From: Candidatus Aerophobetes bacterium Ae_b3a
Lineage (GTDB): Bacteria > Aerophobota > Aerophobia > Aerophobales > AE-B3A
Direction of reading: 5' to 3'
Length of the DNA stretch: 49,486 bases
NCBI GenBank assembly: GCA_005223095.1
Contig: NJBQ01000007.1
Coordinates: 1-49,486, forward strand
Of this stretch, positions 1-49,486 are shown in pieces (within the stretch, counting starts at the first letter, position 1; every line of letters starts with the position of its first letter). Below the pieces are notes generated by a model, which ran no database searches, had not been told where the DNA came from, and saw nothing but the letters and a program-made list of their open reading frames with translations. Both the position numbers and the translations under genes were made by a program.

Positions 1-99
1 ATACACAACACCGAAATCATCCAGTACTCCTAAACACTTTTTCATCACTGGAAGATCAGACTTACTACCCATTACCACACTAACCTGAATCTGAGACAA
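1..99 (-). CDS. purE: N5-carboxyaminoimidazole ribonucleotide mutase PurE, N-terminal part
   Basis: Only the first 33 codons lie in the window; the gene runs off the left edge. The frame starts at a TTG (97-99) five bases after a perfect AGGAGG (105-110). It reads VSVVMGSKSDLPVMKKC, the conserved N-terminal nucleotide-binding segment of PurE (family signature VxxxMGSxSDxxxM). PurE moves the carboxyl group of N5-CAIR to give CAIR in purine synthesis. It follows hisG with a 113-bp spacer that holds a heptad repeat element. The identification is firm despite the short length; whether it is class I PurE cannot be told from this fragment. Confidence 0.9.
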   Translation of the reverse strand, partial: MSQIQVSVVMGSKSDLPVMKKCLGVLDDFGVVY

Positions 100-112
100 T
101 TAATCCTCCTTC

Positions 113-202
113 TAGTTCATAGTTCATGGTTCATCGACAAAAAGAACAAGGTTCATAGCCAGAGGTTTTAATCAATGAACAACGAACTATGAACAATGAA
201 CC
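113..202. repeat. Heptad-arm inverted element, GTTCAT type (A1)
   Basis: The left arm (113-136) reads AGTTCAT, AGTTCAT, GGTTCAT, and the right arm (174-202) carries the reverse complement with the same 7-nt step. The core between them matches the core of the element at 25661-25751 in inverted orientation at roughly 80 % by eye. It fills the hisG-purE spacer. Confidence 0.8.
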
Positions 203-212
203 AAATAAGGGA

Positions 213-1085
213 CTAATAGATTACCTTATTCAAGGGATATTCTACAATCCCCTCCCCTCCTAACTTCTTGATCTTAGGAATTAATTCCCGCGCCTGTAGT
301 TCATCCAGAATTACTTCTATCGCCAACCACTCTCCTTCGCTGAGCTTGGAGATAGTAGGTTTTCTTAAAGCAGGTAAAGATGTGAGTAATTTTGTTAACT
401 TAGATTCAGGAACATTCATCTTTAATCCGACTTTCCCCAGTCCGTTCAAGGCACCTTCCAGTAGAATAGCCAGATTCTTTATTTTCTCTTTTTTCCAGGG
501 GTCCTCCCAGGAAGATACATTAGCAATCAACCAGGTAGAAGACTCTAAGACTGTATCTATAATGTCGAGCTTGTTAGCTCTCAGGGAAGCTCCTGTTTCG
601 GTAAGTTCAACAATAGCATCTACCAGATGGGGAGGTTTTACCTCTGTAGTTCCCCAGGAGAATTCTATCTCAACTTCTATCCCTTTTTTTCCAAAATAAT
701 CCTTAGTCACCTGGACTAATTCTGTAGCTATTCTTTTCCCTTTCAGATCCTCCACTTTTTCTATATCAGAATCTACGGGAGCAGCTAGGACCCATCTTAC
801 CTTGCCCAACCCCTGCTTAGAATATAACAGCTCCTTCACTTTCTTCACTCTGGCTTTTCTTTCCGAAATCCAGTCGTACCCGGCTAATCCTATATCCAAC
901 ATTCCTTTTTCCACATAAACAGGAATTTCTTGTGTCCGAATTAATAAACATTCCAATTCCTTGTCATCCACAGTAAGGAGGTAAGACCTCTCGCCCATTC
1001 CTATCTGGTAACCAGCTTTTCTGAATAAATCAATGGTCATTCTCTCCAGACTTCCCTTAGGTATTCCCATCTTCAACTTTGGCAT
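213..1085 (-). CDS. hisG: ATP phosphoribosyltransferase, long (HisG_L) form
   Basis: First enzyme of histidine synthesis: it condenses ATP with PRPP to give N1-phosphoribosyl-ATP. At 290 aa it has the long-form length. Visible motifs are GIPKGSL at 7-13, [10 protein letters not shown] at 63-72 and the PRPP loop around [11 protein letters not shown] (163-173). The C-terminal ACT-like regulatory domain (about 215-286) ends in [10 protein letters not shown]. The presence of that domain means a HisZ partner is not needed and direct feedback inhibition by histidine is expected for the family. hisB lies 7 kb away in the same window, so the his genes are scattered here rather than in one operon. The upstream spacer carries a heptad element with a GC-rich hairpin. 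Confidence 0.96.
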
Positions 1086-1098
1086 CTTTAACCTTTCT

Positions 1099-1212
1099 TT
1101 AGTTCATAGTTCATAGTTCATAGTTCATGGTTCATCGACAAAAACAGAACTCTCCTCTCCCCTCAGGGGAGAGGATCAAGGTGAGGGGGTACGGACAATG
1201 AGCTATGAACTA
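1099..1212. repeat. Heptad-arm inverted element, GTTCAT type (A2), with a REP-like hairpin core
   Basis: The left arm (1099-1138) has five GTTCAT heptads in a row; the short right arm (1195-1212) is inverted. The core has a GC-rich hairpin (1154-1174) and the downstream GGTGAGGGGG motif. The last codons and the TAG stop of the secretin gene at 1203 are inside the right arm. Confidence 0.8.
1154..1174 (-). terminator. GC-rich hairpin, possible terminator of the pil operon or a REP sequence
   Basis: The stem is CCTCTCCCC with a 3-nt loop and GGGGAGAGG, perfect over 9 bp. On the minus strand it is followed within about 10 nt by GTTCTGTTTTTG. It lies 29 bp past the secretin stop. The same hairpin (with loop TAT) recurs at 7654-7674. 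The surrounding CTCACC/GGTGAG context resembles REP-type repeats common in bacteria, so termination is possible but not certain. Confidence 0.5.
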
Positions 1213-2690
1213 TTTCCAGAAATGTCCAGTTCTTCTATTTTCTTTCTTATTTGTTCAATTACCCAATTATTATCCTTAACTATTAGGTTATTATCTACTA
1301 TTTCAACAGAGCCTTGAGGGGAAAGAAGCTCTTCTAAAGAGGAGACTATACTACTGGCCTGCATATTTTTCAGATAGAATTTCTTTATTTGGGCAACCTG
1401 ATTAAGTTTCTCCAGAGAAGATATAGCCCTCTCTATCTGCCAAAGTTGGTAAGCTCCGTCTTCCACAAGCAAGCTGTTCTCTTCCTTTATCTCAATGCTA
1501 CCTTTTTTCGAAATAAGGGACTCCAGTATTTCCCTGGTCGGCTGGGCAGAAGAGAATTGAAGAGAAAAAAGTCTCTGCCTTCTTTGCTCTACAAAGGAAC
1601 CAATTCCATTAAGTACTTCCTGAATCACCTTCACTCTGTCATCATTATCCCTTACTAAAATGGAGTTGGGCGGTGCCTCTTTTGGATTTATCTCTATCAC
1701 TCCCTCAGGAGAAAGCATGCCTCCTATCTGCCTGGCCATATCCTCTGCCATAGCGTAGGTAAAGGTAAAAACTCTCTTGCTTCTTCCTTTGATTTCCCGG
1801 GGAGTAATGATGTGAGGCTCAACTGTGACCACCAGATTCGTTTTGGATGTCACTTTCCTGCTCTTCTTGAAAAGATTACCTATAACAGGAAGTTGGGATA
1901 GGATAGGAAGACCGGCAATGCTCTCCTCCTTTTTTTCTCTCATCAGTCCCCCAATAACAATAGTCTCCCCGCTTCTTACCGTAATGTTGGTAGGGGCAAT
2001 TTCTCTGTAGAAAGTCGGTTGTTTATAGCCAAATCCCTCACTAGGCCCAAAACGAGATACCATTGGAAAGACGGACATCTGAACAAGGTCCTCTCCCACA
2101 ATATCAGGTAGTACCTGAAGTACAACCCCCACTGTCACATACCCATACTTCGCTGGTATTACCTCTTCTCCTATCTTTGTCTCCTCACTAATCAAGTAGG
2201 GCACATCTTGCACCACATATATGCCGGCTACCTGGCCACTCAAGGTGCTCACCTGAGGTGCCGATAAAACTTCAGCTTCTCCAGTGCTAATGAGCGCATC
2301 AAGGATAGCCTCCAGTTTTTCCTTGCCTGCCGTCAGGCTATAGAAAGTATACTGTAGTGCCCCTCCATCAAGTTCCATGCCTGTGCCTTCTCCCACTTTT
2401 CCCAAAGGAACCATGACTCCAGTTAAGCGCTCCAGGTTAATCCCGAATTCCCGCGTTGCACTCTCGCTCAGTTCCAGAAGTCTGGCTTTGATCTGAATTT
2501 GCCTGGTTTCCAAAGGAAATTCAGCTTTCGCCTTTTCAACTTCATCGATCTGCCACCTGCTCGCCCTTATGGTTATCCTGCCGGTAGCCATATCTACTGA
2601 CATTGAGGGCTGCCCCCCTGCTCCAATACCTAGAAGTAAGAATAAGACAGCAAATATTGTCAATACAGGGACTACTTTTCCTATACTCAT
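1203..2690 (-). CDS. Secretin-domain outer-membrane protein with C-terminal N1-like repeats
   Basis: I place the start at the ATG at 2690 (495 aa) because GCGGAGGGAGTT directly precedes it; the longer frame from 2717 has no such site. Residues 1-27 form a signal peptide. The secretin barrel domain spans about 62-300, with LSAPQVSTLSG (142-152), TNITVRSGETIVIGGL (234-249) and NLVVTVEPHIITP (285-297), all typical of PilQ/GspD. After the barrel, rather than before it, come about three N1-type modules (about 305-490). This order is permuted compared with known secretins. It follows pilM-N-O-P and a separate N-domain protein, so I infer it is the pilus secretin pore. The final codons NSS and the TAG stop are read from a heptad repeat. 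Confidence 0.85.
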   Translation of the reverse strand: MSIGKVVPVLTIFAVLFLLLGIGAGGQPSMSVDMATGRITIRASRWQIDEVEKAKAEFPLETRQIQIKARLLELSESATREFGINLERLTGVMVPLGKVGEGTGMELDGGALQYTFYSLTAGKEKLEAILDALISTGEAEVLSAPQVSTLSGQVAGIYVVQDVPYLISEETKIGEEVIPAKYGYVTVGVVLQVLPDIVGEDLVQMSVFPMVSRFGPSEGFGYKQPTFYREIAPTNITVRSGETIVIGGLMREKKEESIAGLPILSQLPVIGNLFKKSRKVTSKTNLVVTVEPHIITPREIKGRSKRVFTFTYAMAEDMARQIGGMLSPEGVIEINPKEAPPNSILVRDNDDRVKVIQEVLNGIGSFVEQRRQRLFSLQFSSAQPTREILESLISKKGSIEIKEENSLLVEDGAYQLWQIERAISSLEKLNQVAQIKKFYLKNMQASSIVSSLEELLSPQGSVEIVDNNLIVKDNNWVIEQIRKKIEELDISGNSS

Positions 2691-2787
2691 AACTCCCTCC
2701 GCTATTACAGCTTTCAATAGTACTAGTTTTCTTGATGAACTAAGAAATCATATCGTCTACCGAAGAACGTTCCTTAAAAGCAGTGAA

Positions 2788-2920
2788 TGGTCGTTGGTGA
2801 ATAGTGAATCGCAAACAAGGAAGTAAATGATTGTAGGGTTTGATTAAACCATTCACGATTCACGAAATACGATTCACCAGTTATGGTGACGGAAGAAATT
2901 GTCCTTCGGTACTTTATTCT
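2788..2920. repeat. Heptad-arm inverted element, GTGAAT type (B1), plus a GACGGAAGAAATT hairpin unit
   Basis: The arms are GTGAAT heptads (2780-2812) and their inverted partner (2850-2880). The ~45-nt core is nearly identical, inverted, to that of the element at 11303-11394 (one substitution and one indel seen). Immediately beyond (2886-2920) is a copy of the hairpin unit also seen at 7541, 21236 and 46342. The element separates the two secretin-related genes. Confidence 0.85.
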
Positions 2921-2921
2921 C

Positions 2922-4739
2922 CTACCTTGGTCCCACCGTACCCAGATTGATTTCCAGAGTGGGAACTTCCATTTGCATCCATTCTCCCTTAGGCTCCAGG
3001 CCTTCTATGTTATCCGGCTCGATTCCCAGGATATTAGCCATAGCCAAAGCTATGCGCTCTAAGGACCCTTCCCGGATATAGAATGTACGGTTGATTATTT
3101 CTTCGGCGCGGGAAGGACTATTCATTTCTTCTATTGCTTCATCAATCTTGGAAATATTCCTCTTCAGGTCGGTTATGTAAATTACATTCTCCTCCTCTTC
3201 TGGCAAATCAACTTGAGCGCTTTCCACTTTAATTTCTTTTGGATTGCCAACTGTTTCCTGCGGAATTATGATGTACTCACTCTGATCCTTCACATTTCCT
3301 GCTTCTACTTTCTCCCTCACTACAGGAACACGAATCTCCCCATCGTCACTCACCATATTGTTCACCTCAAGGTAATACTTGGCCTCGATAGCACTCAAAT
3401 ATTTGAGCACATATCTCTTTGTTATCAGCTGAGCCTCCAGAGTATCCTTCGCACTAATCAGCTTATCGATTCTGTCCAAATTCTTCTTTACATCCTTCAC
3501 AGCAATAGTGTCGGTCTCTTCTCTTGTCTCCAATGACTTCTTTCCTTCCTCAGAAAGAATGTCCTCTATCTGTTCAGCCAGAGAAGACAAAGGAGCAAAC
3601 TTAATTTCATAGGTTTTCTTAAGAGGAATAAAGACATCTGCCTCCTTGATAACCTTTTCTATCTTGGAAAGGTTGTAAGAGGTATCTTCTACTACAAACG
3701 TACTCCTGGCTTGGTTGCGCTCTATTATCTCTCCCAAAGAAGAAAGATTCTCCTCAACTATACTGGCTAGTTCTTCCAAATAAAGATACTTGACGGTAAA
3801 GCTCTTGCTTTGAAGTTGTTTGGCAGGAGTATCCAGAGAATCTAACAATGCCCCTATCTTTTTTAAGGTATATAGGTCGGAACTAAGGATTATTTCATTT
3901 GCCTGTTCATTTACCTGGAGCTTATCTTCAGGACCCAGGTAATTTTCTAAAAGAGGGGCAACCGAAGAGGCCAGAGCATACCTTAAAGTGAACATTTCCT
4001 CTATAGCTCGATAGACATCTATATTTAAGAGAAGTTTTTCCAACTGGACAAAATTACGGCTAGTTTCAGTTAAAAGAAGAGTGTTTGCCAAAGGATCAAT
4101 CTTGATTTTTCCCTCTGCACTGAGGTAATCCTCAAGCAGGAAAACAACACTATCGACCGGGATAAATCTAATAGTAAAACTCTTGCTTTGAAGTTGTTCG
4201 GCTGGGGTATCTATTTGCTGGAGAAAGACAGTTATCTTCTCCAGGTTTTTCTTTTTATCACTAACCACGATTGTATTAGTGGCTTCATCTAACTGGAAGC
4301 TCCCTTCTGAAGAAATAAGAGCATCTAAATAGGGAGCTACAGAAGAAACCAGGGCATATTCAAGAGGAAGCCTCTGAGTAATAATCGGCATCCTACTTAC
4401 TTTAATAATGTTATCCTGGATTTCGTACTGACATTCATTGATCTCCAAAATTTCGCTAAGAATCTGCAGGCCAGGAACATCCTGGAAACGGACATTTACT
4501 CTTCCTTCTACATCTTTGTCCACAACCATATTCCAACCAGTCATAACTGAAAGCATTCCAATCGCATCCTTCAAATCTGTATCCCTGAAATCCATGCTAA
4601 CAGGCTTTTCACCTAAAGAAGAGATTTCGGCACGGCAAGGCAGCGAAACCACCAACCCTCCCGCCAGTCCCGCCAACACCAGAAAAGTAATCAGTATCAA
4701 GTATTGAAGCTTGCACGATTTCCAAAAATCTTCACTCAT
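2922..4739 (-). CDS. Secretin N-domain protein (N0 plus about seven N1-type modules), no barrel domain
   Basis: 605 aa. A signal peptide or anchor covers residues 1-38. An STN/N0 domain (about 47-113) contains VSMDFRDTDLKDAIGMLS. Six full N1-type modules of about 70 aa follow, several with the hallmark pattern of a hydrophobic strand, SSVAPxL, then TIVVSD and LEKI. A seventh module at the C-terminus lacks its second half. No secretin barrel follows; it is encoded by the next gene. Overlap with pilP by 4 bp shows co-translation. I infer a periplasmic ring or scaffold working with the barrel protein, equivalent to the N-terminal part of PilQ. Whether it lost a C-terminal barrel when the repeat element arrived is open. 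Confidence 0.8.
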   Translation of the reverse strand: MSEDFWKSCKLQYLILITFLVLAGLAGGLVVSLPCRAEISSLGEKPVSMDFRDTDLKDAIGMLSVMTGWNMVVDKDVEGRVNVRFQDVPGLQILSEILEINECQYEIQDNIIKVSRMPIITQRLPLEYALVSSVAPYLDALISSEGSFQLDEATNTIVVSDKKKNLEKITVFLQQIDTPAEQLQSKSFTIRFIPVDSVVFLLEDYLSAEGKIKIDPLANTLLLTETSRNFVQLEKLLLNIDVYRAIEEMFTLRYALASSVAPLLENYLGPEDKLQVNEQANEIILSSDLYTLKKIGALLDSLDTPAKQLQSKSFTVKYLYLEELASIVEENLSSLGEIIERNQARSTFVVEDTSYNLSKIEKVIKEADVFIPLKKTYEIKFAPLSSLAEQIEDILSEEGKKSLETREETDTIAVKDVKKNLDRIDKLISAKDTLEAQLITKRYVLKYLSAIEAKYYLEVNNMVSDDGEIRVPVVREKVEAGNVKDQSEYIIIPQETVGNPKEIKVESAQVDLPEEEENVIYITDLKRNISKIDEAIEEMNSPSRAEEIINRTFYIREGSLERIALAMANILGIEPDNIEGLEPKGEWMQMEVPTLEINLGTVGPR

Positions 4740-5191
4740 TTTCTTATCCTTAGCTTAATTATTTCTTTCTCTCCTACCAGAACGACCTCTTCCTTTTCTT
4801 TGTTAATCTCGGAAACAAGAAACTCATCTACGAAACTTCCTTTCCCCACAATCCATTTTCCTGTAGTTGTTTTAATCAGAGCGAGAACTTTTTCTTCATC
4901 CCATATTAGACCAAGTAGAACATATTCCGATTCTTCTAATATGGACACAGGAACTTCTTTTGGTTCGGCATCCCCTGGTTCAGATTCAAGCTTTTCTTCC
5001 TCATCTACTTTAACTACTAAGGAAATAAAAGGATCTCGTCTTCCTTTACTATCGTAGATAAAGACTGAAGGTACAGAAAGTTGCAGATTATTGTCTTTTT
5101 TTGTCGAGGCAAAGGCATAATCCAATTTAAGAAAAAGCCCCATCATCAATAAAGCCAAAAGGACAAATCTAATCTTTATCTTTATTTTCAT
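4736..5191 (-). CDS. pilP: Type IV pilus assembly protein PilP-like
   Basis: 151 aa, with a hydrophobic signal or anchor at residues 8-27. The rest fits PilP: the GRRDPFISL motif (about 50-58), then a small beta domain with YVLLGLIWDEEKVLALIKT and a WIVGKGSFVDEFLVSEI segment, where the family has V.KGd.iG..G.V..I. In known systems PilP links the PilN/PilO inner-membrane pair to the secretin. Start and stop overlap the neighbouring pilO and N-domain genes by 4 bp each, as in pilMNOPQ operons. Sequence similarity to well-studied PilP is low, so the name rests on motif plus position. Confidence 0.8.
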   Translation of the reverse strand: MKIKIKIRFVLLALLMMGLFLKLDYAFASTKKDNNLQLSVPSVFIYDSKGRRDPFISLVVKVDEEEKLESEPGDAEPKEVPVSILEESEYVLLGLIWDEEKVLALIKTTTGKWIVGKGSFVDEFLVSEINKEKEEVVLVGEKEIIKLRIRK

Positions 5192-5868
5192 CTTCTTCTA
5201 CTTTGAATGCGCTCTGCCTGAGTGTCTACCTCTACCCCTTTATTCGCTGCAGAGAGGCTCCCTTGATTCTGCCCTCCTTCCGCAACGAGTTCCTGGAAAA
5301 CATCTTTCCTGCTATATATAAACATTGAAAGATTCACTTCAGTAGTATGATTTTTTTGCTCTACTAAACTGGCCGCCTTTCTGGAATCGATTCTCTTCAT
5401 TTCGATGTTTTCCACCACAAGAGAACCCATTTTGGGCCTCCTGGCAACATCGGACAAAAACTCACCCAAGGCGTGATAGGTAGAATATAGCTGCATTTTC
5501 ACTGGAACTTGGTCATAATACTCTTGCGGAATTATCTTTTCTGGAATTATTACCATATATTCAATACCGTACGTTTTTCCTCGTAAGCTTAACTCATTAA
5601 AAAAAGAAGAAATTTTATCTCTTTCTAAAAGATGCTCTTCCAAAAAAGACAATTCTTCTTCTATGACATCATACTCTTCCTGCACTTCCTTATATTCATT
5701 GATTTTCTCTTTCATCCGCACAATCTTAAAGTTTTCCATCTTGAGCTCACTTCTTATTCCTTCCAATGCTTTTACCCGAGGAGCATAGAATCCCCAGTAA
5801 AAAACAGAAATTATAGCCAGACATAGTCCTATACCTATAGCTATTCTTCCTTTTAAGGTAAATATCAT
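5188..5868 (-). CDS. pilO: Type IV pilus inner-membrane protein PilO
   Basis: 226 aa. One N-terminal transmembrane helix (about 10-30) is followed by a coiled coil (about 34-85) rich in E, K and L heptads, then a ferredoxin-like domain with the PilO-typical VPVKMQLYSTYHALGEFL segment (about 122-139). It dimerises with PilN to form the inner-membrane alignment complex. The C-terminal 25 residues are Gln/Ser/Arg-rich and look disordered. It lies 8 bp after pilN. Confidence 0.9.
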   Translation of the reverse strand: MIFTLKGRIAIGIGLCLAIISVFYWGFYAPRVKALEGIRSELKMENFKIVRMKEKINEYKEVQEEYDVIEEELSFLEEHLLERDKISSFFNELSLRGKTYGIEYMVIIPEKIIPQEYYDQVPVKMQLYSTYHALGEFLSDVARRPKMGSLVVENIEMKRIDSRKAASLVEQKNHTTEVNLSMFIYSRKDVFQELVAEGGQNQGSLSAANKGVEVDTQAERIQSRRR

Positions 5869-5876
5869 CTGTAAGC

Positions 5877-6425
5877 CTACTTTAGCTTACCGACAGCGGT
5901 AAAAGCCATAATTTCTGTTTTTTCAATATTGACCTTTGATACAAGGGAAATGGTCATTTCTTGGAAGAGAGAGGATTTATTTAAATTGTCCATAAATTTT
6001 CCAATGTCCATCGTCTGGTTAAGAGTGGAGCCTTCTATAGTAATAAGCTGGTCCTTTCCTTCAATATTCTTGGCTAGCCTGGTCAGCCAGATACTATCTG
6101 GTAAAGATCTGCTTATTTCATATAGAACCAACGACCAAGGATAACGATTTACTGCCACCTCTTTGGCTCTAATTAAACGAGGCTGAAGCTCAGCTTTCTT
6201 ATCTCTTAACTCTTGTAATTGCTTTAATAAAGGCTGGTACTCTCTTGTCTTTTCTTTAGTCCAAGCTAACTCTCCTTGAACAGAGTTAATCACTTTTTCC
6301 AATGAGAAAAAAAGGATAGTACACATGAAAATAATTGGAAGAACGGATAAAACTGTAAAAAGAATAAGATTTTTGTTTTTCTTTCTTCCCAGGATTTCTG
6401 ATGGAAGTAAATTTATCTCTATCAT
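5877..6425 (-). CDS. pilN: Type IV pilus inner-membrane protein PilN
   Basis: 182 aa. It opens with MIEINLLP, the conserved cytoplasmic peptide by which PilN binds PilM. A transmembrane helix follows (about 20-42), then a coiled coil (48-85) and a periplasmic domain with IWLTRL (106-111) as in the PilN/Fimbrial-assembly family. It overlaps the pilM stop by 4 bp, so translation is probably coupled, fitting the 1:1 interaction of the two products. Confidence 0.92.
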   Translation of the reverse strand: MIEINLLPSEILGRKKNKNLILFTVLSVLPIIFMCTILFFSLEKVINSVQGELAWTKEKTREYQPLLKQLQELRDKKAELQPRLIRAKEVAVNRYPWSLVLYEISRSLPDSIWLTRLAKNIEGKDQLITIEGSTLNQTMDIGKFMDNLNKSSLFQEMTISLVSKVNIEKTEIMAFTAVGKLK

Positions 6426-7513
6426 ATCTTCTTTATCTTCCGAAGAGCTAAGCCTAACCCAACAGTAAAAAGAGAACTGCTTTTTGATAAGTATTCAGGT
6501 TGAAATCCAGCAGGCTTTCCAGTAATAATGCTAAAAGGATTGATTGTTTCCACGGAAAGACCCAGCTCTTCCGATAAGAACTTATCTATATTTCTAAGGC
6601 AGGAAGTTCCACCGCTGAGAATTACTCTTTTTATAGCTGTTCCTTCTTTCTGGGAAGTATAGTATTCAAAAGAATGAACGATTTCCTTTACCAGAGTACT
6701 CATTGCTTTTCTTATAGCTGCATTAACTAGCCTTTTATTTTTTTCCTCGCTCTCATTTTCCGAATTCACTGGCCTACTCAGGTCTATCTCTTCAGCATCA
6801 ATTCCATATTTTTCCTTCATCTCTTGAGCTACTTCATAGCTAACCTTCAATCCTTTCTTAACGGCTTGGGTAAGGTGAAACCCACCCCAATTTATGTCCC
6901 TTATCAAAAAAGGATAACCTCTATCCAGAATGACAATACTGGTATTGTTGTGCCCAATCTCAAGAAGAGCTACCTTATCTTTATCCTCTGGATTAGACAA
7001 TTGAAAGACATTAAACAAGGCAAGGGCATCTACATCTACAATCTTAGGAGAAACACCCGCGCTGGTAAGAACCTGGAGATGTTTTCTTATTGCCTCTTTC
7101 TTCACCCCTACCAAGATCACTGACATATACTCTCCTTCTTCTCCCATCAAATTTCTTTCCAGAATCTGAAAACTAAGACATATCTGATCAAGAGAATAAG
7201 GGATATGTTCTTCTGCCTGCCATCTAACAGCTTGATTAGTCTCCCTCTGCCCCATCAAAGGCATCCTTATTCTTCTAATAATAACTGACTCTCCTTTTAC
7301 TCCAGAAATAACCCGTCCGGTATTAACCTTGTACTTATCAATAAGATCTTTGATTAGTTTGGCCGTAATGGCTTCTTTTTCAATATTTTTTTGCATCCAG
7401 GGTAGATCTATTTTGACTAGATTCCTCAGCTCATAGCCATTTCTATTATTAATTAACTCTACTGCCTTTACTGAAGCTGTACCTATATCCAGCCCCAAGT
7501 TTACCCTTGCCAT
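6422..7513 (-). CDS. pilM: Type IV pilus assembly ATPase-like protein PilM
   Basis: 363 aa, actin/FtsA-like fold. LGLDIGTASVKAVEL (7-21) is the phosphate-1 motif, VALLEIGHNNTSIVIL (about 181-196) the phosphate-2 motif and VILSGGTSCL (about 299-308) the adenosine motif. PilM is cytoplasmic and docks to the PilN N-terminal peptide. It is the first gene of a pilM-N-O-P-secretin operon. No pilB, pilT or pilC is in the window, so the motor genes must be elsewhere. The 208-bp upstream spacer is filled by repeats and shows no clear promoter. Confidence 0.95.
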   Translation of the reverse strand: MARVNLGLDIGTASVKAVELINNRNGYELRNLVKIDLPWMQKNIEKEAITAKLIKDLIDKYKVNTGRVISGVKGESVIIRRIRMPLMGQRETNQAVRWQAEEHIPYSLDQICLSFQILERNLMGEEGEYMSVILVGVKKEAIRKHLQVLTSAGVSPKIVDVDALALFNVFQLSNPEDKDKVALLEIGHNNTSIVILDRGYPFLIRDINWGGFHLTQAVKKGLKVSYEVAQEMKEKYGIDAEEIDLSRPVNSENESEEKNKRLVNAAIRKAMSTLVKEIVHSFEYYTSQKEGTAIKRVILSGGTSCLRNIDKFLSEELGLSVETINPFSIITGKPAGFQPEYLSKSSSLFTVGLGLALRKIKKI

Positions 7514-7540
7514 TTCTTCCTCTTATCTTCTCTGTCTTTT

Positions 7541-7735
7541 CAAGAAACACCGAAGGACAATTTCTTCCGTCGCTGTAACTGGTGAATCGTATTTCGTGAA
7601 TCGTGAATTGTCAATGAAATAGCATAGGAATTTCCTTTTCCCCTCACCTCAATCCTCTCCCCTATGGGGAGAGGGAAGGGAGAGGGGGTAAGTTCTTTCC
7701 TTGTTTGAGATTCACTATTCACTAACGACTATCCA
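7541..7735. repeat. Hairpin unit plus heptad-arm inverted element, GTGAAT type (B2) with REP-like core
   Basis: 7541-7573 is a copy of the AAGAAA...ATTTCTTCCGTC hairpin unit. The left arm (7576-7612) mixes GTGAATC and GTATTTC heptads. The core contains the CCTCTCCCC hairpin (7654-7674). The right arm (7710-7735) includes AACGACTATCCACT, the closest unoccupied match to the IS110 target. The dtd stop codon is inside this arm. Confidence 0.82.
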
Positions 7736-8162
7736 CTATTAAAGTTACCGGACCATCATTATCTATCACTACCCTCATCTTAGCCCCAAACTGTCCATTT
7801 TCAACAATATTTACTCTTTTCCTCATTAACTCTATGAATTTAAGGTAGTATTGCTGTGCCACCTTTATTGGAGCTGCCTCAACGAAATTGGGTCTAAGTC
7901 CCTTTTTGCAATTTCCATAGAGAGTGAATTGAGGAATAACAAGGACTTCTCCCTTCACCTGGAGGAGAGAAAAATTCATTTTTTCCTTTTCATCCGAGAA
8001 TATACGAAGATTAATTATTTTTTCCGCCAGGTATTCTACATTAGCTAATTTATCTCCTTTTCTTACCCCCAAAAATACTACCATTCCTTTATTTATAAAT
8101 CCGACAACCTCTCCCTCTACCAGACATTCAGCTTTCTTAACTCGCTGTATTATCACCCGCAT
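7722..8162 (-). CDS. dtd: D-aminoacyl-tRNA deacylase
   Basis: 146 aa, full family length. It hydrolyses D-amino acids, and glycine mis-attached to tRNA-Ala, from tRNA. The QFTLYG motif is at 78-83 with the key Thr80 kept, although the usual Ser before it is Pro (PQFTL). The cross-subunit Gly-Pro motif is NDGPVTLIVDS at 135-145 (G137-P138). The last residues (SR and the TAG stop) are encoded by a GTGAAT-type heptad, so the native end may have been rewritten by the repeat. It lies 38 bp after hisB. Confidence 0.95.
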   Translation of the reverse strand: MRVIIQRVKKAECLVEGEVVGFINKGMVVFLGVRKGDKLANVEYLAEKIINLRIFSDEKEKMNFSLLQVKGEVLVIPQFTLYGNCKKGLRPNFVEAAPIKVAQQYYLKFIELMRKRVNIVENGQFGAKMRVVIDNDGPVTLIVDSR

Positions 8163-8200
8163 AGATAATTCCGTAAGCTCAACTTCATTGGAGGAGATTT

Positions 8201-8791
8201 TTAATCTATTCTCTTCTTAGTAGAAGGAATTTCCTTTCTCCTCTCATCCAGAGACGTTGCCTCATCTAAACTTAAAGCAAAAGCTTTAAAGACAGCTTCC
8301 ATAAGATGATGAAAATTATCACCATAGTATAGATTGATATGAAGCGTAATTCCAGAATGAGAAGAAAACCCTCTAAAGAACTCCTTAAAAACTTCCAGTT
8401 CAGGGCTCTCTTTCTTGAGTTTAGGAAATGAATTAAAAATAAAGAGAGGACGTCCGCTAATATCTATAACTACCTGAGTTAACGTCTCATCCATAGGAAT
8501 AAAACAATTTCCATAGCGCCTTATCCCCTTTTTATTCCCTAGGGCTTTTCTTAATGCTTTCCCTAAGCATATCCCTACATCCTCTACTAGATGGTGATAG
8601 TCTACCTCGATATCCCCCTTAGCCAAAACCTCCAGATCGAAAAAACCATGATAAGAAAACAAGGAAAGCATATGGTCCAGAAAAGGATAAGAAGTATTTA
8701 TTTCCGAGTATCCTTCTCCCTCCAAATCAATTCGGATTTTAACTTTTGTTTCCTTAGTTTCTCTTTCCACGATAGAGCTTCGTCTAATCAT
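8201..8791 (-). CDS. hisB: Imidazoleglycerol-phosphate dehydratase
   Basis: 196 aa, monofunctional dehydratase without the phosphatase half found in enteric bacteria. It converts imidazole-glycerol phosphate to imidazole-acetol phosphate. The two metal-binding motifs are present: HHLVED at 66-71 and HHLMEA at 161-166, with FLDHM at 37-41 and SGRP at 112-115. AGAGGAAAGTAG precedes the ATG. It sits between tilS and dtd, not with other his genes; with hisG nearby the window holds two isolated histidine genes. Confidence 0.97.
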   Translation of the reverse strand: MIRRSSIVERETKETKVKIRIDLEGEGYSEINTSYPFLDHMLSLFSYHGFFDLEVLAKGDIEVDYHHLVEDVGICLGKALRKALGNKKGIRRYGNCFIPMDETLTQVVIDISGRPLFIFNSFPKLKKESPELEVFKEFFRGFSSHSGITLHINLYYGDNFHHLMEAVFKAFALSLDEATSLDERRKEIPSTKKRID

Positions 8792-8826
8792 CTACTTTCC
8801 TCTCTTTACCTGAACTTTGCTTGATC

Positions 8827-10290
8827 CTAGAAATGTTTAAGAATCTTTATGGCAAGGATTTTTGTGGTATTATTGTCTACCTTAAAACGTTCATCAATAC
8901 GATGACCCACTATCCAAACTACTTTGCCTCTATTTAGCAAAAGAGGAATCTTCCCCCTTTTTTCCATGGGAATTTTAAGGTCAATGAAAAAATCCTTAAT
9001 CTTCTTAGACCCTTTCATTCCTAGAGGACAAAACCTATCTCCTTTTTTCCTGTTTCGTAAAAATAAAGGCGGCTTCAGTTTGTCAAAATCAAAAAAAACT
9101 TCCTCTTCTGGAAAACGGCTCACTTCATTCAAGACGACTTTCTCTTTTAAGTCCATAAAAGAAGAGGCAAGAAAAGAGTGTGGCTTTACAGAAATCAACC
9201 TTGTTTCCAATGTCAAACTTAGTTGAGATAGGTCTGTTTTCCCTGGAATAACCAAATATCTGGTAAAAGGTATATTCTTAGATTCTCCTTTTTTGATTAA
9301 AAAGTCTTCATATTGCTTTTGAATCACTAAATTGCCTGGCAGACTTAACTGCTTTGTCCCTCTTTTTCCATCTAAATCCAGGACAGAATCCAAATGGTCT
9401 GAGCCAATTTCCTTGAGGTTACCCTTTATTCTTCGGATACCTTCCCGAAGGACTCTCTTTTGCAAAGCTGGATGCAGACGAAATAGCTTTTCTCTATCCA
9501 AAACTAGCCATCTTTGATTTTTGTTTTCTCTCTCTTTTCTTAATACCTTCCCAAACTCTTTTTCCCCCTTTTTTCTTATGAAATCGGCATCTTCTCTCAA
9601 GTTTTTGCTCATCTGCAAAAGAATCTTGCTTATCTGAAGATTATATTCTTGAGAGAGAAGAGGAAGTAAGTCAAGACGAATCTGATTACGCAAAAAGGAT
9701 GTATCGTTATTAGAAGAATCCACACAGAATTCTAGATTATTTATTTCACAGTACTCCTCTACTTCCTTATGGAAAATCTCAATCAAAGGACGGATTATTC
9801 TTCCTCTTACTGGTGGTATCCCAGAAAGCCCATCTAATCCCGTTCCTTTCATTAATCTCATTAAAACAGTTTCTACCTGGTCAGAGGCAGTATGACCTAC
9901 AGCGATTCTATTAGCGGAAACCTGATTACTCACATGTTCAAAGAAATCATACCTAGCCATCCGGGCGGCTTCTTCCAGCGTAAGCTTTTCTCTCTTAGCC
10001 AAAGTAGCCACATCTAAGGAGTCTGAAATTAAAGGTACCCCAATCTTAGAAGCAAATATTTTTACCCATCTAGCCTCTTCTTCTGCCTCTTTTCCCCTTA
10101 ATTGATGGTTAAGATGAGCAATCCACAATTTCAACTCATACTCATCTCTAAGCTGAAGGAGTAGATGAAGTAAAGTAGTGGAGTCTGGGCCACCTGATAC
10201 GCCCACAACTATTCTTGCTTTGATGGCAAACATCTGGTATTTATCAATAGTTTCTTTGACTTTCTCTAATAAAGAATTACTCTTTTTCAT
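8827..10290 (-). CDS. tilS: tRNA(Ile)-lysidine synthase
   Basis: 487 aa from the ATG at 10290, which has AGGAG eight bases upstream; the GTG at 10299 would overlap that site. It is an N-type ATP pyrophosphatase with the PP-loop SGGPDS at 32-37. It attaches lysine to C34 of tRNA-Ile(CAU), changing the anticodon from AUG to AUA reading. The C-terminal TilS_C domain (about 405-480) carries RNRKKGDRFCPLGMKGSKKIKDFF, typical of long TilS. A good promoter lies 50 bp upstream. Confidence 0.95.
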   Translation of the reverse strand: MKKSNSLLEKVKETIDKYQMFAIKARIVVGVSGGPDSTTLLHLLLQLRDEYELKLWIAHLNHQLRGKEAEEEARWVKIFASKIGVPLISDSLDVATLAKREKLTLEEAARMARYDFFEHVSNQVSANRIAVGHTASDQVETVLMRLMKGTGLDGLSGIPPVRGRIIRPLIEIFHKEVEEYCEINNLEFCVDSSNNDTSFLRNQIRLDLLPLLSQEYNLQISKILLQMSKNLREDADFIRKKGEKEFGKVLRKERENKNQRWLVLDREKLFRLHPALQKRVLREGIRRIKGNLKEIGSDHLDSVLDLDGKRGTKQLSLPGNLVIQKQYEDFLIKKGESKNIPFTRYLVIPGKTDLSQLSLTLETRLISVKPHSFLASSFMDLKEKVVLNEVSRFPEEEVFFDFDKLKPPLFLRNRKKGDRFCPLGMKGSKKIKDFFIDLKIPMEKRGKIPLLLNRGKVVWIVGHRIDERFKVDNNTTKILAIKILKHF

Positions 10291-10347
10291 TAAGAACACT
10301 CCTGGCAGTTTGTCCCTTATTGCCCTCAGTTTCGATAATTATCAATT

Positions 10348-10375
10348 ATTCTATAATAACCAGTAATTATGTCAA
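10348..10375 (-). promoter_or_regulatory. Sigma70-type promoter for tilS
   Basis: On the minus strand TTGACA (10370-10375) is followed after 16 bp by TAGAAT (10348-10353). The expected start near 10341 leaves a leader of about 50 nt before the tilS ATG. The same -35/-10 pair with a 17-bp spacer occurs before ppdK. Confidence 0.72.
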
Positions 10376-10384
10376 TAAAGACAG

Positions 10385-10514
10385 TGTATAGTGTATGGGC
10401 GAAAAATACAAAAGAATGACCTAAAATTCAAAATCAAATTCAAAGAAAGAAAAAGAAGGAAGGAGGAGGTAGTACGTTGTATGGGATAATTTATTCTATC
10501 CGCTATACGCTTAA
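10385..10514. repeat. Heptad-arm element, CGTATAG/AGTGTAT type (E1)
   Basis: The left part has AGTGTAT twice (10384-10397). The right part (10490-10514) holds CGTATAG and CGGATAG inverted. The core is A-rich and unrecognised. The truA stop (TAG at 10503-10505) is read from the AGCGTATAG unit. Confidence 0.65.
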
Positions 10515-11282
10515 TTGCCTATTATTTCTACCATAGCTTACCCGGACTAAGTATAGTCCTTGTGGTGGGACAGTAGGACCGGCAATTCTCCTATCTCTTG
10601 CTTCCAGAATTACCTTCATCTGAGAGCGCGGTATTTTCCCTCGACCAATTTCCACCAGTGTTCCTACTATGTTTCTGGTCATCTTATAAAGAAAACTATT
10701 CGCTTTTATATAAATAATGAGAAACTTCCTTCGGCAGACAAAAGAAATTTTATCTATTCTTCGCCAAGAAGAGGAAGTTGGGCTTCCCTGACTTTCAAAA
10801 GAGGAAAAGTTGTGCTCTCCCAAAAGAAAATCGGAAGCGTATTTCATTTTCTCTATTGTTAGAGGAAAAGGAACTTGCTGAACGAAGCGAGAATAAAATG
10901 GTGGGAGAAAAGAATCATTATAAATTATGTACCTATAGACTCTACTTAAGGCAGACCTCTGAGCGTGGAAATCTAAATCTACCTCTTTTGCTTTCTTAAC
11001 CCTTATATTCTCAGGTAAGCAACTGTTTACAGCAGGCTTGATAGCAGAAAGGGAAACTCTATTCTCTATGGTGAAACTAACTACCTGTCCTGTGGCATGA
11101 ACACCTGCATCTGTTCTTCCCGCTGCAACTGTCTTTATTTCTCGCTTAAAAACACAAGAGAGACTCTTTTCCAGACAACCTTGAACGGTAGGAACTTTTG
11201 GTTGTATTTGCCATCCGCAATAAGAAGTACCGTCATATTCTAAGATTAGTTTTATGTTCCGCACTTTTGTGACATTACTCAA
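10503..11282 (-). CDS. truA: tRNA pseudouridine(38-40) synthase
   Basis: 259 aa. GRTDAGVHA at 55-63 contains the catalytic Asp58; LILEYDGTSYCGWQ (12-25) is the conserved N-terminal segment. It makes pseudouridine at positions 38-40 of the anticodon arm. The start is unsure: a TTG at 11282 or a GTG at 11264, neither with a strong ribosome site. In many bacteria truA lies soon after rplQ. Here the two are on the same strand but are separated by an IS110 insertion, so truA was probably part of the alpha operon. The SV and stop are encoded by a heptad unit. Confidence 0.94.
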   Translation of the reverse strand: MSNVTKVRNIKLILEYDGTSYCGWQIQPKVPTVQGCLEKSLSCVFKREIKTVAAGRTDAGVHATGQVVSFTIENRVSLSAIKPAVNSCLPENIRVKKAKEVDLDFHAQRSALSRVYRYIIYNDSFLPPFYSRFVQQVPFPLTIEKMKYASDFLLGEHNFSSFESQGSPTSSSWRRIDKISFVCRRKFLIIYIKANSFLYKMTRNIVGTLVEIGRGKIPRSQMKVILEARDRRIAGPTVPPQGLYLVRVSYGRNNRQLSV

Positions 11283-11283
11283 T

Positions 11284-11394
11284 ACCCATCACGCACGACA
11301 GAGTTGGTGAATCGTATTTCGTGAATCGTGAATGGTTAATCAAACCCTACAATCATTTATTTCCTTGTTTGCGATTCACTATTCACTAACGACT
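11284..11394. repeat. Heptad-arm inverted element, GTGAAT type (B3), interrupted by the IS110 element
   Basis: It starts with CATCACG/CACGACA units, then a GTGAAT left arm (11303-11332), a core shared with 2788-2880, and a right arm (11371-11394) ending AACGACT. In the intact copies the arm continues ATTCACTG or ATCCACT. Here that continuation, ATTCACTG, is found 2 kb away at 13402-13409, next to the rplQ stop. The element is therefore split by the insertion. Confidence 0.88.
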
Positions 11395-11478
11395 GGTATA
11401 ATATAGGTAGCTATGTCTAGTTTTAAAGAAACAGATTTTCTTCGTTCTTTGAAAGTTCCTTTACCCCAGATTAAGGGT

Positions 11479-11507
11479 TTGCTTTCTTTACTTGAGCAGA
11501 GTATCAT
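11479..11507 (+). promoter_or_regulatory. Possible promoter of the bridge RNA
   Basis: TTGCTT (11479-11484), a 17-bp spacer, then TATCAT (11502-11507). A start near 11514 would fall just before the TTAGGGAAC stem that opens the structured RNA. Confidence 0.5.
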
Positions 11508-11517
11508 TCTCTTATGC

Positions 11518-11712
11518 ACTTAGGGAACGGAGCTGACTTAAACGACTCAGGAGTTTAAAGACTGCCTGTTTGAATAGATTGCCAGTTCCCAAGTGCGAGA
11601 GCACCTATTAAGGAAATTGTGTGTGCACCTTGAGTGCAGCCACTAATTAATAACCAGTATGGTCTTCTCAAAGAGAATGGGCTCGCACAAGTAAAAGCAT
11701 CTGTTCCCTAAA
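11518..11712 (+). ncRNA. Putative IS110 bridge RNA
   Basis: A structured segment of about 195 nt lies between the left IS end and the transposase. TTAGGGAAC (11520-11528) can pair perfectly with GTTCCCTAA (11703-11711) or with GTTCCC (11585-11590). Further hairpins are TTAAAC/GTTTAA (11538-11558), GTGC-GAGA-GCAC (11593-11604) and TGCAC/GTGCA (about 11624-11638). The first loop region holds AACGACT (11541-11547), identical to the left target next to the IS, and TGAATAG (11571-11577), the complement of the right target CTATTCA. The second holds AGGAAAT (11611-11617), identical to the right IS end just before its CT, and ACCAG (11653-11657), the complement of CTGGT across the left border. The order LTG, RTG, LDG, RDG is that of known bridge RNAs (IS621 type). 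Exact RNA ends are inferred. Confidence 0.8.
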
Positions 11713-11740
11713 AGGCAAATAACCTTTCAAGGAGGTAGCT

Positions 11741-13174
11741 ATGCAAGAAAAAAGACACATTGGTCTTGATCTGGGAGTAAAGAGTAAATCTAAAGTCTAC
11801 ATCATAGATCAAGCCGGGAAAAAAGTAAGATCTGAGTTCTCGATTTGGACCACTTCTCAAGGACTAGATTACATGATGAAGCAGGCTCTCAAAGGAACAG
11901 CCAAGGAAACCGGCTCAGATTTAACTATGGAGCCAACTAATATAACCTGGTTTAGAGTAGCCGTTTATCTTAGAAGAAAGTATCCTAAGGTAAAAATTTA
12001 TCGAATCAAGTCCGAAAAGGTGCAAGACTTGAGGAAATTTTACCGAAAGCATACCAAGACCGACTCTTTAGATGCCAAGACTTTAGCTAAGATGCCAATA
12101 GTGGATTCTAATTCCTTACAGGAGGTATACATTCGCCCCAGGGATATACTTGCCCTGAACACCAGATGTAAACAAAGAGCAAGGCTGGTAAAAGAAGCAA
12201 CCAGTAAAAGGAATTCCATATGCGATCAGATAGAGCTTGGTTTTCCTCATCTTGTAGATTGTTTTTCTTCTAAGTTCACTACTCCTTTTATCCGCTTCTG
12301 CGAGAAATACATCAATCCCTTTAAAGTGAGACGCTCAGGGAAAGAAAAGCTCTCAGATATCCTCATTAAACTCGGATTCCGCAAGGATGTCTCTTGCCTA
12401 GCAGAAAATATCTACCAGAGGGCTGAGGAGGCCTGTATTCTCTTGGCTGATGAGGATAATGTGATAGATTATGATGATCTTCAGGATCGCATCCGTTCCG
12501 AGCTTAGAATCTTTAAAACCCTACAAAAAGAGATAGATAAAGTAACTGAGAAAGAACAGGATCTCTATAAAAAGTGCTTTCCCAAGAAAAGGCTTAATAG
12601 TATTCCTGGAATAGCTGATGTTTCTGGTGCAGTTATTGCCTCAACCATTGGGAACCCTCTTAGGTTCTCCTCTGCCAGATCACTAGTAGGTTATTTGGGC
12701 TACTATCCCAAGGAAAACACCTCCGGCCTTTCCTCAAAGAAAGGACTGCGTATGACCAAGGCTGGACCAAATATAGCCAAGGGATCCTTGTATCTGACAG
12801 CTGAAACAGCTCGTCTTATTGACCCCCAAATGGGAAAGATCTACTATAAACAGATGGTAGAGTGTGGGAATCCTCACACCAAAGCAGTTTGCCGAGTAGT
12901 AAGAGCCTTGATTCCCAGAATAATTAGAGTGATGAAGGAGAACCGAGACTACGTAATCTATGATCTAGAGGGAAATCCTATCTCTAGAAAAGAAGGTAGA
13001 AAAATAGTCAAAGAACAGTTCTTTGTCCCTGAGGAGGTACGTCAAAGACTTTCTAATAGGAAGCGAATGCCTCTAAACAAAAAGGGAAGAACCAAACCCC
13101 AATATACAAGAGGCAGCAAAGCTCCTCAGATTAGAGTCGACTCTTCCCCTGGAATCGTCTTCAGCTTGAACTGA
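11741..13174 (+). CDS. IS110-family transposase (recombinase)
   Basis: 477 aa with GGAGG five bases before the ATG. The RuvC-like DEDD_Tnp domain keeps D10 (GLDLG), E64 (TMEPT), D108 and D111 (TDSLDAK). A coiled-coil linker spans about 225-280. The C-terminal Tnp/Transposase_20 domain begins at LNSIPGIADVSG (285-296) and has the likely nucleophile Ser328 in NTSGL, followed by the conserved LRMTKAGPNIAKGSLYL. The last 75 residues are very basic and make it longer than the usual 320-430 aa. It needs the bridge RNA to join donor and target at a CT core. No frameshift or stop is seen, so it is probably active or recently so. It runs against the flanking host genes. Confidence 0.95.
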   Translation: MQEKRHIGLDLGVKSKSKVYIIDQAGKKVRSEFSIWTTSQGLDYMMKQALKGTAKETGSDLTMEPTNITWFRVAVYLRRKYPKVKIYRIKSEKVQDLRKFYRKHTKTDSLDAKTLAKMPIVDSNSLQEVYIRPRDILALNTRCKQRARLVKEATSKRNSICDQIELGFPHLVDCFSSKFTTPFIRFCEKYINPFKVRRSGKEKLSDILIKLGFRKDVSCLAENIYQRAEEACILLADEDNVIDYDDLQDRIRSELRIFKTLQKEIDKVTEKEQDLYKKCFPKKRLNSIPGIADVSGAVIASTIGNPLRFSSARSLVGYLGYYPKENTSGLSSKKGLRMTKAGPNIAKGSLYLTAETARLIDPQMGKIYYKQMVECGNPHTKAVCRVVRALIPRIIRVMKENRDYVIYDLEGNPISRKEGRKIVKEQFFVPEEVRQRLSNRKRMPLNKKGRTKPQYTRGSKAPQIRVDSSPGIVFSLN

Positions 13175-13256
13175 ATATACCTTAATTAATCTGAGGAATT
13201 TGTCAAACATGGTCTTTCTAATGCCTACAAATAAAGGGATATAGCAGATTTTGTGG

Positions 13257-13280
13257 AAAAGTATAATCTAGTATACTTTT
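13257..13280. terminator. Bidirectional terminator-like hairpin at the right end of the IS
   Basis: AAAAGTATA (13257-13265) and TATACTTTT (13272-13280) form a perfect 9-bp stem with a 6-nt loop. CTTTT follows on the plus strand and TTTTCC on the minus strand. It lies between the convergent transposase and rplQ genes, inside the IS. Confidence 0.55.
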
Positions 13281-13401
13281 CTTTTAAGATCTAAAGTTTT
13301 TTGCTCTTTGCTCACTAATTTCACGAAGATCTATGCTTCATAAGCTCTATGCCAATATTTTAATCTGGGAGCAAGGGGACTTGACATATCTTAGGAAATC
13401 T

Positions 13402-13409
13402 ATTCACTG
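13402..13409. repeat. Right remnant of heptad element B3 beyond the IS
   Basis: ATTCACTG directly follows the right CT core of the IS and precedes the rplQ stop by 2 bp. Together with 11284-11394 it rebuilds a GTGAAT-type arm. Confidence 0.75.
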
Positions 13410-13411
13410 AT

Positions 13412-13762
13412 TTATACCAGCTTTACCTTGCACATTAAGGCATCATCTCCCTGTCGATACTTGAACTTTATTATTTTCGTATATCCTCCCGAGCGATTTT
13501 TATATCTGGGAGCGATTACCTCAAAAAGCTTTTTTGTTACTTTTTTATCTCGAACAATTCTGAATGCATTTCGCCTGTGATGAACAGAATCAACTTTAGC
13601 CAAAGTGATTATTTTTTCTGCCCATCTAGCCATCTCTTTAGCCTTCGCCTCTGTGGTAGTAATTTCTTCATAAAAAAGAAGTGATTTGATTAAATTTATT
13701 AATAACGCTTCTCTTTGGTCTTTATCCCGCCCTAATTTTCTTCCTTTTTTTCTATGTCTCAT
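13412..13762 (-). CDS. rplQ: 50S ribosomal protein L17
   Basis: 116 aa, standard length. It begins MRHRKKGRKLGRDKDQREALL, the L17 signature with RxxRxxAL, and ends in the conserved GDDALMCKVKL. It binds 23S rRNA near the exit tunnel. It is the last gene of the alpha operon and overlaps the end of rpoA by 11 bp. Only 2 bp separate its TAA from a heptad remnant that marks the IS110 target site. Confidence 0.97.
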   Translation of the reverse strand: MRHRKKGRKLGRDKDQREALLINLIKSLLFYEEITTTEAKAKEMARWAEKIITLAKVDSVHHRRNAFRIVRDKKVTKKLFEVIAPRYKNRSGGYTKIIKFKYRQGDDALMCKVKLV

Positions 13763-14699
13763 TGTCTTTTTCTTTAGCTAAGGTTAGATTATATTTAGCC
13801 AGCTGCGTTTCCGCCTTTTCCAGTGACTTTTTCCCAAACTTTTGTATTTTGAGAAGTTCTTTGCCGCTTACATTAGTTAAATCCCTCATCTTCTTAATCC
13901 CCAAATCTTTTAAAGCACGAAGGGGGGTGGCAGAAAATCCTATTTTTTCCACTTCTTCTTCCAAAAAATCTTCTATTTTTTCCATCTTCGCTTCTATTCC
14001 CTTTTTGCCTAGAGTAGCAAAAGGAGCGAAACATTCAATCAAAATCTTAGCAGACTTTCGTATTGCTTCATCAGGCCTAACTGTGTCATCAGTAAAAACC
14101 TCGAGAGCAAGAGAATCAAAACTGGTTTTTCTTCCAATCCTGGCTGACCTTACTTCATATTTTACTTTCTTAATGGGCGTAAAGACAGAGTCCATCGGAA
14201 TAGTTCCCACTGGTTGATCGGCCTTTTTATTTTCTTCTGCTTCCACATAGCCCATGCCTTTAGCTAAAGTAATCTCCATTAAAAGATGTGTTTTCTTGTT
14301 ATCCAGGGTAGCTATGGGTATATCCGGATTAACGATTTCTGCCTCGCTGTCAGGTTTGATATGAGAAGCTTTCACTTCTAAAGGACCCCGAACGTCTAAG
14401 AAGATTTTTTTTTCTTTTTCACCAGTAAACAATCTCGCTCTAATCTTTTTAAGGTTCTGTATAATTTGCAGCACATCCTCTTTAACCCCTTTAATGGAGC
14501 AAAACTCGTGGAACACACCTTCAATCTTTACAGAAATCACAGCTACACCAGGAATAGAGGAAAGCAAAATTCGTCGAAGAGAATTACCCAGAGTTATACC
14601 ATATCCTCTTTCCAAAGGCTCGATAACAAACTTACCATAAGTATCAGAAAAAGTATCTTTTTCAATTATTATCTCTTTTGGTTTTACTAATTCCCTCAC
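13752..14699 (-). CDS. rpoA: DNA-directed RNA polymerase alpha subunit
   Basis: I choose the GTG at 14699 (315 aa, the usual length), with AGGAG six bases upstream. The open frame runs back to 14795 only because it passes through a heptad repeat and would add an unrelated basic tail. The alpha-NTD has YGKFVIEPLERGYGITLGNSLRRILLSSIPG (about 22-52), which holds the dimer and core-assembly motif. The alpha-CTD helix-hairpin-helix (about 255-305) includes LGIKKMRDLTNVSGKELL and contacts UP-element DNA and activators. The repeat sits between its SD and rpsD. Confidence 0.95.
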   Translation of the reverse strand: MRELVKPKEIIIEKDTFSDTYGKFVIEPLERGYGITLGNSLRRILLSSIPGVAVISVKIEGVFHEFCSIKGVKEDVLQIIQNLKKIRARLFTGEKEKKIFLDVRGPLEVKASHIKPDSEAEIVNPDIPIATLDNKKTHLLMEITLAKGMGYVEAEENKKADQPVGTIPMDSVFTPIKKVKYEVRSARIGRKTSFDSLALEVFTDDTVRPDEAIRKSAKILIECFAPFATLGKKGIEAKMEKIEDFLEEEVEKIGFSATPLRALKDLGIKKMRDLTNVSGKELLKIQKFGKKSLEKAETQLAKYNLTLAKEKDNET

Positions 14700-14721
14700 T
14701 ACCTTCTCCTCTATTGTTTTC

Positions 14722-14810
14722 GTTGCTAGTATCTCATGCCCTCTCTTCTTGAGGAGAGGATACTTTTCTCTTTTTCTTTTTCGAGCGACCAGCAACGAGC
14801 AACGAATTTT
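14722..14810. repeat. Heptad-arm inverted element, GTTGCT type (D1, short)
   Basis: The left arm is CGTTGCT, AGTATCT (14722-14736) and the right arm (14783-14809) the inverted set CGTTGCT, CGTTGCT, GGTCGCT. A CCTCTC/GAGAGG hairpin lies in the core. It is shorter than the two copies at 19547 and 20657. It occupies the rpsD-rpoA spacer. Confidence 0.75.
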
Positions 14811-14824
14811 GATTCACAATGCTA

Positions 14825-15442
14825 TTATCTTGAATAGTATTCCACTATTAAGTTCAGGTCGATTTCTTGATTCAACTCTTCTTTTAAAGGAAATCTTTTG
14901 ACTGTTCCCTTCATAGCCCCTTTATCTATTTCGAGCCATTCCGGGATTACCTTTTGTCGCGAGGCTTCCAGAATCTGCTTAACCAAAGCTGATTTTTTGC
15001 TCTCCTTGCTAAATTCAATTACGTCTCCCTCTTTCATCAGATAGGAGGCAATATCTACTACCCTGCCATTAACTAAAAAATGACCATGATTCACTAATTG
15101 TCGCCCCTGGGCGCGAGAAAAACTAAAACTAAGTCTATATACCACATTATCTAACCTTCGCTCCAGTAGTCTTAGAAACTCTTCTCCCGTTATATTAGGT
15201 GACTTTTCTGCCAAGTGGTAGTATCGGCGAAACTGATTTTCCATTATACCATATTCCCATCTGACTCTCTGCTTTCCTCTAAGTTGTAATCCGTATTGAG
15301 AAGTTCTTCTTCTCCGCACAAACCTCTCTGATTTCTTTTTCTCCAGACTACATTTATCTGAATAACACCTTTCCCCTTTCAAGAAAAGTTTTACTTTTAG
15401 CCTGCGGCATTTCTTACATTTGCTTTCTATATCTCGTGCCAA
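14825..15442 (-). CDS. rpsD: 30S ribosomal protein S4, zinc-type
   Basis: The start is a TTG at 15442 (205 aa) with GGAGG five bases upstream, giving (M)ARDIESKCKKC; the upstream frame is a translated heptad repeat. Cys9, Cys12, Cys26 and Cys31 form the zinc-binding (C+) N-terminus. The S4 RNA-binding domain covers about 91-155 (RRLDNVVYRLSF, then VNHGHFLVNGRVVDIAS). S4 starts 30S body assembly and in many bacteria represses its own operon; no leader target is seen here. Confidence 0.96.
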   Translation of the reverse strand: MARDIESKCKKCRRLKVKLFLKGERCYSDKCSLEKKKSERFVRRRRTSQYGLQLRGKQRVRWEYGIMENQFRRYYHLAEKSPNITGEEFLRLLERRLDNVVYRLSFSFSRAQGRQLVNHGHFLVNGRVVDIASYLMKEGDVIEFSKESKKSALVKQILEASRQKVIPEWLEIDKGAMKGTVKRFPLKEELNQEIDLNLIVEYYSR

Positions 15443-15461
15443 TAAATCCTCCTTTCTCGTA

Positions 15462-15518
15462 TTGCGTATCTCGTATATCGTATTGCGCAATACGCATCAC
15501 GCATGACGCATCACGAAT
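15462..15518. repeat. Heptad array, CGTATTG type (C1)
   Basis: A run of CGTATTG, CGTATCT, CGTATAT, CGTATTG is followed at once by the inverted run CAATACG, CATCACG, CATGACG, CATCACG. The two arms meet with only a CG between them, unlike the long-core elements. It fills the rpsK-rpsD spacer. Confidence 0.8.
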
Positions 15519-15920
15519 TTATACTTTTCTTTTCTTGGGAGGACGACACCCATTATGAGGAATGGGAGTTGCCTCTTTGATAGAAATAACCTTTAAGCCA
15601 GCTGCTTGTAGGGTCCTAATAGCAGTTTCTCTTCCTGAACCTGGACCTTTCACTACTACCTTCACTTTTGTAATTTCGAATCCCTCTTGAGCTTTTTTAA
15701 CTATATTCTCGGCTGTCTTTTGGGCAGCAAAGGGAGTTCCCTTTTTTGTCCCCTTGAAACCCACCTCACCTGCTGAGCACCAACAAAGAACATCTCCTTG
15801 TAAATCGGTCATAGTAATTATGGTATTATTAAAGGTAGAATGAATATGAGCTACTGCCTCCTCCATTTTTATTGTCTTCTTCTTCTTTTTCCTTGTCTTT
15901 TCGCCTTTTTTCCTAGGCAT
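15519..15920 (-). CDS. rpsK: 30S ribosomal protein S11
   Basis: 133 aa with an AGGAGAGCAAG site before the ATG. The N-terminal tail is very Lys-rich, then [16 protein letters not shown] (24-39) and the C-terminal [15 protein letters not shown] are diagnostic. S11 lies on the 30S platform near the Shine-Dalgarno helix. It follows rpsM by 9 bp. Confidence 0.98.
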
Positions 15921-15929
15921 CTTGCTCTC

Positions 15930-16307
15930 CTATTTCGTTCCTTTTTTCTTTTTACCCAGTGTCCTTCGTGGTCCTTTGCGGGATCTAGCATTCGACCTTG
16001 TTCTCTGCCCTCTTACCGGCAGACCTTTCTTATGCCGAATCCCCCTGTAACATCCAATATGTATCAGTCTGCTAACATCCGAACTGACCTGTCTTCTAAG
16101 TTCCCCTTCTATCTTGTAATCATTTTCGATAATCCTGCGTAGTTTGTTCACCTCATCTTCAGTTAGATTCTTCCCTTGCGTATCTGGATTAACGCCAGTC
16201 TTAGAAATAATTTCTTTAGTCAGTGAGTACCCGATTCCATAAATAGAAGTCAGCCCTATTCTTATCTTCTTATTAGGTGGAATTTCTACTCCAGCGATTC
16301 GAGCCAT
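15930..16307 (-). CDS. rpsM: 30S ribosomal protein S13
   Basis: 125 aa. It starts [25 protein letters not shown], with the helix-hairpin-helix [10 protein letters not shown], and ends in the basic tail [18 protein letters not shown] that reaches the P-site tRNA. S13 forms inter-subunit bridges in the 30S head. GAGGGAGG precedes the ATG; the rpmJ stop is 12 bp upstream. Confidence 0.98.
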
Positions 16308-16319
16308 TTATTCCTCCCT

Positions 16320-16433
16320 CTACCCTTGACGTTGCTTATGTTTTGGATTTTCACAGATAACCCGCACTACTCCTTTTCTCCTCACTATCTTACACTTCTT
16401 ACACATCTTTTTCACTGAAGACCTAACTTTCAC
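16320..16433 (-). CDS. rpmJ: 50S ribosomal protein L36, zinc-type
   Basis: A 37-aa gene starting at a GTG (16431-16433) that overlaps the infA TGA as GTGA. It reads [20 protein letters not shown] and ends [10 protein letters not shown]. Cys11, Cys14, Cys27 and His32 are the zinc ligands of the C+ form. Position between infA and rpsM is the standard one. Confidence 0.97.
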
Positions 16434-16657
16434 TTGCCTTTTCCTTCCCTATATACAATTCTTCCCCGGGATAAATCATAGGGAGAAACCTCCAGGCTAA
16501 CTTTATCACCTGGAAGTATTCTGATAAACTTCATTCTCATCTTACCACACACATGAGCTAGGACTCTGCGACCACTGGTCAGCTCTATTCTAAAGGTAGC
16601 GTTGGGTAATGTCTCCAAAACAACTCCTGATGTCTTAATCAATTCCTCTTTGGTCAA
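16430..16657 (-). CDS. infA: Translation initiation factor IF-1
   Basis: 75 aa, a single OB-fold S1-like domain. It carries [20 protein letters not shown] (10-29) and [19 protein letters not shown] (35-53), where the family has the conserved GKMRxxxIRIxxGD. It occupies the A site of the 30S subunit during initiation. It overlaps adk by 4 bp and rpmJ by 4 bp, so the three are probably translationally coupled. The map gene usually found between adk and infA is absent. Confidence 0.98.
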
Positions 16658-17301
16658 ATTTTTTCCTTTTTGCCCAAGAAATTCAATATTTTTTGAGCAA
16701 TCTCCTCCGGTGACTGCTCTCCTTTAATATTATACAAAATCTTTTTCTTCCTGTAATAGCTAATCAAAGGATGGGTATGCTTCAAATAGCTCTTTATTCT
16801 CTCCTTGATTGCTTCTGGATTATCATCATCCCTCTGGAAAAAAGAAGCTCCGCAAACCCGACAGGTACTGCTAAAATCTCCCAAATTTTCTTTGTTGTAT
16901 ATGCGACCACAACTAGAACAGACCAACCGCCTACTCAACCGCTCTATAATAGTAGACTCTTTTACCTCCAGATTAATTACTAAATCAAGTCTTCTATTTT
17001 CCCTATGCAGAATTTCATCTAATTTTTTTGCCTGAAATAGGTTACGAGGAAAACCGTCTAAAATAAACCCTTTCTTTTCCTCTCTTATTTTATCTTCTAG
17101 AAGTTCTAAAACAATATCATCAGAGACAAGTCTTCCCTCTTTCATGAAATTTTCAGCTTTCTGACCCAGGAGAGTCCTCTCCTTAACTGCTTTCCTCAAT
17201 AGGTCTCCTGCGGCTATATGTACGAGACCTAGCTTGCCTCTCAGCCTTTCTACTTGCGTGCCTTTGCCTGCCCCCGCAACGCCCAACAAGACCAGATGCA
17301 T
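16654..17301 (-). CDS. adk: Adenylate kinase, zinc-lid type
   Basis: 215 aa. It interconverts ATP + AMP and 2 ADP. The P-loop is GVAGAGKGT (7-15), a variant of the usual GxPGxGKGT with Ala in place of Pro. The AMP-binding LDGFPRN is at 81-87. The LID domain has Cys128, Cys131, Cys147 and Cys150, a zinc site found in many Gram-positive and thermophilic enzymes. It lies 5 bp after secY in the spc operon. Confidence 0.97.
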
Positions 17302-17306
17302 ATCTG

Positions 17307-18590
17307 TTATCTCCCTGTTTTCATAAATCCCTTGTAATGGCGCATCAAGAGGTGAGATTCTAGCTGCTGCACTGTATCCAGGGCTACACCTACCGCAATA
17401 AGAATGGAAGTTCCCCCAAAGCGAAGGCTTCCACGTAAGAGTTCTCTATTAGCTATGTCAGGAAACACCGCAATAAAGGCAAAAAATATAGCACCAACAA
17501 AAGTGACCCGAGTAAGAACAGCTGTGATATACTCAGCGGTCGGTTTCCCTGGACGGAGTCCAGGAATAAACCCCCCGTACCGACGCATATTATCTGCTAC
17601 CTCTACTGGATTAAAAACAATCGCTGTATAAAAGAAAGTAAACAAAACCACCGCTAAAGCAAGCAGAACATAATACAATGATGCCCCTGGACTCAGCCAC
17701 CCAGCAATCTGCTGCGTAATAGGATGAGGAATAAATCTGGCTACTGTAGAAGGCAATATTAAAATAGCTATAGCAAAAATTATGGCAATCACTCCTACTC
17801 CCCCTACACGGATAGGGATATAAGAAGTCTGTCCTCCATAAACCTTTCTTCCTACTATTCTTCTGGCATAACGAATAGGAATTCGTCTTTCCGCCTCATA
17901 AATGACTACTACAGCTGCAATCACAAAAATACTAATTAAAGCAAAAAGAAAAATGCGGAAGGGAGTTATCTCTCCAACGCTCAGTAAGCTACCAATGCTT
18001 CCTGCGGCTGGACGTAGCTGAGCTACAATTCCAGCAAAAATTATCAAGGAAATCCCATTACCTATACCCCTTTCAGTAATCTTCTCCCCCAGCCACATTA
18101 TAAATATAGTCCCTGCAAGTAAGGTCACCACAGCAGAAAAGATAAAAGCTGGTCCTCTAATAATTACAAAAGCCCCATTCTCCATGTTTTGAATCATATA
18201 GGCTAATGTTATCGCCTGAATAGCACCGATGGGTAAAGTAGCGTACCTGGTAATCTGAGTGATTTTCTGTCTTCCCTCCTCTCCTTGCTTGCTCAACCGT
18301 TCAAGCTGAGGTATAGCTACGGTCAAAAGCTGCATAATAATTGAAGTACTAATATAAGGCATTATTCCCATAGCAAAAATAGACATTCGGCTAAGGGCTC
18401 CACCACCGAAAATATTCATTAAGCCGAAGGCTCCTGTTTCAAAGATAGCACTTCGAGCAAGAGCATCTGCATTTATTCCTGGGATAGGAACAAAAATGCC
18501 AAACCTGAACACTACAAACACACCTAATGTAAAAAGGATTCTTCTGCGCAGCTCCGGAATTCTAAAAATATTCTGAAATCTCTCTAGCAT
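17307..18590 (-). CDS. secY: Protein translocase subunit SecY
   Basis: 427 aa from the ATG at 18590, which shares one base with the rplO stop (TGATG). A TTG three bases earlier is possible but unnecessary. Ten hydrophobic helices are visible. FVPIPGINADAL (about 30-41) follows helix 1; the plug and helix 2 region has NIFGGGALSRMSIFAMGIMPYIS. The cytoplasmic loop has AERRIPIRYARR, and FIPGLRPGKPTAEYI is near residue 340. It forms the inner-membrane channel with SecE, also encoded in this window. Confidence 0.98.
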   Translation of the reverse strand: MLERFQNIFRIPELRRRILFTLGVFVVFRFGIFVPIPGINADALARSAIFETGAFGLMNIFGGGALSRMSIFAMGIMPYISTSIIMQLLTVAIPQLERLSKQGEEGRQKITQITRYATLPIGAIQAITLAYMIQNMENGAFVIIRGPAFIFSAVVTLLAGTIFIMWLGEKITERGIGNGISLIIFAGIVAQLRPAAGSIGSLLSVGEITPFRIFLFALISIFVIAAVVVIYEAERRIPIRYARRIVGRKVYGGQTSYIPIRVGGVGVIAIIFAIAILILPSTVARFIPHPITQQIAGWLSPGASLYYVLLALAVVLFTFFYTAIVFNPVEVADNMRRYGGFIPGLRPGKPTAEYITAVLTRVTFVGAIFFAFIAVFPDIANRELLRGSLRFGGTSILIAVGVALDTVQQLESHLLMRHYKGFMKTGR

Positions 18591-19024
18591 CAAATGACCT
18601 CTATTTTTCCCCCTGCTTCCTTTATTTTCCTCTCAGCTTCTTTGGAAAATTGATGAGCCTTTACTTCCAAGGCTAGATTAAGCTTTCCTTTGCCCAATAT
18701 CTTAATTTTGCCTTTTTTCTTCACTAGCCCTGTTTTTATCAACAATTCTGGACTAACAACAACATCATCCTTTTGAAATATATTCAAATCCCTAACATTG
18801 ACTATTTGGTTTCTCTGTTTAAGGACACTGGTAAAACCTCTTTTAGGGACTCTGCGAGTAAGAGGCATCTGCCCCCCTTCAAACCAGAGAGCAACTTTCG
18901 AACGGGCCTTTTGTCCTTTGTGTCCCCTTGTAGATGTTTTGCCATGCCCTGAACTAGGCCCTCTGCCTACTATTTTCCTTCTATGAGTAGCTCCAGAAGG
19001 AGGTGTCAATAACGATGCATTCAT
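18590..19024 (-). CDS. rplO: 50S ribosomal protein L15
   Basis: 144 aa. The N-terminus has the Gly/Arg-rich [22 protein letters not shown] (21-42), and [17 protein letters not shown] (49-65) is the family signature. It overlaps rpsE by 4 bp (ATGA). The rpmD gene for L30, which normally lies between rpsE and rplO, is not here and there is no room for it. Confidence 0.98.
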
Positions 19025-19530
19025 CGATGGTTCCTTTTTCGTAATCTAATAACCTTATCAGGATCTCTCAGGTTTCTTAGTCCCTCAATTGTAGCCTTAG
19101 CTAGATTAAGAGGGTTATTACTCCGTAAAGACTTACTCAAGATATCTTTTATTCCAGCTAACTCTACTACCGCTCTCACTGTCTCTCCAGCAATAACTCC
19201 CGTTCCAGAAGAAGCTGGTTTAAGAAGAACTTGCCCTGCTCCATACTTTCCTATTATTTCATGAGGAATAGTATTATTTCTAAGAGAAACATAGACCGTA
19301 TTCCTCTCTGCTTTTTTTCTTCCTTTCCTTATGGCTTCAACTAATTCTTTAGCCTTTCCTAAACCAAGACCTACCTTACCTTTTCGATTGCCCACCACTA
19401 CCAAAGCATTAAACCCTATAGTCCGGCCTCCTTTAACTACAGTAAAAACTCTCCGCACCCTTATTAATCTCTCTTCTAGTTGACCGCCCTCTTCCTTTAC
19501 ATTATTATCTTTTTCTTTTGACCTCTGCAC
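19021..19530 (-). CDS. rpsE: 30S ribosomal protein S5
   Basis: 169 aa from a GTG at 19530, preceded by a purine-rich GGGGGG stretch. The dsRNA-binding S5 domain has [32 protein letters not shown] (about 31-62), and [19 protein letters not shown] is near 108-126. S5 contributes to decoding fidelity and the mRNA entry site. A 158-bp heptad element sits between its start and rplR. Confidence 0.98.
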
Positions 19531-19546
19531 TATTCAACCCCCCCTA

Positions 19547-19704
19547 ATTCGTTGCTGGTTGCTAGTTGCTCGTATCTCGTGCCCCCTCATCCCTTCCTTC
19601 TCCCCGAGGGAAGAAGGCACAAGCATCGAGCATCTGGGGTCTACCCTCTAGAGAGCATACTTCTTTTTTTTCGAGCGACTAGCAACCAGCAACGAGCAAC
19701 GAAA
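19547..19704. repeat. Heptad-arm inverted element, GTTGCT type (D2)
   Basis: Left arm units are CGTTGCT, GGTTGCT, AGTTGCT, CGTATCT (from 19550). Right arm units, read on the minus strand, are CGTTGCT, CGTTGCT, GGTTGCT, AGTCGCT. Twenty-two of 23 bases pair. The core has a CTTCC/GGAAG hairpin and a CTCTAGAG palindrome. It is about 90 % identical by eye to the copy at 20657-20815. It starts 17 bp before rpsE and ends 4 bp after the rplR stop. Confidence 0.88.
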
Positions 19705-19707
19705 TTT

Positions 19708-20076
19708 CTATATCTTTATTCCCTGCTTTCGTATTGCTTCTGCCAAATATTCTATTCGTCCGTGATAACGGTAAGGACCTCTATCAAGAACCATCTGTTC
19801 TATCTTCTTTTTCTTCGCTTGTTCAGCTAAGTCTTTGCCCATCTTCCTGGCTATCCCTAGACTCTTAGCACAGTTTCCCTTTTTATAGGGAGCACCTGAT
19901 GAAGAAAGAAAAAGTAATGTTCTCCCTTCCTCATCATCTATCAACTGAAGATAAAGATATCTATTGCTTTTATGAATTGATAGTCTCGGTCTATTCCCGG
20001 TGCCAAAGATTTTCTTTCGGACTCTTTTTCTTCTTTTCTCTCTTTGCCTGTATTTATCTTTCACATATTCGCCCAT
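19708..20076 (-). CDS. rplR: 50S ribosomal protein L18
   Basis: 122 aa. RKRVRKKIFGTGNRPRLSIHKSNRYLYLQLIDDE (17-50) is the L18 signature, and FDRGGxxYHGRV appears as LDRGPYRYHGRIEYLAEAIRKQGI near the C-terminus. It binds 5S rRNA with L5. It follows rplF by 11 bp. Confidence 0.97.
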   Translation of the reverse strand: MGEYVKDKYRQREKRRKRVRKKIFGTGNRPRLSIHKSNRYLYLQLIDDEEGRTLLFLSSSGAPYKKGNCAKSLGIARKMGKDLAEQAKKKKIEQMVLDRGPYRYHGRIEYLAEAIRKQGIKI

Positions 20077-20087
20077 TTTATATTCTT

Positions 20088-20639
20088 CTATTGTCCTTTA
20101 GTTACTAGTGCAGCCTTACCTGCCTTGCGTCTTATAACCTCCCCCTTATACCTAATCCCTTTTCCCTTATATGGTTCGGGTTTCTTGAAAGACCTAATCT
20201 CCGCCGCAATTTCCCCTACTCTTTGCTTATCACAGCCAAAAATTCTGAGTGAAGTGGGGCTAATTAGTTCTACTTTTGTATCTTCGGGAGGAATATATTT
20301 GACAAGATGAGAATACCCCACACTTAGAGATAGGGTTTTGTTCTCTAATGTAGCTCTATAACCTCTACCCACAATTTCCAGAAACTTCTCAAACCCTTCT
20401 GAAACACCCTTTGTCATATTAAAAATAAGGCTACGTATAGTTCCATGCAAAGATTTGGTCTGTTTATCTTCTTTAAACCTTTTAACCAAAATCTGATTAT
20501 TTTCTACAACCACTTCTAAGCCAGAAGGTATTTCTCTTTCTAATTCTCCCTGAGGACCTTTTACCTTAATCTTGCCCTCTCCTATTGTCACTTCTACTTT
20601 TTCTGGAATAGGAATAGGTTCCCTACCCACTCTAGACAT
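20088..20639 (-). CDS. rplF: 50S ribosomal protein L6
   Basis: 183 aa with two L6 domains. SRVGREPIPIPEKVEV opens the protein, and PEPYKGKGIRYKGEVIRRKAGKA (152-174) is the C-terminal signature. It stabilises the sarcin-ricin region on the large subunit. GGGAG lies six bases before the ATG; another D-type heptad element lies between it and rpsH. Confidence 0.98.
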   Translation of the reverse strand: MSRVGREPIPIPEKVEVTIGEGKIKVKGPQGELEREIPSGLEVVVENNQILVKRFKEDKQTKSLHGTIRSLIFNMTKGVSEGFEKFLEIVGRGYRATLENKTLSLSVGYSHLVKYIPPEDTKVELISPTSLRIFGCDKQRVGEIAAEIRSFKKPEPYKGKGIRYKGEVIRRKAGKAALVTKGQ

Positions 20640-20656
20640 AATGAACTCCCTCTCTA

Positions 20657-20815
20657 ATTCGTTGCTAGTTGCTAGTTGCTCGTATCTCGTGCCCTCTCAT
20701 CCCTTCCTTACTCCCCGAGGGAAGAAAGCACAAGCATCGGGCATATAGAGTCTACCCTCTAGAGAGCATACTTCTTTTTTTTCAAGCGACGAGCGACTAG
20801 CAACGAGCAACGAAT
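20657..20815. repeat. Heptad-arm inverted element, GTTGCT type (D3)
   Basis: Close copy of 19547-19704. Left arm: CGTTGCT, AGTTGCT, AGTTGCT, CGTATCT. Right arm, inverted, ends 4 bp before the rpsH stop. Differences lie mostly in the core around the CATCGGGCAT segment and in the number of right-arm heptads. Confidence 0.88.
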
Positions 20816-20818
20816 TTT

Positions 20819-21217
20819 CTACCATACATAACAAAGAATCTCTCCTCCTACTCCCAATTTACGTGCTTCTATATTAGCGACAACTCCTTTGGAAGTTGAT
20901 AGAATACAAATACCCAGCCCTCCTCTTATCATCCCAGGTACGTCTTCCTTCTTGATATATTCCCGTCTTCCTGGTTTACTCACTCGTTCCAAATAAGTAA
21001 TTATGGGTTCTCCCTCTTCAGAATACTTCAAATATATCTGAAGTATCTTCTTCTTCCCCTGCCTTATAACGTTATACCCTCCGATGAAACCCTCTTTTTT
21101 TAAAACTAGACATATAGCCCCCTTCATCCTAGAATTAGGGAGTTCGACTTTAGCCTTAGAAAGCGTCGCAGCATTTCTAATTCGAGTTAGTAAATCAGCA
21201 ATTGGATCGGTAAGCAT
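20819..21217 (-). CDS. rpsH: 30S ribosomal protein S8
   Basis: 132 aa. LTDPIADLLTRIRNA (2-16) and the C-terminal SxSKGxMTDxxAR pattern, here STSKGVVANIEARKLGVGGEILCYVW, identify S8. It binds helix 21 of 16S rRNA. GAGGAGG precedes the ATG. Upstream is a 383-bp spacer. Confidence 0.98.
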   Translation of the reverse strand: MLTDPIADLLTRIRNAATLSKAKVELPNSRMKGAICLVLKKEGFIGGYNVIRQGKKKILQIYLKYSEEGEPIITYLERVSKPGRREYIKKEDVPGMIRGGLGICILSTSKGVVANIEARKLGVGGEILCYVW

Positions 21218-21600
21218 TTTCCTCCTCTTTTTTAGCCAAGAAATACCTCAGGACAATTTCTTCCGTCGCTGTATAGTAGCTTCTTATTATTTCTACTCAG
21301 CTTCTCGTTTCGGGAAAAATATAAAAGACTTTGAAGGGGGAAACATCCCCCCTCAACGGCCTTCGGCCTGCTCCCCCCAAGTTCAAGAGCAGGCAGAGCA
21401 TCGTCGTCTTACTCCTCAAACAGTATATTTTTCTTTTTCCTCAACTCGAAGCTTCGTTAGGGATGCCCCTAATAAGGCTTCTTCAGAAAATGTGCTTCGG
21501 TAGACCATATAATTTCCTAGTTCCTCAAGAATGCCTCAGGACTACATAGTATGTCGTATTGCGCAATACGCATCACGCACGACGCATTACAAGATACTAA
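21218..21600. repeat. 383-bp rpsN-rpsH spacer made of several repeat pieces
   Basis: No convincing gene is present. Pieces seen: a hairpin unit (AAGAAAT...ATTTCTTCCGTC) at 21238-21266; a GGCC-TTC-GGCC hairpin with CTGCTCC (21355-21375) that recurs at 27595; a second, degenerate CTCAGGAC unit near 21525-21542; and a CGTATTG heptad array (21552-21595) with head-to-head arms. The middle part (21400-21520) is unrecognised. Its length inside the spc operon is unusual. Confidence 0.7.
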
Positions 21601-21786
21601 TTACCAGCTGGCTTTTTTTACCCCAGGTACTACTCCCTCATGAACTAGTTCTCGAAAACAAATTCTACATAAAGCAAATTTTCCGATATAGCCTCTGGGC
21701 CGTCCACAAATCTGACATCTGTTACGAGCACGAACATCAAATTTTGGTTTCCTCTTACTCTTTTCTATTAAAGCCTTCTTCGCCAT
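21601..21786 (-). CDS. rpsN: 30S ribosomal protein S14, zinc-binding type
   Basis: 61 aa, the short C+ form. Cys24, Cys27, Cys40 and Cys43 form the zinc ribbon (CQIC and CRIC), followed by [18 protein letters not shown], the family C-terminus. S14 completes the 30S head. AGAGG lies seven bases before the ATG. Confidence 0.98.
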
Positions 21787-21822
21787 CTTTTTCCTCTTTC
21801 TTGATGACTTAACCCCTCAATC

Positions 21823-21880
21823 CCGTATCTCGTTGTTCGTATCTCGTATAGCGTAAAACCAGGAGATACTAGATACGGTT
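21823..21880. repeat. Short heptad hairpin (mixed CGTATCT/CGTTGTT type)
   Basis: The left arm is CGTATCT, CGTTGTT, CGTATCT, CGTATAG. The right arm is the inverted AGTATCT, CGTATCT, which encodes the RI and TAG stop of rplE. Only about 10 nt separate the arms. Confidence 0.7.
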
Positions 21881-22414
21881 CTTAAAGGGTAGCCCTAAGG
21901 AAGTAAGTAATTCCCTAGCTTCCTCATCATTTACAGCTGTGGTAACTATAGCCACAGATAAACCATGAATTACTCCTACTTCGTCATAAGAGATCTCCGG
22001 AAAGACTAACTGTTCTGTTAAACCCAGGGTAAAATTACCTCTATTATCAAATTGATCAAGAGATATTCCTTGAAAGTCCTTAATCCTGGGAATAGCTAGA
22101 TTAAATAATCTATCCAGGAATTCATACATTCTATATCCCCGCATAGTAACCTTACAACCTATAGGAGTATCTTCTCTTAGATTAAAACCAGCAATAGACC
22201 TTTTTGCCCTGGTGACCACAGGTTGCTGGCCACTAATCAAAGCCAGGCTTTTCTTGGCTGATTCAAGTGATTTGGGATCATTTTTGGCGCTACCTACTCC
22301 CATATTAAGACAGACCTTCTCAACTCGAGGGACCATCATAGAATTCTTATAGCCAAACTTTTTCATCATTGAGGGAATAATTTCTTTTTCATAAACTTCC
22401 TTAAGTCTAGCCAA
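21869..22414 (-). CDS. rplE: 50S ribosomal protein L5
   Basis: 181 aa from a TTG (22414) with GAAAGGA upstream. Visible signatures are VEKVCLNMGVGSA (30-42) and RDFRGI-like IPRIKDFQGIS (about 109-119). It binds 5S rRNA and P-site tRNA. The last two residues (RI) and the stop are encoded by heptad units. Confidence 0.97.
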   Translation of the reverse strand: MARLKEVYEKEIIPSMMKKFGYKNSMMVPRVEKVCLNMGVGSAKNDPKSLESAKKSLALISGQQPVVTRAKRSIAGFNLREDTPIGCKVTMRGYRMYEFLDRLFNLAIPRIKDFQGISLDQFDNRGNFTLGLTEQLVFPEISYDEVGVIHGLSVAIVTTAVNDEEARELLTSLGLPFKNRI

Positions 22415-22428
22415 TGCTCTTTTCCTTT

Positions 22429-22758
22429 CTAATCAATTACCTCTCCACATTTTTTACAAAACCTCAGCTTTCCCCCTTCATCCGTTCTCTGCTTTAGAAC
22501 TTTTATTCCTACCCTACTCTTCTTTCCACAACGTGAACATATTAGCATTACTTTACTAATAGAGAGAAGGGCTTCCCTCTCCACTATTCCACTTTGCTGC
22601 CCTTTCCGAGTAGGTCTGATATGCTTCTTGGTAATATTAATATGCTCTACCATTAACTTATTCTTTCCAGGAACTACATAAGTCACCTTACCCCGTCTTC
22701 CTTTGTCTTTGCCAGAAATAACTACTACTTCATCACCTGTCTTTATTTTAAGCACCAC
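22429..22758 (-). CDS. rplX: 50S ribosomal protein L24 with a C-terminal zinc ribbon
   Basis: 109 aa from tandem GTG codons; the second (22755) is better spaced from AGGGG. The KOW domain is at 6-40 (GDEVVVISGKDKGRRGKV). The tail carries CSRCGKK (74-80) and CKKCGE (101-106), a four-Cys zinc site found in many bacterial L24 proteins but not in E. coli. L24 starts 50S assembly. A heptad array lies immediately upstream. Confidence 0.97.
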   Translation of the reverse strand: MVLKIKTGDEVVVISGKDKGRRGKVTYVVPGKNKLMVEHINITKKHIRPTRKGQQSGIVEREALLSISKVMLICSRCGKKSRVGIKVLKQRTDEGGKLRFCKKCGEVID

Positions 22759-22767
22759 TTCACCCCT

Positions 22768-22935
22768 GTCTCGTATTGCGTATATCGTATTGCGTATGTC
22801 GAAAAGAAAGAAAAAAAGAGTCTGAGCTCTGGATACTCGGTCCTGGAGGCTCGATACTCGTAAAAGAAGAAAGACAAATAACGACGAATAAAGAGGTGTT
22901 GCGCAATACGATATACGATATACGCAATACGGCTT
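22768..22935. repeat. Heptad-arm inverted element, CGTATTG type (C2)
   Basis: The left arm is CGTATTG, CGTATAT, CGTATTG, CGTATGT (22772-22801). The right arm (22899-22931) is CAATACG, ATATACG, ATATACG, CAATACG, giving a long, nearly perfect stem. The core (22802-22898) is A/G-rich and not found elsewhere in the window. It fills the rplN-rplX spacer. Confidence 0.85.
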
Positions 22936-23304
22936 TTAAACTACTTCCGGTGCCAGAGAGATTATCTTCATAAAATTTTTCTCTCTTAATTCCCGGGTCA
23001 CTGGACCGAAAATCCTTGTCCCTCTCGGATTTCCAGCAGCATCGATTAGTACTCCTGCATTCTCATCAAAACTTATATACGAGCCATCTTTTCTTCGCAA
23101 AGATTTTCTAGTCCTTACCACTACTGCTTTGACTACTTCACCTTTTTTTATTTCACTATTAGCAACGGTCTTCTTCACTGAAGCTACTATCACATCGCCT
23201 AATCGCGCATAACGACGTGCTGACCCTCCTGGCACTCCTATGCATCTTATTTTCTTTGCTCCTGTGTTATCCGCCACCACAAGCTCAGTTTCACGTTGAA
23301 TCAT
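22936..23304 (-). CDS. rplN: 50S ribosomal protein L14
   Basis: 122 aa. [22 protein letters not shown] and the C-terminal [25 protein letters not shown] are diagnostic. It forms inter-subunit bridges and binds L19. GAGGAGATAG precedes the ATG. Confidence 0.99.
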
Positions 23305-23350
23305 CCTATCTCCTCTTTTTTACCAGAAAGCCAGCCTACAGCATCCAGGG

Positions 23351-23614
23351 CTATGCGTTTTCTTTTTCTTCTGATCTTAAAATCTTAGTTACTCGCCAGC
23401 ATTTCCCCTTGCCTAAGGGTCTACCCTCTCTTATTATTATTGTGTCACCTTTACGACACTTATCAAGCTCATCATGAACCTTTACTCTTTTGCTTCTTAC
23501 TATTTTTTTCCTATACATAGGATGAGCAAATTCACGTTTGATAAGCACTACTACTGTCTTATCCATTTTATCACTTACTACTTTCCCCGTCCTCTCTTTT
23601 GCTCTATTGCTCAA
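23351..23614 (-). CDS. rpsQ: 30S ribosomal protein S17
   Basis: 87 aa from a TTG (23614) with GGAGG five bases upstream. GKVVSDKMDKTVVVLIKREFAHPMYRK (10-36) is the S17 OB-fold signature. It overlaps the end of rpmC by 11 bp. Confidence 0.98.
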   Translation of the reverse strand: MSNRAKERTGKVVSDKMDKTVVVLIKREFAHPMYRKKIVRSKRVKVHDELDKCRKGDTIIIREGRPLGKGKCWRVTKILRSEEKENA

Positions 23615-23816
23615 ACTTTCCTCCCTTCTCTAATTCCCTTTTGCGTAAGACAGTCTTTATTCTAGATATTGTTATTTTTGCTTCTTTAATATTAGAAGAA
23701 TTTGCCTCCCTTCCCTGAGCTGCCCCTATCTTCAAACTAAACAATTTACCCTGAGCACTTTTAAGATGCTCCTGAAGTTCCTCTCTGGATAAATCCCTTA
23801 ACTCTTCTATTTTCAT
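23604..23816 (-). CDS. rpmC: 50S ribosomal protein L29
   Basis: 70 aa from the ATG at 23816 (GGAG six bases before it), giving MKIEELRDLSREEL; the frame could extend 4 codons to 23828 without a ribosome site. Two-helix protein with NIKEAKITISRIKTVLRKRE in the second helix. It sits near the tunnel exit where SRP and trigger factor dock. Confidence 0.97.
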   Translation of the reverse strand: MKIEELRDLSREELQEHLKSAQGKLFSLKIGAAQGREANSSNIKEAKITISRIKTVLRKRELEKGGKFEQ

Positions 23817-23818
23817 AA

Positions 23819-24238
23819 CTATCTCCATAATTCAGAGGAAACAATTCTGGTTTTAAGAGGAAGTTTACGAGAAGCCAATCGGAAAGCCTCCTTTGCCCTT
23901 CCCTCTCCTATTCCTCCTAACTCAAACAAAATCCTTCCTGCCTTAACCGGTGCTACCCAATGGTCAGGTTCTCCTTTACCTTTGCCCATACGAGTCTCCA
24001 GAGGCTTCCTGGTAATTGCTTTATCAGGAAAAATCCTGATCCAAAGACGGCCCTCATGTCCTACAGAGCGAACTATGGTAACTCTAGTTGCCTCTATCTG
24101 GCGAGCAGTGACCCACTTGGTTTCTTGGGCCATTAAACCGTATTCTCCGAAGTTCAACTTTGTTCCACGTGTGGCCCTGCCTCTTAACTTACCCTTCTGA
24201 ACTTTTCTGTATTTTACTCTTTTCGGCTGAAGTCTCAT
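23819..24238 (-). CDS. rplP: 50S ribosomal protein L16
   Basis: 139 aa from the ATG at 24238 (a TTG at 24244 is also possible). [19 protein letters not shown] (5-23) and [23 protein letters not shown] (about 81-103) identify L16, which organises the peptidyl transferase centre and A-site tRNA. The first 50 bp overlap the end of rpsC in another frame. Confidence 0.98.
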
Positions 24239-24890
24239 TATCAAATTTCTCCTGGGGCAAAGTAGGTAAAACTTCTCCCGTGTATATCCAAACTTTTATT
24301 CCAATACATCCATAGCTTGTGTGAGAAGTAGCACATCCGTAATCAATTTTAGCCCTTAAAGTGTGCAAAGGAATTCTTCCTTCTTTCATCCATTCCTTCC
24401 TGGCAATTTCTGCTCCAGCAATTCTGCCTTTGCAAGTAATTCTGACTCCCTCTGCACCTGCAGCCATAACACGCGTAATAGCCTCTCTTACAACTCTCTT
24501 TGTCCCCGTCTTTCTCTGCAACTGAAAGGCTATTTTGTCCGCTACTAGTTTAGCATCTAGATCTGGCTGAGTTATTTCTTGCACATTCAAAAAAACGTTA
24601 GCATCTCCTGTTAATTTTTCCAGATCCTTTTTAACTCTCCCAATTGTATCTCCTTTTTTTCCTATGGCGATGCCAGGACGACCAGCAAAAACATTTATTC
24701 GTATTTTATTCATAGCTCTTTCTATTACGATTTTCGAGACGCCCGCTCTCCTAAATTTTTCCTCCAGAAATTGGCGAATTCTAAAATCCTCATGGAGATG
24801 ATGGGCATAATCCTTTTCTTCATACCACCGACTCCTCCACTCTTCAGTTATGCCTAACCTAAACCCTCTCGGATTAACCTTTTGTCCCAA
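24189..24890 (-). CDS. rpsC: 30S ribosomal protein S3
   Basis: 233 aa from a TTG at 24890, eight bases after GAGGGGG, giving (M)[13 protein letters not shown], the normal S3 start. The KH domain (about 40-110) has [25 protein letters not shown], and the C-terminal domain has [31 protein letters not shown]3 forms the mRNA entry channel. Its last 16 codons, a hydrophilic tail, overlap rplP. Confidence 0.98.
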
Positions 24891-24894
24891 CTGC

Positions 24895-25233
24895 CTAACC
24901 CCCTCTCCCTTCAAGGATTACAGTAATATGCGAAGTTCTCTTTTTTATTGAATCAGCTCTACCTCTTGCTCTGGGTTTCATTCTCTTGAAAGTAGGCCCT
25001 TTGTCTACAAGAGCTTTTTTAACATAGAGAGTTTTTGAATCTAGTTCAAAATTATTTTGGGCATTGGCCATAGCTGATTTCAAAACTTTCTTTATTGTTC
25101 GAGCATTGTCAGAATGAACAAAATCCAAAATTCTCATGGCTTCTTCTGCTTGTTTATTCTCAATAAGATTAGTAACTCTCCTCACTTTTGCTGGAGATAC
25201 TCGTATGTATTTCGCCACTGCACTTACTTCCAC
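24895..25233 (-). CDS. rplV: 50S ribosomal protein L22
   Basis: 112 aa from a GTG at 25233, six bases after AAGGGG; the open frame to 25290 is a translated heptad repeat. EVSAVAKYIRVSPAKVRRV opens the protein and PTFKRMKPRARGRADSIKKRTSHITVIL closes it. L22 lines the exit tunnel with L4; its loop is near residues 80-95. The rpsC start is 4 bp downstream. Confidence 0.96.
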   Translation of the reverse strand: MEVSAVAKYIRVSPAKVRRVTNLIENKQAEEAMRILDFVHSDNARTIKKVLKSAMANAQNNFELDSKTLYVKKALVDKGPTFKRMKPRARGRADSIKKRTSHITVILEGRGG

Positions 25234-25249
25234 TTGAAACCCCTTCAAT

Positions 25250-25355
25250 TCGTTGTTAGTGAATGGTGAATCGTATTTAGTATAAATCAAAACCGGAAAT
25301 TCGATTTTCCCTCATTATTGACTAACAACCATTCACTATACGCTAAACGCGCTAC
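25250..25355. repeat. Heptad-arm inverted element, mixed GTGAAT/CGTATAG type (B4)
   Basis: The left arm has CGTTGTT, AGTGAAT, GGTGAAT, CGTATTT. The right arm runs AACAACC, ATTCACT, ATACGCT, AAACGCG, CTACGCT. It shows B-type and E-type heptads joined in one arm. Confidence 0.75.
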
Positions 25356-25362
25356 GCTGGTA

Positions 25363-25644
25363 TTATTTTACCGTTATAGTCCTCTTTGTATGCGCTCCAT
25401 GACGACCGAATTTACGTGTAGGAGAAAATTCGCCTAATCGATGTCCAACCATATCTTCAGTAATATAGACATTACGAAAGTCTTTCCCATTATGGACAGC
25501 GAAGGTATAACCTACAAAATCAGGTGTAATCATAGACCGGCGCGACCAAGTTTTAATAGATTCCTTTTTGCCTTTCTTCATTTTTTCTATCTTCTTTAAT
25601 AAAGAGGGCTCAACATAAAAACCTTTTTTCTTTGAACGTCCCAT
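25363..25644 (-). CDS. rpsS: 30S ribosomal protein S19
   Basis: 93 aa. [43 protein letters not shown] and [14 protein letters not shown] are the family's conserved blocks. S19 binds the 30S head with S13. AGAAGAGG precedes the ATG. Confidence 0.99.
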
Positions 25645-25659
25645 CCTCTTCTCCCTATC

Positions 25660-25815
25660 TAGTTCATCGTTCCTGGTTCATTGTTCATTGATTAAAAATT
25701 TCTGGCTATAAATCTTATTCTTTTTCTCAATGAACTATGAACAATGAGCTTTAGTTTTGCACTTTTAACTTTATTGGTTTTTGCTTTCACTAAACGCTAT
25801 ACGCTAGTATTATTG
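25660..25815. repeat. Heptad-arm inverted element, GTTCAT type (A3), followed by an E-type arm
   Basis: The left arm (25661-25693) and right arm (25730-25752) are GTTCAT heptads and their inverse. The core shares TTGATTAAAA, TCTGGCTAT and TTCTTTTT with the element at 113-202. A short CTAAACGCTATACGCT stretch (25794-25812) lies next to the rplB stop. Confidence 0.78.
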
Positions 25816-26646
25816 CTATTTCTTCTTTCTTCTTTGAACAATTAACTTATCAGAGGCCTGTCTTTTCTTTCGAGTCTTTTTCCCTTTAGTAGGTTGGCCC
25901 CAAGGAGTTACCGGGTGTCTTCCCGGACCACTTCGACCTTCCCCTCCTCCGTGCGGATGGTCTACAGGATTCATTGCTGATCCCCGTACTCGAGGACGTC
26001 TACCTAACCACCTGGACCTACCAGCTTTACCGATAGTGATATTCTCATGTTCTAGATTTCCCACTTGACCCACAGTAGCATTACATTCCAAATGAACTAA
26101 CCTTATCTCTCTAGAAGGGAGCTTAATTTGAGCAAACTTTCCCTCTTTACTTAGAAGCTGAGCACTTGTCCCGGCAGCCCTGACTATCTGACCTCCCTTT
26201 CCTTTTTTTAATTCAATATTGCAAATAAGACTTCCTTCAGGGATTTCTCGCAAGGGAAGAGTATTCCCCTCTTTTATGGGAGCTTTCTCCCCCGAAATAA
26301 GTTCATCCCCCACCTTCAACTTCAAGGGAGCAATAATATATCTTTTCTCTCCATCCTTGTAGTGCAAGAGAGCGATTCTTGCCGAGCGATTAGGATCATA
26401 TTCAATTGAGGCAACATAGGCTGGAATCCCTACTTTGTCTCTTTTGAAATCAATCAAACGATATCTTCTTTTTACTCCTCCTCCTTTATGTCTGACACTG
26501 ATTTTACCTTGATTATTTCTCCCCCCTTTTTTCACTAGACTAACCAACAGGCTCTTTTCTGGCTTTTTTCTAGTAATATTAGAAAAGTCAAATCCACTCC
26601 TGTGTCTTTTACCAGGAGAAGTAGGTTTATATTTCTTTACAGGCAT
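25816..26646 (-). CDS. rplB: 50S ribosomal protein L2
   Basis: 276 aa. [19 protein letters not shown] at the start, and [25 protein letters not shown] (about 226-250), which contains the conserved His needed for peptidyl transferase structure. L2 also makes inter-subunit bridges. AGGAG precedes the ATG by 7 bases; it follows rplW by 1 bp. Confidence 0.99.
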
Positions 26647-26647
26647 T

Positions 26648-26938
26648 CTAGGCTCCTAAATCCTCTATAACCTCTCCCTCTTTCAATCTTACTATAGCTT
26701 TTTTCCAGCGAGGAATTTTTCCTATGCTTCGACCCCGCCATTTCTTACTTTTTCCCCTTGCATGCATAGTCCTGACACTTTCCACTTTTACTTTGAACAA
26801 CTCCTCCACCGCTTTTTTAATCTCAATTTTATTTACCTTTAAAGGAACTTCAAAGAGATATTTATTCTCTGTTAATAATTGGGTCCCTTTCTCTGAGACT
26901 ATCGGCCGCGAAATAATAGCCTGAGGAACTTTATTCAT
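26648..26938 (-). CDS. rplW: 50S ribosomal protein L23
   Basis: 96 aa. [24 protein letters not shown] (9-32) and [20 protein letters not shown] fit L23, the tunnel-exit docking site for trigger factor and SRP. It overlaps rplD by 8 bp. Confidence 0.98.
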
Positions 26939-27557
26939 TTTTCACTCTCTTGGTCACCGTATCTAACGCCCCTTTAGTTAAACATAAAGTATGATGGGAA
27001 AGTATATCGTATCCACAAATGTTAGAAGAGCAAGAAAGAGTCAACTCTTTTAGATTAGAACACGACCTAACTACTTTCTTATCCCATTTATTCAAAACTA
27101 GTAAAGTCTTTTCCTTTAAATTAAATTTTTGCAAGAATTCCACCATTTCCTTAGTTTTTCCTTTGGCGACACTTATCTTGTCTATGACTAGAAGATTTCC
27201 TTCTTTAGTTTTCTTTCTCAGGCTAGATTGCAAAGCCAGTCGTTTTACCTTTTGAGGCAGAGGGTACCTACATTTTCTGGCTTGAGGTCCAAAAATAATT
27301 CCCCCTCCTACCCAAAGGGGTGAGCGATTAGTTCCTGCCCTGGCTCTTCCCGTACCTTTTTGGGCCCATGGCTTCCTACCTCCCCCTCTTACCTTGGCTC
27401 GATTCTTGGTAGAAACCGTACCCTGATGTTGGGCAGCTTCATAAGCTAGAATAGCCTCTCTTAGAACAGATTGCCTAACCTCCCCTCCAAAGATATCATC
27501 ATCTAAAGTGACTTTCTCTATTTCTTTTCCCTGCATATTATAAACTTTTAGTTCCAT
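26931..27557 (-). CDS. rplD: 50S ribosomal protein L4
   Basis: 208 aa. The loop GGRKPWAQKGTGRARAGTNRSPLWVGGG (about 60-87) that reaches into the exit tunnel is fully conserved. In E. coli L4 represses the S10 operon; no such leader is seen here, since rpsJ directly overlaps fusA. A 79-bp spacer before it has a GGCC hairpin. Confidence 0.98.
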   Translation of the reverse strand: MELKVYNMQGKEIEKVTLDDDIFGGEVRQSVLREAILAYEAAQHQGTVSTKNRAKVRGGGRKPWAQKGTGRARAGTNRSPLWVGGGIIFGPQARKCRYPLPQKVKRLALQSSLRKKTKEGNLLVIDKISVAKGKTKEMVEFLQKFNLKEKTLLVLNKWDKKVVRSCSNLKELTLSCSSNICGYDILSHHTLCLTKGALDTVTKRVKNE

Positions 27558-27579
27558 ATTTAGATACCTAAGGAGAGAA

Positions 27580-27636
27580 GTGCCTCCCCTCAGTGGCCTT
27601 CGGCCTGCTCCTCCATTCTCGTATCTCCATATATTA
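27580..27636. repeat. Small repeat with GGCC-TTC-GGCC hairpin in the rplC-rplD spacer
   Basis: CCCCTCAGTGGCCTTCGGCC followed by TGCTCC (about 27586-27611) matches CCCCTCAACGGCCTTCGGCC with the same TGCTCC at 21346-21375. A lone CGTATCT heptad follows. Its role is unknown. Confidence 0.55.
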
Positions 27637-28260
27637 CTATTTGGAGCTTTTTATAGTTAACAAACTTCCTTTAATTCCGGGCAAACTTCCCCTGATCAAA
27701 AGAAGGTTCTCTTTCTTGTCTACCTTTACTATTTTTAGATTACGAACTGTCTTTTTCTCTGCTCCCATCTTTCCGGGCATTTTTTTACCTTTAAATACTC
27801 GAGAAGGATCAGCAGAAGCACCTATAGAACCAGGCCGTCGACGCCAACCTCCTGCTCCATGAGAAGCAGGACCTCCTTTAAAACCATATCTCTTAACCAC
27901 ACCGGCAAATCCTTTTCCCTTAGAAATACCAACAACATCAACTAAATCCCCTTCTTTGAAAACATCTACTCTAATCTCATCTCTAATCTTTAAATTACCG
28001 ATATCCTTTACCCTTATCTCCCTCAAGTATTTCTGAGGACGAACTTCACTCTTTTTAAAGTGCCCTAACTCTGGCTTGTTAACTCGATTCTCCTTTACTT
28101 CTAAAAAACCTAACTGAATAGCATTGTAACCATTCTTTTCTTTTACTTTTCTCTCGACTATTATGCAAGGTCCTGCTTCCACAATAGTTATAGGGATAAG
28201 AACATTTTCATCAAATATTTGAGTCATTGCAAGTTTTCTACCTAATATTACCTTACTCAT
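27637..28260 (-). CDS. rplC: 50S ribosomal protein L3
   Basis: 207 aa. [14 protein letters not shown] (5-18) and [30 protein letters not shown] (about 118-147), the loop that approaches the peptidyl transferase centre, are conserved. It overlaps rpsJ by 4 bp (ATGA). Confidence 0.98.
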
Positions 28261-28565
28261 AATTTGACCTCTACATGCACGCCCGTAGGAAGATTCATAC
28301 CCATCAGTGCATCAACTGTTTTAGGATTAGATTCTAAAATATCTATCAGTCTTTTGTGCAGTCGGATCTCAAATTGCTCTCGGGCATCCTTGTCAGCATG
28401 AGGAGATTTTATCACTGTAAATCGGCTAATTTTAGTGGGTAGAGGAATGGGACCACAGATCTTAGCCCCTGTTCTTTCTATCGTTTCGATAATCCGCTTA
28501 ACTGATTGATCTATTATTTTATGGTCATAAGCCTTTAACTTAATTCTGATCTTCTGTTTAGGCAT
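28257..28565 (-). CDS. rpsJ: 30S ribosomal protein S10 (NusE)
   Basis: 102 aa from the ATG at 28565 with GGGGG five bases upstream; upstream codons belong to the fusA overlap. [20 protein letters not shown] and [31 protein letters not shown] are diagnostic. It is both a 30S head protein and the NusE antitermination partner of NusG, also encoded in this window. It overlaps the fusA stop by 8 bp. Confidence 0.98.
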
Positions 28566-30639
28566 TCTTTCCCCCTTGCCCAATAATTGTTTCAGCTCTA
28601 TCGGAAGGCACTTCTTCATAACGATAGAACTCTATGTTCGGGATACCCTTTCCTTGAGTCAATGAACGTAACTTAGTAACATAATCAAATAACTCAGCCA
28701 ACGGAACATAACCACTAATATAATAGATGGTTCCTTTGAGTTCTGTATGATAAATCCTCCCCCGCCGACTAACAATATCTCCCATTACCTCACCCATAGA
28801 ATCCTGGGGAATCCTTATCTCTAGCTTCATCACAGGTTCTAGTAAATAAGGATCGGCCTGTCGAGATGCTTTTTTGAAAGCAATAGAGGCAGCAGTTCTA
28901 AAGGCGAACTCTGAGGAATCTACCGCATGATATGAACCATCAAGAAGAGTAGTCTTAACATTAACCATCGGATAACTTGCCAGGACACCAACTCTCATAG
29001 TTCGCTCAACTCCTTTTCTTATTGCCGCGATAAACTCTTTAGGAATGACCCCTCCTTTAGTTTTATCCAGGAAGGTTTTCTGGCCATTCTCTATCGGTTC
29101 AACCTCAAGCTCTACATCACCATACTGCCCTCTACCCCCGCTTTGATGAATATATTGACCCCTGGCGTAAGCTCTTTTTCTTATAGCCTCCTTATAAGCA
29201 ATCTGAGGTTTGCCACTATTTACTTCAATATCAAACTCTCGTCTAAGTCTATCCAGCATGATTTCAAGATGAAGCTGACCCATACCCGAAATTATAGTCT
29301 GCCCTGTCTCCTCATTCTGGTTAATCTTGAAAGTAGGATCTTCCTGAACTAATTTACGTAAAGAACCATACAATTTATTTTCATCTGTTTTTGTCTTTGG
29401 CTCAATGGCTATGGAAATAACCGGTTCAGCGAATTCCATCCCTTCAAAAATTATGGGATTACTATTCCCACAAAGGGAATCCCCTGTATCAATGCTTCTG
29501 GGCCCTACAATCCCTCCTATATCACCAGCAACAATCTCCTTTCTTTCCTTTCGATAGTTAGCATGCATCTCTAGAATCTTGGCAATTCTCTCTTTTCTAT
29601 TTTTAGTAGAGTTATAGACAAAGGAGCCTTTCTCTATTCTCCCAGAATAAACCCTCAGATAGGTCAACCTGCCTACATAAGGGTCTGTTACTACCTTAAA
29701 AGCCAGAGCAGAAAATGGTTCTTGGGGAGAAGGTTTTCTTCTTTCTCTCTCCTGCGTTATTGGATTCACTCCCTCTACGGGAGGAATGTCCAGAGGAGAA
29801 GGAAGATAATCATTGACAGCATTTAACAAAAGTTGTATTCCCTTATTTTTCAAAGAGCTTCCACAAAGAACAGGAACCGCTTTATGAGCTAAAGTCATCG
29901 ACCTTATCTCTTCTTTTATTTCTTTAACGCTTAAACTCTTTTCCTCTATAAACCTCTCCAGATATCCTTCATTGCTCTCTGCTATCTTTTCCATCAGATA
30001 GTTATGCCAATGAAAAGCTTTCTCCTTTATAGAAGGAGGGACATCCCTCTCCACAATCTTAACCTCTAGTCCCTCTCCTTGCCATATAATAGCCTTCATT
30101 CTTATTATATCTACCACCCCAACAAAACCCTCCTCCTCTCCTATGGGAATCTGAATAGGCAAAGGAATAAGACTGAATTTCTCTCCTATTCTTTCTACAC
30201 TATGATAAAAATTAGCTGCTACTCTATCCAACTTATTGATGAAAATAATACGGGGGATACCATAACGGTCGGCCTGGCGCCAAACTGTTTCCGATTGAGG
30301 CTCTACCCCCTCTACACCGCAGAAAATAACTATTGCTCCATCCAGGACCCGTAGAGCTCTTTCTACTTCCACAGTGAAATCCACATGGCCAGGAGTATCT
30401 ATAATATTAATCTGATAGTTTTTCCAAGAACAGGTAGTAGCAGCAGAAGTTATGGTGATACCTCTTTCTCTCTCCTGTTCCATCCAATCCATCACTGTAG
30501 TCCCCTCATGCACTTCTCCCACCTTATGGATTTTTCCAGTGTAGTATAGGATACGTTCAGTAGTCGTAGTTTTGCCCGCATCTATATGAGCTATTATACC
30601 AATATTTCGAATTTTACTTAGAGAATTTTGAGTTTTCAT
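28558..30639 (-). CDS. fusA: Elongation factor G
   Basis: 693 aa from the ATG at 30639 (family length); an in-frame ATG at 30657 is the alternative. GTPase motifs are [11 protein letters not shown] (G1), the switch I block [22 protein letters not shown] (G3) and NKLD (G4). Domain IV has [14 protein letters not shown], and [21 protein letters not shown] follows. It drives translocation of tRNAs and mRNA. Unlike the E. coli str operon, it is followed by rpsJ and not by tuf, which lies 11 kb upstream. Confidence 0.98.
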
Positions 30640-30703
30640 ATCTTTGAGCCTTATCATATTTCACCGCAGAGCAGGCTGAGAATCTTATAAACGCTGTCCT
30701 TTA

Positions 30704-31174
30704 TTACCACCGGTAATGGGCAAAGGCTCGATTAGCCTCCGCCATCCTATGAGTGTCTTCTTTCTTCTTTATCGCCAATCCTTCCTTTCGAAAAGCCATC
30801 ATAATTTCTTCCGCCAGTTTCTCCCTCATTGACTTGCCTTTTCTTTGACGAGCGAACTGCAGAATCCATCTAAAAGCTAGAGCTTCTCGTCTTCCTGGCC
30901 TGACCTCTACTGGTATCTGATAAGTAGCCCCTCCTACACGACGCGAACGAACTTCCAGGACAGGTTTAACATTTTCCAGGGCCTGCTGAAAAACTTCAAG
31001 AGGGTTCTTCTTTTCTCTTTTCTCTATAATATCAAAACACCCATAACAAATAGTTTCTGCTTTGCTTTTTTCCCCTGCTCTCATTATTTTATTAATAAAC
31101 TTACTTACTACCTGGCTACTATACACAGGATCTGGAAATATAGCTCTCTTTTTTGATATTCTCCGTCTTGCCAT
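30704..31174 (-). CDS. rpsG: 30S ribosomal protein S7
   Basis: 156 aa. [19 protein letters not shown] at the start, and [24 protein letters not shown] (about 80-103), are S7 hallmarks. It nucleates 30S head assembly and touches the E site. GGGGAG precedes the ATG. It lies 10 bp after rpsL. Confidence 0.98.
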
Positions 31175-31184
31175 TAGACTCCCC

Positions 31185-31553
31185 TTATTCCCTCTTCTTT
31201 CCGTATTTGGAGCGACTCTTCTTTCTACCCTCCACTCCCATCGTATCTAACGTACCACGCACAACATGATATTTTACTCCCGGCAGATCTTTCACTCTTC
31301 CTCCTCTTACCATAACTATGGCATGTTCCTGAAGATTATGTCCTTCCCCAGGAATATAAGCAGTAACTACTTTTCCATTGGACAGTCTAACTCTGGTCAC
31401 CTTCCTTAATGCCGAATTGGGTTTTTTAGGTGTAAGTGTCCTTACGCTTATACAAACTCCTTTTTTCTGAGGCGATTCTTCCAGAGCCAGACTCCTCTTT
31501 TTCCTTTTGATCTTTTTTCGTCCTTTTCTTACCAACTGATTTATAGTGGGCAT
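31185..31553 (-). CDS. rpsL: 30S ribosomal protein S12
   Basis: 122 aa. [14 protein letters not shown] (about 39-52) holds the Lys targeted by streptomycin resistance changes, here wild type, and [17 protein letters not shown] (about 82-98) is the second decoding-site loop. The start is 13 bp after rpoC, so the str set is fused to the rpoBC set. Confidence 0.98.
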
Positions 31554-31566
31554 TTATTATCCTTTC

Positions 31567-34500
31567 TTATACTGGCGTGCTTTCCCTCGGTTTCTGATTA
31601 AATCCTGTTCCAGCCGGAACTAATTTTCCGATGATTACATTACCCTTTAACCCTCTAAGAAAATCCACCTGTCCACAAATCGCCGCTTCAGCTAAAACCT
31701 GTTTCGTCCTTTGAAAAGAAGCAGCAGAGAGAAAACTCTCCTTATCTTCCTGCACAGCTTTAGGGACAGCCAGAAGAACAGGTTTTCCCGTGCCAGGCTT
31801 ACCCTTCTGCTCCCTTATCTTCCTATTAACCTCTTCAAAGTCTATCTTATTTACCTGTTCTCCTGGTATATAACCTGTATCTCCTGGTTCCACTACCTCT
31901 ACCTTTCTCATCATTTGTCTTATGATTACTTCAAAGTGTTTGATATTGATATCCACACCCTGAGATCTATAAACTTGCTGTATCTGATTAACTAAATACT
32001 CTTCTACGGCTCTAATCCCTTTCACGTTGAGGAGTGAACGAGGATTTATGATGCCTTCCATTATCTTAGCGCCTGCTTCTACCATCTCTCCCTCAGAGAC
32101 CAACCTATCATCTCCCGCCTCATAGGTAACTTCCTCATCCCCCTCTCCCTTAATCCTAATAAAACTACGACCTTTTCTTTCTTCTATGCTTACTCTTCCC
32201 TCTATTTCACTTATCAGAGCCTCTTCTCCCTGACGTTGACGAACAACTCCCTTGCGAGGAAGATTCTCCTTGCGTGGCTCAAAGAGCTCGGTAGCTCGTG
32301 GTAAGCCCTGAGGAAGATCCCCCCCCTTCTGAAATATGCCGCCGGTATGGAATGTCCGTAGAGTAAGCTGGGTTCCCGGCTCACCTATAGACTGAGCCGC
32401 TATCACTCCTACCGCCTCACCTAAACTAACCAGTCTATGAGTAGAAAGGTCCCACCCGTAGCATTTCTGACATAGACCCCACCTAGCTTGACAAGTCAAA
32501 GGGGAACGAATTTTTACTTCCTTAATCTCAGCTTTTTCTATTCTTCGAACTATGTCCTCTGTAATTTCTTTATTCGAGTCTATAATAACCTTCTCTGTAG
32601 AAGGATTTATGACAGGCGAAGCAGCTACTCTCCCCAGAATCCTTTCTCCCAAGGATTGCCTTGTTCCCCCTCCTTTATCCGGTCTTTTCACAGAAAGACC
32701 ATCTATGGCACCACAATCCTCCTGGGTAATGATAAGATTTTGACCCACAGATACTAATTTTCGAGTGAGATAACCCGCATAAGCTGTCTTCAAAGCAGTA
32801 TCTACCAAACCTTTTCTCCCTCCTGAAGTGGAGGCAAAGTACTCCGGAGCAGTAAGGCCCTCTTTGAAACTGGATCTAACAGGTTCCTCACCAATTCTCC
32901 CCTTTAGCCTACCGCCAGAAAGAGGATAGAAATATTGTTTAATTATATCAGAAGGGATGTCTAATTTTCTCTTAAAGACCTCATCCCAGAGTTCACGGCG
33001 ATAGGTTTCTCTAATAGACCTGGCCATCAAACCTCTCATACCTATTATCTGCCGCAATTGCGTAGCAGAACCCCTTGCTCCTGATTTCCACATCATATAA
33101 AGAGAATTAAAGGGATTGATAGAAAGATAATCAGAGACCATTTTTGTTATTTGGTCAATAACTCTCATTCTCACGTCTATCACGTCTTTATATCTCTCTT
33201 CTTCGCTTATTTCCCCGTCTTCAGCTCTTAGATTAAATCCTGTTACTTCCTCTTCCGCATGCTGTAGTACCTTTTTCTTTCTTACTATATCCGGTACATC
33301 AGACATAGCAAAAGTCAATCCCGATTTAGTGGCATATTCGAACCCTAGCTTTTTTACTTTGTCTAAAAATTCCACGGTAACTGCATTTCCATATTTCTGC
33401 CAGATTTTACCTATGATCCGGGTTAATCTATTTTTATCCACTAAAGAATTTTCAAATCCTATTCCCTGCGGGAGTATCTCATTAAAAATCGCTCTTCCAG
33501 GAGTAGTTTCTATCCACTTACCTTTATGCAATAATTTTATGGGTTGATGCAGGAATACTTTTTTCAGCTCATAAGCAATAATTATCTCATCTAAGCTAGA
33601 AAAAACCTTCTCCTTTTCCTCTTTTTTGCCTTTTATGGTCAAATAGTAACAACCCACCGTAATATCCTGAGTAGGAGCAAATATAGGATTTCCGTTAGCT
33701 GGAGAGAGAAGATTGTTCACAGGGAACATCAAAGTACTTGCTTCAAGTTGCGCTTCATAAGAAAGGGGAATATGTATTGCCATCTGGTCGCCATCAAAAT
33801 CGGCACCAAAGGCACTGCATACCAGAGGATGAAGTTGAATAGCGTTACCTTCTATCAAGACTGGTTGAAAAGCCTGAATACCTAATCGATGTAAGGTGGG
33901 AGCACGATTCAAGAGTATTGGATGATCTCTGACCACTTTTTCTAGTATCTCCCAAACAAATGGATCAACCCTTTCTATCAGATCATTAGCCCTTTTTATC
34001 GTCTCAGCTTTGTTCTCTCGCATAATCTCTCCCAGAACAAAAGGCCTAAAGAGCTCCAGAGCTATTTTCTCAGGCAAACCACATTGATAAATCTCCAAAT
34101 TTGGCCCTGGCACAATCACCGCTCTTCCCGAATAATCAACCCTTTTGCCCAGAAGATTCTGCCTGAATCTACCCTGTTTACCTTTAACTATTTCACTTAA
34201 GGATTTAAGTGGCCTCCCTCCCCCTCCCAGTATAGGCTGGGGAAGTTTTTCATTCTCAAAAACAGCCTCTACGGATTGCTGGAGCATTTTTTTCTCATTT
34301 CGAATAATTATCTGCGGCGCACCTATCTCCAATAAATATTTCAGACGATTATTCCGATTGATGATACGTCGGTAGAGATCATTTAAATCCGAATTAGCAA
34401 AAATCCCACTTTCTAACTGTACCATGGGGCGAAAATCAGGCGGAATAACAGGAACAATCGTCAGAATTATCCACTCAGGTTTGTTGCCCGAACGGATAAA

Positions 34501-35142
34501 ATTCTCTACCAGTTCCAACCGTTTAATTAGTTTTATTCTTTTTCCTTTTGTTCTCTCCTGAAGTAAATTCTCCCTTAACTCCTCCTGCAATTTTTCCAGA
34601 TTCATACTTTTTAGAATCTTCAAAATTGCTCCTGCCCCTGTATCCGCTTCAAAACTACCTTCCCCATATAGATCATTATATCCCTGATATTCTTCCTCAT
34701 CAAAAATCTGCATCTTTTTTAAGGAAGTCTTACCCGGGTCTATAACTATATAATTTATGAAATAGATTATCTTTTCTACATCACTTTTCCTTAAACTCAA
34801 TAGAAGAGGTAGGTAAGTCTTCATGTACCATATATGGGCAACTGGAGTAACCAATTCAATGTGTCCCATTCTCTCTCGACGGACCTTAGAGGAAGTGACC
34901 TCAACTCCACAACGCTCACATTTGACCCCTTTATACTTCATCTTTCTATATTTGCCACAATAACACTCGTAACTCTTTGTAGGACCGAAAATCTGCTCAC
35001 AAAAGAGCCCACCCCTTTCCGGTCTAAAAGTACGATAATTAATAGTATCCGTCTTTCTTACCTCTCCAAAAGACCATTCTCTCATCTCTCTGGGAGAAGC
35101 TAATTTGATTCTGATCTTCTCAATATCGCTAACTCTCCACAA
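31567..35142 (-). CDS. rpoC: DNA-directed RNA polymerase beta' subunit
   Basis: 1191 aa from a TTG (35142) with AGGAG six bases before it. The N-terminal zinc ribbon uses Cys60, Cys62, Cys75 and Cys78. The catalytic GADFDGDQMAIHIP loop is near residues 445-458, with three Asp holding the active-site magnesium. The second zinc site includes EDCGAIDG (near 807) and CQARWGLCQKC (near 885). The trigger-loop region GEPGTQLTLRTFHTGG follows. No large lineage insertion is obvious. It follows rpoB by 9 bp. Confidence 0.99.
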   Translation of the reverse strand: MWRVSDIEKIRIKLASPREMREWSFGEVRKTDTINYRTFRPERGGLFCEQIFGPTKSYECYCGKYRKMKYKGVKCERCGVEVTSSKVRRERMGHIELVTPVAHIWYMKTYLPLLLSLRKSDVEKIIYFINYIVIDPGKTSLKKMQIFDEEEYQGYNDLYGEGSFEADTGAGAILKILKSMNLEKLQEELRENLLQERTKGKRIKLIKRLELVENFIRSGNKPEWIILTIVPVIPPDFRPMVQLESGIFANSDLNDLYRRIINRNNRLKYLLEIGAPQIIIRNEKKMLQQSVEAVFENEKLPQPILGGGGRPLKSLSEIVKGKQGRFRQNLLGKRVDYSGRAVIVPGPNLEIYQCGLPEKIALELFRPFVLGEIMRENKAETIKRANDLIERVDPFVWEILEKVVRDHPILLNRAPTLHRLGIQAFQPVLIEGNAIQLHPLVCSAFGADFDGDQMAIHIPLSYEAQLEASTLMFPVNNLLSPANGNPIFAPTQDITVGCYYLTIKGKKEEKEKVFSSLDEIIIAYELKKVFLHQPIKLLHKGKWIETTPGRAIFNEILPQGIGFENSLVDKNRLTRIIGKIWQKYGNAVTVEFLDKVKKLGFEYATKSGLTFAMSDVPDIVRKKKVLQHAEEEVTGFNLRAEDGEISEEERYKDVIDVRMRVIDQITKMVSDYLSINPFNSLYMMWKSGARGSATQLRQIIGMRGLMARSIRETYRRELWDEVFKRKLDIPSDIIKQYFYPLSGGRLKGRIGEEPVRSSFKEGLTAPEYFASTSGGRKGLVDTALKTAYAGYLTRKLVSVGQNLIITQEDCGAIDGLSVKRPDKGGGTRQSLGERILGRVAASPVINPSTEKVIIDSNKEITEDIVRRIEKAEIKEVKIRSPLTCQARWGLCQKCYGWDLSTHRLVSLGEAVGVIAAQSIGEPGTQLTLRTFHTGGIFQKGGDLPQGLPRATELFEPRKENLPRKGVVRQRQGEEALISEIEGRVSIEERKGRSFIRIKGEGDEEVTYEAGDDRLVSEGEMVEAGAKIMEGIINPRSLLNVKGIRAVEEYLVNQIQQVYRSQGVDINIKHFEVIIRQMMRKVEVVEPGDTGYIPGEQVNKIDFEEVNRKIREQKGKPGTGKPVLLAVPKAVQEDKESFLSAASFQRTKQVLAEAAICGQVDFLRGLKGNVIIGKLVPAGTGFNQKPRESTPV

Positions 35143-35151
35143 TTTTATCTC

Positions 35152-38100
35152 CTATTCTTCTTCTTCCATATCTCTAATGGAAAGTCGTTTTCCATTCCTC
35201 CAAAATTCCAAGCTTAATCCTAACGATTGAAATTCTTTGATAAGAACCTTAAAGGATTCTGGAGTTTGAGCATCCAATGTATTCTCCCCTTTTATTATCT
35301 GCTCATGGATTCGAACTCTGCCTTGCAGGTCATCAGATTTGCCCGTAAGCATTTCCTGCAGAGTATAAGCTGCTCCATATCCTTCCAGAGCCCACACTTC
35401 CATTTCTCCAAATCTTTGTCCACCCTGTCTGGATTTTCCTCCCAGCGGCTGTTGAGTAATTAGAGCATATGGACCGGTGGAGCGCACATGTACTTTCTCC
35501 TCAGCCAAATGAATAAGTTTCATCACATACATATAACCTACGGCAACTTCTTTATGAAAAAGCTCTCCTGTTCGTCCATCATAGAGAGCCATTTTGCCTG
35601 ATTCAGGCAGATTATTCCTCTTCAACAAATCCCTTATCTCTTCGACTTTGGGTCCTTCAAAGACAGGACACACCGCCTGTACTCCCAAATTTTTAGCCAC
35701 CAGACCAAGATGAATCTCCAGAATTTGACCTACGTTCATCCTGGAAGGAACACTTAAAGGATTCAAAACTATATCCACCGGGGTCCCATCAATAAGGCAG
35801 GGCATATCTTCTTCCGGAAGGATTTTGGAAACGACCCCCTTATTTCCATGTCGACCGGCTATCTTATCCCCTACTCTGATTTTACGTTGGATAGCTATAT
35901 ACACTTTTACTCTCTTGAGCACACCAGGAGGTAAGTCGTCCTGGTTCTCCTGAGAGAAAACCTTGATTTTTATCACTTTGCCTCTGATGCCAGGGGGAAC
36001 CCGCAAAGAATTATCTTTTACCTTCTGAACTTTTTCTCCAAAGATACTCCTGAGAAGCCTCTCCTCTGGAGTAAGTTTTATCTCCACTTGAGGAGTAACT
36101 TTACCCATAAGAATATCCCCTGGTTCCACCCCTGCTCCAATTCTTACAATACCGTTTTCATCCAAATTCTTCAAATAGGACTCGTCAACATTGGGCACAT
36201 CAGCCGTTATCTCCTCTACTCCTGATCGTAGTTCCTTTGCTTCTATTTGAAATTCCTCAATATGCATAGAAGTAAAAATATCCTCTTTCACCAATTTCTC
36301 ATTAATGAGAATCCCATCCTCGAAATTATATCCTTCCCACGGCATAAAAGCTACCAGAACATTCCGGCCTAAAGACAATTTACCTCTGGTAATAGCCGGA
36401 CCATCAGCTATAAATGCTCCCCTTTTTACTCTATCCTTCTTCTTCACAATAGGTTTTTGATTAATACAGGTTCTTTGATTAGATCTTATAAATTTATCTA
36501 AAATATATTCATCCACCCCCCTGGAAGTTTTTATTTTTATCCTGTCAGCATCTACATAGATAACTTCCCCCTCTTCTTTTGCTCTCACCGCACTCATAGA
36601 ATCTTCTGCTACCCTAGCTTCCATGCCTGTTTGGACTAAAGCCTGCTCTGGTCTCTCCAGAGGCACTGCCTGGCGCTGCATATTTGAGCCCATTAATGCT
36701 CTATTGGCCTCGTTATGCTCTACAAAAGGAATTAAGGAGGTAGTAACACTTATTATCTGTTTAGGGGAAATATCCACATAATCAACTTCTTCCTTAGAAA
36801 TATTTACAATATCCCCCTTATATCTCCCTATGACTTTCGGCGAGACAAGTCTTCCTTTCTCATCTACAGAACTTGCTCCAGCAATATAATATTCATCTTC
36901 ATCGCGGGCATCAAGGTATACTACTTCCTCAGTTGCCTTTCCATTTTTCACTTTTCTATAAGGTGTCTCCAAAAAGCCCAGCTCATTCACTCTAGCATAA
37001 GTAGCCAGAGAAGTAATTAAGCCAATATTTTGTCCTTCTGGCGTTTCTATAGGACAAATCCGTCCATAATGGGTATAATGGACGTCCCTTATCTCTTCTT
37101 TTGCCTGCATCCGGGTTAATCCTCCCGGACCGAGGGTAGACAGTCTGCGTTTATGAGTTAATTCTGTTAGGGGATTGGTTTGATCTAGATATTGAGAAAG
37201 CTGTCCTGTATTGAAAAAGCTGTTTATGGAACTTTTTACTACTATAGTATTAACCAGAGAACGAGGAGTGATTAGTTCCGGATCCTGGATACTCATCCCT
37301 TGCTGAATTATTCTTGTAAGATGAGTTAACCCAACACGAAGTTGCTCTTTCAAAAGATCACCTATTCTCCTCACTCTTCTATGGGAAAGATGGTCCAAGC
37401 TTTTTATTTCTTTTTTTTCCCGGTTTAGTTCCAGTAAATATAGTATAATTCCTACCACATCATCTGATCTAAGAATCCCCACATCCCAATCGCAATCTAA
37501 GCCTAACTCTTTATTCAGCTGATATCTCCCCACTTTACCTAAATCATACCTACGAGGATCAAGGAAAGTTCTATGGAAAACCTCCTTTACCGACTCAAAG
37601 ACAAGAGGACGACCTGGCCTCAGTCTTTGGTAGATTTTAACAAGAGCATCTTTTTGCGAGTTTGCCCCATCTTGCTTAAAACTATCTTCCATCATTTTTC
37701 TCTCTTGAGGATAGGAAAATTTCTTCAGAATTCTTTCCGGATTCTCTCCCAATGCCCTTAAAAACAATGTGGCCAGGAATCTCCTGCCTCGATTAATCCT
37801 CATATACAAAAGATCCTCTTTTATTTCCAGGTCAAGCCAACTGCCTCGTTCGGGAATAATTCGCGCTCGGTAGAGGATATCACTCCCGGCAGAAATAGAA
37901 GTATCTTCCTCAAAAAAAACCCCAGGAGAACGTTGTAACTGACTGACTATTACTCTTTCTGCTCCATTAATAATAAAACTTCCCTTTTTTGACATTAAAG
38001 GAAAATTCCCTAGATAAACTTCTTGTTGGGTGACCTCTCCCACTTCCTTCTTTTTTAAGCGAAGCTTAACATAGAAGGGGAGAGAATAGGTTAATTCCTC

Positions 38101-38364
38101 CTCCCGGCATTTTTCTATATCATATGCGGATTCTCCAAAACGATATCCTACAAATTCCAGGATTAATTTCTGATTGTAACTTTCTACCGGAAAAGCATCC
38201 ACAAAGATCTTTTGTAGCCCTTCTTTTTTCCTCTGTTGGGGAGGAACATCTCTCTGAAGGAAATTTTCAAAGGAATATCTCTGTATCTGTAAAAGATTGG
38301 GAATCTCTGCTACAGATTTAAACTTGCTAAAATCCATCACTCTTTCTTCTGTCTTTTTATACAT
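35152..38364 (-). CDS. rpoB: DNA-directed RNA polymerase beta subunit
   Basis: 1070 aa, short compared with E. coli (1342), fitting the absence of the large beta insertions. The rifampicin pocket QLSQYLDQTNPLTELTHKRR (about 385-405) keeps the sensitive-type Asp, His and Arg, with Leu after Lys-Arg-Arg where many have Ile. RHGNKGVVSKILPEEDMP and GGKSRQGGQRFGEMEVWALE are conserved. The ATG at 38364 has AAGGG upstream; an internal ATG at 38337 is an alternative start. Confidence 0.99.
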   Translation of the reverse strand: MYKKTEERVMDFSKFKSVAEIPNLLQIQRYSFENFLQRDVPPQQRKKEGLQKIFVDAFPVESYNQKLILEFVGYRFGESAYDIEKCREEELTYSLPFYVKLRLKKKEVGEVTQQEVYLGNFPLMSKKGSFIINGAERVIVSQLQRSPGVFFEEDTSISAGSDILYRARIIPERGSWLDLEIKEDLLYMRINRGRRFLATLFLRALGENPERILKKFSYPQERKMMEDSFKQDGANSQKDALVKIYQRLRPGRPLVFESVKEVFHRTFLDPRRYDLGKVGRYQLNKELGLDCDWDVGILRSDDVVGIILYLLELNREKKEIKSLDHLSHRRVRRIGDLLKEQLRVGLTHLTRIIQQGMSIQDPELITPRSLVNTIVVKSSINSFFNTGQLSQYLDQTNPLTELTHKRRLSTLGPGGLTRMQAKEEIRDVHYTHYGRICPIETPEGQNIGLITSLATYARVNELGFLETPYRKVKNGKATEEVVYLDARDEDEYYIAGASSVDEKGRLVSPKVIGRYKGDIVNISKEEVDYVDISPKQIISVTTSLIPFVEHNEANRALMGSNMQRQAVPLERPEQALVQTGMEARVAEDSMSAVRAKEEGEVIYVDADRIKIKTSRGVDEYILDKFIRSNQRTCINQKPIVKKKDRVKRGAFIADGPAITRGKLSLGRNVLVAFMPWEGYNFEDGILINEKLVKEDIFTSMHIEEFQIEAKELRSGVEEITADVPNVDESYLKNLDENGIVRIGAGVEPGDILMGKVTPQVEIKLTPEERLLRSIFGEKVQKVKDNSLRVPPGIRGKVIKIKVFSQENQDDLPPGVLKRVKVYIAIQRKIRVGDKIAGRHGNKGVVSKILPEEDMPCLIDGTPVDIVLNPLSVPSRMNVGQILEIHLGLVAKNLGVQAVCPVFEGPKVEEIRDLLKRNNLPESGKMALYDGRTGELFHKEVAVGYMYVMKLIHLAEEKVHVRSTGPYALITQQPLGGKSRQGGQRFGEMEVWALEGYGAAYTLQEMLTGKSDDLQGRVRIHEQIIKGENTLDAQTPESFKVLIKEFQSLGLSLEFWRNGKRLSIRDMEEEE

Positions 38365-38376
38365 AACCTTCCCTTG

Positions 38377-38826
38377 CTATTTTATTTCAACCTTAGCCCC
38401 TACTGCCTCCAGAGTTTCCTTGATCTTTAAAGCTTCTTCTTTAGCTACATTTTCCCTAATCGGTTTTGGAGCTTGTTCTACTAAATCCTTAGCTTCTTTT
38501 AATCCCAGGGAAGTAAGTTTTCGTACTTCTTTAATAACTTGAATTTTTTTACTACCCATCTCGCTTAGAATCACATCAAACTCAGTCTTTTCCTCTTCTT
38601 CTTTCTCAGGAGCTCCAGAAGCCTGCGCAACTATTGGTGTGGCAAGTGCCTCTATTCCAAACTCCTCCCTTAACTCTTTTACTAGATTGGAGAGCTCTAA
38701 TACATTCATCTGCCCAATTGCTTTTATAATTTCATCTTTCTTGCTTTTACCTACTGCCGCTTTTACTTCTTTCTTCTTATTATCTTCCTTTTTTACCTTC
38801 TTTTTTACTTCGGATGATGTGGTCAT
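38377..38826 (-). CDS. rplL: 50S ribosomal protein L7/L12 with a Lys-rich N-terminal extension
   Basis: 149 aa, about 25 longer than usual. The normal protein starts at about residue 28 ([25 protein letters not shown], dimerisation domain). It has a hinge at 60-78 and the factor-binding domain at 79-149 ([36 protein letters not shown]). Residues 1-27 are mostly Lys, Glu and Val. The start is supported by a 4-bp ATGA overlap with rplJ, and no internal start codon with a ribosome site is seen, so the extension looks real. Confidence 0.95.
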
Positions 38827-39356
38827 TGCTCAGTCTCCTTCTTCTTTTCTAAAATTGAATTTAGTAAAAAAACCAGATCATTTAAAGGGGCACTCAATAC
38901 CTCCAGCAATCCTCTCAAGGGCAACTGTAATTCTGTCAAAACCTGTGCCAAAAGGTCTTTCTTGGGAGGTAAATCTCCTAGTCTTCCTACTTCATCATCC
39001 GTTAGGATATCTTCACCTAGGACTCCTCCTTTTGCTACCAAATGGGAATGATTTTTGCCAAATCCTTTAATTATTCTAGCTGGCGCCGCAGGGTCCTCTC
39101 CTCCAAAGACTACCCCTGTGCATCCAGACAGAAATTTGTCTAAATCCCTCAATTCTGTTCCTTCTATAGCTAAGCGAGCCAAGGTGTTTTTGACTACATA
39201 GAAATTCGCCCCTTCTCTTCTTAAAAGCTTTCTGAATTCAGTTAATTCAGCTACTTTTAACCCCCGAAAATCAAGGAAAAAAGAAGCCTTGCTCTCTATC
39301 AAATTCTCTCTTATTCTCTTTACTTCTTCTTTTTTTCCTTCTATTTTTATTCTCAT
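38823..39356 (-). CDS. rplJ: 50S ribosomal protein L10
   Basis: 177 aa. [40 protein letters not shown] (about 28-67) is the rRNA-binding domain; the C-terminal helix that holds L7/L12 dimers ends the protein. It overlaps rplA by 4 bp, leaving no room for the L10 leader RNA that regulates this pair in enteric bacteria. Confidence 0.98.
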
Positions 39357-40054
39357 AACATTTCCAAAGCTTTGTCTATCTTTATTTTCACTCCCGGGCC
39401 CATAGTAGAACAGAGGGAAATGCCTTTAAAATATCTTCCTCTCACTGTAGAGGGTTTGTCTTTAATCAAAGACGCCAATAAAACTTTCAGATTCTCCAAT
39501 AGAGCTTCTTCAGAAAAGGAAACCTTTCCCATTAGAACGTGCACCACTCCCGTAACATCATTTCTATATTCAATTCTCCCTTTTTTTAGTTCCTCAACTA
39601 ACTCACCTGGACTATCACTTACTGTTCCCACTTTAGGGGACGGCATCAAGCCACGCGGACCAAGAATCTTCCCCAGTCTTGCTACAATTTTCATCATTTC
39701 CGGAGTAGAAACCGCCACATCAAAATCTAACCATCCTCCCTGTATCTTCTTGGCTATCTCTTCTGCACCCACATAGTCAGCCCCTTTTTCCTCTGCTTCT
39801 TTAGCTTTATCCCCTTGGGCAAAAACAACTATCTTTACCTTCTTACCCGTTCCTTGAGGAAGAATCACCGTTCCTCTTACTCTCTCTCCTTTTTCTTTTG
39901 GCTTTATGTTCAGAGGAATAGCTACTTCCATTGACTCCTCGAAATGGGAATTAGAAGTCTCTTTGACCAACTTTATCGCTTCCAGAGGAGTATACTCTTT
40001 ATTTTTATCTATTTTTTTCTTCAAAAGAAGATATCTTTTACTTCGCTTAGCCAT
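39353..40054 (-). CDS. rplA: 50S ribosomal protein L1
   Basis: 233 aa from the ATG at 40054 with GGAG five bases before it, giving MAKRSKRY; the frame to 40120 is a translated repeat. GKILGPRGLMPSPKVGTVS (about 125-143) is the L1 signature. It forms the mobile stalk at the E site and often represses its own operon; no target was identified. Confidence 0.97.
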   Translation of the reverse strand: MAKRSKRYLLLKKKIDKNKEYTPLEAIKLVKETSNSHFEESMEVAIPLNIKPKEKGERVRGTVILPQGTGKKVKIVVFAQGDKAKEAEEKGADYVGAEEIAKKIQGGWLDFDVAVSTPEMMKIVARLGKILGPRGLMPSPKVGTVSDSPGELVEELKKGRIEYRNDVTGVVHVLMGKVSFSEEALLENLKVLLASLIKDKPSTVRGRYFKGISLCSTMGPGVKIKIDKALEML

Positions 40055-40065
40055 CATAACTCCGT

Positions 40066-40147
40066 TGTTCGTATCTCGTGAATCGTGAATCGTATTTGAG
40101 GTTCTTAATTCTTTGACCATTCACTATTCACCATTCACAATATACGG
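40066..40147. repeat. Heptad-arm inverted element, GTGAAT type (B5)
   Basis: The left arm mixes CGTATCT, CGTGAAT, CGTGAAT, CGTATTT. The right arm is ATTCACT, ATTCACC, ATTCACA. The short core GAGGTTCTTAATTC resembles the core at 46433-46452. It fills the rplK-rplA spacer. Confidence 0.78.
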
Positions 40148-40150
40148 TCT

Positions 40151-40579
40151 TTATTCTTTTATCTCCAGACCCATATTTCTGGCCGTTCCCTCAATGATTT
40201 TCGCTCCTGCTTCAATATCATAAGCATTCAAGTCCGCCAATTTAATCTGAGCTATTTTCCTCAAGTCTTCTCTTCCTACGCTACCTACTTTTATCTTATT
40301 GGGTTCCCCCGAACCCTTTTCAATCCCGGCTGCTTTCTTAAGTAAGGATGCAGCCGGAGGAGTCCTTAATTCAAAAGTAAAAGACCTATCCCTATAAACA
40401 GTTATAAGCACCGGTATCAAAACATCTCCCTGATTCTTAGTCTTATCATTGAAAGCTTTGCAAAAGTCCATTATACTAACTCCATGCTGGCCTAGCGTAG
40501 GCCCTACCGGAGGAGCAGGATTAGCTTTACCTGCTTGAATTTGTAATTTGATACGAGCCATTATGGGCTTTTTAGGCAT
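40151..40579 (-). CDS. rplK: 50S ribosomal protein L11
   Basis: 142 aa. [33 protein letters not shown] (12-44) is the thiostrepton-binding N-domain; the C-domain binds the GTPase centre of 23S rRNA. The first base of the ATG is shared with the nusG stop (TGATG), and GGAG lies eight bases upstream. Confidence 0.98.
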
Positions 40580-41109
40580 CAGAGTCTCTCCACATTGACA
40601 TATTCCAATTCTACCGGCGTCTCTCTCCCAAATATAGAAACTAGAACCTTTAGTCTCTGTTGGTGAGAGTTCACCTCCAATATCTCTCCTTGAAAGTTAC
40701 TAAAAGGTCCTTTAACAATACGAACTGTTTCTCCTGGATCGAAAACAATGCCAGGCTTTGGCTGTTTCTCTAGTAAACCCATTCTATCTTCAATGTTCTT
40801 CACCTCTTTCTCGTCTAAAGGAACGGGCTGGTCGTTAGGACCAACAAAACCGCTAACACCAGGAGTATTACTAACAACAAACTTAGTCTCATCTGTTAGC
40901 TCTGCTTCGATCAACATATACCCAGGAAAAAATTTTCTACTGTAAATCCTCCTCTTTCCATCTTTGACTTCCGCTATTTTCTCTTTGGGAATCAACATTT
41001 GAGAAATCTTATCTTTCATCCCAAAGGATTCAATCCGCTGTTTGAGGTTAGCCTTCACTTTATCTTCTTGGCCTGCATATGTATGCAAAGCATACCATTT
41101 TTTATTCAT
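40579..41109 (-). CDS. nusG: Transcription termination/antitermination protein NusG
   Basis: 176 aa. [18 protein letters not shown] opens the NGN domain (about 1-115), which contains [17 protein letters not shown] and [10 protein letters not shown]. The KOW domain (122-176) starts [20 protein letters not shown]. It links RNA polymerase to the ribosome through S10 or to Rho. It follows secE by 4 bp. Confidence 0.98.
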
Positions 41110-41113
41110 AGTA

Positions 41114-41299
41114 TCACCCTAGAAAAAACTTTAGAATCTGGAAAAACATAAAGTCTATTCCACCAATAAATATACCGAAAATAACAATAGTAATCAGGAC
41201 TACCAAAGTAGATCTTATGATTCGAGACCGACTGGGCCAGGTTACCTTCTTCATCTCCGCCTTAACTGCCTGAAGAAAGGTACTTATCTTATTTGCCAT
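41114..41299 (-). CDS. secE: Protein translocase subunit SecE
   Basis: 61 aa, the minimal single-helix form. FLQAVKAEMKKVTWPSRSRIIRSTLVVL (8-35) contains the conserved amphipathic helix with KKVTWP, then one transmembrane helix (about 31-52). It clamps SecY, whose gene is in the same window. Confidence 0.97.
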   Translation of the reverse strand: MANKISTFLQAVKAEMKKVTWPSRSRIIRSTLVVLITIVIFGIFIGGIDFMFFQILKFFLG

Positions 41300-41313
41300 T
41301 TTCCTATCCCTCT

Positions 41314-41473
41314 CGTATATCGTATTGCGTATTGCGTATTGCGTTTTTTAAGACAGACAAGATCTCTTTCATTTTATTTAATCTATCTCCTGTACTTCTT
41401 CTTTAAATACCCTTATTGGTTCTGGATTATTTGTTTTCTCTTCCATTTTCCTTTCAGGCAATACGCAGCACGG
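41314..41473. repeat. Heptad-arm inverted element, CGTATTG type (C3)
   Basis: The left arm is CGTATAT followed by three perfect CGTATTG heptads (41314-41341). The right arm (41458-41473) is CAATACG, CAGCACG. The pyrimidine-rich core (about 115 nt) is unique in the window. It fills the tRNA-Trp to secE spacer. Confidence 0.78.
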
Positions 41474-41479
41474 ACTTAC

Positions 41480-41556
41480 TGGCAGGCCCGGCAGGACTTG
41501 AACCCGCAACCGCCGGATTTGGAGTCCGGTGCTCTAGCCAGTTGAGCTACGGACCT
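41480..41556 (-). tRNA. tRNA-Trp (CCA anticodon)
   Basis: Full cloverleaf: acceptor AGGTCCG pairs with CGGGCCT (one G-U), discriminator G, and CCA is encoded. The anticodon loop CTCCAAA gives CCA (41520-41522). The T arm is GCGGGTTCAAGTCCTGC. Its first two bases are the AG of the rpmG stop codon. The order tuf, rpmG, tRNA-Trp, secE, nusG is common in bacteria. Confidence 0.97.
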
Positions 41557-41695
41557 ATTTTTCTTTATGAAAAATATGTTTACGGCAAAACCTACAGTAT
41601 TTTTTAAGATTCAATGAGGATTTCTTCTTCTCCTTGGAAGTGGTATAATTTCTCCTCTTGCACTCCCCACAGACAAGGGTAACTATTTGTCTCAT
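41555..41695 (-). CDS. rpmG: 50S ribosomal protein L33, zinc-type
   Basis: A 46-aa gene starting at the ATG at 41693-41695 ([20 protein letters not shown]). Cys9, Cys12, Cys34 and Cys37 form the zinc ribbon of the C+ form. The TAG stop (41555-41557) overlaps the first two bases of tRNA-Trp, so RNase P cleavage at the tRNA 5' end would cut inside the stop codon. It lies 18 bp after tuf. Confidence 0.95.
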
Positions 41696-41713
41696 TCTAT
41701 TTATCTAGCCTTT

Positions 41714-42916
41714 TTATTCAATTATCTTACCAACTACTCCCGCTCCTACTGTATGCCCTCCTTCTCGAATAGCAAACCTTAATCCCTGTTCCATGGCAAT
41801 AGGAGTTATGAGTTTTATGGTTAGCTTAGCATTGTCACCAGGCATAACCATTTCAACCCCTTCAGGAAGATTAACATCACCAGTTACATCTGTGGTATGG
41901 AGATAAAACTGAGGACGGTAACCTTCAAAGAAAGGTGTGTGTCGTCCCCCTTCTTCTTTGGATAGCACATATACTTCCGCTTCAAACTTTGTGTGAGGAG
42001 TTATGCTCCCAGGAACAGCCAGTACCTGCCCTCTTTGTACTTCACCCTTATCTACACCCCGCAAAAGCACTCCAATGTTATCTCCTGCTTGAGACTCATC
42101 TAATGTTTTTCTGAACATCTCCAGACCAGTAGCTACTGTCTTCCTAATCTCAGCAGACATCCCTACCACTTCTACTTGATCTCCCACCTTGATTTTTCCT
42201 CTCTCCACTCTTCCCGTAACCACTGTTCCTCTTCCTGTAATAGTGAAAACGTCCTCTATCTCCAGAAGAAAAGGCTTATCCACATCCCTGGTAGGCATGG
42301 GAATATAATCATCAACTGCTTCCAACAGCTTCAAGATAGGACCACATTTAGGACATTCTGGCTTTCCGCATAGACAATCCAGACACTGAAGAGCTGAACC
42401 AGAAATAACAGGCAGTTCATCCCCCGGAAATTCGTAATTGGACAGAAGCTCCCTTACCTCTAGCTCTACTAATTCCAATAATTCCTTATCTTCCACCTGG
42501 TCCACTTTGTTCAAAAATACCACTATAGCTGGAACATTCACCTGGCGAGCCAGGATAATATGTTCCCTGGTCTGAGGCATAGCTCCGTCGGCAGCAGAGA
42601 CTACCAAGATAGTCCCATCCATCTGTGCTGCTCCTGTAATCATATTCTTGATATAATCAGCATGTCCCGGACAATCTATGTGAGCATAATGCCTTTTCTC
42701 TGTTTCGTATTCTGCGTGAAAGATAGAAATCGTTAAGCCTCTTTCTTTTTCTTCGGGAGCTTTGTCAATTTCATCCATGGTCTTTGCTTCAGCTAAACCC
42801 TTCTTAGCTAAAAGCTGGGTAATAGCCGCTGTAAGAGTAGTTTTTCCGTGATCTACGTGTCCTATTGTACCGATATTAAGATGAGGCTTGGTGCGTACAA
42901 ACTTTTCCCGCGCCAT
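41714..42916 (-). CDS. tuf: Elongation factor Tu with a Cys-rich insert
   Basis: 400 aa from the ATG at 42916 with AGGAGG eight bases upstream; the frame to 42982 is a translated heptad repeat. G motifs are GHVDHGKT (19-26), DCPGHADY (81-88), NKVD (136-139) and SGSAL (172-176). After SGSAL comes a cysteine cluster at 178, 181, 183, 188 and 191 ([15 protein letters not shown]), replacing the usual acidic loop before AVDDYIP. This could bind a metal. Switch I reads [13 protein letters not shown] rather than RGITINTAHVEYE. Domains II and III look normal. Confidence 0.97.
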
Positions 42917-42949
42917 CTTCTTTTCCTCCTTTTTAAACTCGTATGTAGT

Positions 42950-43012
42950 ATTTCGCATCTCGTATTGCGCAATACGCATCACGCACGACGCATCACGAAT
43001 TTTGATTCACTA
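42950..43012. repeat. Heptad array, CGTATTG/CATCACG type (C4)
   Basis: CGTATCT? and CGTATTG meet head to head with CAATACG, CATCACG, CACGACG, CATCACG (42950-42999), then an ATTCACT unit. The order matches the arrays at 15480 and 21552. It fills the tRNA-Thr to tuf spacer and encodes the false N-terminal extension of tuf. Confidence 0.78.
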
Positions 43013-43018
43013 TTCGGG

Positions 43019-43091
43019 AGCCCACGACCGGACTCGAACCGGTGACCTCATCCTTACCAAGGATGTGCTCTACCTGCTGAGCTACATGGGC
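43019..43091 (-). tRNA. tRNA-Thr (GGU anticodon)
   Basis: Acceptor GCCCATG pairs with CGTGGGC, discriminator T. The anticodon stem CATCC/GGATG encloses TTGGTAA, anticodon GGT. The T arm is ACCGGTTCGAGTCCGGT. CCA is not encoded (CCC follows), unlike the two other tRNAs here. In E. coli thrT also precedes tufB. Confidence 0.97.
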
Positions 43092-43098
43092 AGAAAAT

Positions 43099-43246
43099 AT
43101 AGCGTATAGTGGGTAGCGTTTAGCGTATAGGGCAAACCATCAGGCCCAAAATCTCAAAACTAACAATGAAAAACTATAACCCAAAACTGTTTCTTTATAC
43201 TAAGGTTTTCTGCTTCTACTATATGCTATTCGCTAAACGCTATATT
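43099..43246. repeat. Heptad-arm inverted element, CGTATAG type (E2)
   Basis: The left arm (43099-43131) steps CGTATAG, TGGGTAG, CGTTTAG, CGTATAG. The right arm (43221-43245) is CTATTCG, CTAAACG, CTATATT. The core is about 90 nt and unrecognised. It lies exactly between tRNA-Tyr and tRNA-Thr. Confidence 0.78.
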
Positions 43247-43249
43247 ACC

Positions 43250-43334
43250 TGGTGGGGAGGGATGGATTCGAACCAACGTAGGCAACGCCAACGGGTTTAC
43301 AGCCCGCCCCATTTGGCCGCTCTGGCACCTCCCC
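43250..43334 (-). tRNA. tRNA-Tyr (GUA anticodon)
   Basis: Acceptor GGGGAGG pairs with CCTCCCC, discriminator A, and CCA is encoded. The anticodon loop CTGTAAA gives GTA. It has the long variable arm (GGCGTTGCC region) of a class II tRNA. T arm: GTTGGTTCGAATCCATC with one mismatch near the stem base. Confidence 0.97.
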
Positions 43335-43349
43335 TATGTCATTGCCTGG

Positions 43350-43517
43350 CTATAAAACACTTCTGAAATCAAATATCAAATAAGCTCCCCATAGCAAAAG
43401 CAAAATTCCCACAACAAAAGGGATTGCTTTAAATCTCTTTATTCGAAAATTTAACCACACCAAAAACAGACCTGCTGCTAGAATTCCTCCAATTATAGCT
43501 ATTCCTTGTGCTATCAT
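43350..43517 (-). CDS. Small membrane protein of 55 aa, unknown function
   Basis: It starts at an ATG (43515-43517) with GGGG six bases upstream. Two hydrophobic helices are visible: residues 3-22 (IAIIGGILAAGLFLVW) and 33-50 (PFVVGILLLLWGAYLIF), joined by a basic turn NFRIKRFKA. By the positive-inside rule the turn would face the cytoplasm. It is 15 bp after the ppdK stop and 15 bp before tRNA-Tyr. I do not recognise a family. The good ribosome site, clean hydrophobicity pattern and fit in the operon argue that it is real. Confidence 0.7.
   Translation of the reverse strand: MIAQGIAIIGGILAAGLFLVWLNFRIKRFKAIPFVVGILLLLWGAYLIFDFRSVL
43352..43379 (-). promoter_or_regulatory. Weak candidate promoter before tRNA-Tyr
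   Basis: TTGATA (43374-43379), a 16-bp spacer and TTTTAT (43352-43357) on the minus strand, overlapping the 3' end of the small membrane gene. A start near 43345 would serve the tRNA-Tyr to rplQ run. The -10 matches consensus at only four positions. Confidence 0.35.
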
Positions 43518-43532
43518 ATCTATCCCCTTTTC

Positions 43533-46208
43533 TTATCTGCCTCTGGCTTCCTCTTCGACCATATCCTCCTCTAGTTTCGCTTGAGCAGCAGCTAGACGAG
43601 CAATAGGAATTCTATAGGGAGAACAACTAACATAGTCCAGCCCTATACGGTGGCAAAATTTAACCGAAGAAGGCTCCCCCCCATGTTCCCCACAAATACC
43701 TACTTCTAAATTCTTATTTGATTTACGACCTCTCTGCGTTCCTATCTCTATTAGTTGTCCTACCCCGTCCTGGTCAAGTATTTCAAAAGGATTATTTGTC
43801 AAAATCTTATCCTCAAGATAAATAGGAATGAATTTTGCCTCTGCATCATCTCGGCTAAAACCAAAAGTAGTCTGCGTCAAATCATTGGTACCATAAGAAA
43901 AGAAATCTGCCTGTTGAGCAATTTTATCTGCACAGAGAGCAGCACGCGGTAACTCAATCATTGTTCCTATTTTATACTCAAACCTCACCTTTTTTTCTTT
44001 CATTACTTCTTCAGCTATTCGAACAGTTTCTTTTCGAAGAATAGCTAATTCTTTTTCATTAATGACAAGGGGAATCATTATCTCGGGCTCAACACTCCTC
44101 TTTTCTGCAATCAACTCTGCTACTGCTTCAAAGATTGCCCTTGTCTGCATATTATAAACCTCAGGAAAGGTTATCCCCAGTCTGCAACCCCGGTGTCCCA
44201 ACATAGGATTTATCTCTCTTAGGGCTGCTATCTTTTCTAAGAGAGATTCTTTCTCTCTCAGTTGTTTTTGGTCAGTCTTTTCCATCCTTAATTTAATTAC
44301 TTCCACAAGAAGGTCTTCATAATTGGGTAAAAACTCATGTAATGGTGGGTCTAGTAAGCGAATAATGACGGGTAAACCCTCCATCTCTTCTAGAATTCCT
44401 TTAAAATCATCTTTCTGCATTGGCTCTAGTTTTTCCAGAGCCTTTTTCCTCTCTTCTTTATTTTCAGCTAAAATCATCTGTTGAACATAAGGGAGTCTCT
44501 CTTCTCCAAAAAACATATGTTCAGTCCGACAAAGCCCTACTCCCTCTGCCCCCATCTGACGTGCTAACCTGGCGTCCCCGGGAATATCTGCATTAGCTCT
44601 CACCCCAAGAGTCTTTATCTCATTTGCCCATTTCATAAGTTCTGCAAATTCCGCACTTAACTCAGGTTTAAGGGTAGATACTTTTCCTTTTATTACTCTT
44701 CCTGTATTTCCATCTAGACTGATAAAATCACCCTCTTTGAACATAAACCCATTTACTTTAAATTGCTTCTCTTTTTCATTCACTTTTATGGCTTCACAAC
44801 CAGCCACACAACACTTACCCATCCCCCTGGCCACTACAGCAGCATGGGAAGTCCTCCCCCCTCTTGCCGTAAGGATTCCTTCAGCTACAGCCATCCCGTG
44901 GATATCCTCAGGAGAAGTCTCGCTACGAACAAGGATTACTTTTTTTCCTTGTTCAACTAATTCTACAGCTCTATCCGCTGTGAAAGCAACTACCCCTGTG
45001 GCTGCTCCTGGAGAAGCTGGAAGCCCGCTGGCAAGTACTTCTAGTTTTGCCTGGGGGTCAATACGCCGGTGTAGGAGTTGCTCTAGTTGAGCGGGATCTA
45101 TTCTCATCAAAGCTTCTTTTTTGTCAATCAATCCATCTTCAACCATATCAGAGGCTATTTTTATTGCCGCCTGGGCAGTTCTCTTACCAGTTCTGGTCTG
45201 AAGCATAAAGAGGGTGCCCTTTTCTATTGTAAACTCAAAATCCTGCACATCTCGATAGTGCCGCTCTAATTTCTCAGTAATATCGACCAGCTCCGCATAA
45301 ATTGCTGGCATTTTCTCCTTCAAGGTAGAAAAAGGCTGAGGGGTCCGTATCCCGGCAACTACATCTTCCCCTTGAGCATTGATCAGGTATTCTCCATACA
45401 GTTTTTTCTCTCCCGTAGCCGGATCTCGAGTAAAGCCAACTCCGGTACCGGAACTATCTCCCATATTTCCAAAGACCATTGTCTGAACATTAACTGCTGT
45501 TCCCCAATGCTCGGGTATTTTATTAATTTTTCGATAACTGATAGCCCTTTTATTATTCCAGGAAGCAAAAACCGCATCTATGGCCATTCTAAGTTGTTCA
45601 AAAGAATCCTGAGGAAATTCAATTCCTTTTTCTTTTTCTGTAAGCTCCTTAAACTCATCCGTCAGTTCTTTTAAGTCCTCCCCAGTCAGCTCTATATCAT
45701 CCTGTACACCCTTAGCTTCCTTCTTCTTCTCAATGAGTTCTTCGAACTTCTCTCCCGGAACTCCTAAAACTACACTACCGAACATCTGAATCAGTCTTCT
45801 GTAAGCATCGTAAGTGAAACGTGGATTATTTGTTTCTTGAATCAGCCCTTCTGCTGAAGCATCATTTAATCCCAGGTTAAGAACAGTATCCATCATCCCT
45901 GGCATAGAAATTCTTGCTCCTGAACGAACAGAAACTAAAAGAGGTCTTTGTCTGCTGCCAAACCTTCTGTTGGTGGCTTGTTCTACCTTCTTAAGATTCT
46001 CTTTTATTTGCTGTTCCAAATCATCCGGATATTCATGTTTAGCTGTATAATATCGACATACCTCAGTGCTAATAGTGAAACCTGGCGGTATTCGAACGCC
46101 TAAATTGGCCATCTCGGCCAGGTTGGCTCCTTTACCTCCCAGAAGGTTTCTCTTGTCAGCTGAGCCTTCAGCCCTATTTTGCGCAAAAAAATATACGTAC
46201 CCCCCCAT
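43533..46208 (-). CDS. ppdK: Pyruvate, phosphate dikinase
   Basis: 891 aa. It interconverts pyruvate + ATP + Pi and PEP + AMP + PPi. The ATP-grasp N-terminal part has NLLGGKGANLAEMANLGV (21-38) and SVRSGARISMPGMMDTVLNLG. The swivelling domain carries the catalytic His in GGRTSHAAVVARGMGKCC (about 450-467). The PEP/pyruvate-binding barrel has GVGLCRTEHMF and IGTMIELPRAAL, and the catalytic Cys lies in GICGEHGGEPSS near residue 850. A strong promoter lies upstream. The link to tRNA and tuf genes looks positional. Confidence 0.98.
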   Translation of the reverse strand: MGGYVYFFAQNRAEGSADKRNLLGGKGANLAEMANLGVRIPPGFTISTEVCRYYTAKHEYPDDLEQQIKENLKKVEQATNRRFGSRQRPLLVSVRSGARISMPGMMDTVLNLGLNDASAEGLIQETNNPRFTYDAYRRLIQMFGSVVLGVPGEKFEELIEKKKEAKGVQDDIELTGEDLKELTDEFKELTEKEKGIEFPQDSFEQLRMAIDAVFASWNNKRAISYRKINKIPEHWGTAVNVQTMVFGNMGDSSGTGVGFTRDPATGEKKLYGEYLINAQGEDVVAGIRTPQPFSTLKEKMPAIYAELVDITEKLERHYRDVQDFEFTIEKGTLFMLQTRTGKRTAQAAIKIASDMVEDGLIDKKEALMRIDPAQLEQLLHRRIDPQAKLEVLASGLPASPGAATGVVAFTADRAVELVEQGKKVILVRSETSPEDIHGMAVAEGILTARGGRTSHAAVVARGMGKCCVAGCEAIKVNEKEKQFKVNGFMFKEGDFISLDGNTGRVIKGKVSTLKPELSAEFAELMKWANEIKTLGVRANADIPGDARLARQMGAEGVGLCRTEHMFFGEERLPYVQQMILAENKEERKKALEKLEPMQKDDFKGILEEMEGLPVIIRLLDPPLHEFLPNYEDLLVEVIKLRMEKTDQKQLREKESLLEKIAALREINPMLGHRGCRLGITFPEVYNMQTRAIFEAVAELIAEKRSVEPEIMIPLVINEKELAILRKETVRIAEEVMKEKKVRFEYKIGTMIELPRAALCADKIAQQADFFSYGTNDLTQTTFGFSRDDAEAKFIPIYLEDKILTNNPFEILDQDGVGQLIEIGTQRGRKSNKNLEVGICGEHGGEPSSVKFCHRIGLDYVSCSPYRIPIARLAAAQAKLEEDMVEEEARGR

Positions 46209-46271
46209 TTTTTTCCTCTTTAGTTTTTTCCTTGCTAGTGTAATTGTTATATATTCTAACTTATCTCTTGT

Positions 46272-46300
46272 ATTCTATAAAAATCTCCCTTTGCTGTCAA
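46272..46300 (-). promoter_or_regulatory. Strong sigma70-type promoter for ppdK
   Basis: On the minus strand TTGACA (46295-46300) is followed after 17 bp by TAGAAT (46272-46277), five of six in the -10. The start near 46265 gives a leader of about 57 nt. It may feed the whole leftward run through the tRNAs and tuf. Confidence 0.78.
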
Positions 46301-46341
46301 GTTCTTATTTTCCAATATTATAAAAGAACTTTTTTTTATGT

Positions 46342-46484
46342 CAAGAAATACCTCAGGACAATTTCTTCCGTCACCATTCTCGTATTGCGCATCATGCACA
46401 ACAGAGCTGGTGAATCGTATCTCGTGAATCGTATTTGGGGGTTCTATTTTTTACTATTCACCATTCACCATTCACGATTTACTC
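46342..46484. repeat. Composite repeat: hairpin unit, CGTATTG heptads and a GTGAAT-type element (B6)
   Basis: 46342-46374 is the hairpin unit AAGAAAT...ATTTCTTCCGTC. 46378-46405 is a CGTATTG, CATCATG, CACAACA stretch ending AGAGCTGGTGAATCG, the same junction as at 11284-11310. The B arms are at 46406-46432 and 46455-46480. It fills the hflC-ppdK spacer. Confidence 0.8.
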
Positions 46485-47417
46485 CGGTGATAGAGTCTTT
46501 AGGTACTTGTAAAAATCACTATCCGAGGTCATAATCAACCAGGTATTTTCATCCATAGTATCTTCATATATCTCCAGCGTCCTCAGGAATGAATAGAATT
46601 CAGGACCTTTATTGTAAGCATCTGCATAAATTTTGGTAGCTTCCGCATCAGCCTTTCCCTTGATCTCCTGAGCCGTTCTGTAGGCCTCAGAAGTGATTCT
46701 TTGTAGTTCTTTCGCTCTCCTTCCTTCGATTTCAGCCCTTACTCCTTCACCTTCGGAACGATACTCCTCAGCCACTCTCTCTCTCTCGGCAATCATTCTG
46801 GCATAGACACCTTCTCTTACCCGCTCTACATAGTTAAGCCTCTTAATTCTCACATCTACCAATTCTATCCCGAATTGGGGAACGAGCAGAGCAGCCTCTT
46901 CCAGGATTCCCCGACTTATCTTTTCCCGGCCGTACTGCACCACACCCAACTCCTCTTCAATCTCCAGACTTACCTCCGTCTCCACAAACTCCCTGCCTGA
47001 ATCCCTCACCAATTCATAGAGAAGATGATTGGTGATTTGATTTCTGGTAGCAGAGTCAATGATATCATCGAGCCTTCCCAGGGCCGTCCTCTCACCTCCC
47101 ACTGTCTGAAGGAATTTAAGAGGATCAACAATCCTCCAACGAGCGGTAGTATCAACCCAGATATATCTCTTATCTTTTGTAGGAACCTGTGTAGGAAGAC
47201 CATCCCAGGCCAAAATACGTTTTTCAAAAGAGTTTACCTTTTGGATAAAGGGGATCTTTACATGAAGACCTGGCTCACTAATAGGGTCGCCTATAGGCTC
47301 ACCAAATTGGGTAATGACTACTTGCTGGGTTTGATCTATCGTATATAAACTCCCTCCTACAACAATCAATCCCAAAATAACTACCACTATTATAGGAATC
47401 CATCGCTCTATCTTCAT
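46479..47417 (-). CDS. hflC: HflC-like SPFH/band 7 membrane protein
   Basis: 312 aa. A single N-terminal transmembrane helix (about 9-28) is followed by the SPFH domain (about 27-190) with FGEPIGDPISEPGLHVKIPFIQKV and WRIVDPLKF. A long coiled coil rich in E, R and A (about 205-265) includes AERERVAEEYRSEGEGVRAEIEGRRAKELQ. In known systems HflC pairs with HflK around the FtsH protease. It overlaps hflK by 4 bp. The stop is followed at once by GTGAAT heptads. Confidence 0.92.
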   Translation of the reverse strand: MKIERWIPIIVVVILGLIVVGGSLYTIDQTQQVVITQFGEPIGDPISEPGLHVKIPFIQKVNSFEKRILAWDGLPTQVPTKDKRYIWVDTTARWRIVDPLKFLQTVGGERTALGRLDDIIDSATRNQITNHLLYELVRDSGREFVETEVSLEIEEELGVVQYGREKISRGILEEAALLVPQFGIELVDVRIKRLNYVERVREGVYARMIAERERVAEEYRSEGEGVRAEIEGRRAKELQRITSEAYRTAQEIKGKADAEATKIYADAYNKGPEFYSFLRTLEIYEDTMDENTWLIMTSDSDFYKYLKTLSPE

Positions 47418-48385
47418 TTACCTGCCTCCTTCTGATTTAGCGACAGAAGAGGAAGTATCCCTTTCTGTTCCGCATCGATGATATATTTTGTCCCTATCTT
47501 AGGCATTATGTTCTCTAGTGTCTCCAGGTAAAGCCTTCTTTTAGTTACATCCTTGGCCCTACTATATTCCAGCCAGACGGCTAAGAATTTATTAGCATCT
47601 CCGGCGGCTCTATTCACCCTATTAACTGCATACCCTTCTGCCTCGCTAATAGTCTTCTCGGCTTCTCCTTTTGCTCTGGGGATAACCTTATTATAGGCTT
47701 CCCAGGCTTGATTAATTGTTGTCTCTCTATCCTGTTTGGCTACATTAACCTCATTAAAGGAGTTTTTTACCGCATCAGGTGGGTTGACATCTTTTAACTT
47801 TACCGTGGTTACCTGAATTCCTATATCGTAGCTATCCAGAATCTCCTGAAGTTTTTCTTGCATCTCCAGTGCTACCTCTATTCGCCCTACTGTCAAAACC
47901 TCATCTACACTCCTGTCTCCTACTACCTGCCGCATAGCCGATTCAGAAATATTCCTGATAGTTTCCTCCACACTTCTCACTTCAAAGAGATAATTGATGG
48001 GGTCCTTAACTTTATATTGAACAATCCACTCCACCACAGCTACATTCAAGTCGCCGGTCAACATCAAAGACTCACTATCAAATCGCCCCGGTGCATATAT
48101 AGTTTCTATTCCGGCTCGCAAAGTCCTGAAACCAAATTCCTGCTTGAAGATATACTTTACTCTAACTTTGCTCACTGATTCCGCAAAAGGCAATTTAGCA
48201 TGCAGCCCTGGTTCTGTAGTTCTTACATATCTACCCCATCTCTTAATCACTCCTACCTGCTCGGGTCCAATCGAGTAAAAACTAGCGACCAGAACAACTA
48301 TAACAATAATTCCTATTATTCCCCGCACAATCCACTTTTTGGGTATTGGCATAGGAAATTTAGCCTCTCCTTCTTCATAAGCCAC
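47414..48385 (-). CDS. hflK: HflK-like SPFH/band 7 membrane protein
   Basis: 323 aa from a GTG (48385) with AGGAGG seven bases upstream. A short N-terminus lacks the long Gly-rich tail of E. coli HflK. The transmembrane helix is at about 19-41, and the SPFH domain runs 43-220 with GPEQVGVIKRWGRYVRTTEPGLHAKLPF. DVNPPDAVKNSFNEVNVAKQDRE (about 209-231) is typical of HflK. The coiled coil then follows. First gene of the hflKC pair. Confidence 0.93.
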   Translation of the reverse strand: MAYEEGEAKFPMPIPKKWIVRGIIGIIVIVVLVASFYSIGPEQVGVIKRWGRYVRTTEPGLHAKLPFAESVSKVRVKYIFKQEFGFRTLRAGIETIYAPGRFDSESLMLTGDLNVAVVEWIVQYKVKDPINYLFEVRSVEETIRNISESAMRQVVGDRSVDEVLTVGRIEVALEMQEKLQEILDSYDIGIQVTTVKLKDVNPPDAVKNSFNEVNVAKQDRETTINQAWEAYNKVIPRAKGEAEKTISEAEGYAVNRVNRAAGDANKFLAVWLEYSRAKDVTKRRLYLETLENIMPKIGTKYIIDAEQKGILPLLSLNQKEAGK

Positions 48386-48744
48386 AGTTTTTCCTCCTTT
48401 GCATCATATTTTCGTCTGTAAACAACCTCACCTCCTTGACTGTGTCACCTTATAGTAAGTATCTTACTCAAATCTCCTGGGTCATCTTATCACAGTTAAT
48501 CTCTCAAATTGCCACTAAAATATCATACCTACACTAACATACAATTTTTTCAGTACAAGTTTTCCACCATAAACCGGAAGAATGACTATTGCCAATCAAT
48601 TTCCCCTGGGAAAGACATAAGGCAAGAAGAGTATATCATATTTACAAAAAAAAAGCAAGCCAACAAGTTTTCTTGACTTTTAGCTGTGGGTAGAATAAAA
48701 TAAAGTCAACTTAACAACTGGCTAAGAGCGAAGAAAGGAAGCAA
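48386..48744. other. Divergent hflK/proA spacer, 359 bp
   Basis: Apart from the proA promoter and the hflK ribosome site, I see an AGTAAG-TAT-CTTACT inverted repeat (48454-48468) about 70 bp before hflK, which could be an operator or leader hairpin. No clear hflK promoter was found. Unlike the other spacers, it has no heptad element. Confidence 0.5.
48673..48701 (+). promoter_or_regulatory. Sigma70-type promoter for proA
   Basis: TTGACT (48673-48678), a 17-bp spacer, then TAAAAT (48696-48701). A start near 48708 leaves a leader of about 37 nt before the proA ATG. Confidence 0.75.
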
Positions 48745-49486
48745 ATGAACATTAGAGAAGATATTTTGAAGATAGCCCGGCAAGCCAAAATGGCCAGCCA
48801 GGAACTAGCTAATTTATCCTCTAGCACAAAAAACAAAGCTTTACTGAGAATGGCTGAAAGCATAGAAAAAAACAGGGAAAGGATAATAGAAGAAAATAAA
48901 AAAGATGTCAATCTGGCTAACAAAAAAGAATTGTCAAAGGCTCTCATAGATAGATTAACCTTAGATGAGAAGCGGATTAGACAAATGTCAAAAAGTCTAG
49001 AAGAGATAGTCAGCATAGAAGACCCAATAGGAAAAATAGAAAACATACGAAAGAGACCAAACGGGCTGCAAATTGGCAAAATGGTTGTACCTCTAGGAGT
49101 AATTGGTATTGTTTATGAGTCACGACCCAATGTCACTATAGATGCAGCAGCGCTCTGCCTGAAAGCAGGCAATGCTGCTATCCTACGGGGAGGCTCGGAA
49201 GCCATCTACTCTAATATCATTTTAGCTGATCTCTTAGAGAAAGCTGGCCAAGAAACGGGATTACCTTCAGGATCTATTCAACTGATAAAAACCACTGATA
49301 GAAGGGCAGTAACAGAAATGCTAAAGTTGAATGCCTATATTGATGTAATTATCCCCCGGGGAGGAGAAGAACTGATTCGGGTAGTTATGGAAAATTCTAC
49401 TATTCCTGTAATTAAGCACTATAAAGGTATCTGTCATATCTATGTAGACGAAGAGGCAGATTTAAAAATGGCTGAGGAAATTTCCT
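48745..49486 (+). CDS. proA: Gamma-glutamyl phosphate reductase, N-terminal 247 codons
   Basis: The gene starts at an ATG (48745) five bases after AGGA and runs off the right edge without a stop. It reduces gamma-glutamyl phosphate to the semialdehyde in proline synthesis. Visible signatures are VPLGVIGIVYESRPNVTIDAAALCLKAGNAAILRGG (about 115-150), the NADP-binding region of the family, and DVIIPRGGEELI (about 204-215). The catalytic Cys lies beyond or near the end of the visible part. No proB is upstream. Confidence 0.96.
   Translation, partial: MNIREDILKIARQAKMASQELANLSSSTKNKALLRMAESIEKNRERIIEENKKDVNLANKKELSKALIDRLTLDEKRIRQMSKSLEEIVSIEDPIGKIENIRKRPNGLQIGKMVVPLGVIGIVYESRPNVTIDAAALCLKAGNAAILRGGSEAIYSNIILADLLEKAGQETGLPSGSIQLIKTTDRRAVTEMLKLNAYIDVIIPRGGEELIRVVMENSTIPVIKHYKGICHIYVDEEADLKMAEEIS

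What the first reader, a model, noticed from the sequence alone, without database searches (positions are those of the whole stretch)
11395..13401. IS110 element with a bridge RNA whose guides match its own heptad-repeat target and its own ends
The IS ends were first set without using the RNA, by comparing the broken heptad element with intact copies (left AACGACT, right CTATTCACTG, core CT). The 5' non-coding RNA then shows AACGACT (11541-11547), identical to the left target, and TGAATAG (11571-11577), complement of the right target. It also shows AGGAAAT (11611-11617), identical to the donor end at 13393-13399, and ACCAG (11653-11657), complement of the left border CTGGT. The four occur in the order LTG, RTG, LDG, RDG known for IS621-type bridge RNAs. 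This points to an RNA-guided recombinase aimed at a host repeat family. The donor-guide match is weaker (5 nt on the right; the core after AGGAAAT is not CT).
Basis: partly seen in the sequence, partly recalled or inferred. Interest (0 to 1): 0.93.

Follow-up and report, generated by a model that had tools for sequence, protein, structure and literature searches.

The report
RNA-guided jumping gene in host repeat
A mobile DNA element in a bacterium related to Candidatus Aerophobetes carries an RNA gene whose guide segments match both its own ends and the host repeat it sits in, as expected of the known IS110 'bridge RNA' elements; the reading is sound, but it is one more member of a known kind.

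Summary
Window 11395-13401 is a complete IS110-group insertion sequence: 477-aa recombinase (11741-13174), 346-nt left end, 227-nt right end. Its ends were re-derived without the RNA: uninterrupted copies of a ~95-bp host repeat run through the site, leaving only a CT core at each border. The leader folds into two hairpins with the four guides on opposite sides of two internal loops. LTG matches 7 of 9 target letters, RTG 7 of 7, LDG 7 of 7 plus a wobble, RDG 5 nt plus a discontiguous AU. The joint score was not reached in 3000 draws of random CT sites. New here: circularisation joins TTGACA and TATAAT at 17 bp, a consensus promoter. A relative at 29% protein identity (G034), with another target, shows the same arrangement with its own guides (0 of 3000); swapped guides score at background. 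Against: four plasmid relatives under an assumed CA core gave no signal, a left-end remnant in G009 does not fit the guide, and the genome holds no second copy. Verdict: a new IS110 bridge-RNA element aimed at a lineage-specific repeat, analogous to IS621 and REP sequences. New member of a known kind.

The parts
11395..13401 (+). complete IS110-group insertion sequence (one CT core counted, at the right end)
   Evidence: empty-site comparison with intact repeat copies; single copy in the genome
11393..11394 (+). left core dinucleotide CT
   Evidence: sequence, empty sites
13400..13401 (+). right core dinucleotide CT
   Evidence: sequence, empty sites
11306..11394 (+). left part of the interrupted host repeat, continued from 13402 (ATTCACTG)
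11397..11402 (+). TATAAT, -10 box that meets the -35 box only in the circular form (17-bp spacer)
13381..13386 (+). TTGACA, -35 box of the junction promoter
   Evidence: TTGACA also in G011, TTGCAT in G004
11516..11596 (+). target-binding hairpin of the bridge RNA
   Evidence: folds
11539..11547 (+). left target guide; 11541-11547 identical to left target plus core
11571..11577 (+). right target guide, complement of core plus right target (7 of 7)
11594..11690 (+). donor-binding hairpin of the bridge RNA (outer limits approximate; predicted pairing differs between folds)
   Evidence: folds
11611..11618 (+). left donor guide, 7 of 7 to the right IS end; the eighth letter U faces G of the core
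11650..11657 (+). right donor guide: AU, one looped-out A, then ACCAG
   Evidence: pairing scheme by analogy with PMC11208158 (passages)
11741..13174 (+). IS110 recombinase, 477 aa
   Evidence: PF01548 2.7e-18, PF02371 6.4e-15; PDB relatives ISCro4 and IS621

Best explanation
An IS110-group element that moves as a circle by an RNA-guided recombinase. On excision the right and left ends join at CT and assemble a TTGACA-17-TATAAT promoter, which transcribes the left end as a bridge RNA. One internal loop of that RNA pairs with both strands of the circle junction (donor), the other with both strands of the chromosomal site AACGA-CT-ATTCA (target). The recombinase exchanges strands at the two CT cores, so insertion leaves no duplication beyond the core. 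The target lies near one end of a ~95-bp repeat present in tens of copies in this genome, some of which still carry the intact site. Shown by sequence: borders, core, promoter letters, guide matches, predicted loop placement, protein domains. Inferred from IS621: transcription, base pairing in the complex, catalysis, circle formation.
For: IS110 domains and PDB relatives ISCro4 and IS621. Borders from empty sites. Joint guide score 26 of 30, null 0 of 3000. Guides in internal loops, cost 5.5 against median 21.0 kcal/mol; leader folds better than all 200 and all 100 shuffles, z -3.15 and -3.42. Junction promoter 12 of 12 with spacer 17, reached by 0 of 20000 random CT-CT junctions and 1 of 20000 shuffles. 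Independent relative L005/G034 (29% aa identity): other target, other guides, joint 27 of 30, null 0 of 3000 (best 26); swapped guides 23 and 21, within background; its junction gives TTGAAA-17-TATACT, 10 of 12, which 68 of 20000 random window junctions reach. Right end and CT kept in G004 and G011; their right flanks match the extended 9-letter RTG at 6 and 8 of 9, the window's own flank at 7 of 9.
Against: No transcript data. One copy in the genome, so guide and target cannot be tested on several insertions of this IS. LTG matches 7 of 9. G009 left-end remnant: its flank matches LTG at 4 of 9, core included. Four plasmid relatives (L053, L054, L058, L060; plasmid hits are 28-37% identical) show target and donor scores within background under an assumed CA core, and the CT-core scan resolved none of nine plasmid relatives. 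The LDG does not match the core. No Rfam family matches the leader.
Confidence: 0.93

Rival explanations
1. An IS110 element whose leader is a bridge RNA, but the match of the target guides to the repeat is partly coincidental or decayed; the element landed there by chance or by homology.
For: Target guides alone are reached by 26 of 4000 random CT pairs in a free search; LTG mismatches at positions 1-2; single insertion.
Against: At fixed guide positions 6 of 200000 random pairs match as well; the joint score is never reached in 3000 draws; the guides lie opposite each other in one internal loop.
Confidence: 0.05
2. The leader is only a structured 5' untranslated region regulating the transposase, and the element moves by protein-only recognition.
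For: The leader directly precedes the gene and an AGGAGG-like stretch; no transcript evidence for a separate RNA.
Against: Four guide matches in fixed order in two elements of distant hosts with different targets; known mechanism of the family (PMC11208160, PMC11208158, passages).
Confidence: 0.02

Closest known systems
IS621 (IS110 group) and its bridge RNA
   Same: DEDD-type plus serine recombinase, CT core, RNA in the left end, order LTG-RTG-LDG-RDG, discontiguous RDG, promoter rebuilt at the RE-LE junction, targets a host interspersed repeat (REP)
   Different: recombinase 477 aa against a 328-residue chain and remote in sequence; ~105 nt before the target hairpin if transcription starts just after the -10 box, against 33 nt in IS621; LDG letters opposite the core are UG; the target repeat shows no evident likeness to the REP queries printed in PMC11208160 (by eye)
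IS110 subgroup with long transposases (395-455 aa; PMC11187229 passages)
   Same: long recombinase, upstream non-coding region
   Different: this protein is slightly longer; ISfinder was not available to search for a named close member
   Same: same anatomy, right end AGGwAATCT, LDG AGGwAATTG, junction -35/-10 layout with spacer 17
   Different: 29% protein identity, other target and target guides, longer leader
REP-targeting IS elements (ISPpu9, ISPpu10, ISPa11 and others; abstract of PMC1525189)
   Same: site-specific insertion into an interspersed host repeat
   Different: other hosts and repeat families

Membership tests
IS110 family insertion sequence | DEDD_Tnp_IS110 plus Transposase_20 domains | tested here: met
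   PF01548 and PF02371 above cut-offs; NCBIfam NF033542 E 1.2e-34 but 120 bits, below its cut-off of 140
IS110 family insertion sequence | conserved serine in the SG motif of the C-terminal domain | tested here: met
   S328-G329 invariant in four sequences and aligned with the SG of the IS621 and ISCro4 chains; that this is S241 of IS621 was not checked by numbering
IS110 family insertion sequence | acidic residues of the RuvC-like domain | tested here: inconclusive
   profile match to PF01548; against ISCro4 and IS621 the N-terminal stretch aligns only weakly; residues not checked one by one
IS110 group | left end longer than right end, RNA in the left end | tested here: met
   346 and 227 nt; guides in the left end
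IS110 group | no long (7-17 bp) inverted repeats near the ends | tested here: met
   longest exact inverted match between the first and last 60 nt is 6; gapped or mismatched repeats not sought
IS110 family insertion sequence | insertion without duplication beyond the core | tested here: met
   empty sites
bridge RNA of IS621 type | two internal loops carrying LTG, RTG, LDG, RDG in this order | tested here: met
bridge RNA of IS621 type | core dinucleotide included in each guide pairing | tested here: inconclusive
   core letters match in LTG, RTG and RDG, not in LDG, which reads UG
bridge RNA of IS621 type | guides change together with targets | tested here: inconclusive
   holds for the window and L005 with swap control; no signal in four plasmid relatives; close relatives lack the RNA
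bridge RNA of IS621 type | transcribed from a promoter rebuilt at the circle junction | not testable with these tools
   promoter letters present; transcription needs RNA data
IS1111 group | RNA in the right end and sub-terminal inverted repeats of 7-17 bp | tested here: not met
   guides found in the left end (the right end was not scanned for guides); longest exact inverted match 6

The most novel reading that the evidence does not exclude
The Aerophobetes-type element and the G034 element define a long-recombinase IS110 clade whose donor loop does not read the core on its left side (UG in both where CU is expected) and whose RNA starts with a long extra leader: a recognisable variant of the bridge-RNA scheme, here specialised on a lineage-specific interspersed repeat.
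Probability: 0.3. Interest if true: 0.45.

Novelty: new member of a known kind. Interest (0 to 1): 0.38.

Why it matters
It brings a well-documented candidate bridge-RNA recombinase from a little-studied bacterial lineage, remote in sequence from those with solved structures, with target, donor, core and promoter all readable from one locus. It adds another kind of host interspersed repeat, besides REP, as a landing site for RNA-guided insertion, and gives concrete guide and target pairs for testing recombinase diversity.

Tried and rejected
Searches for more intact copies: DNA search of the own genome gave one copy. Protein search of 193 relatives (44 with some IS110 match at E 1e-3) and of the 17 genomes held for the order and the phylum gave two close relatives, G004 and G011, both cut at contig ends. 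A DNA search of seven of these genomes found no left end with RNA, only the G009 remnant. Genome contigs: nothing with the single protein, the same two contigs with the alignment. Viral contigs: none of 600 stretches; phages: none at E 1e-20; plasmids: 18 records at E 1e-30, of which I fetched nine. 2 genomes of the class of G034 (E 1e-30), 386 relatives of G034 (E 1e-40) and 5 of the phylum of G110 (E 1e-35) gave no new member; G110's copy has a stop and no left end that I could read.

Rfam gave no match in the leader. No covariance model was built, because only two intact RNAs of this clade were in hand. The AlphaFold model was poor (mean pLDDT 58.9) and was not used or searched. Plasmid relatives: the CT scan was unresolved in nine of nine; the CA-core test of the four with shared borders was at background. 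The scan of the second IS110 of the own genome (L032) was unresolved. A paper search on heptamer repeats gave nothing.

Full report
What is there. The window lies in a 2.37-Mb draft genome (G000); the two relatives carrying a close copy of this IS, G004 (same family) and G011 (same order), match contigs of Candidatus Aerophobetes MAGs. Between the genes for tRNA pseudouridine synthase (10503-11282, minus) and ribosomal protein L17 (13412-13762, minus) lies one plus-strand gene, 11741-13174, 477 aa, with the two domains of IS110 recombinases. Its relatives of solved structure are ISCro4, IS621 and, weakly, 9mty. The IS is single-copy in the genome; a second, distant IS110 gene (22% identity) lies on contig C68.

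Ends without the RNA. The left flank, 11306-11394, is most of a ~95-bp interspersed repeat. A search with an intact copy gave 40 matches in G000 (40 of 50 candidates scored), 15 in the genus mate G001, two each in G007 and G005, and none in the other 13 of 17 genomes. I read 35 G000 loci, which cover 36 of the other 39 G000 matches, and 13 loci for 13 of the 15 in G001. Two intact copies, L045 and L087, agree with the joined flanks over 34 letters through the insertion point, so the element is flanked by CT on both sides with no other duplication. Sites as good for the guides as the occupied one (14 of 16) were the best hit in 2 of 35 G000 loci and 4 of 13 G001 loci; the scan covered whole loci, and one of these, L077, was not confirmed to lie inside a repeat. 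In 8 of the 35 G000 loci the core reads CC instead, and many others lack the unit. The 12-letter site AACGACTATTCA occurs three times elsewhere in the genome (the reversed control pattern once), each in heptad-type repeat sequence as read. So free targets exist.

The RNA. The leader folds better than shuffles (z -3.15 for 11500-11700; -3.42 for 11395-11740). The first hairpin has an outer stem 11516-11528/11585-11596 and an inner stem-loop 11548-11569; AACGACT lies on its 5' inner side and TGAATAG on its 3' inner side. The second carries AGGAAAT and AUAACCAG on the two sides of an inner stem-loop. The free fold forms short helices inside the loops (mean unpaired probability 0.62 for LTG, 0.44 for RTG, 0.35 for LDG as measured one base off, 0.62 for RDG, against 0.34 overall). 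Opening all four guides costs 5.5 kcal/mol, against a median of 21.0 for the same pattern slid by -28 to +34 nt; ranks 1 and 2 of 63 are shifts of -2 and -1.

Pairing scheme. [quoted passage not shown] Here LTG covers positions 3-9 of the target (7 of 9), RTG positions 8-14 (7 of 7), LDG donor positions 1-7 with a U opposite the G of the core, and RDG positions 8-12 by ACCAG plus AU after one looped-out A (this last pairing is my reading of the letters and was not part of the score). Joint score 26 of 30; 0 of 3000 draws of random window CT sites reach it, the best reaching 25.

Promoter. Joining right end, CT and left end gives TTGACA (13381-13386), 17 bp, TATAAT (11397-11402). None of 20000 random CT-CT junctions of the window and 1 of 20000 shuffles reach 12 of 12. 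A promoter rebuilt at the circle junction is described for IS621. The right end is conserved in G004 and G011, with TTGCAT and TTGACA at the -35 place, and the G009 left-end remnant keeps TATAAT.

Independent relative. The L005 element lies in G034, which is not among the 17 genomes held for the window's phylum; protein identity 29%. I first saw the arrangement by eye; a scan of all 45 x 31 CT pairs then ranked it first, 27 against 25: left target TTTCAACCT, right target CTCCGTCAAG, with ATTCAACCT (8 of 9) and CTTGACGGAG (10 of 10, read) in its leader, LDG AGGTAAT and RDG ACAAG. Joint score 27 of 30; 0 of 3000 draws reach it, the best 26; these draws come from the window, not from G034. Swapping flanks between the two elements gives 23 and 21, inside the null. 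Opening its guides costs 9.9 kcal/mol; no slid control was run for it. Its junction gives TTGAAA-17-TATACT, 10 of 12, reached by 68 of 20000 random window junctions. Both LDGs continue with UG where the core is CT.

Results against. The G009 left-end remnant has a flank that matches LTG at only 4 of 9. Four plasmid relatives (two Burkholderia, one Paraburkholderia, one Mycetohabitans), tested under an assumed CA core, gave target and donor scores within background (target null reached by 666 to 1715 of 2000, donor by 610 to 1857 of 2000), so either core or geometry differs there or the scheme fails. G004 and G011 end before the RNA; their right flanks match the window's extended RTG at 6 and 8 of 9, levels that 410 and 10 of 4616 window CT sites reach; this is suggestive only.

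Standing. Bridge RNAs were predicted in 85.7% of IS110-group elements (PMC11208160 passage), and insertion into host interspersed repeats is known for IS621 and other ISs (passages and abstract). Searches for Aerophobetes with 'insertion sequence' (0 papers) and with 'transposase' (3 papers, listing only) showed no paper on this element by title. It is a new, well-supported member of a known kind.

Noticed in passing
window 2783-2878, 7581-7736, 11306-11394: Copies of a ~95-bp interspersed repeat built of heptad-like units with inverted ends; 40 scored matches in this genome, 15 in the genus mate, two weak ones each in G007 and G005, none in the other 13 genomes of the phylum. Its own mode of spread is unknown.
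   Followed up: partly
L032 (G000:C68:13418-14584): A second, distant IS110 gene in the same genome whose leader also holds CTGGTATAAT and an ACCAG; borders and guides unresolved.
   Followed up: partly
L043 around 2411-2487 (G009:C53:3910-3986): A 77-bp left-end remnant of the same IS (88% identity) without the rest, possibly a deletion derivative.
   Followed up: partly
L053, L054, L058, L060: Related IS110 elements on plasmids seem to lie in genes of IS21-type helper ATPases (inferred from neighbours and letters, not tested) and also show a -35-like box near the right end; guide test at background.
   Followed up: partly
window 8827-14795: The IS sits in the gap between genes for tRNA pseudouridine synthase and ribosomal protein L17 in a minus-strand row with RNA polymerase alpha and TilS, in opposite orientation.
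   Followed up: no
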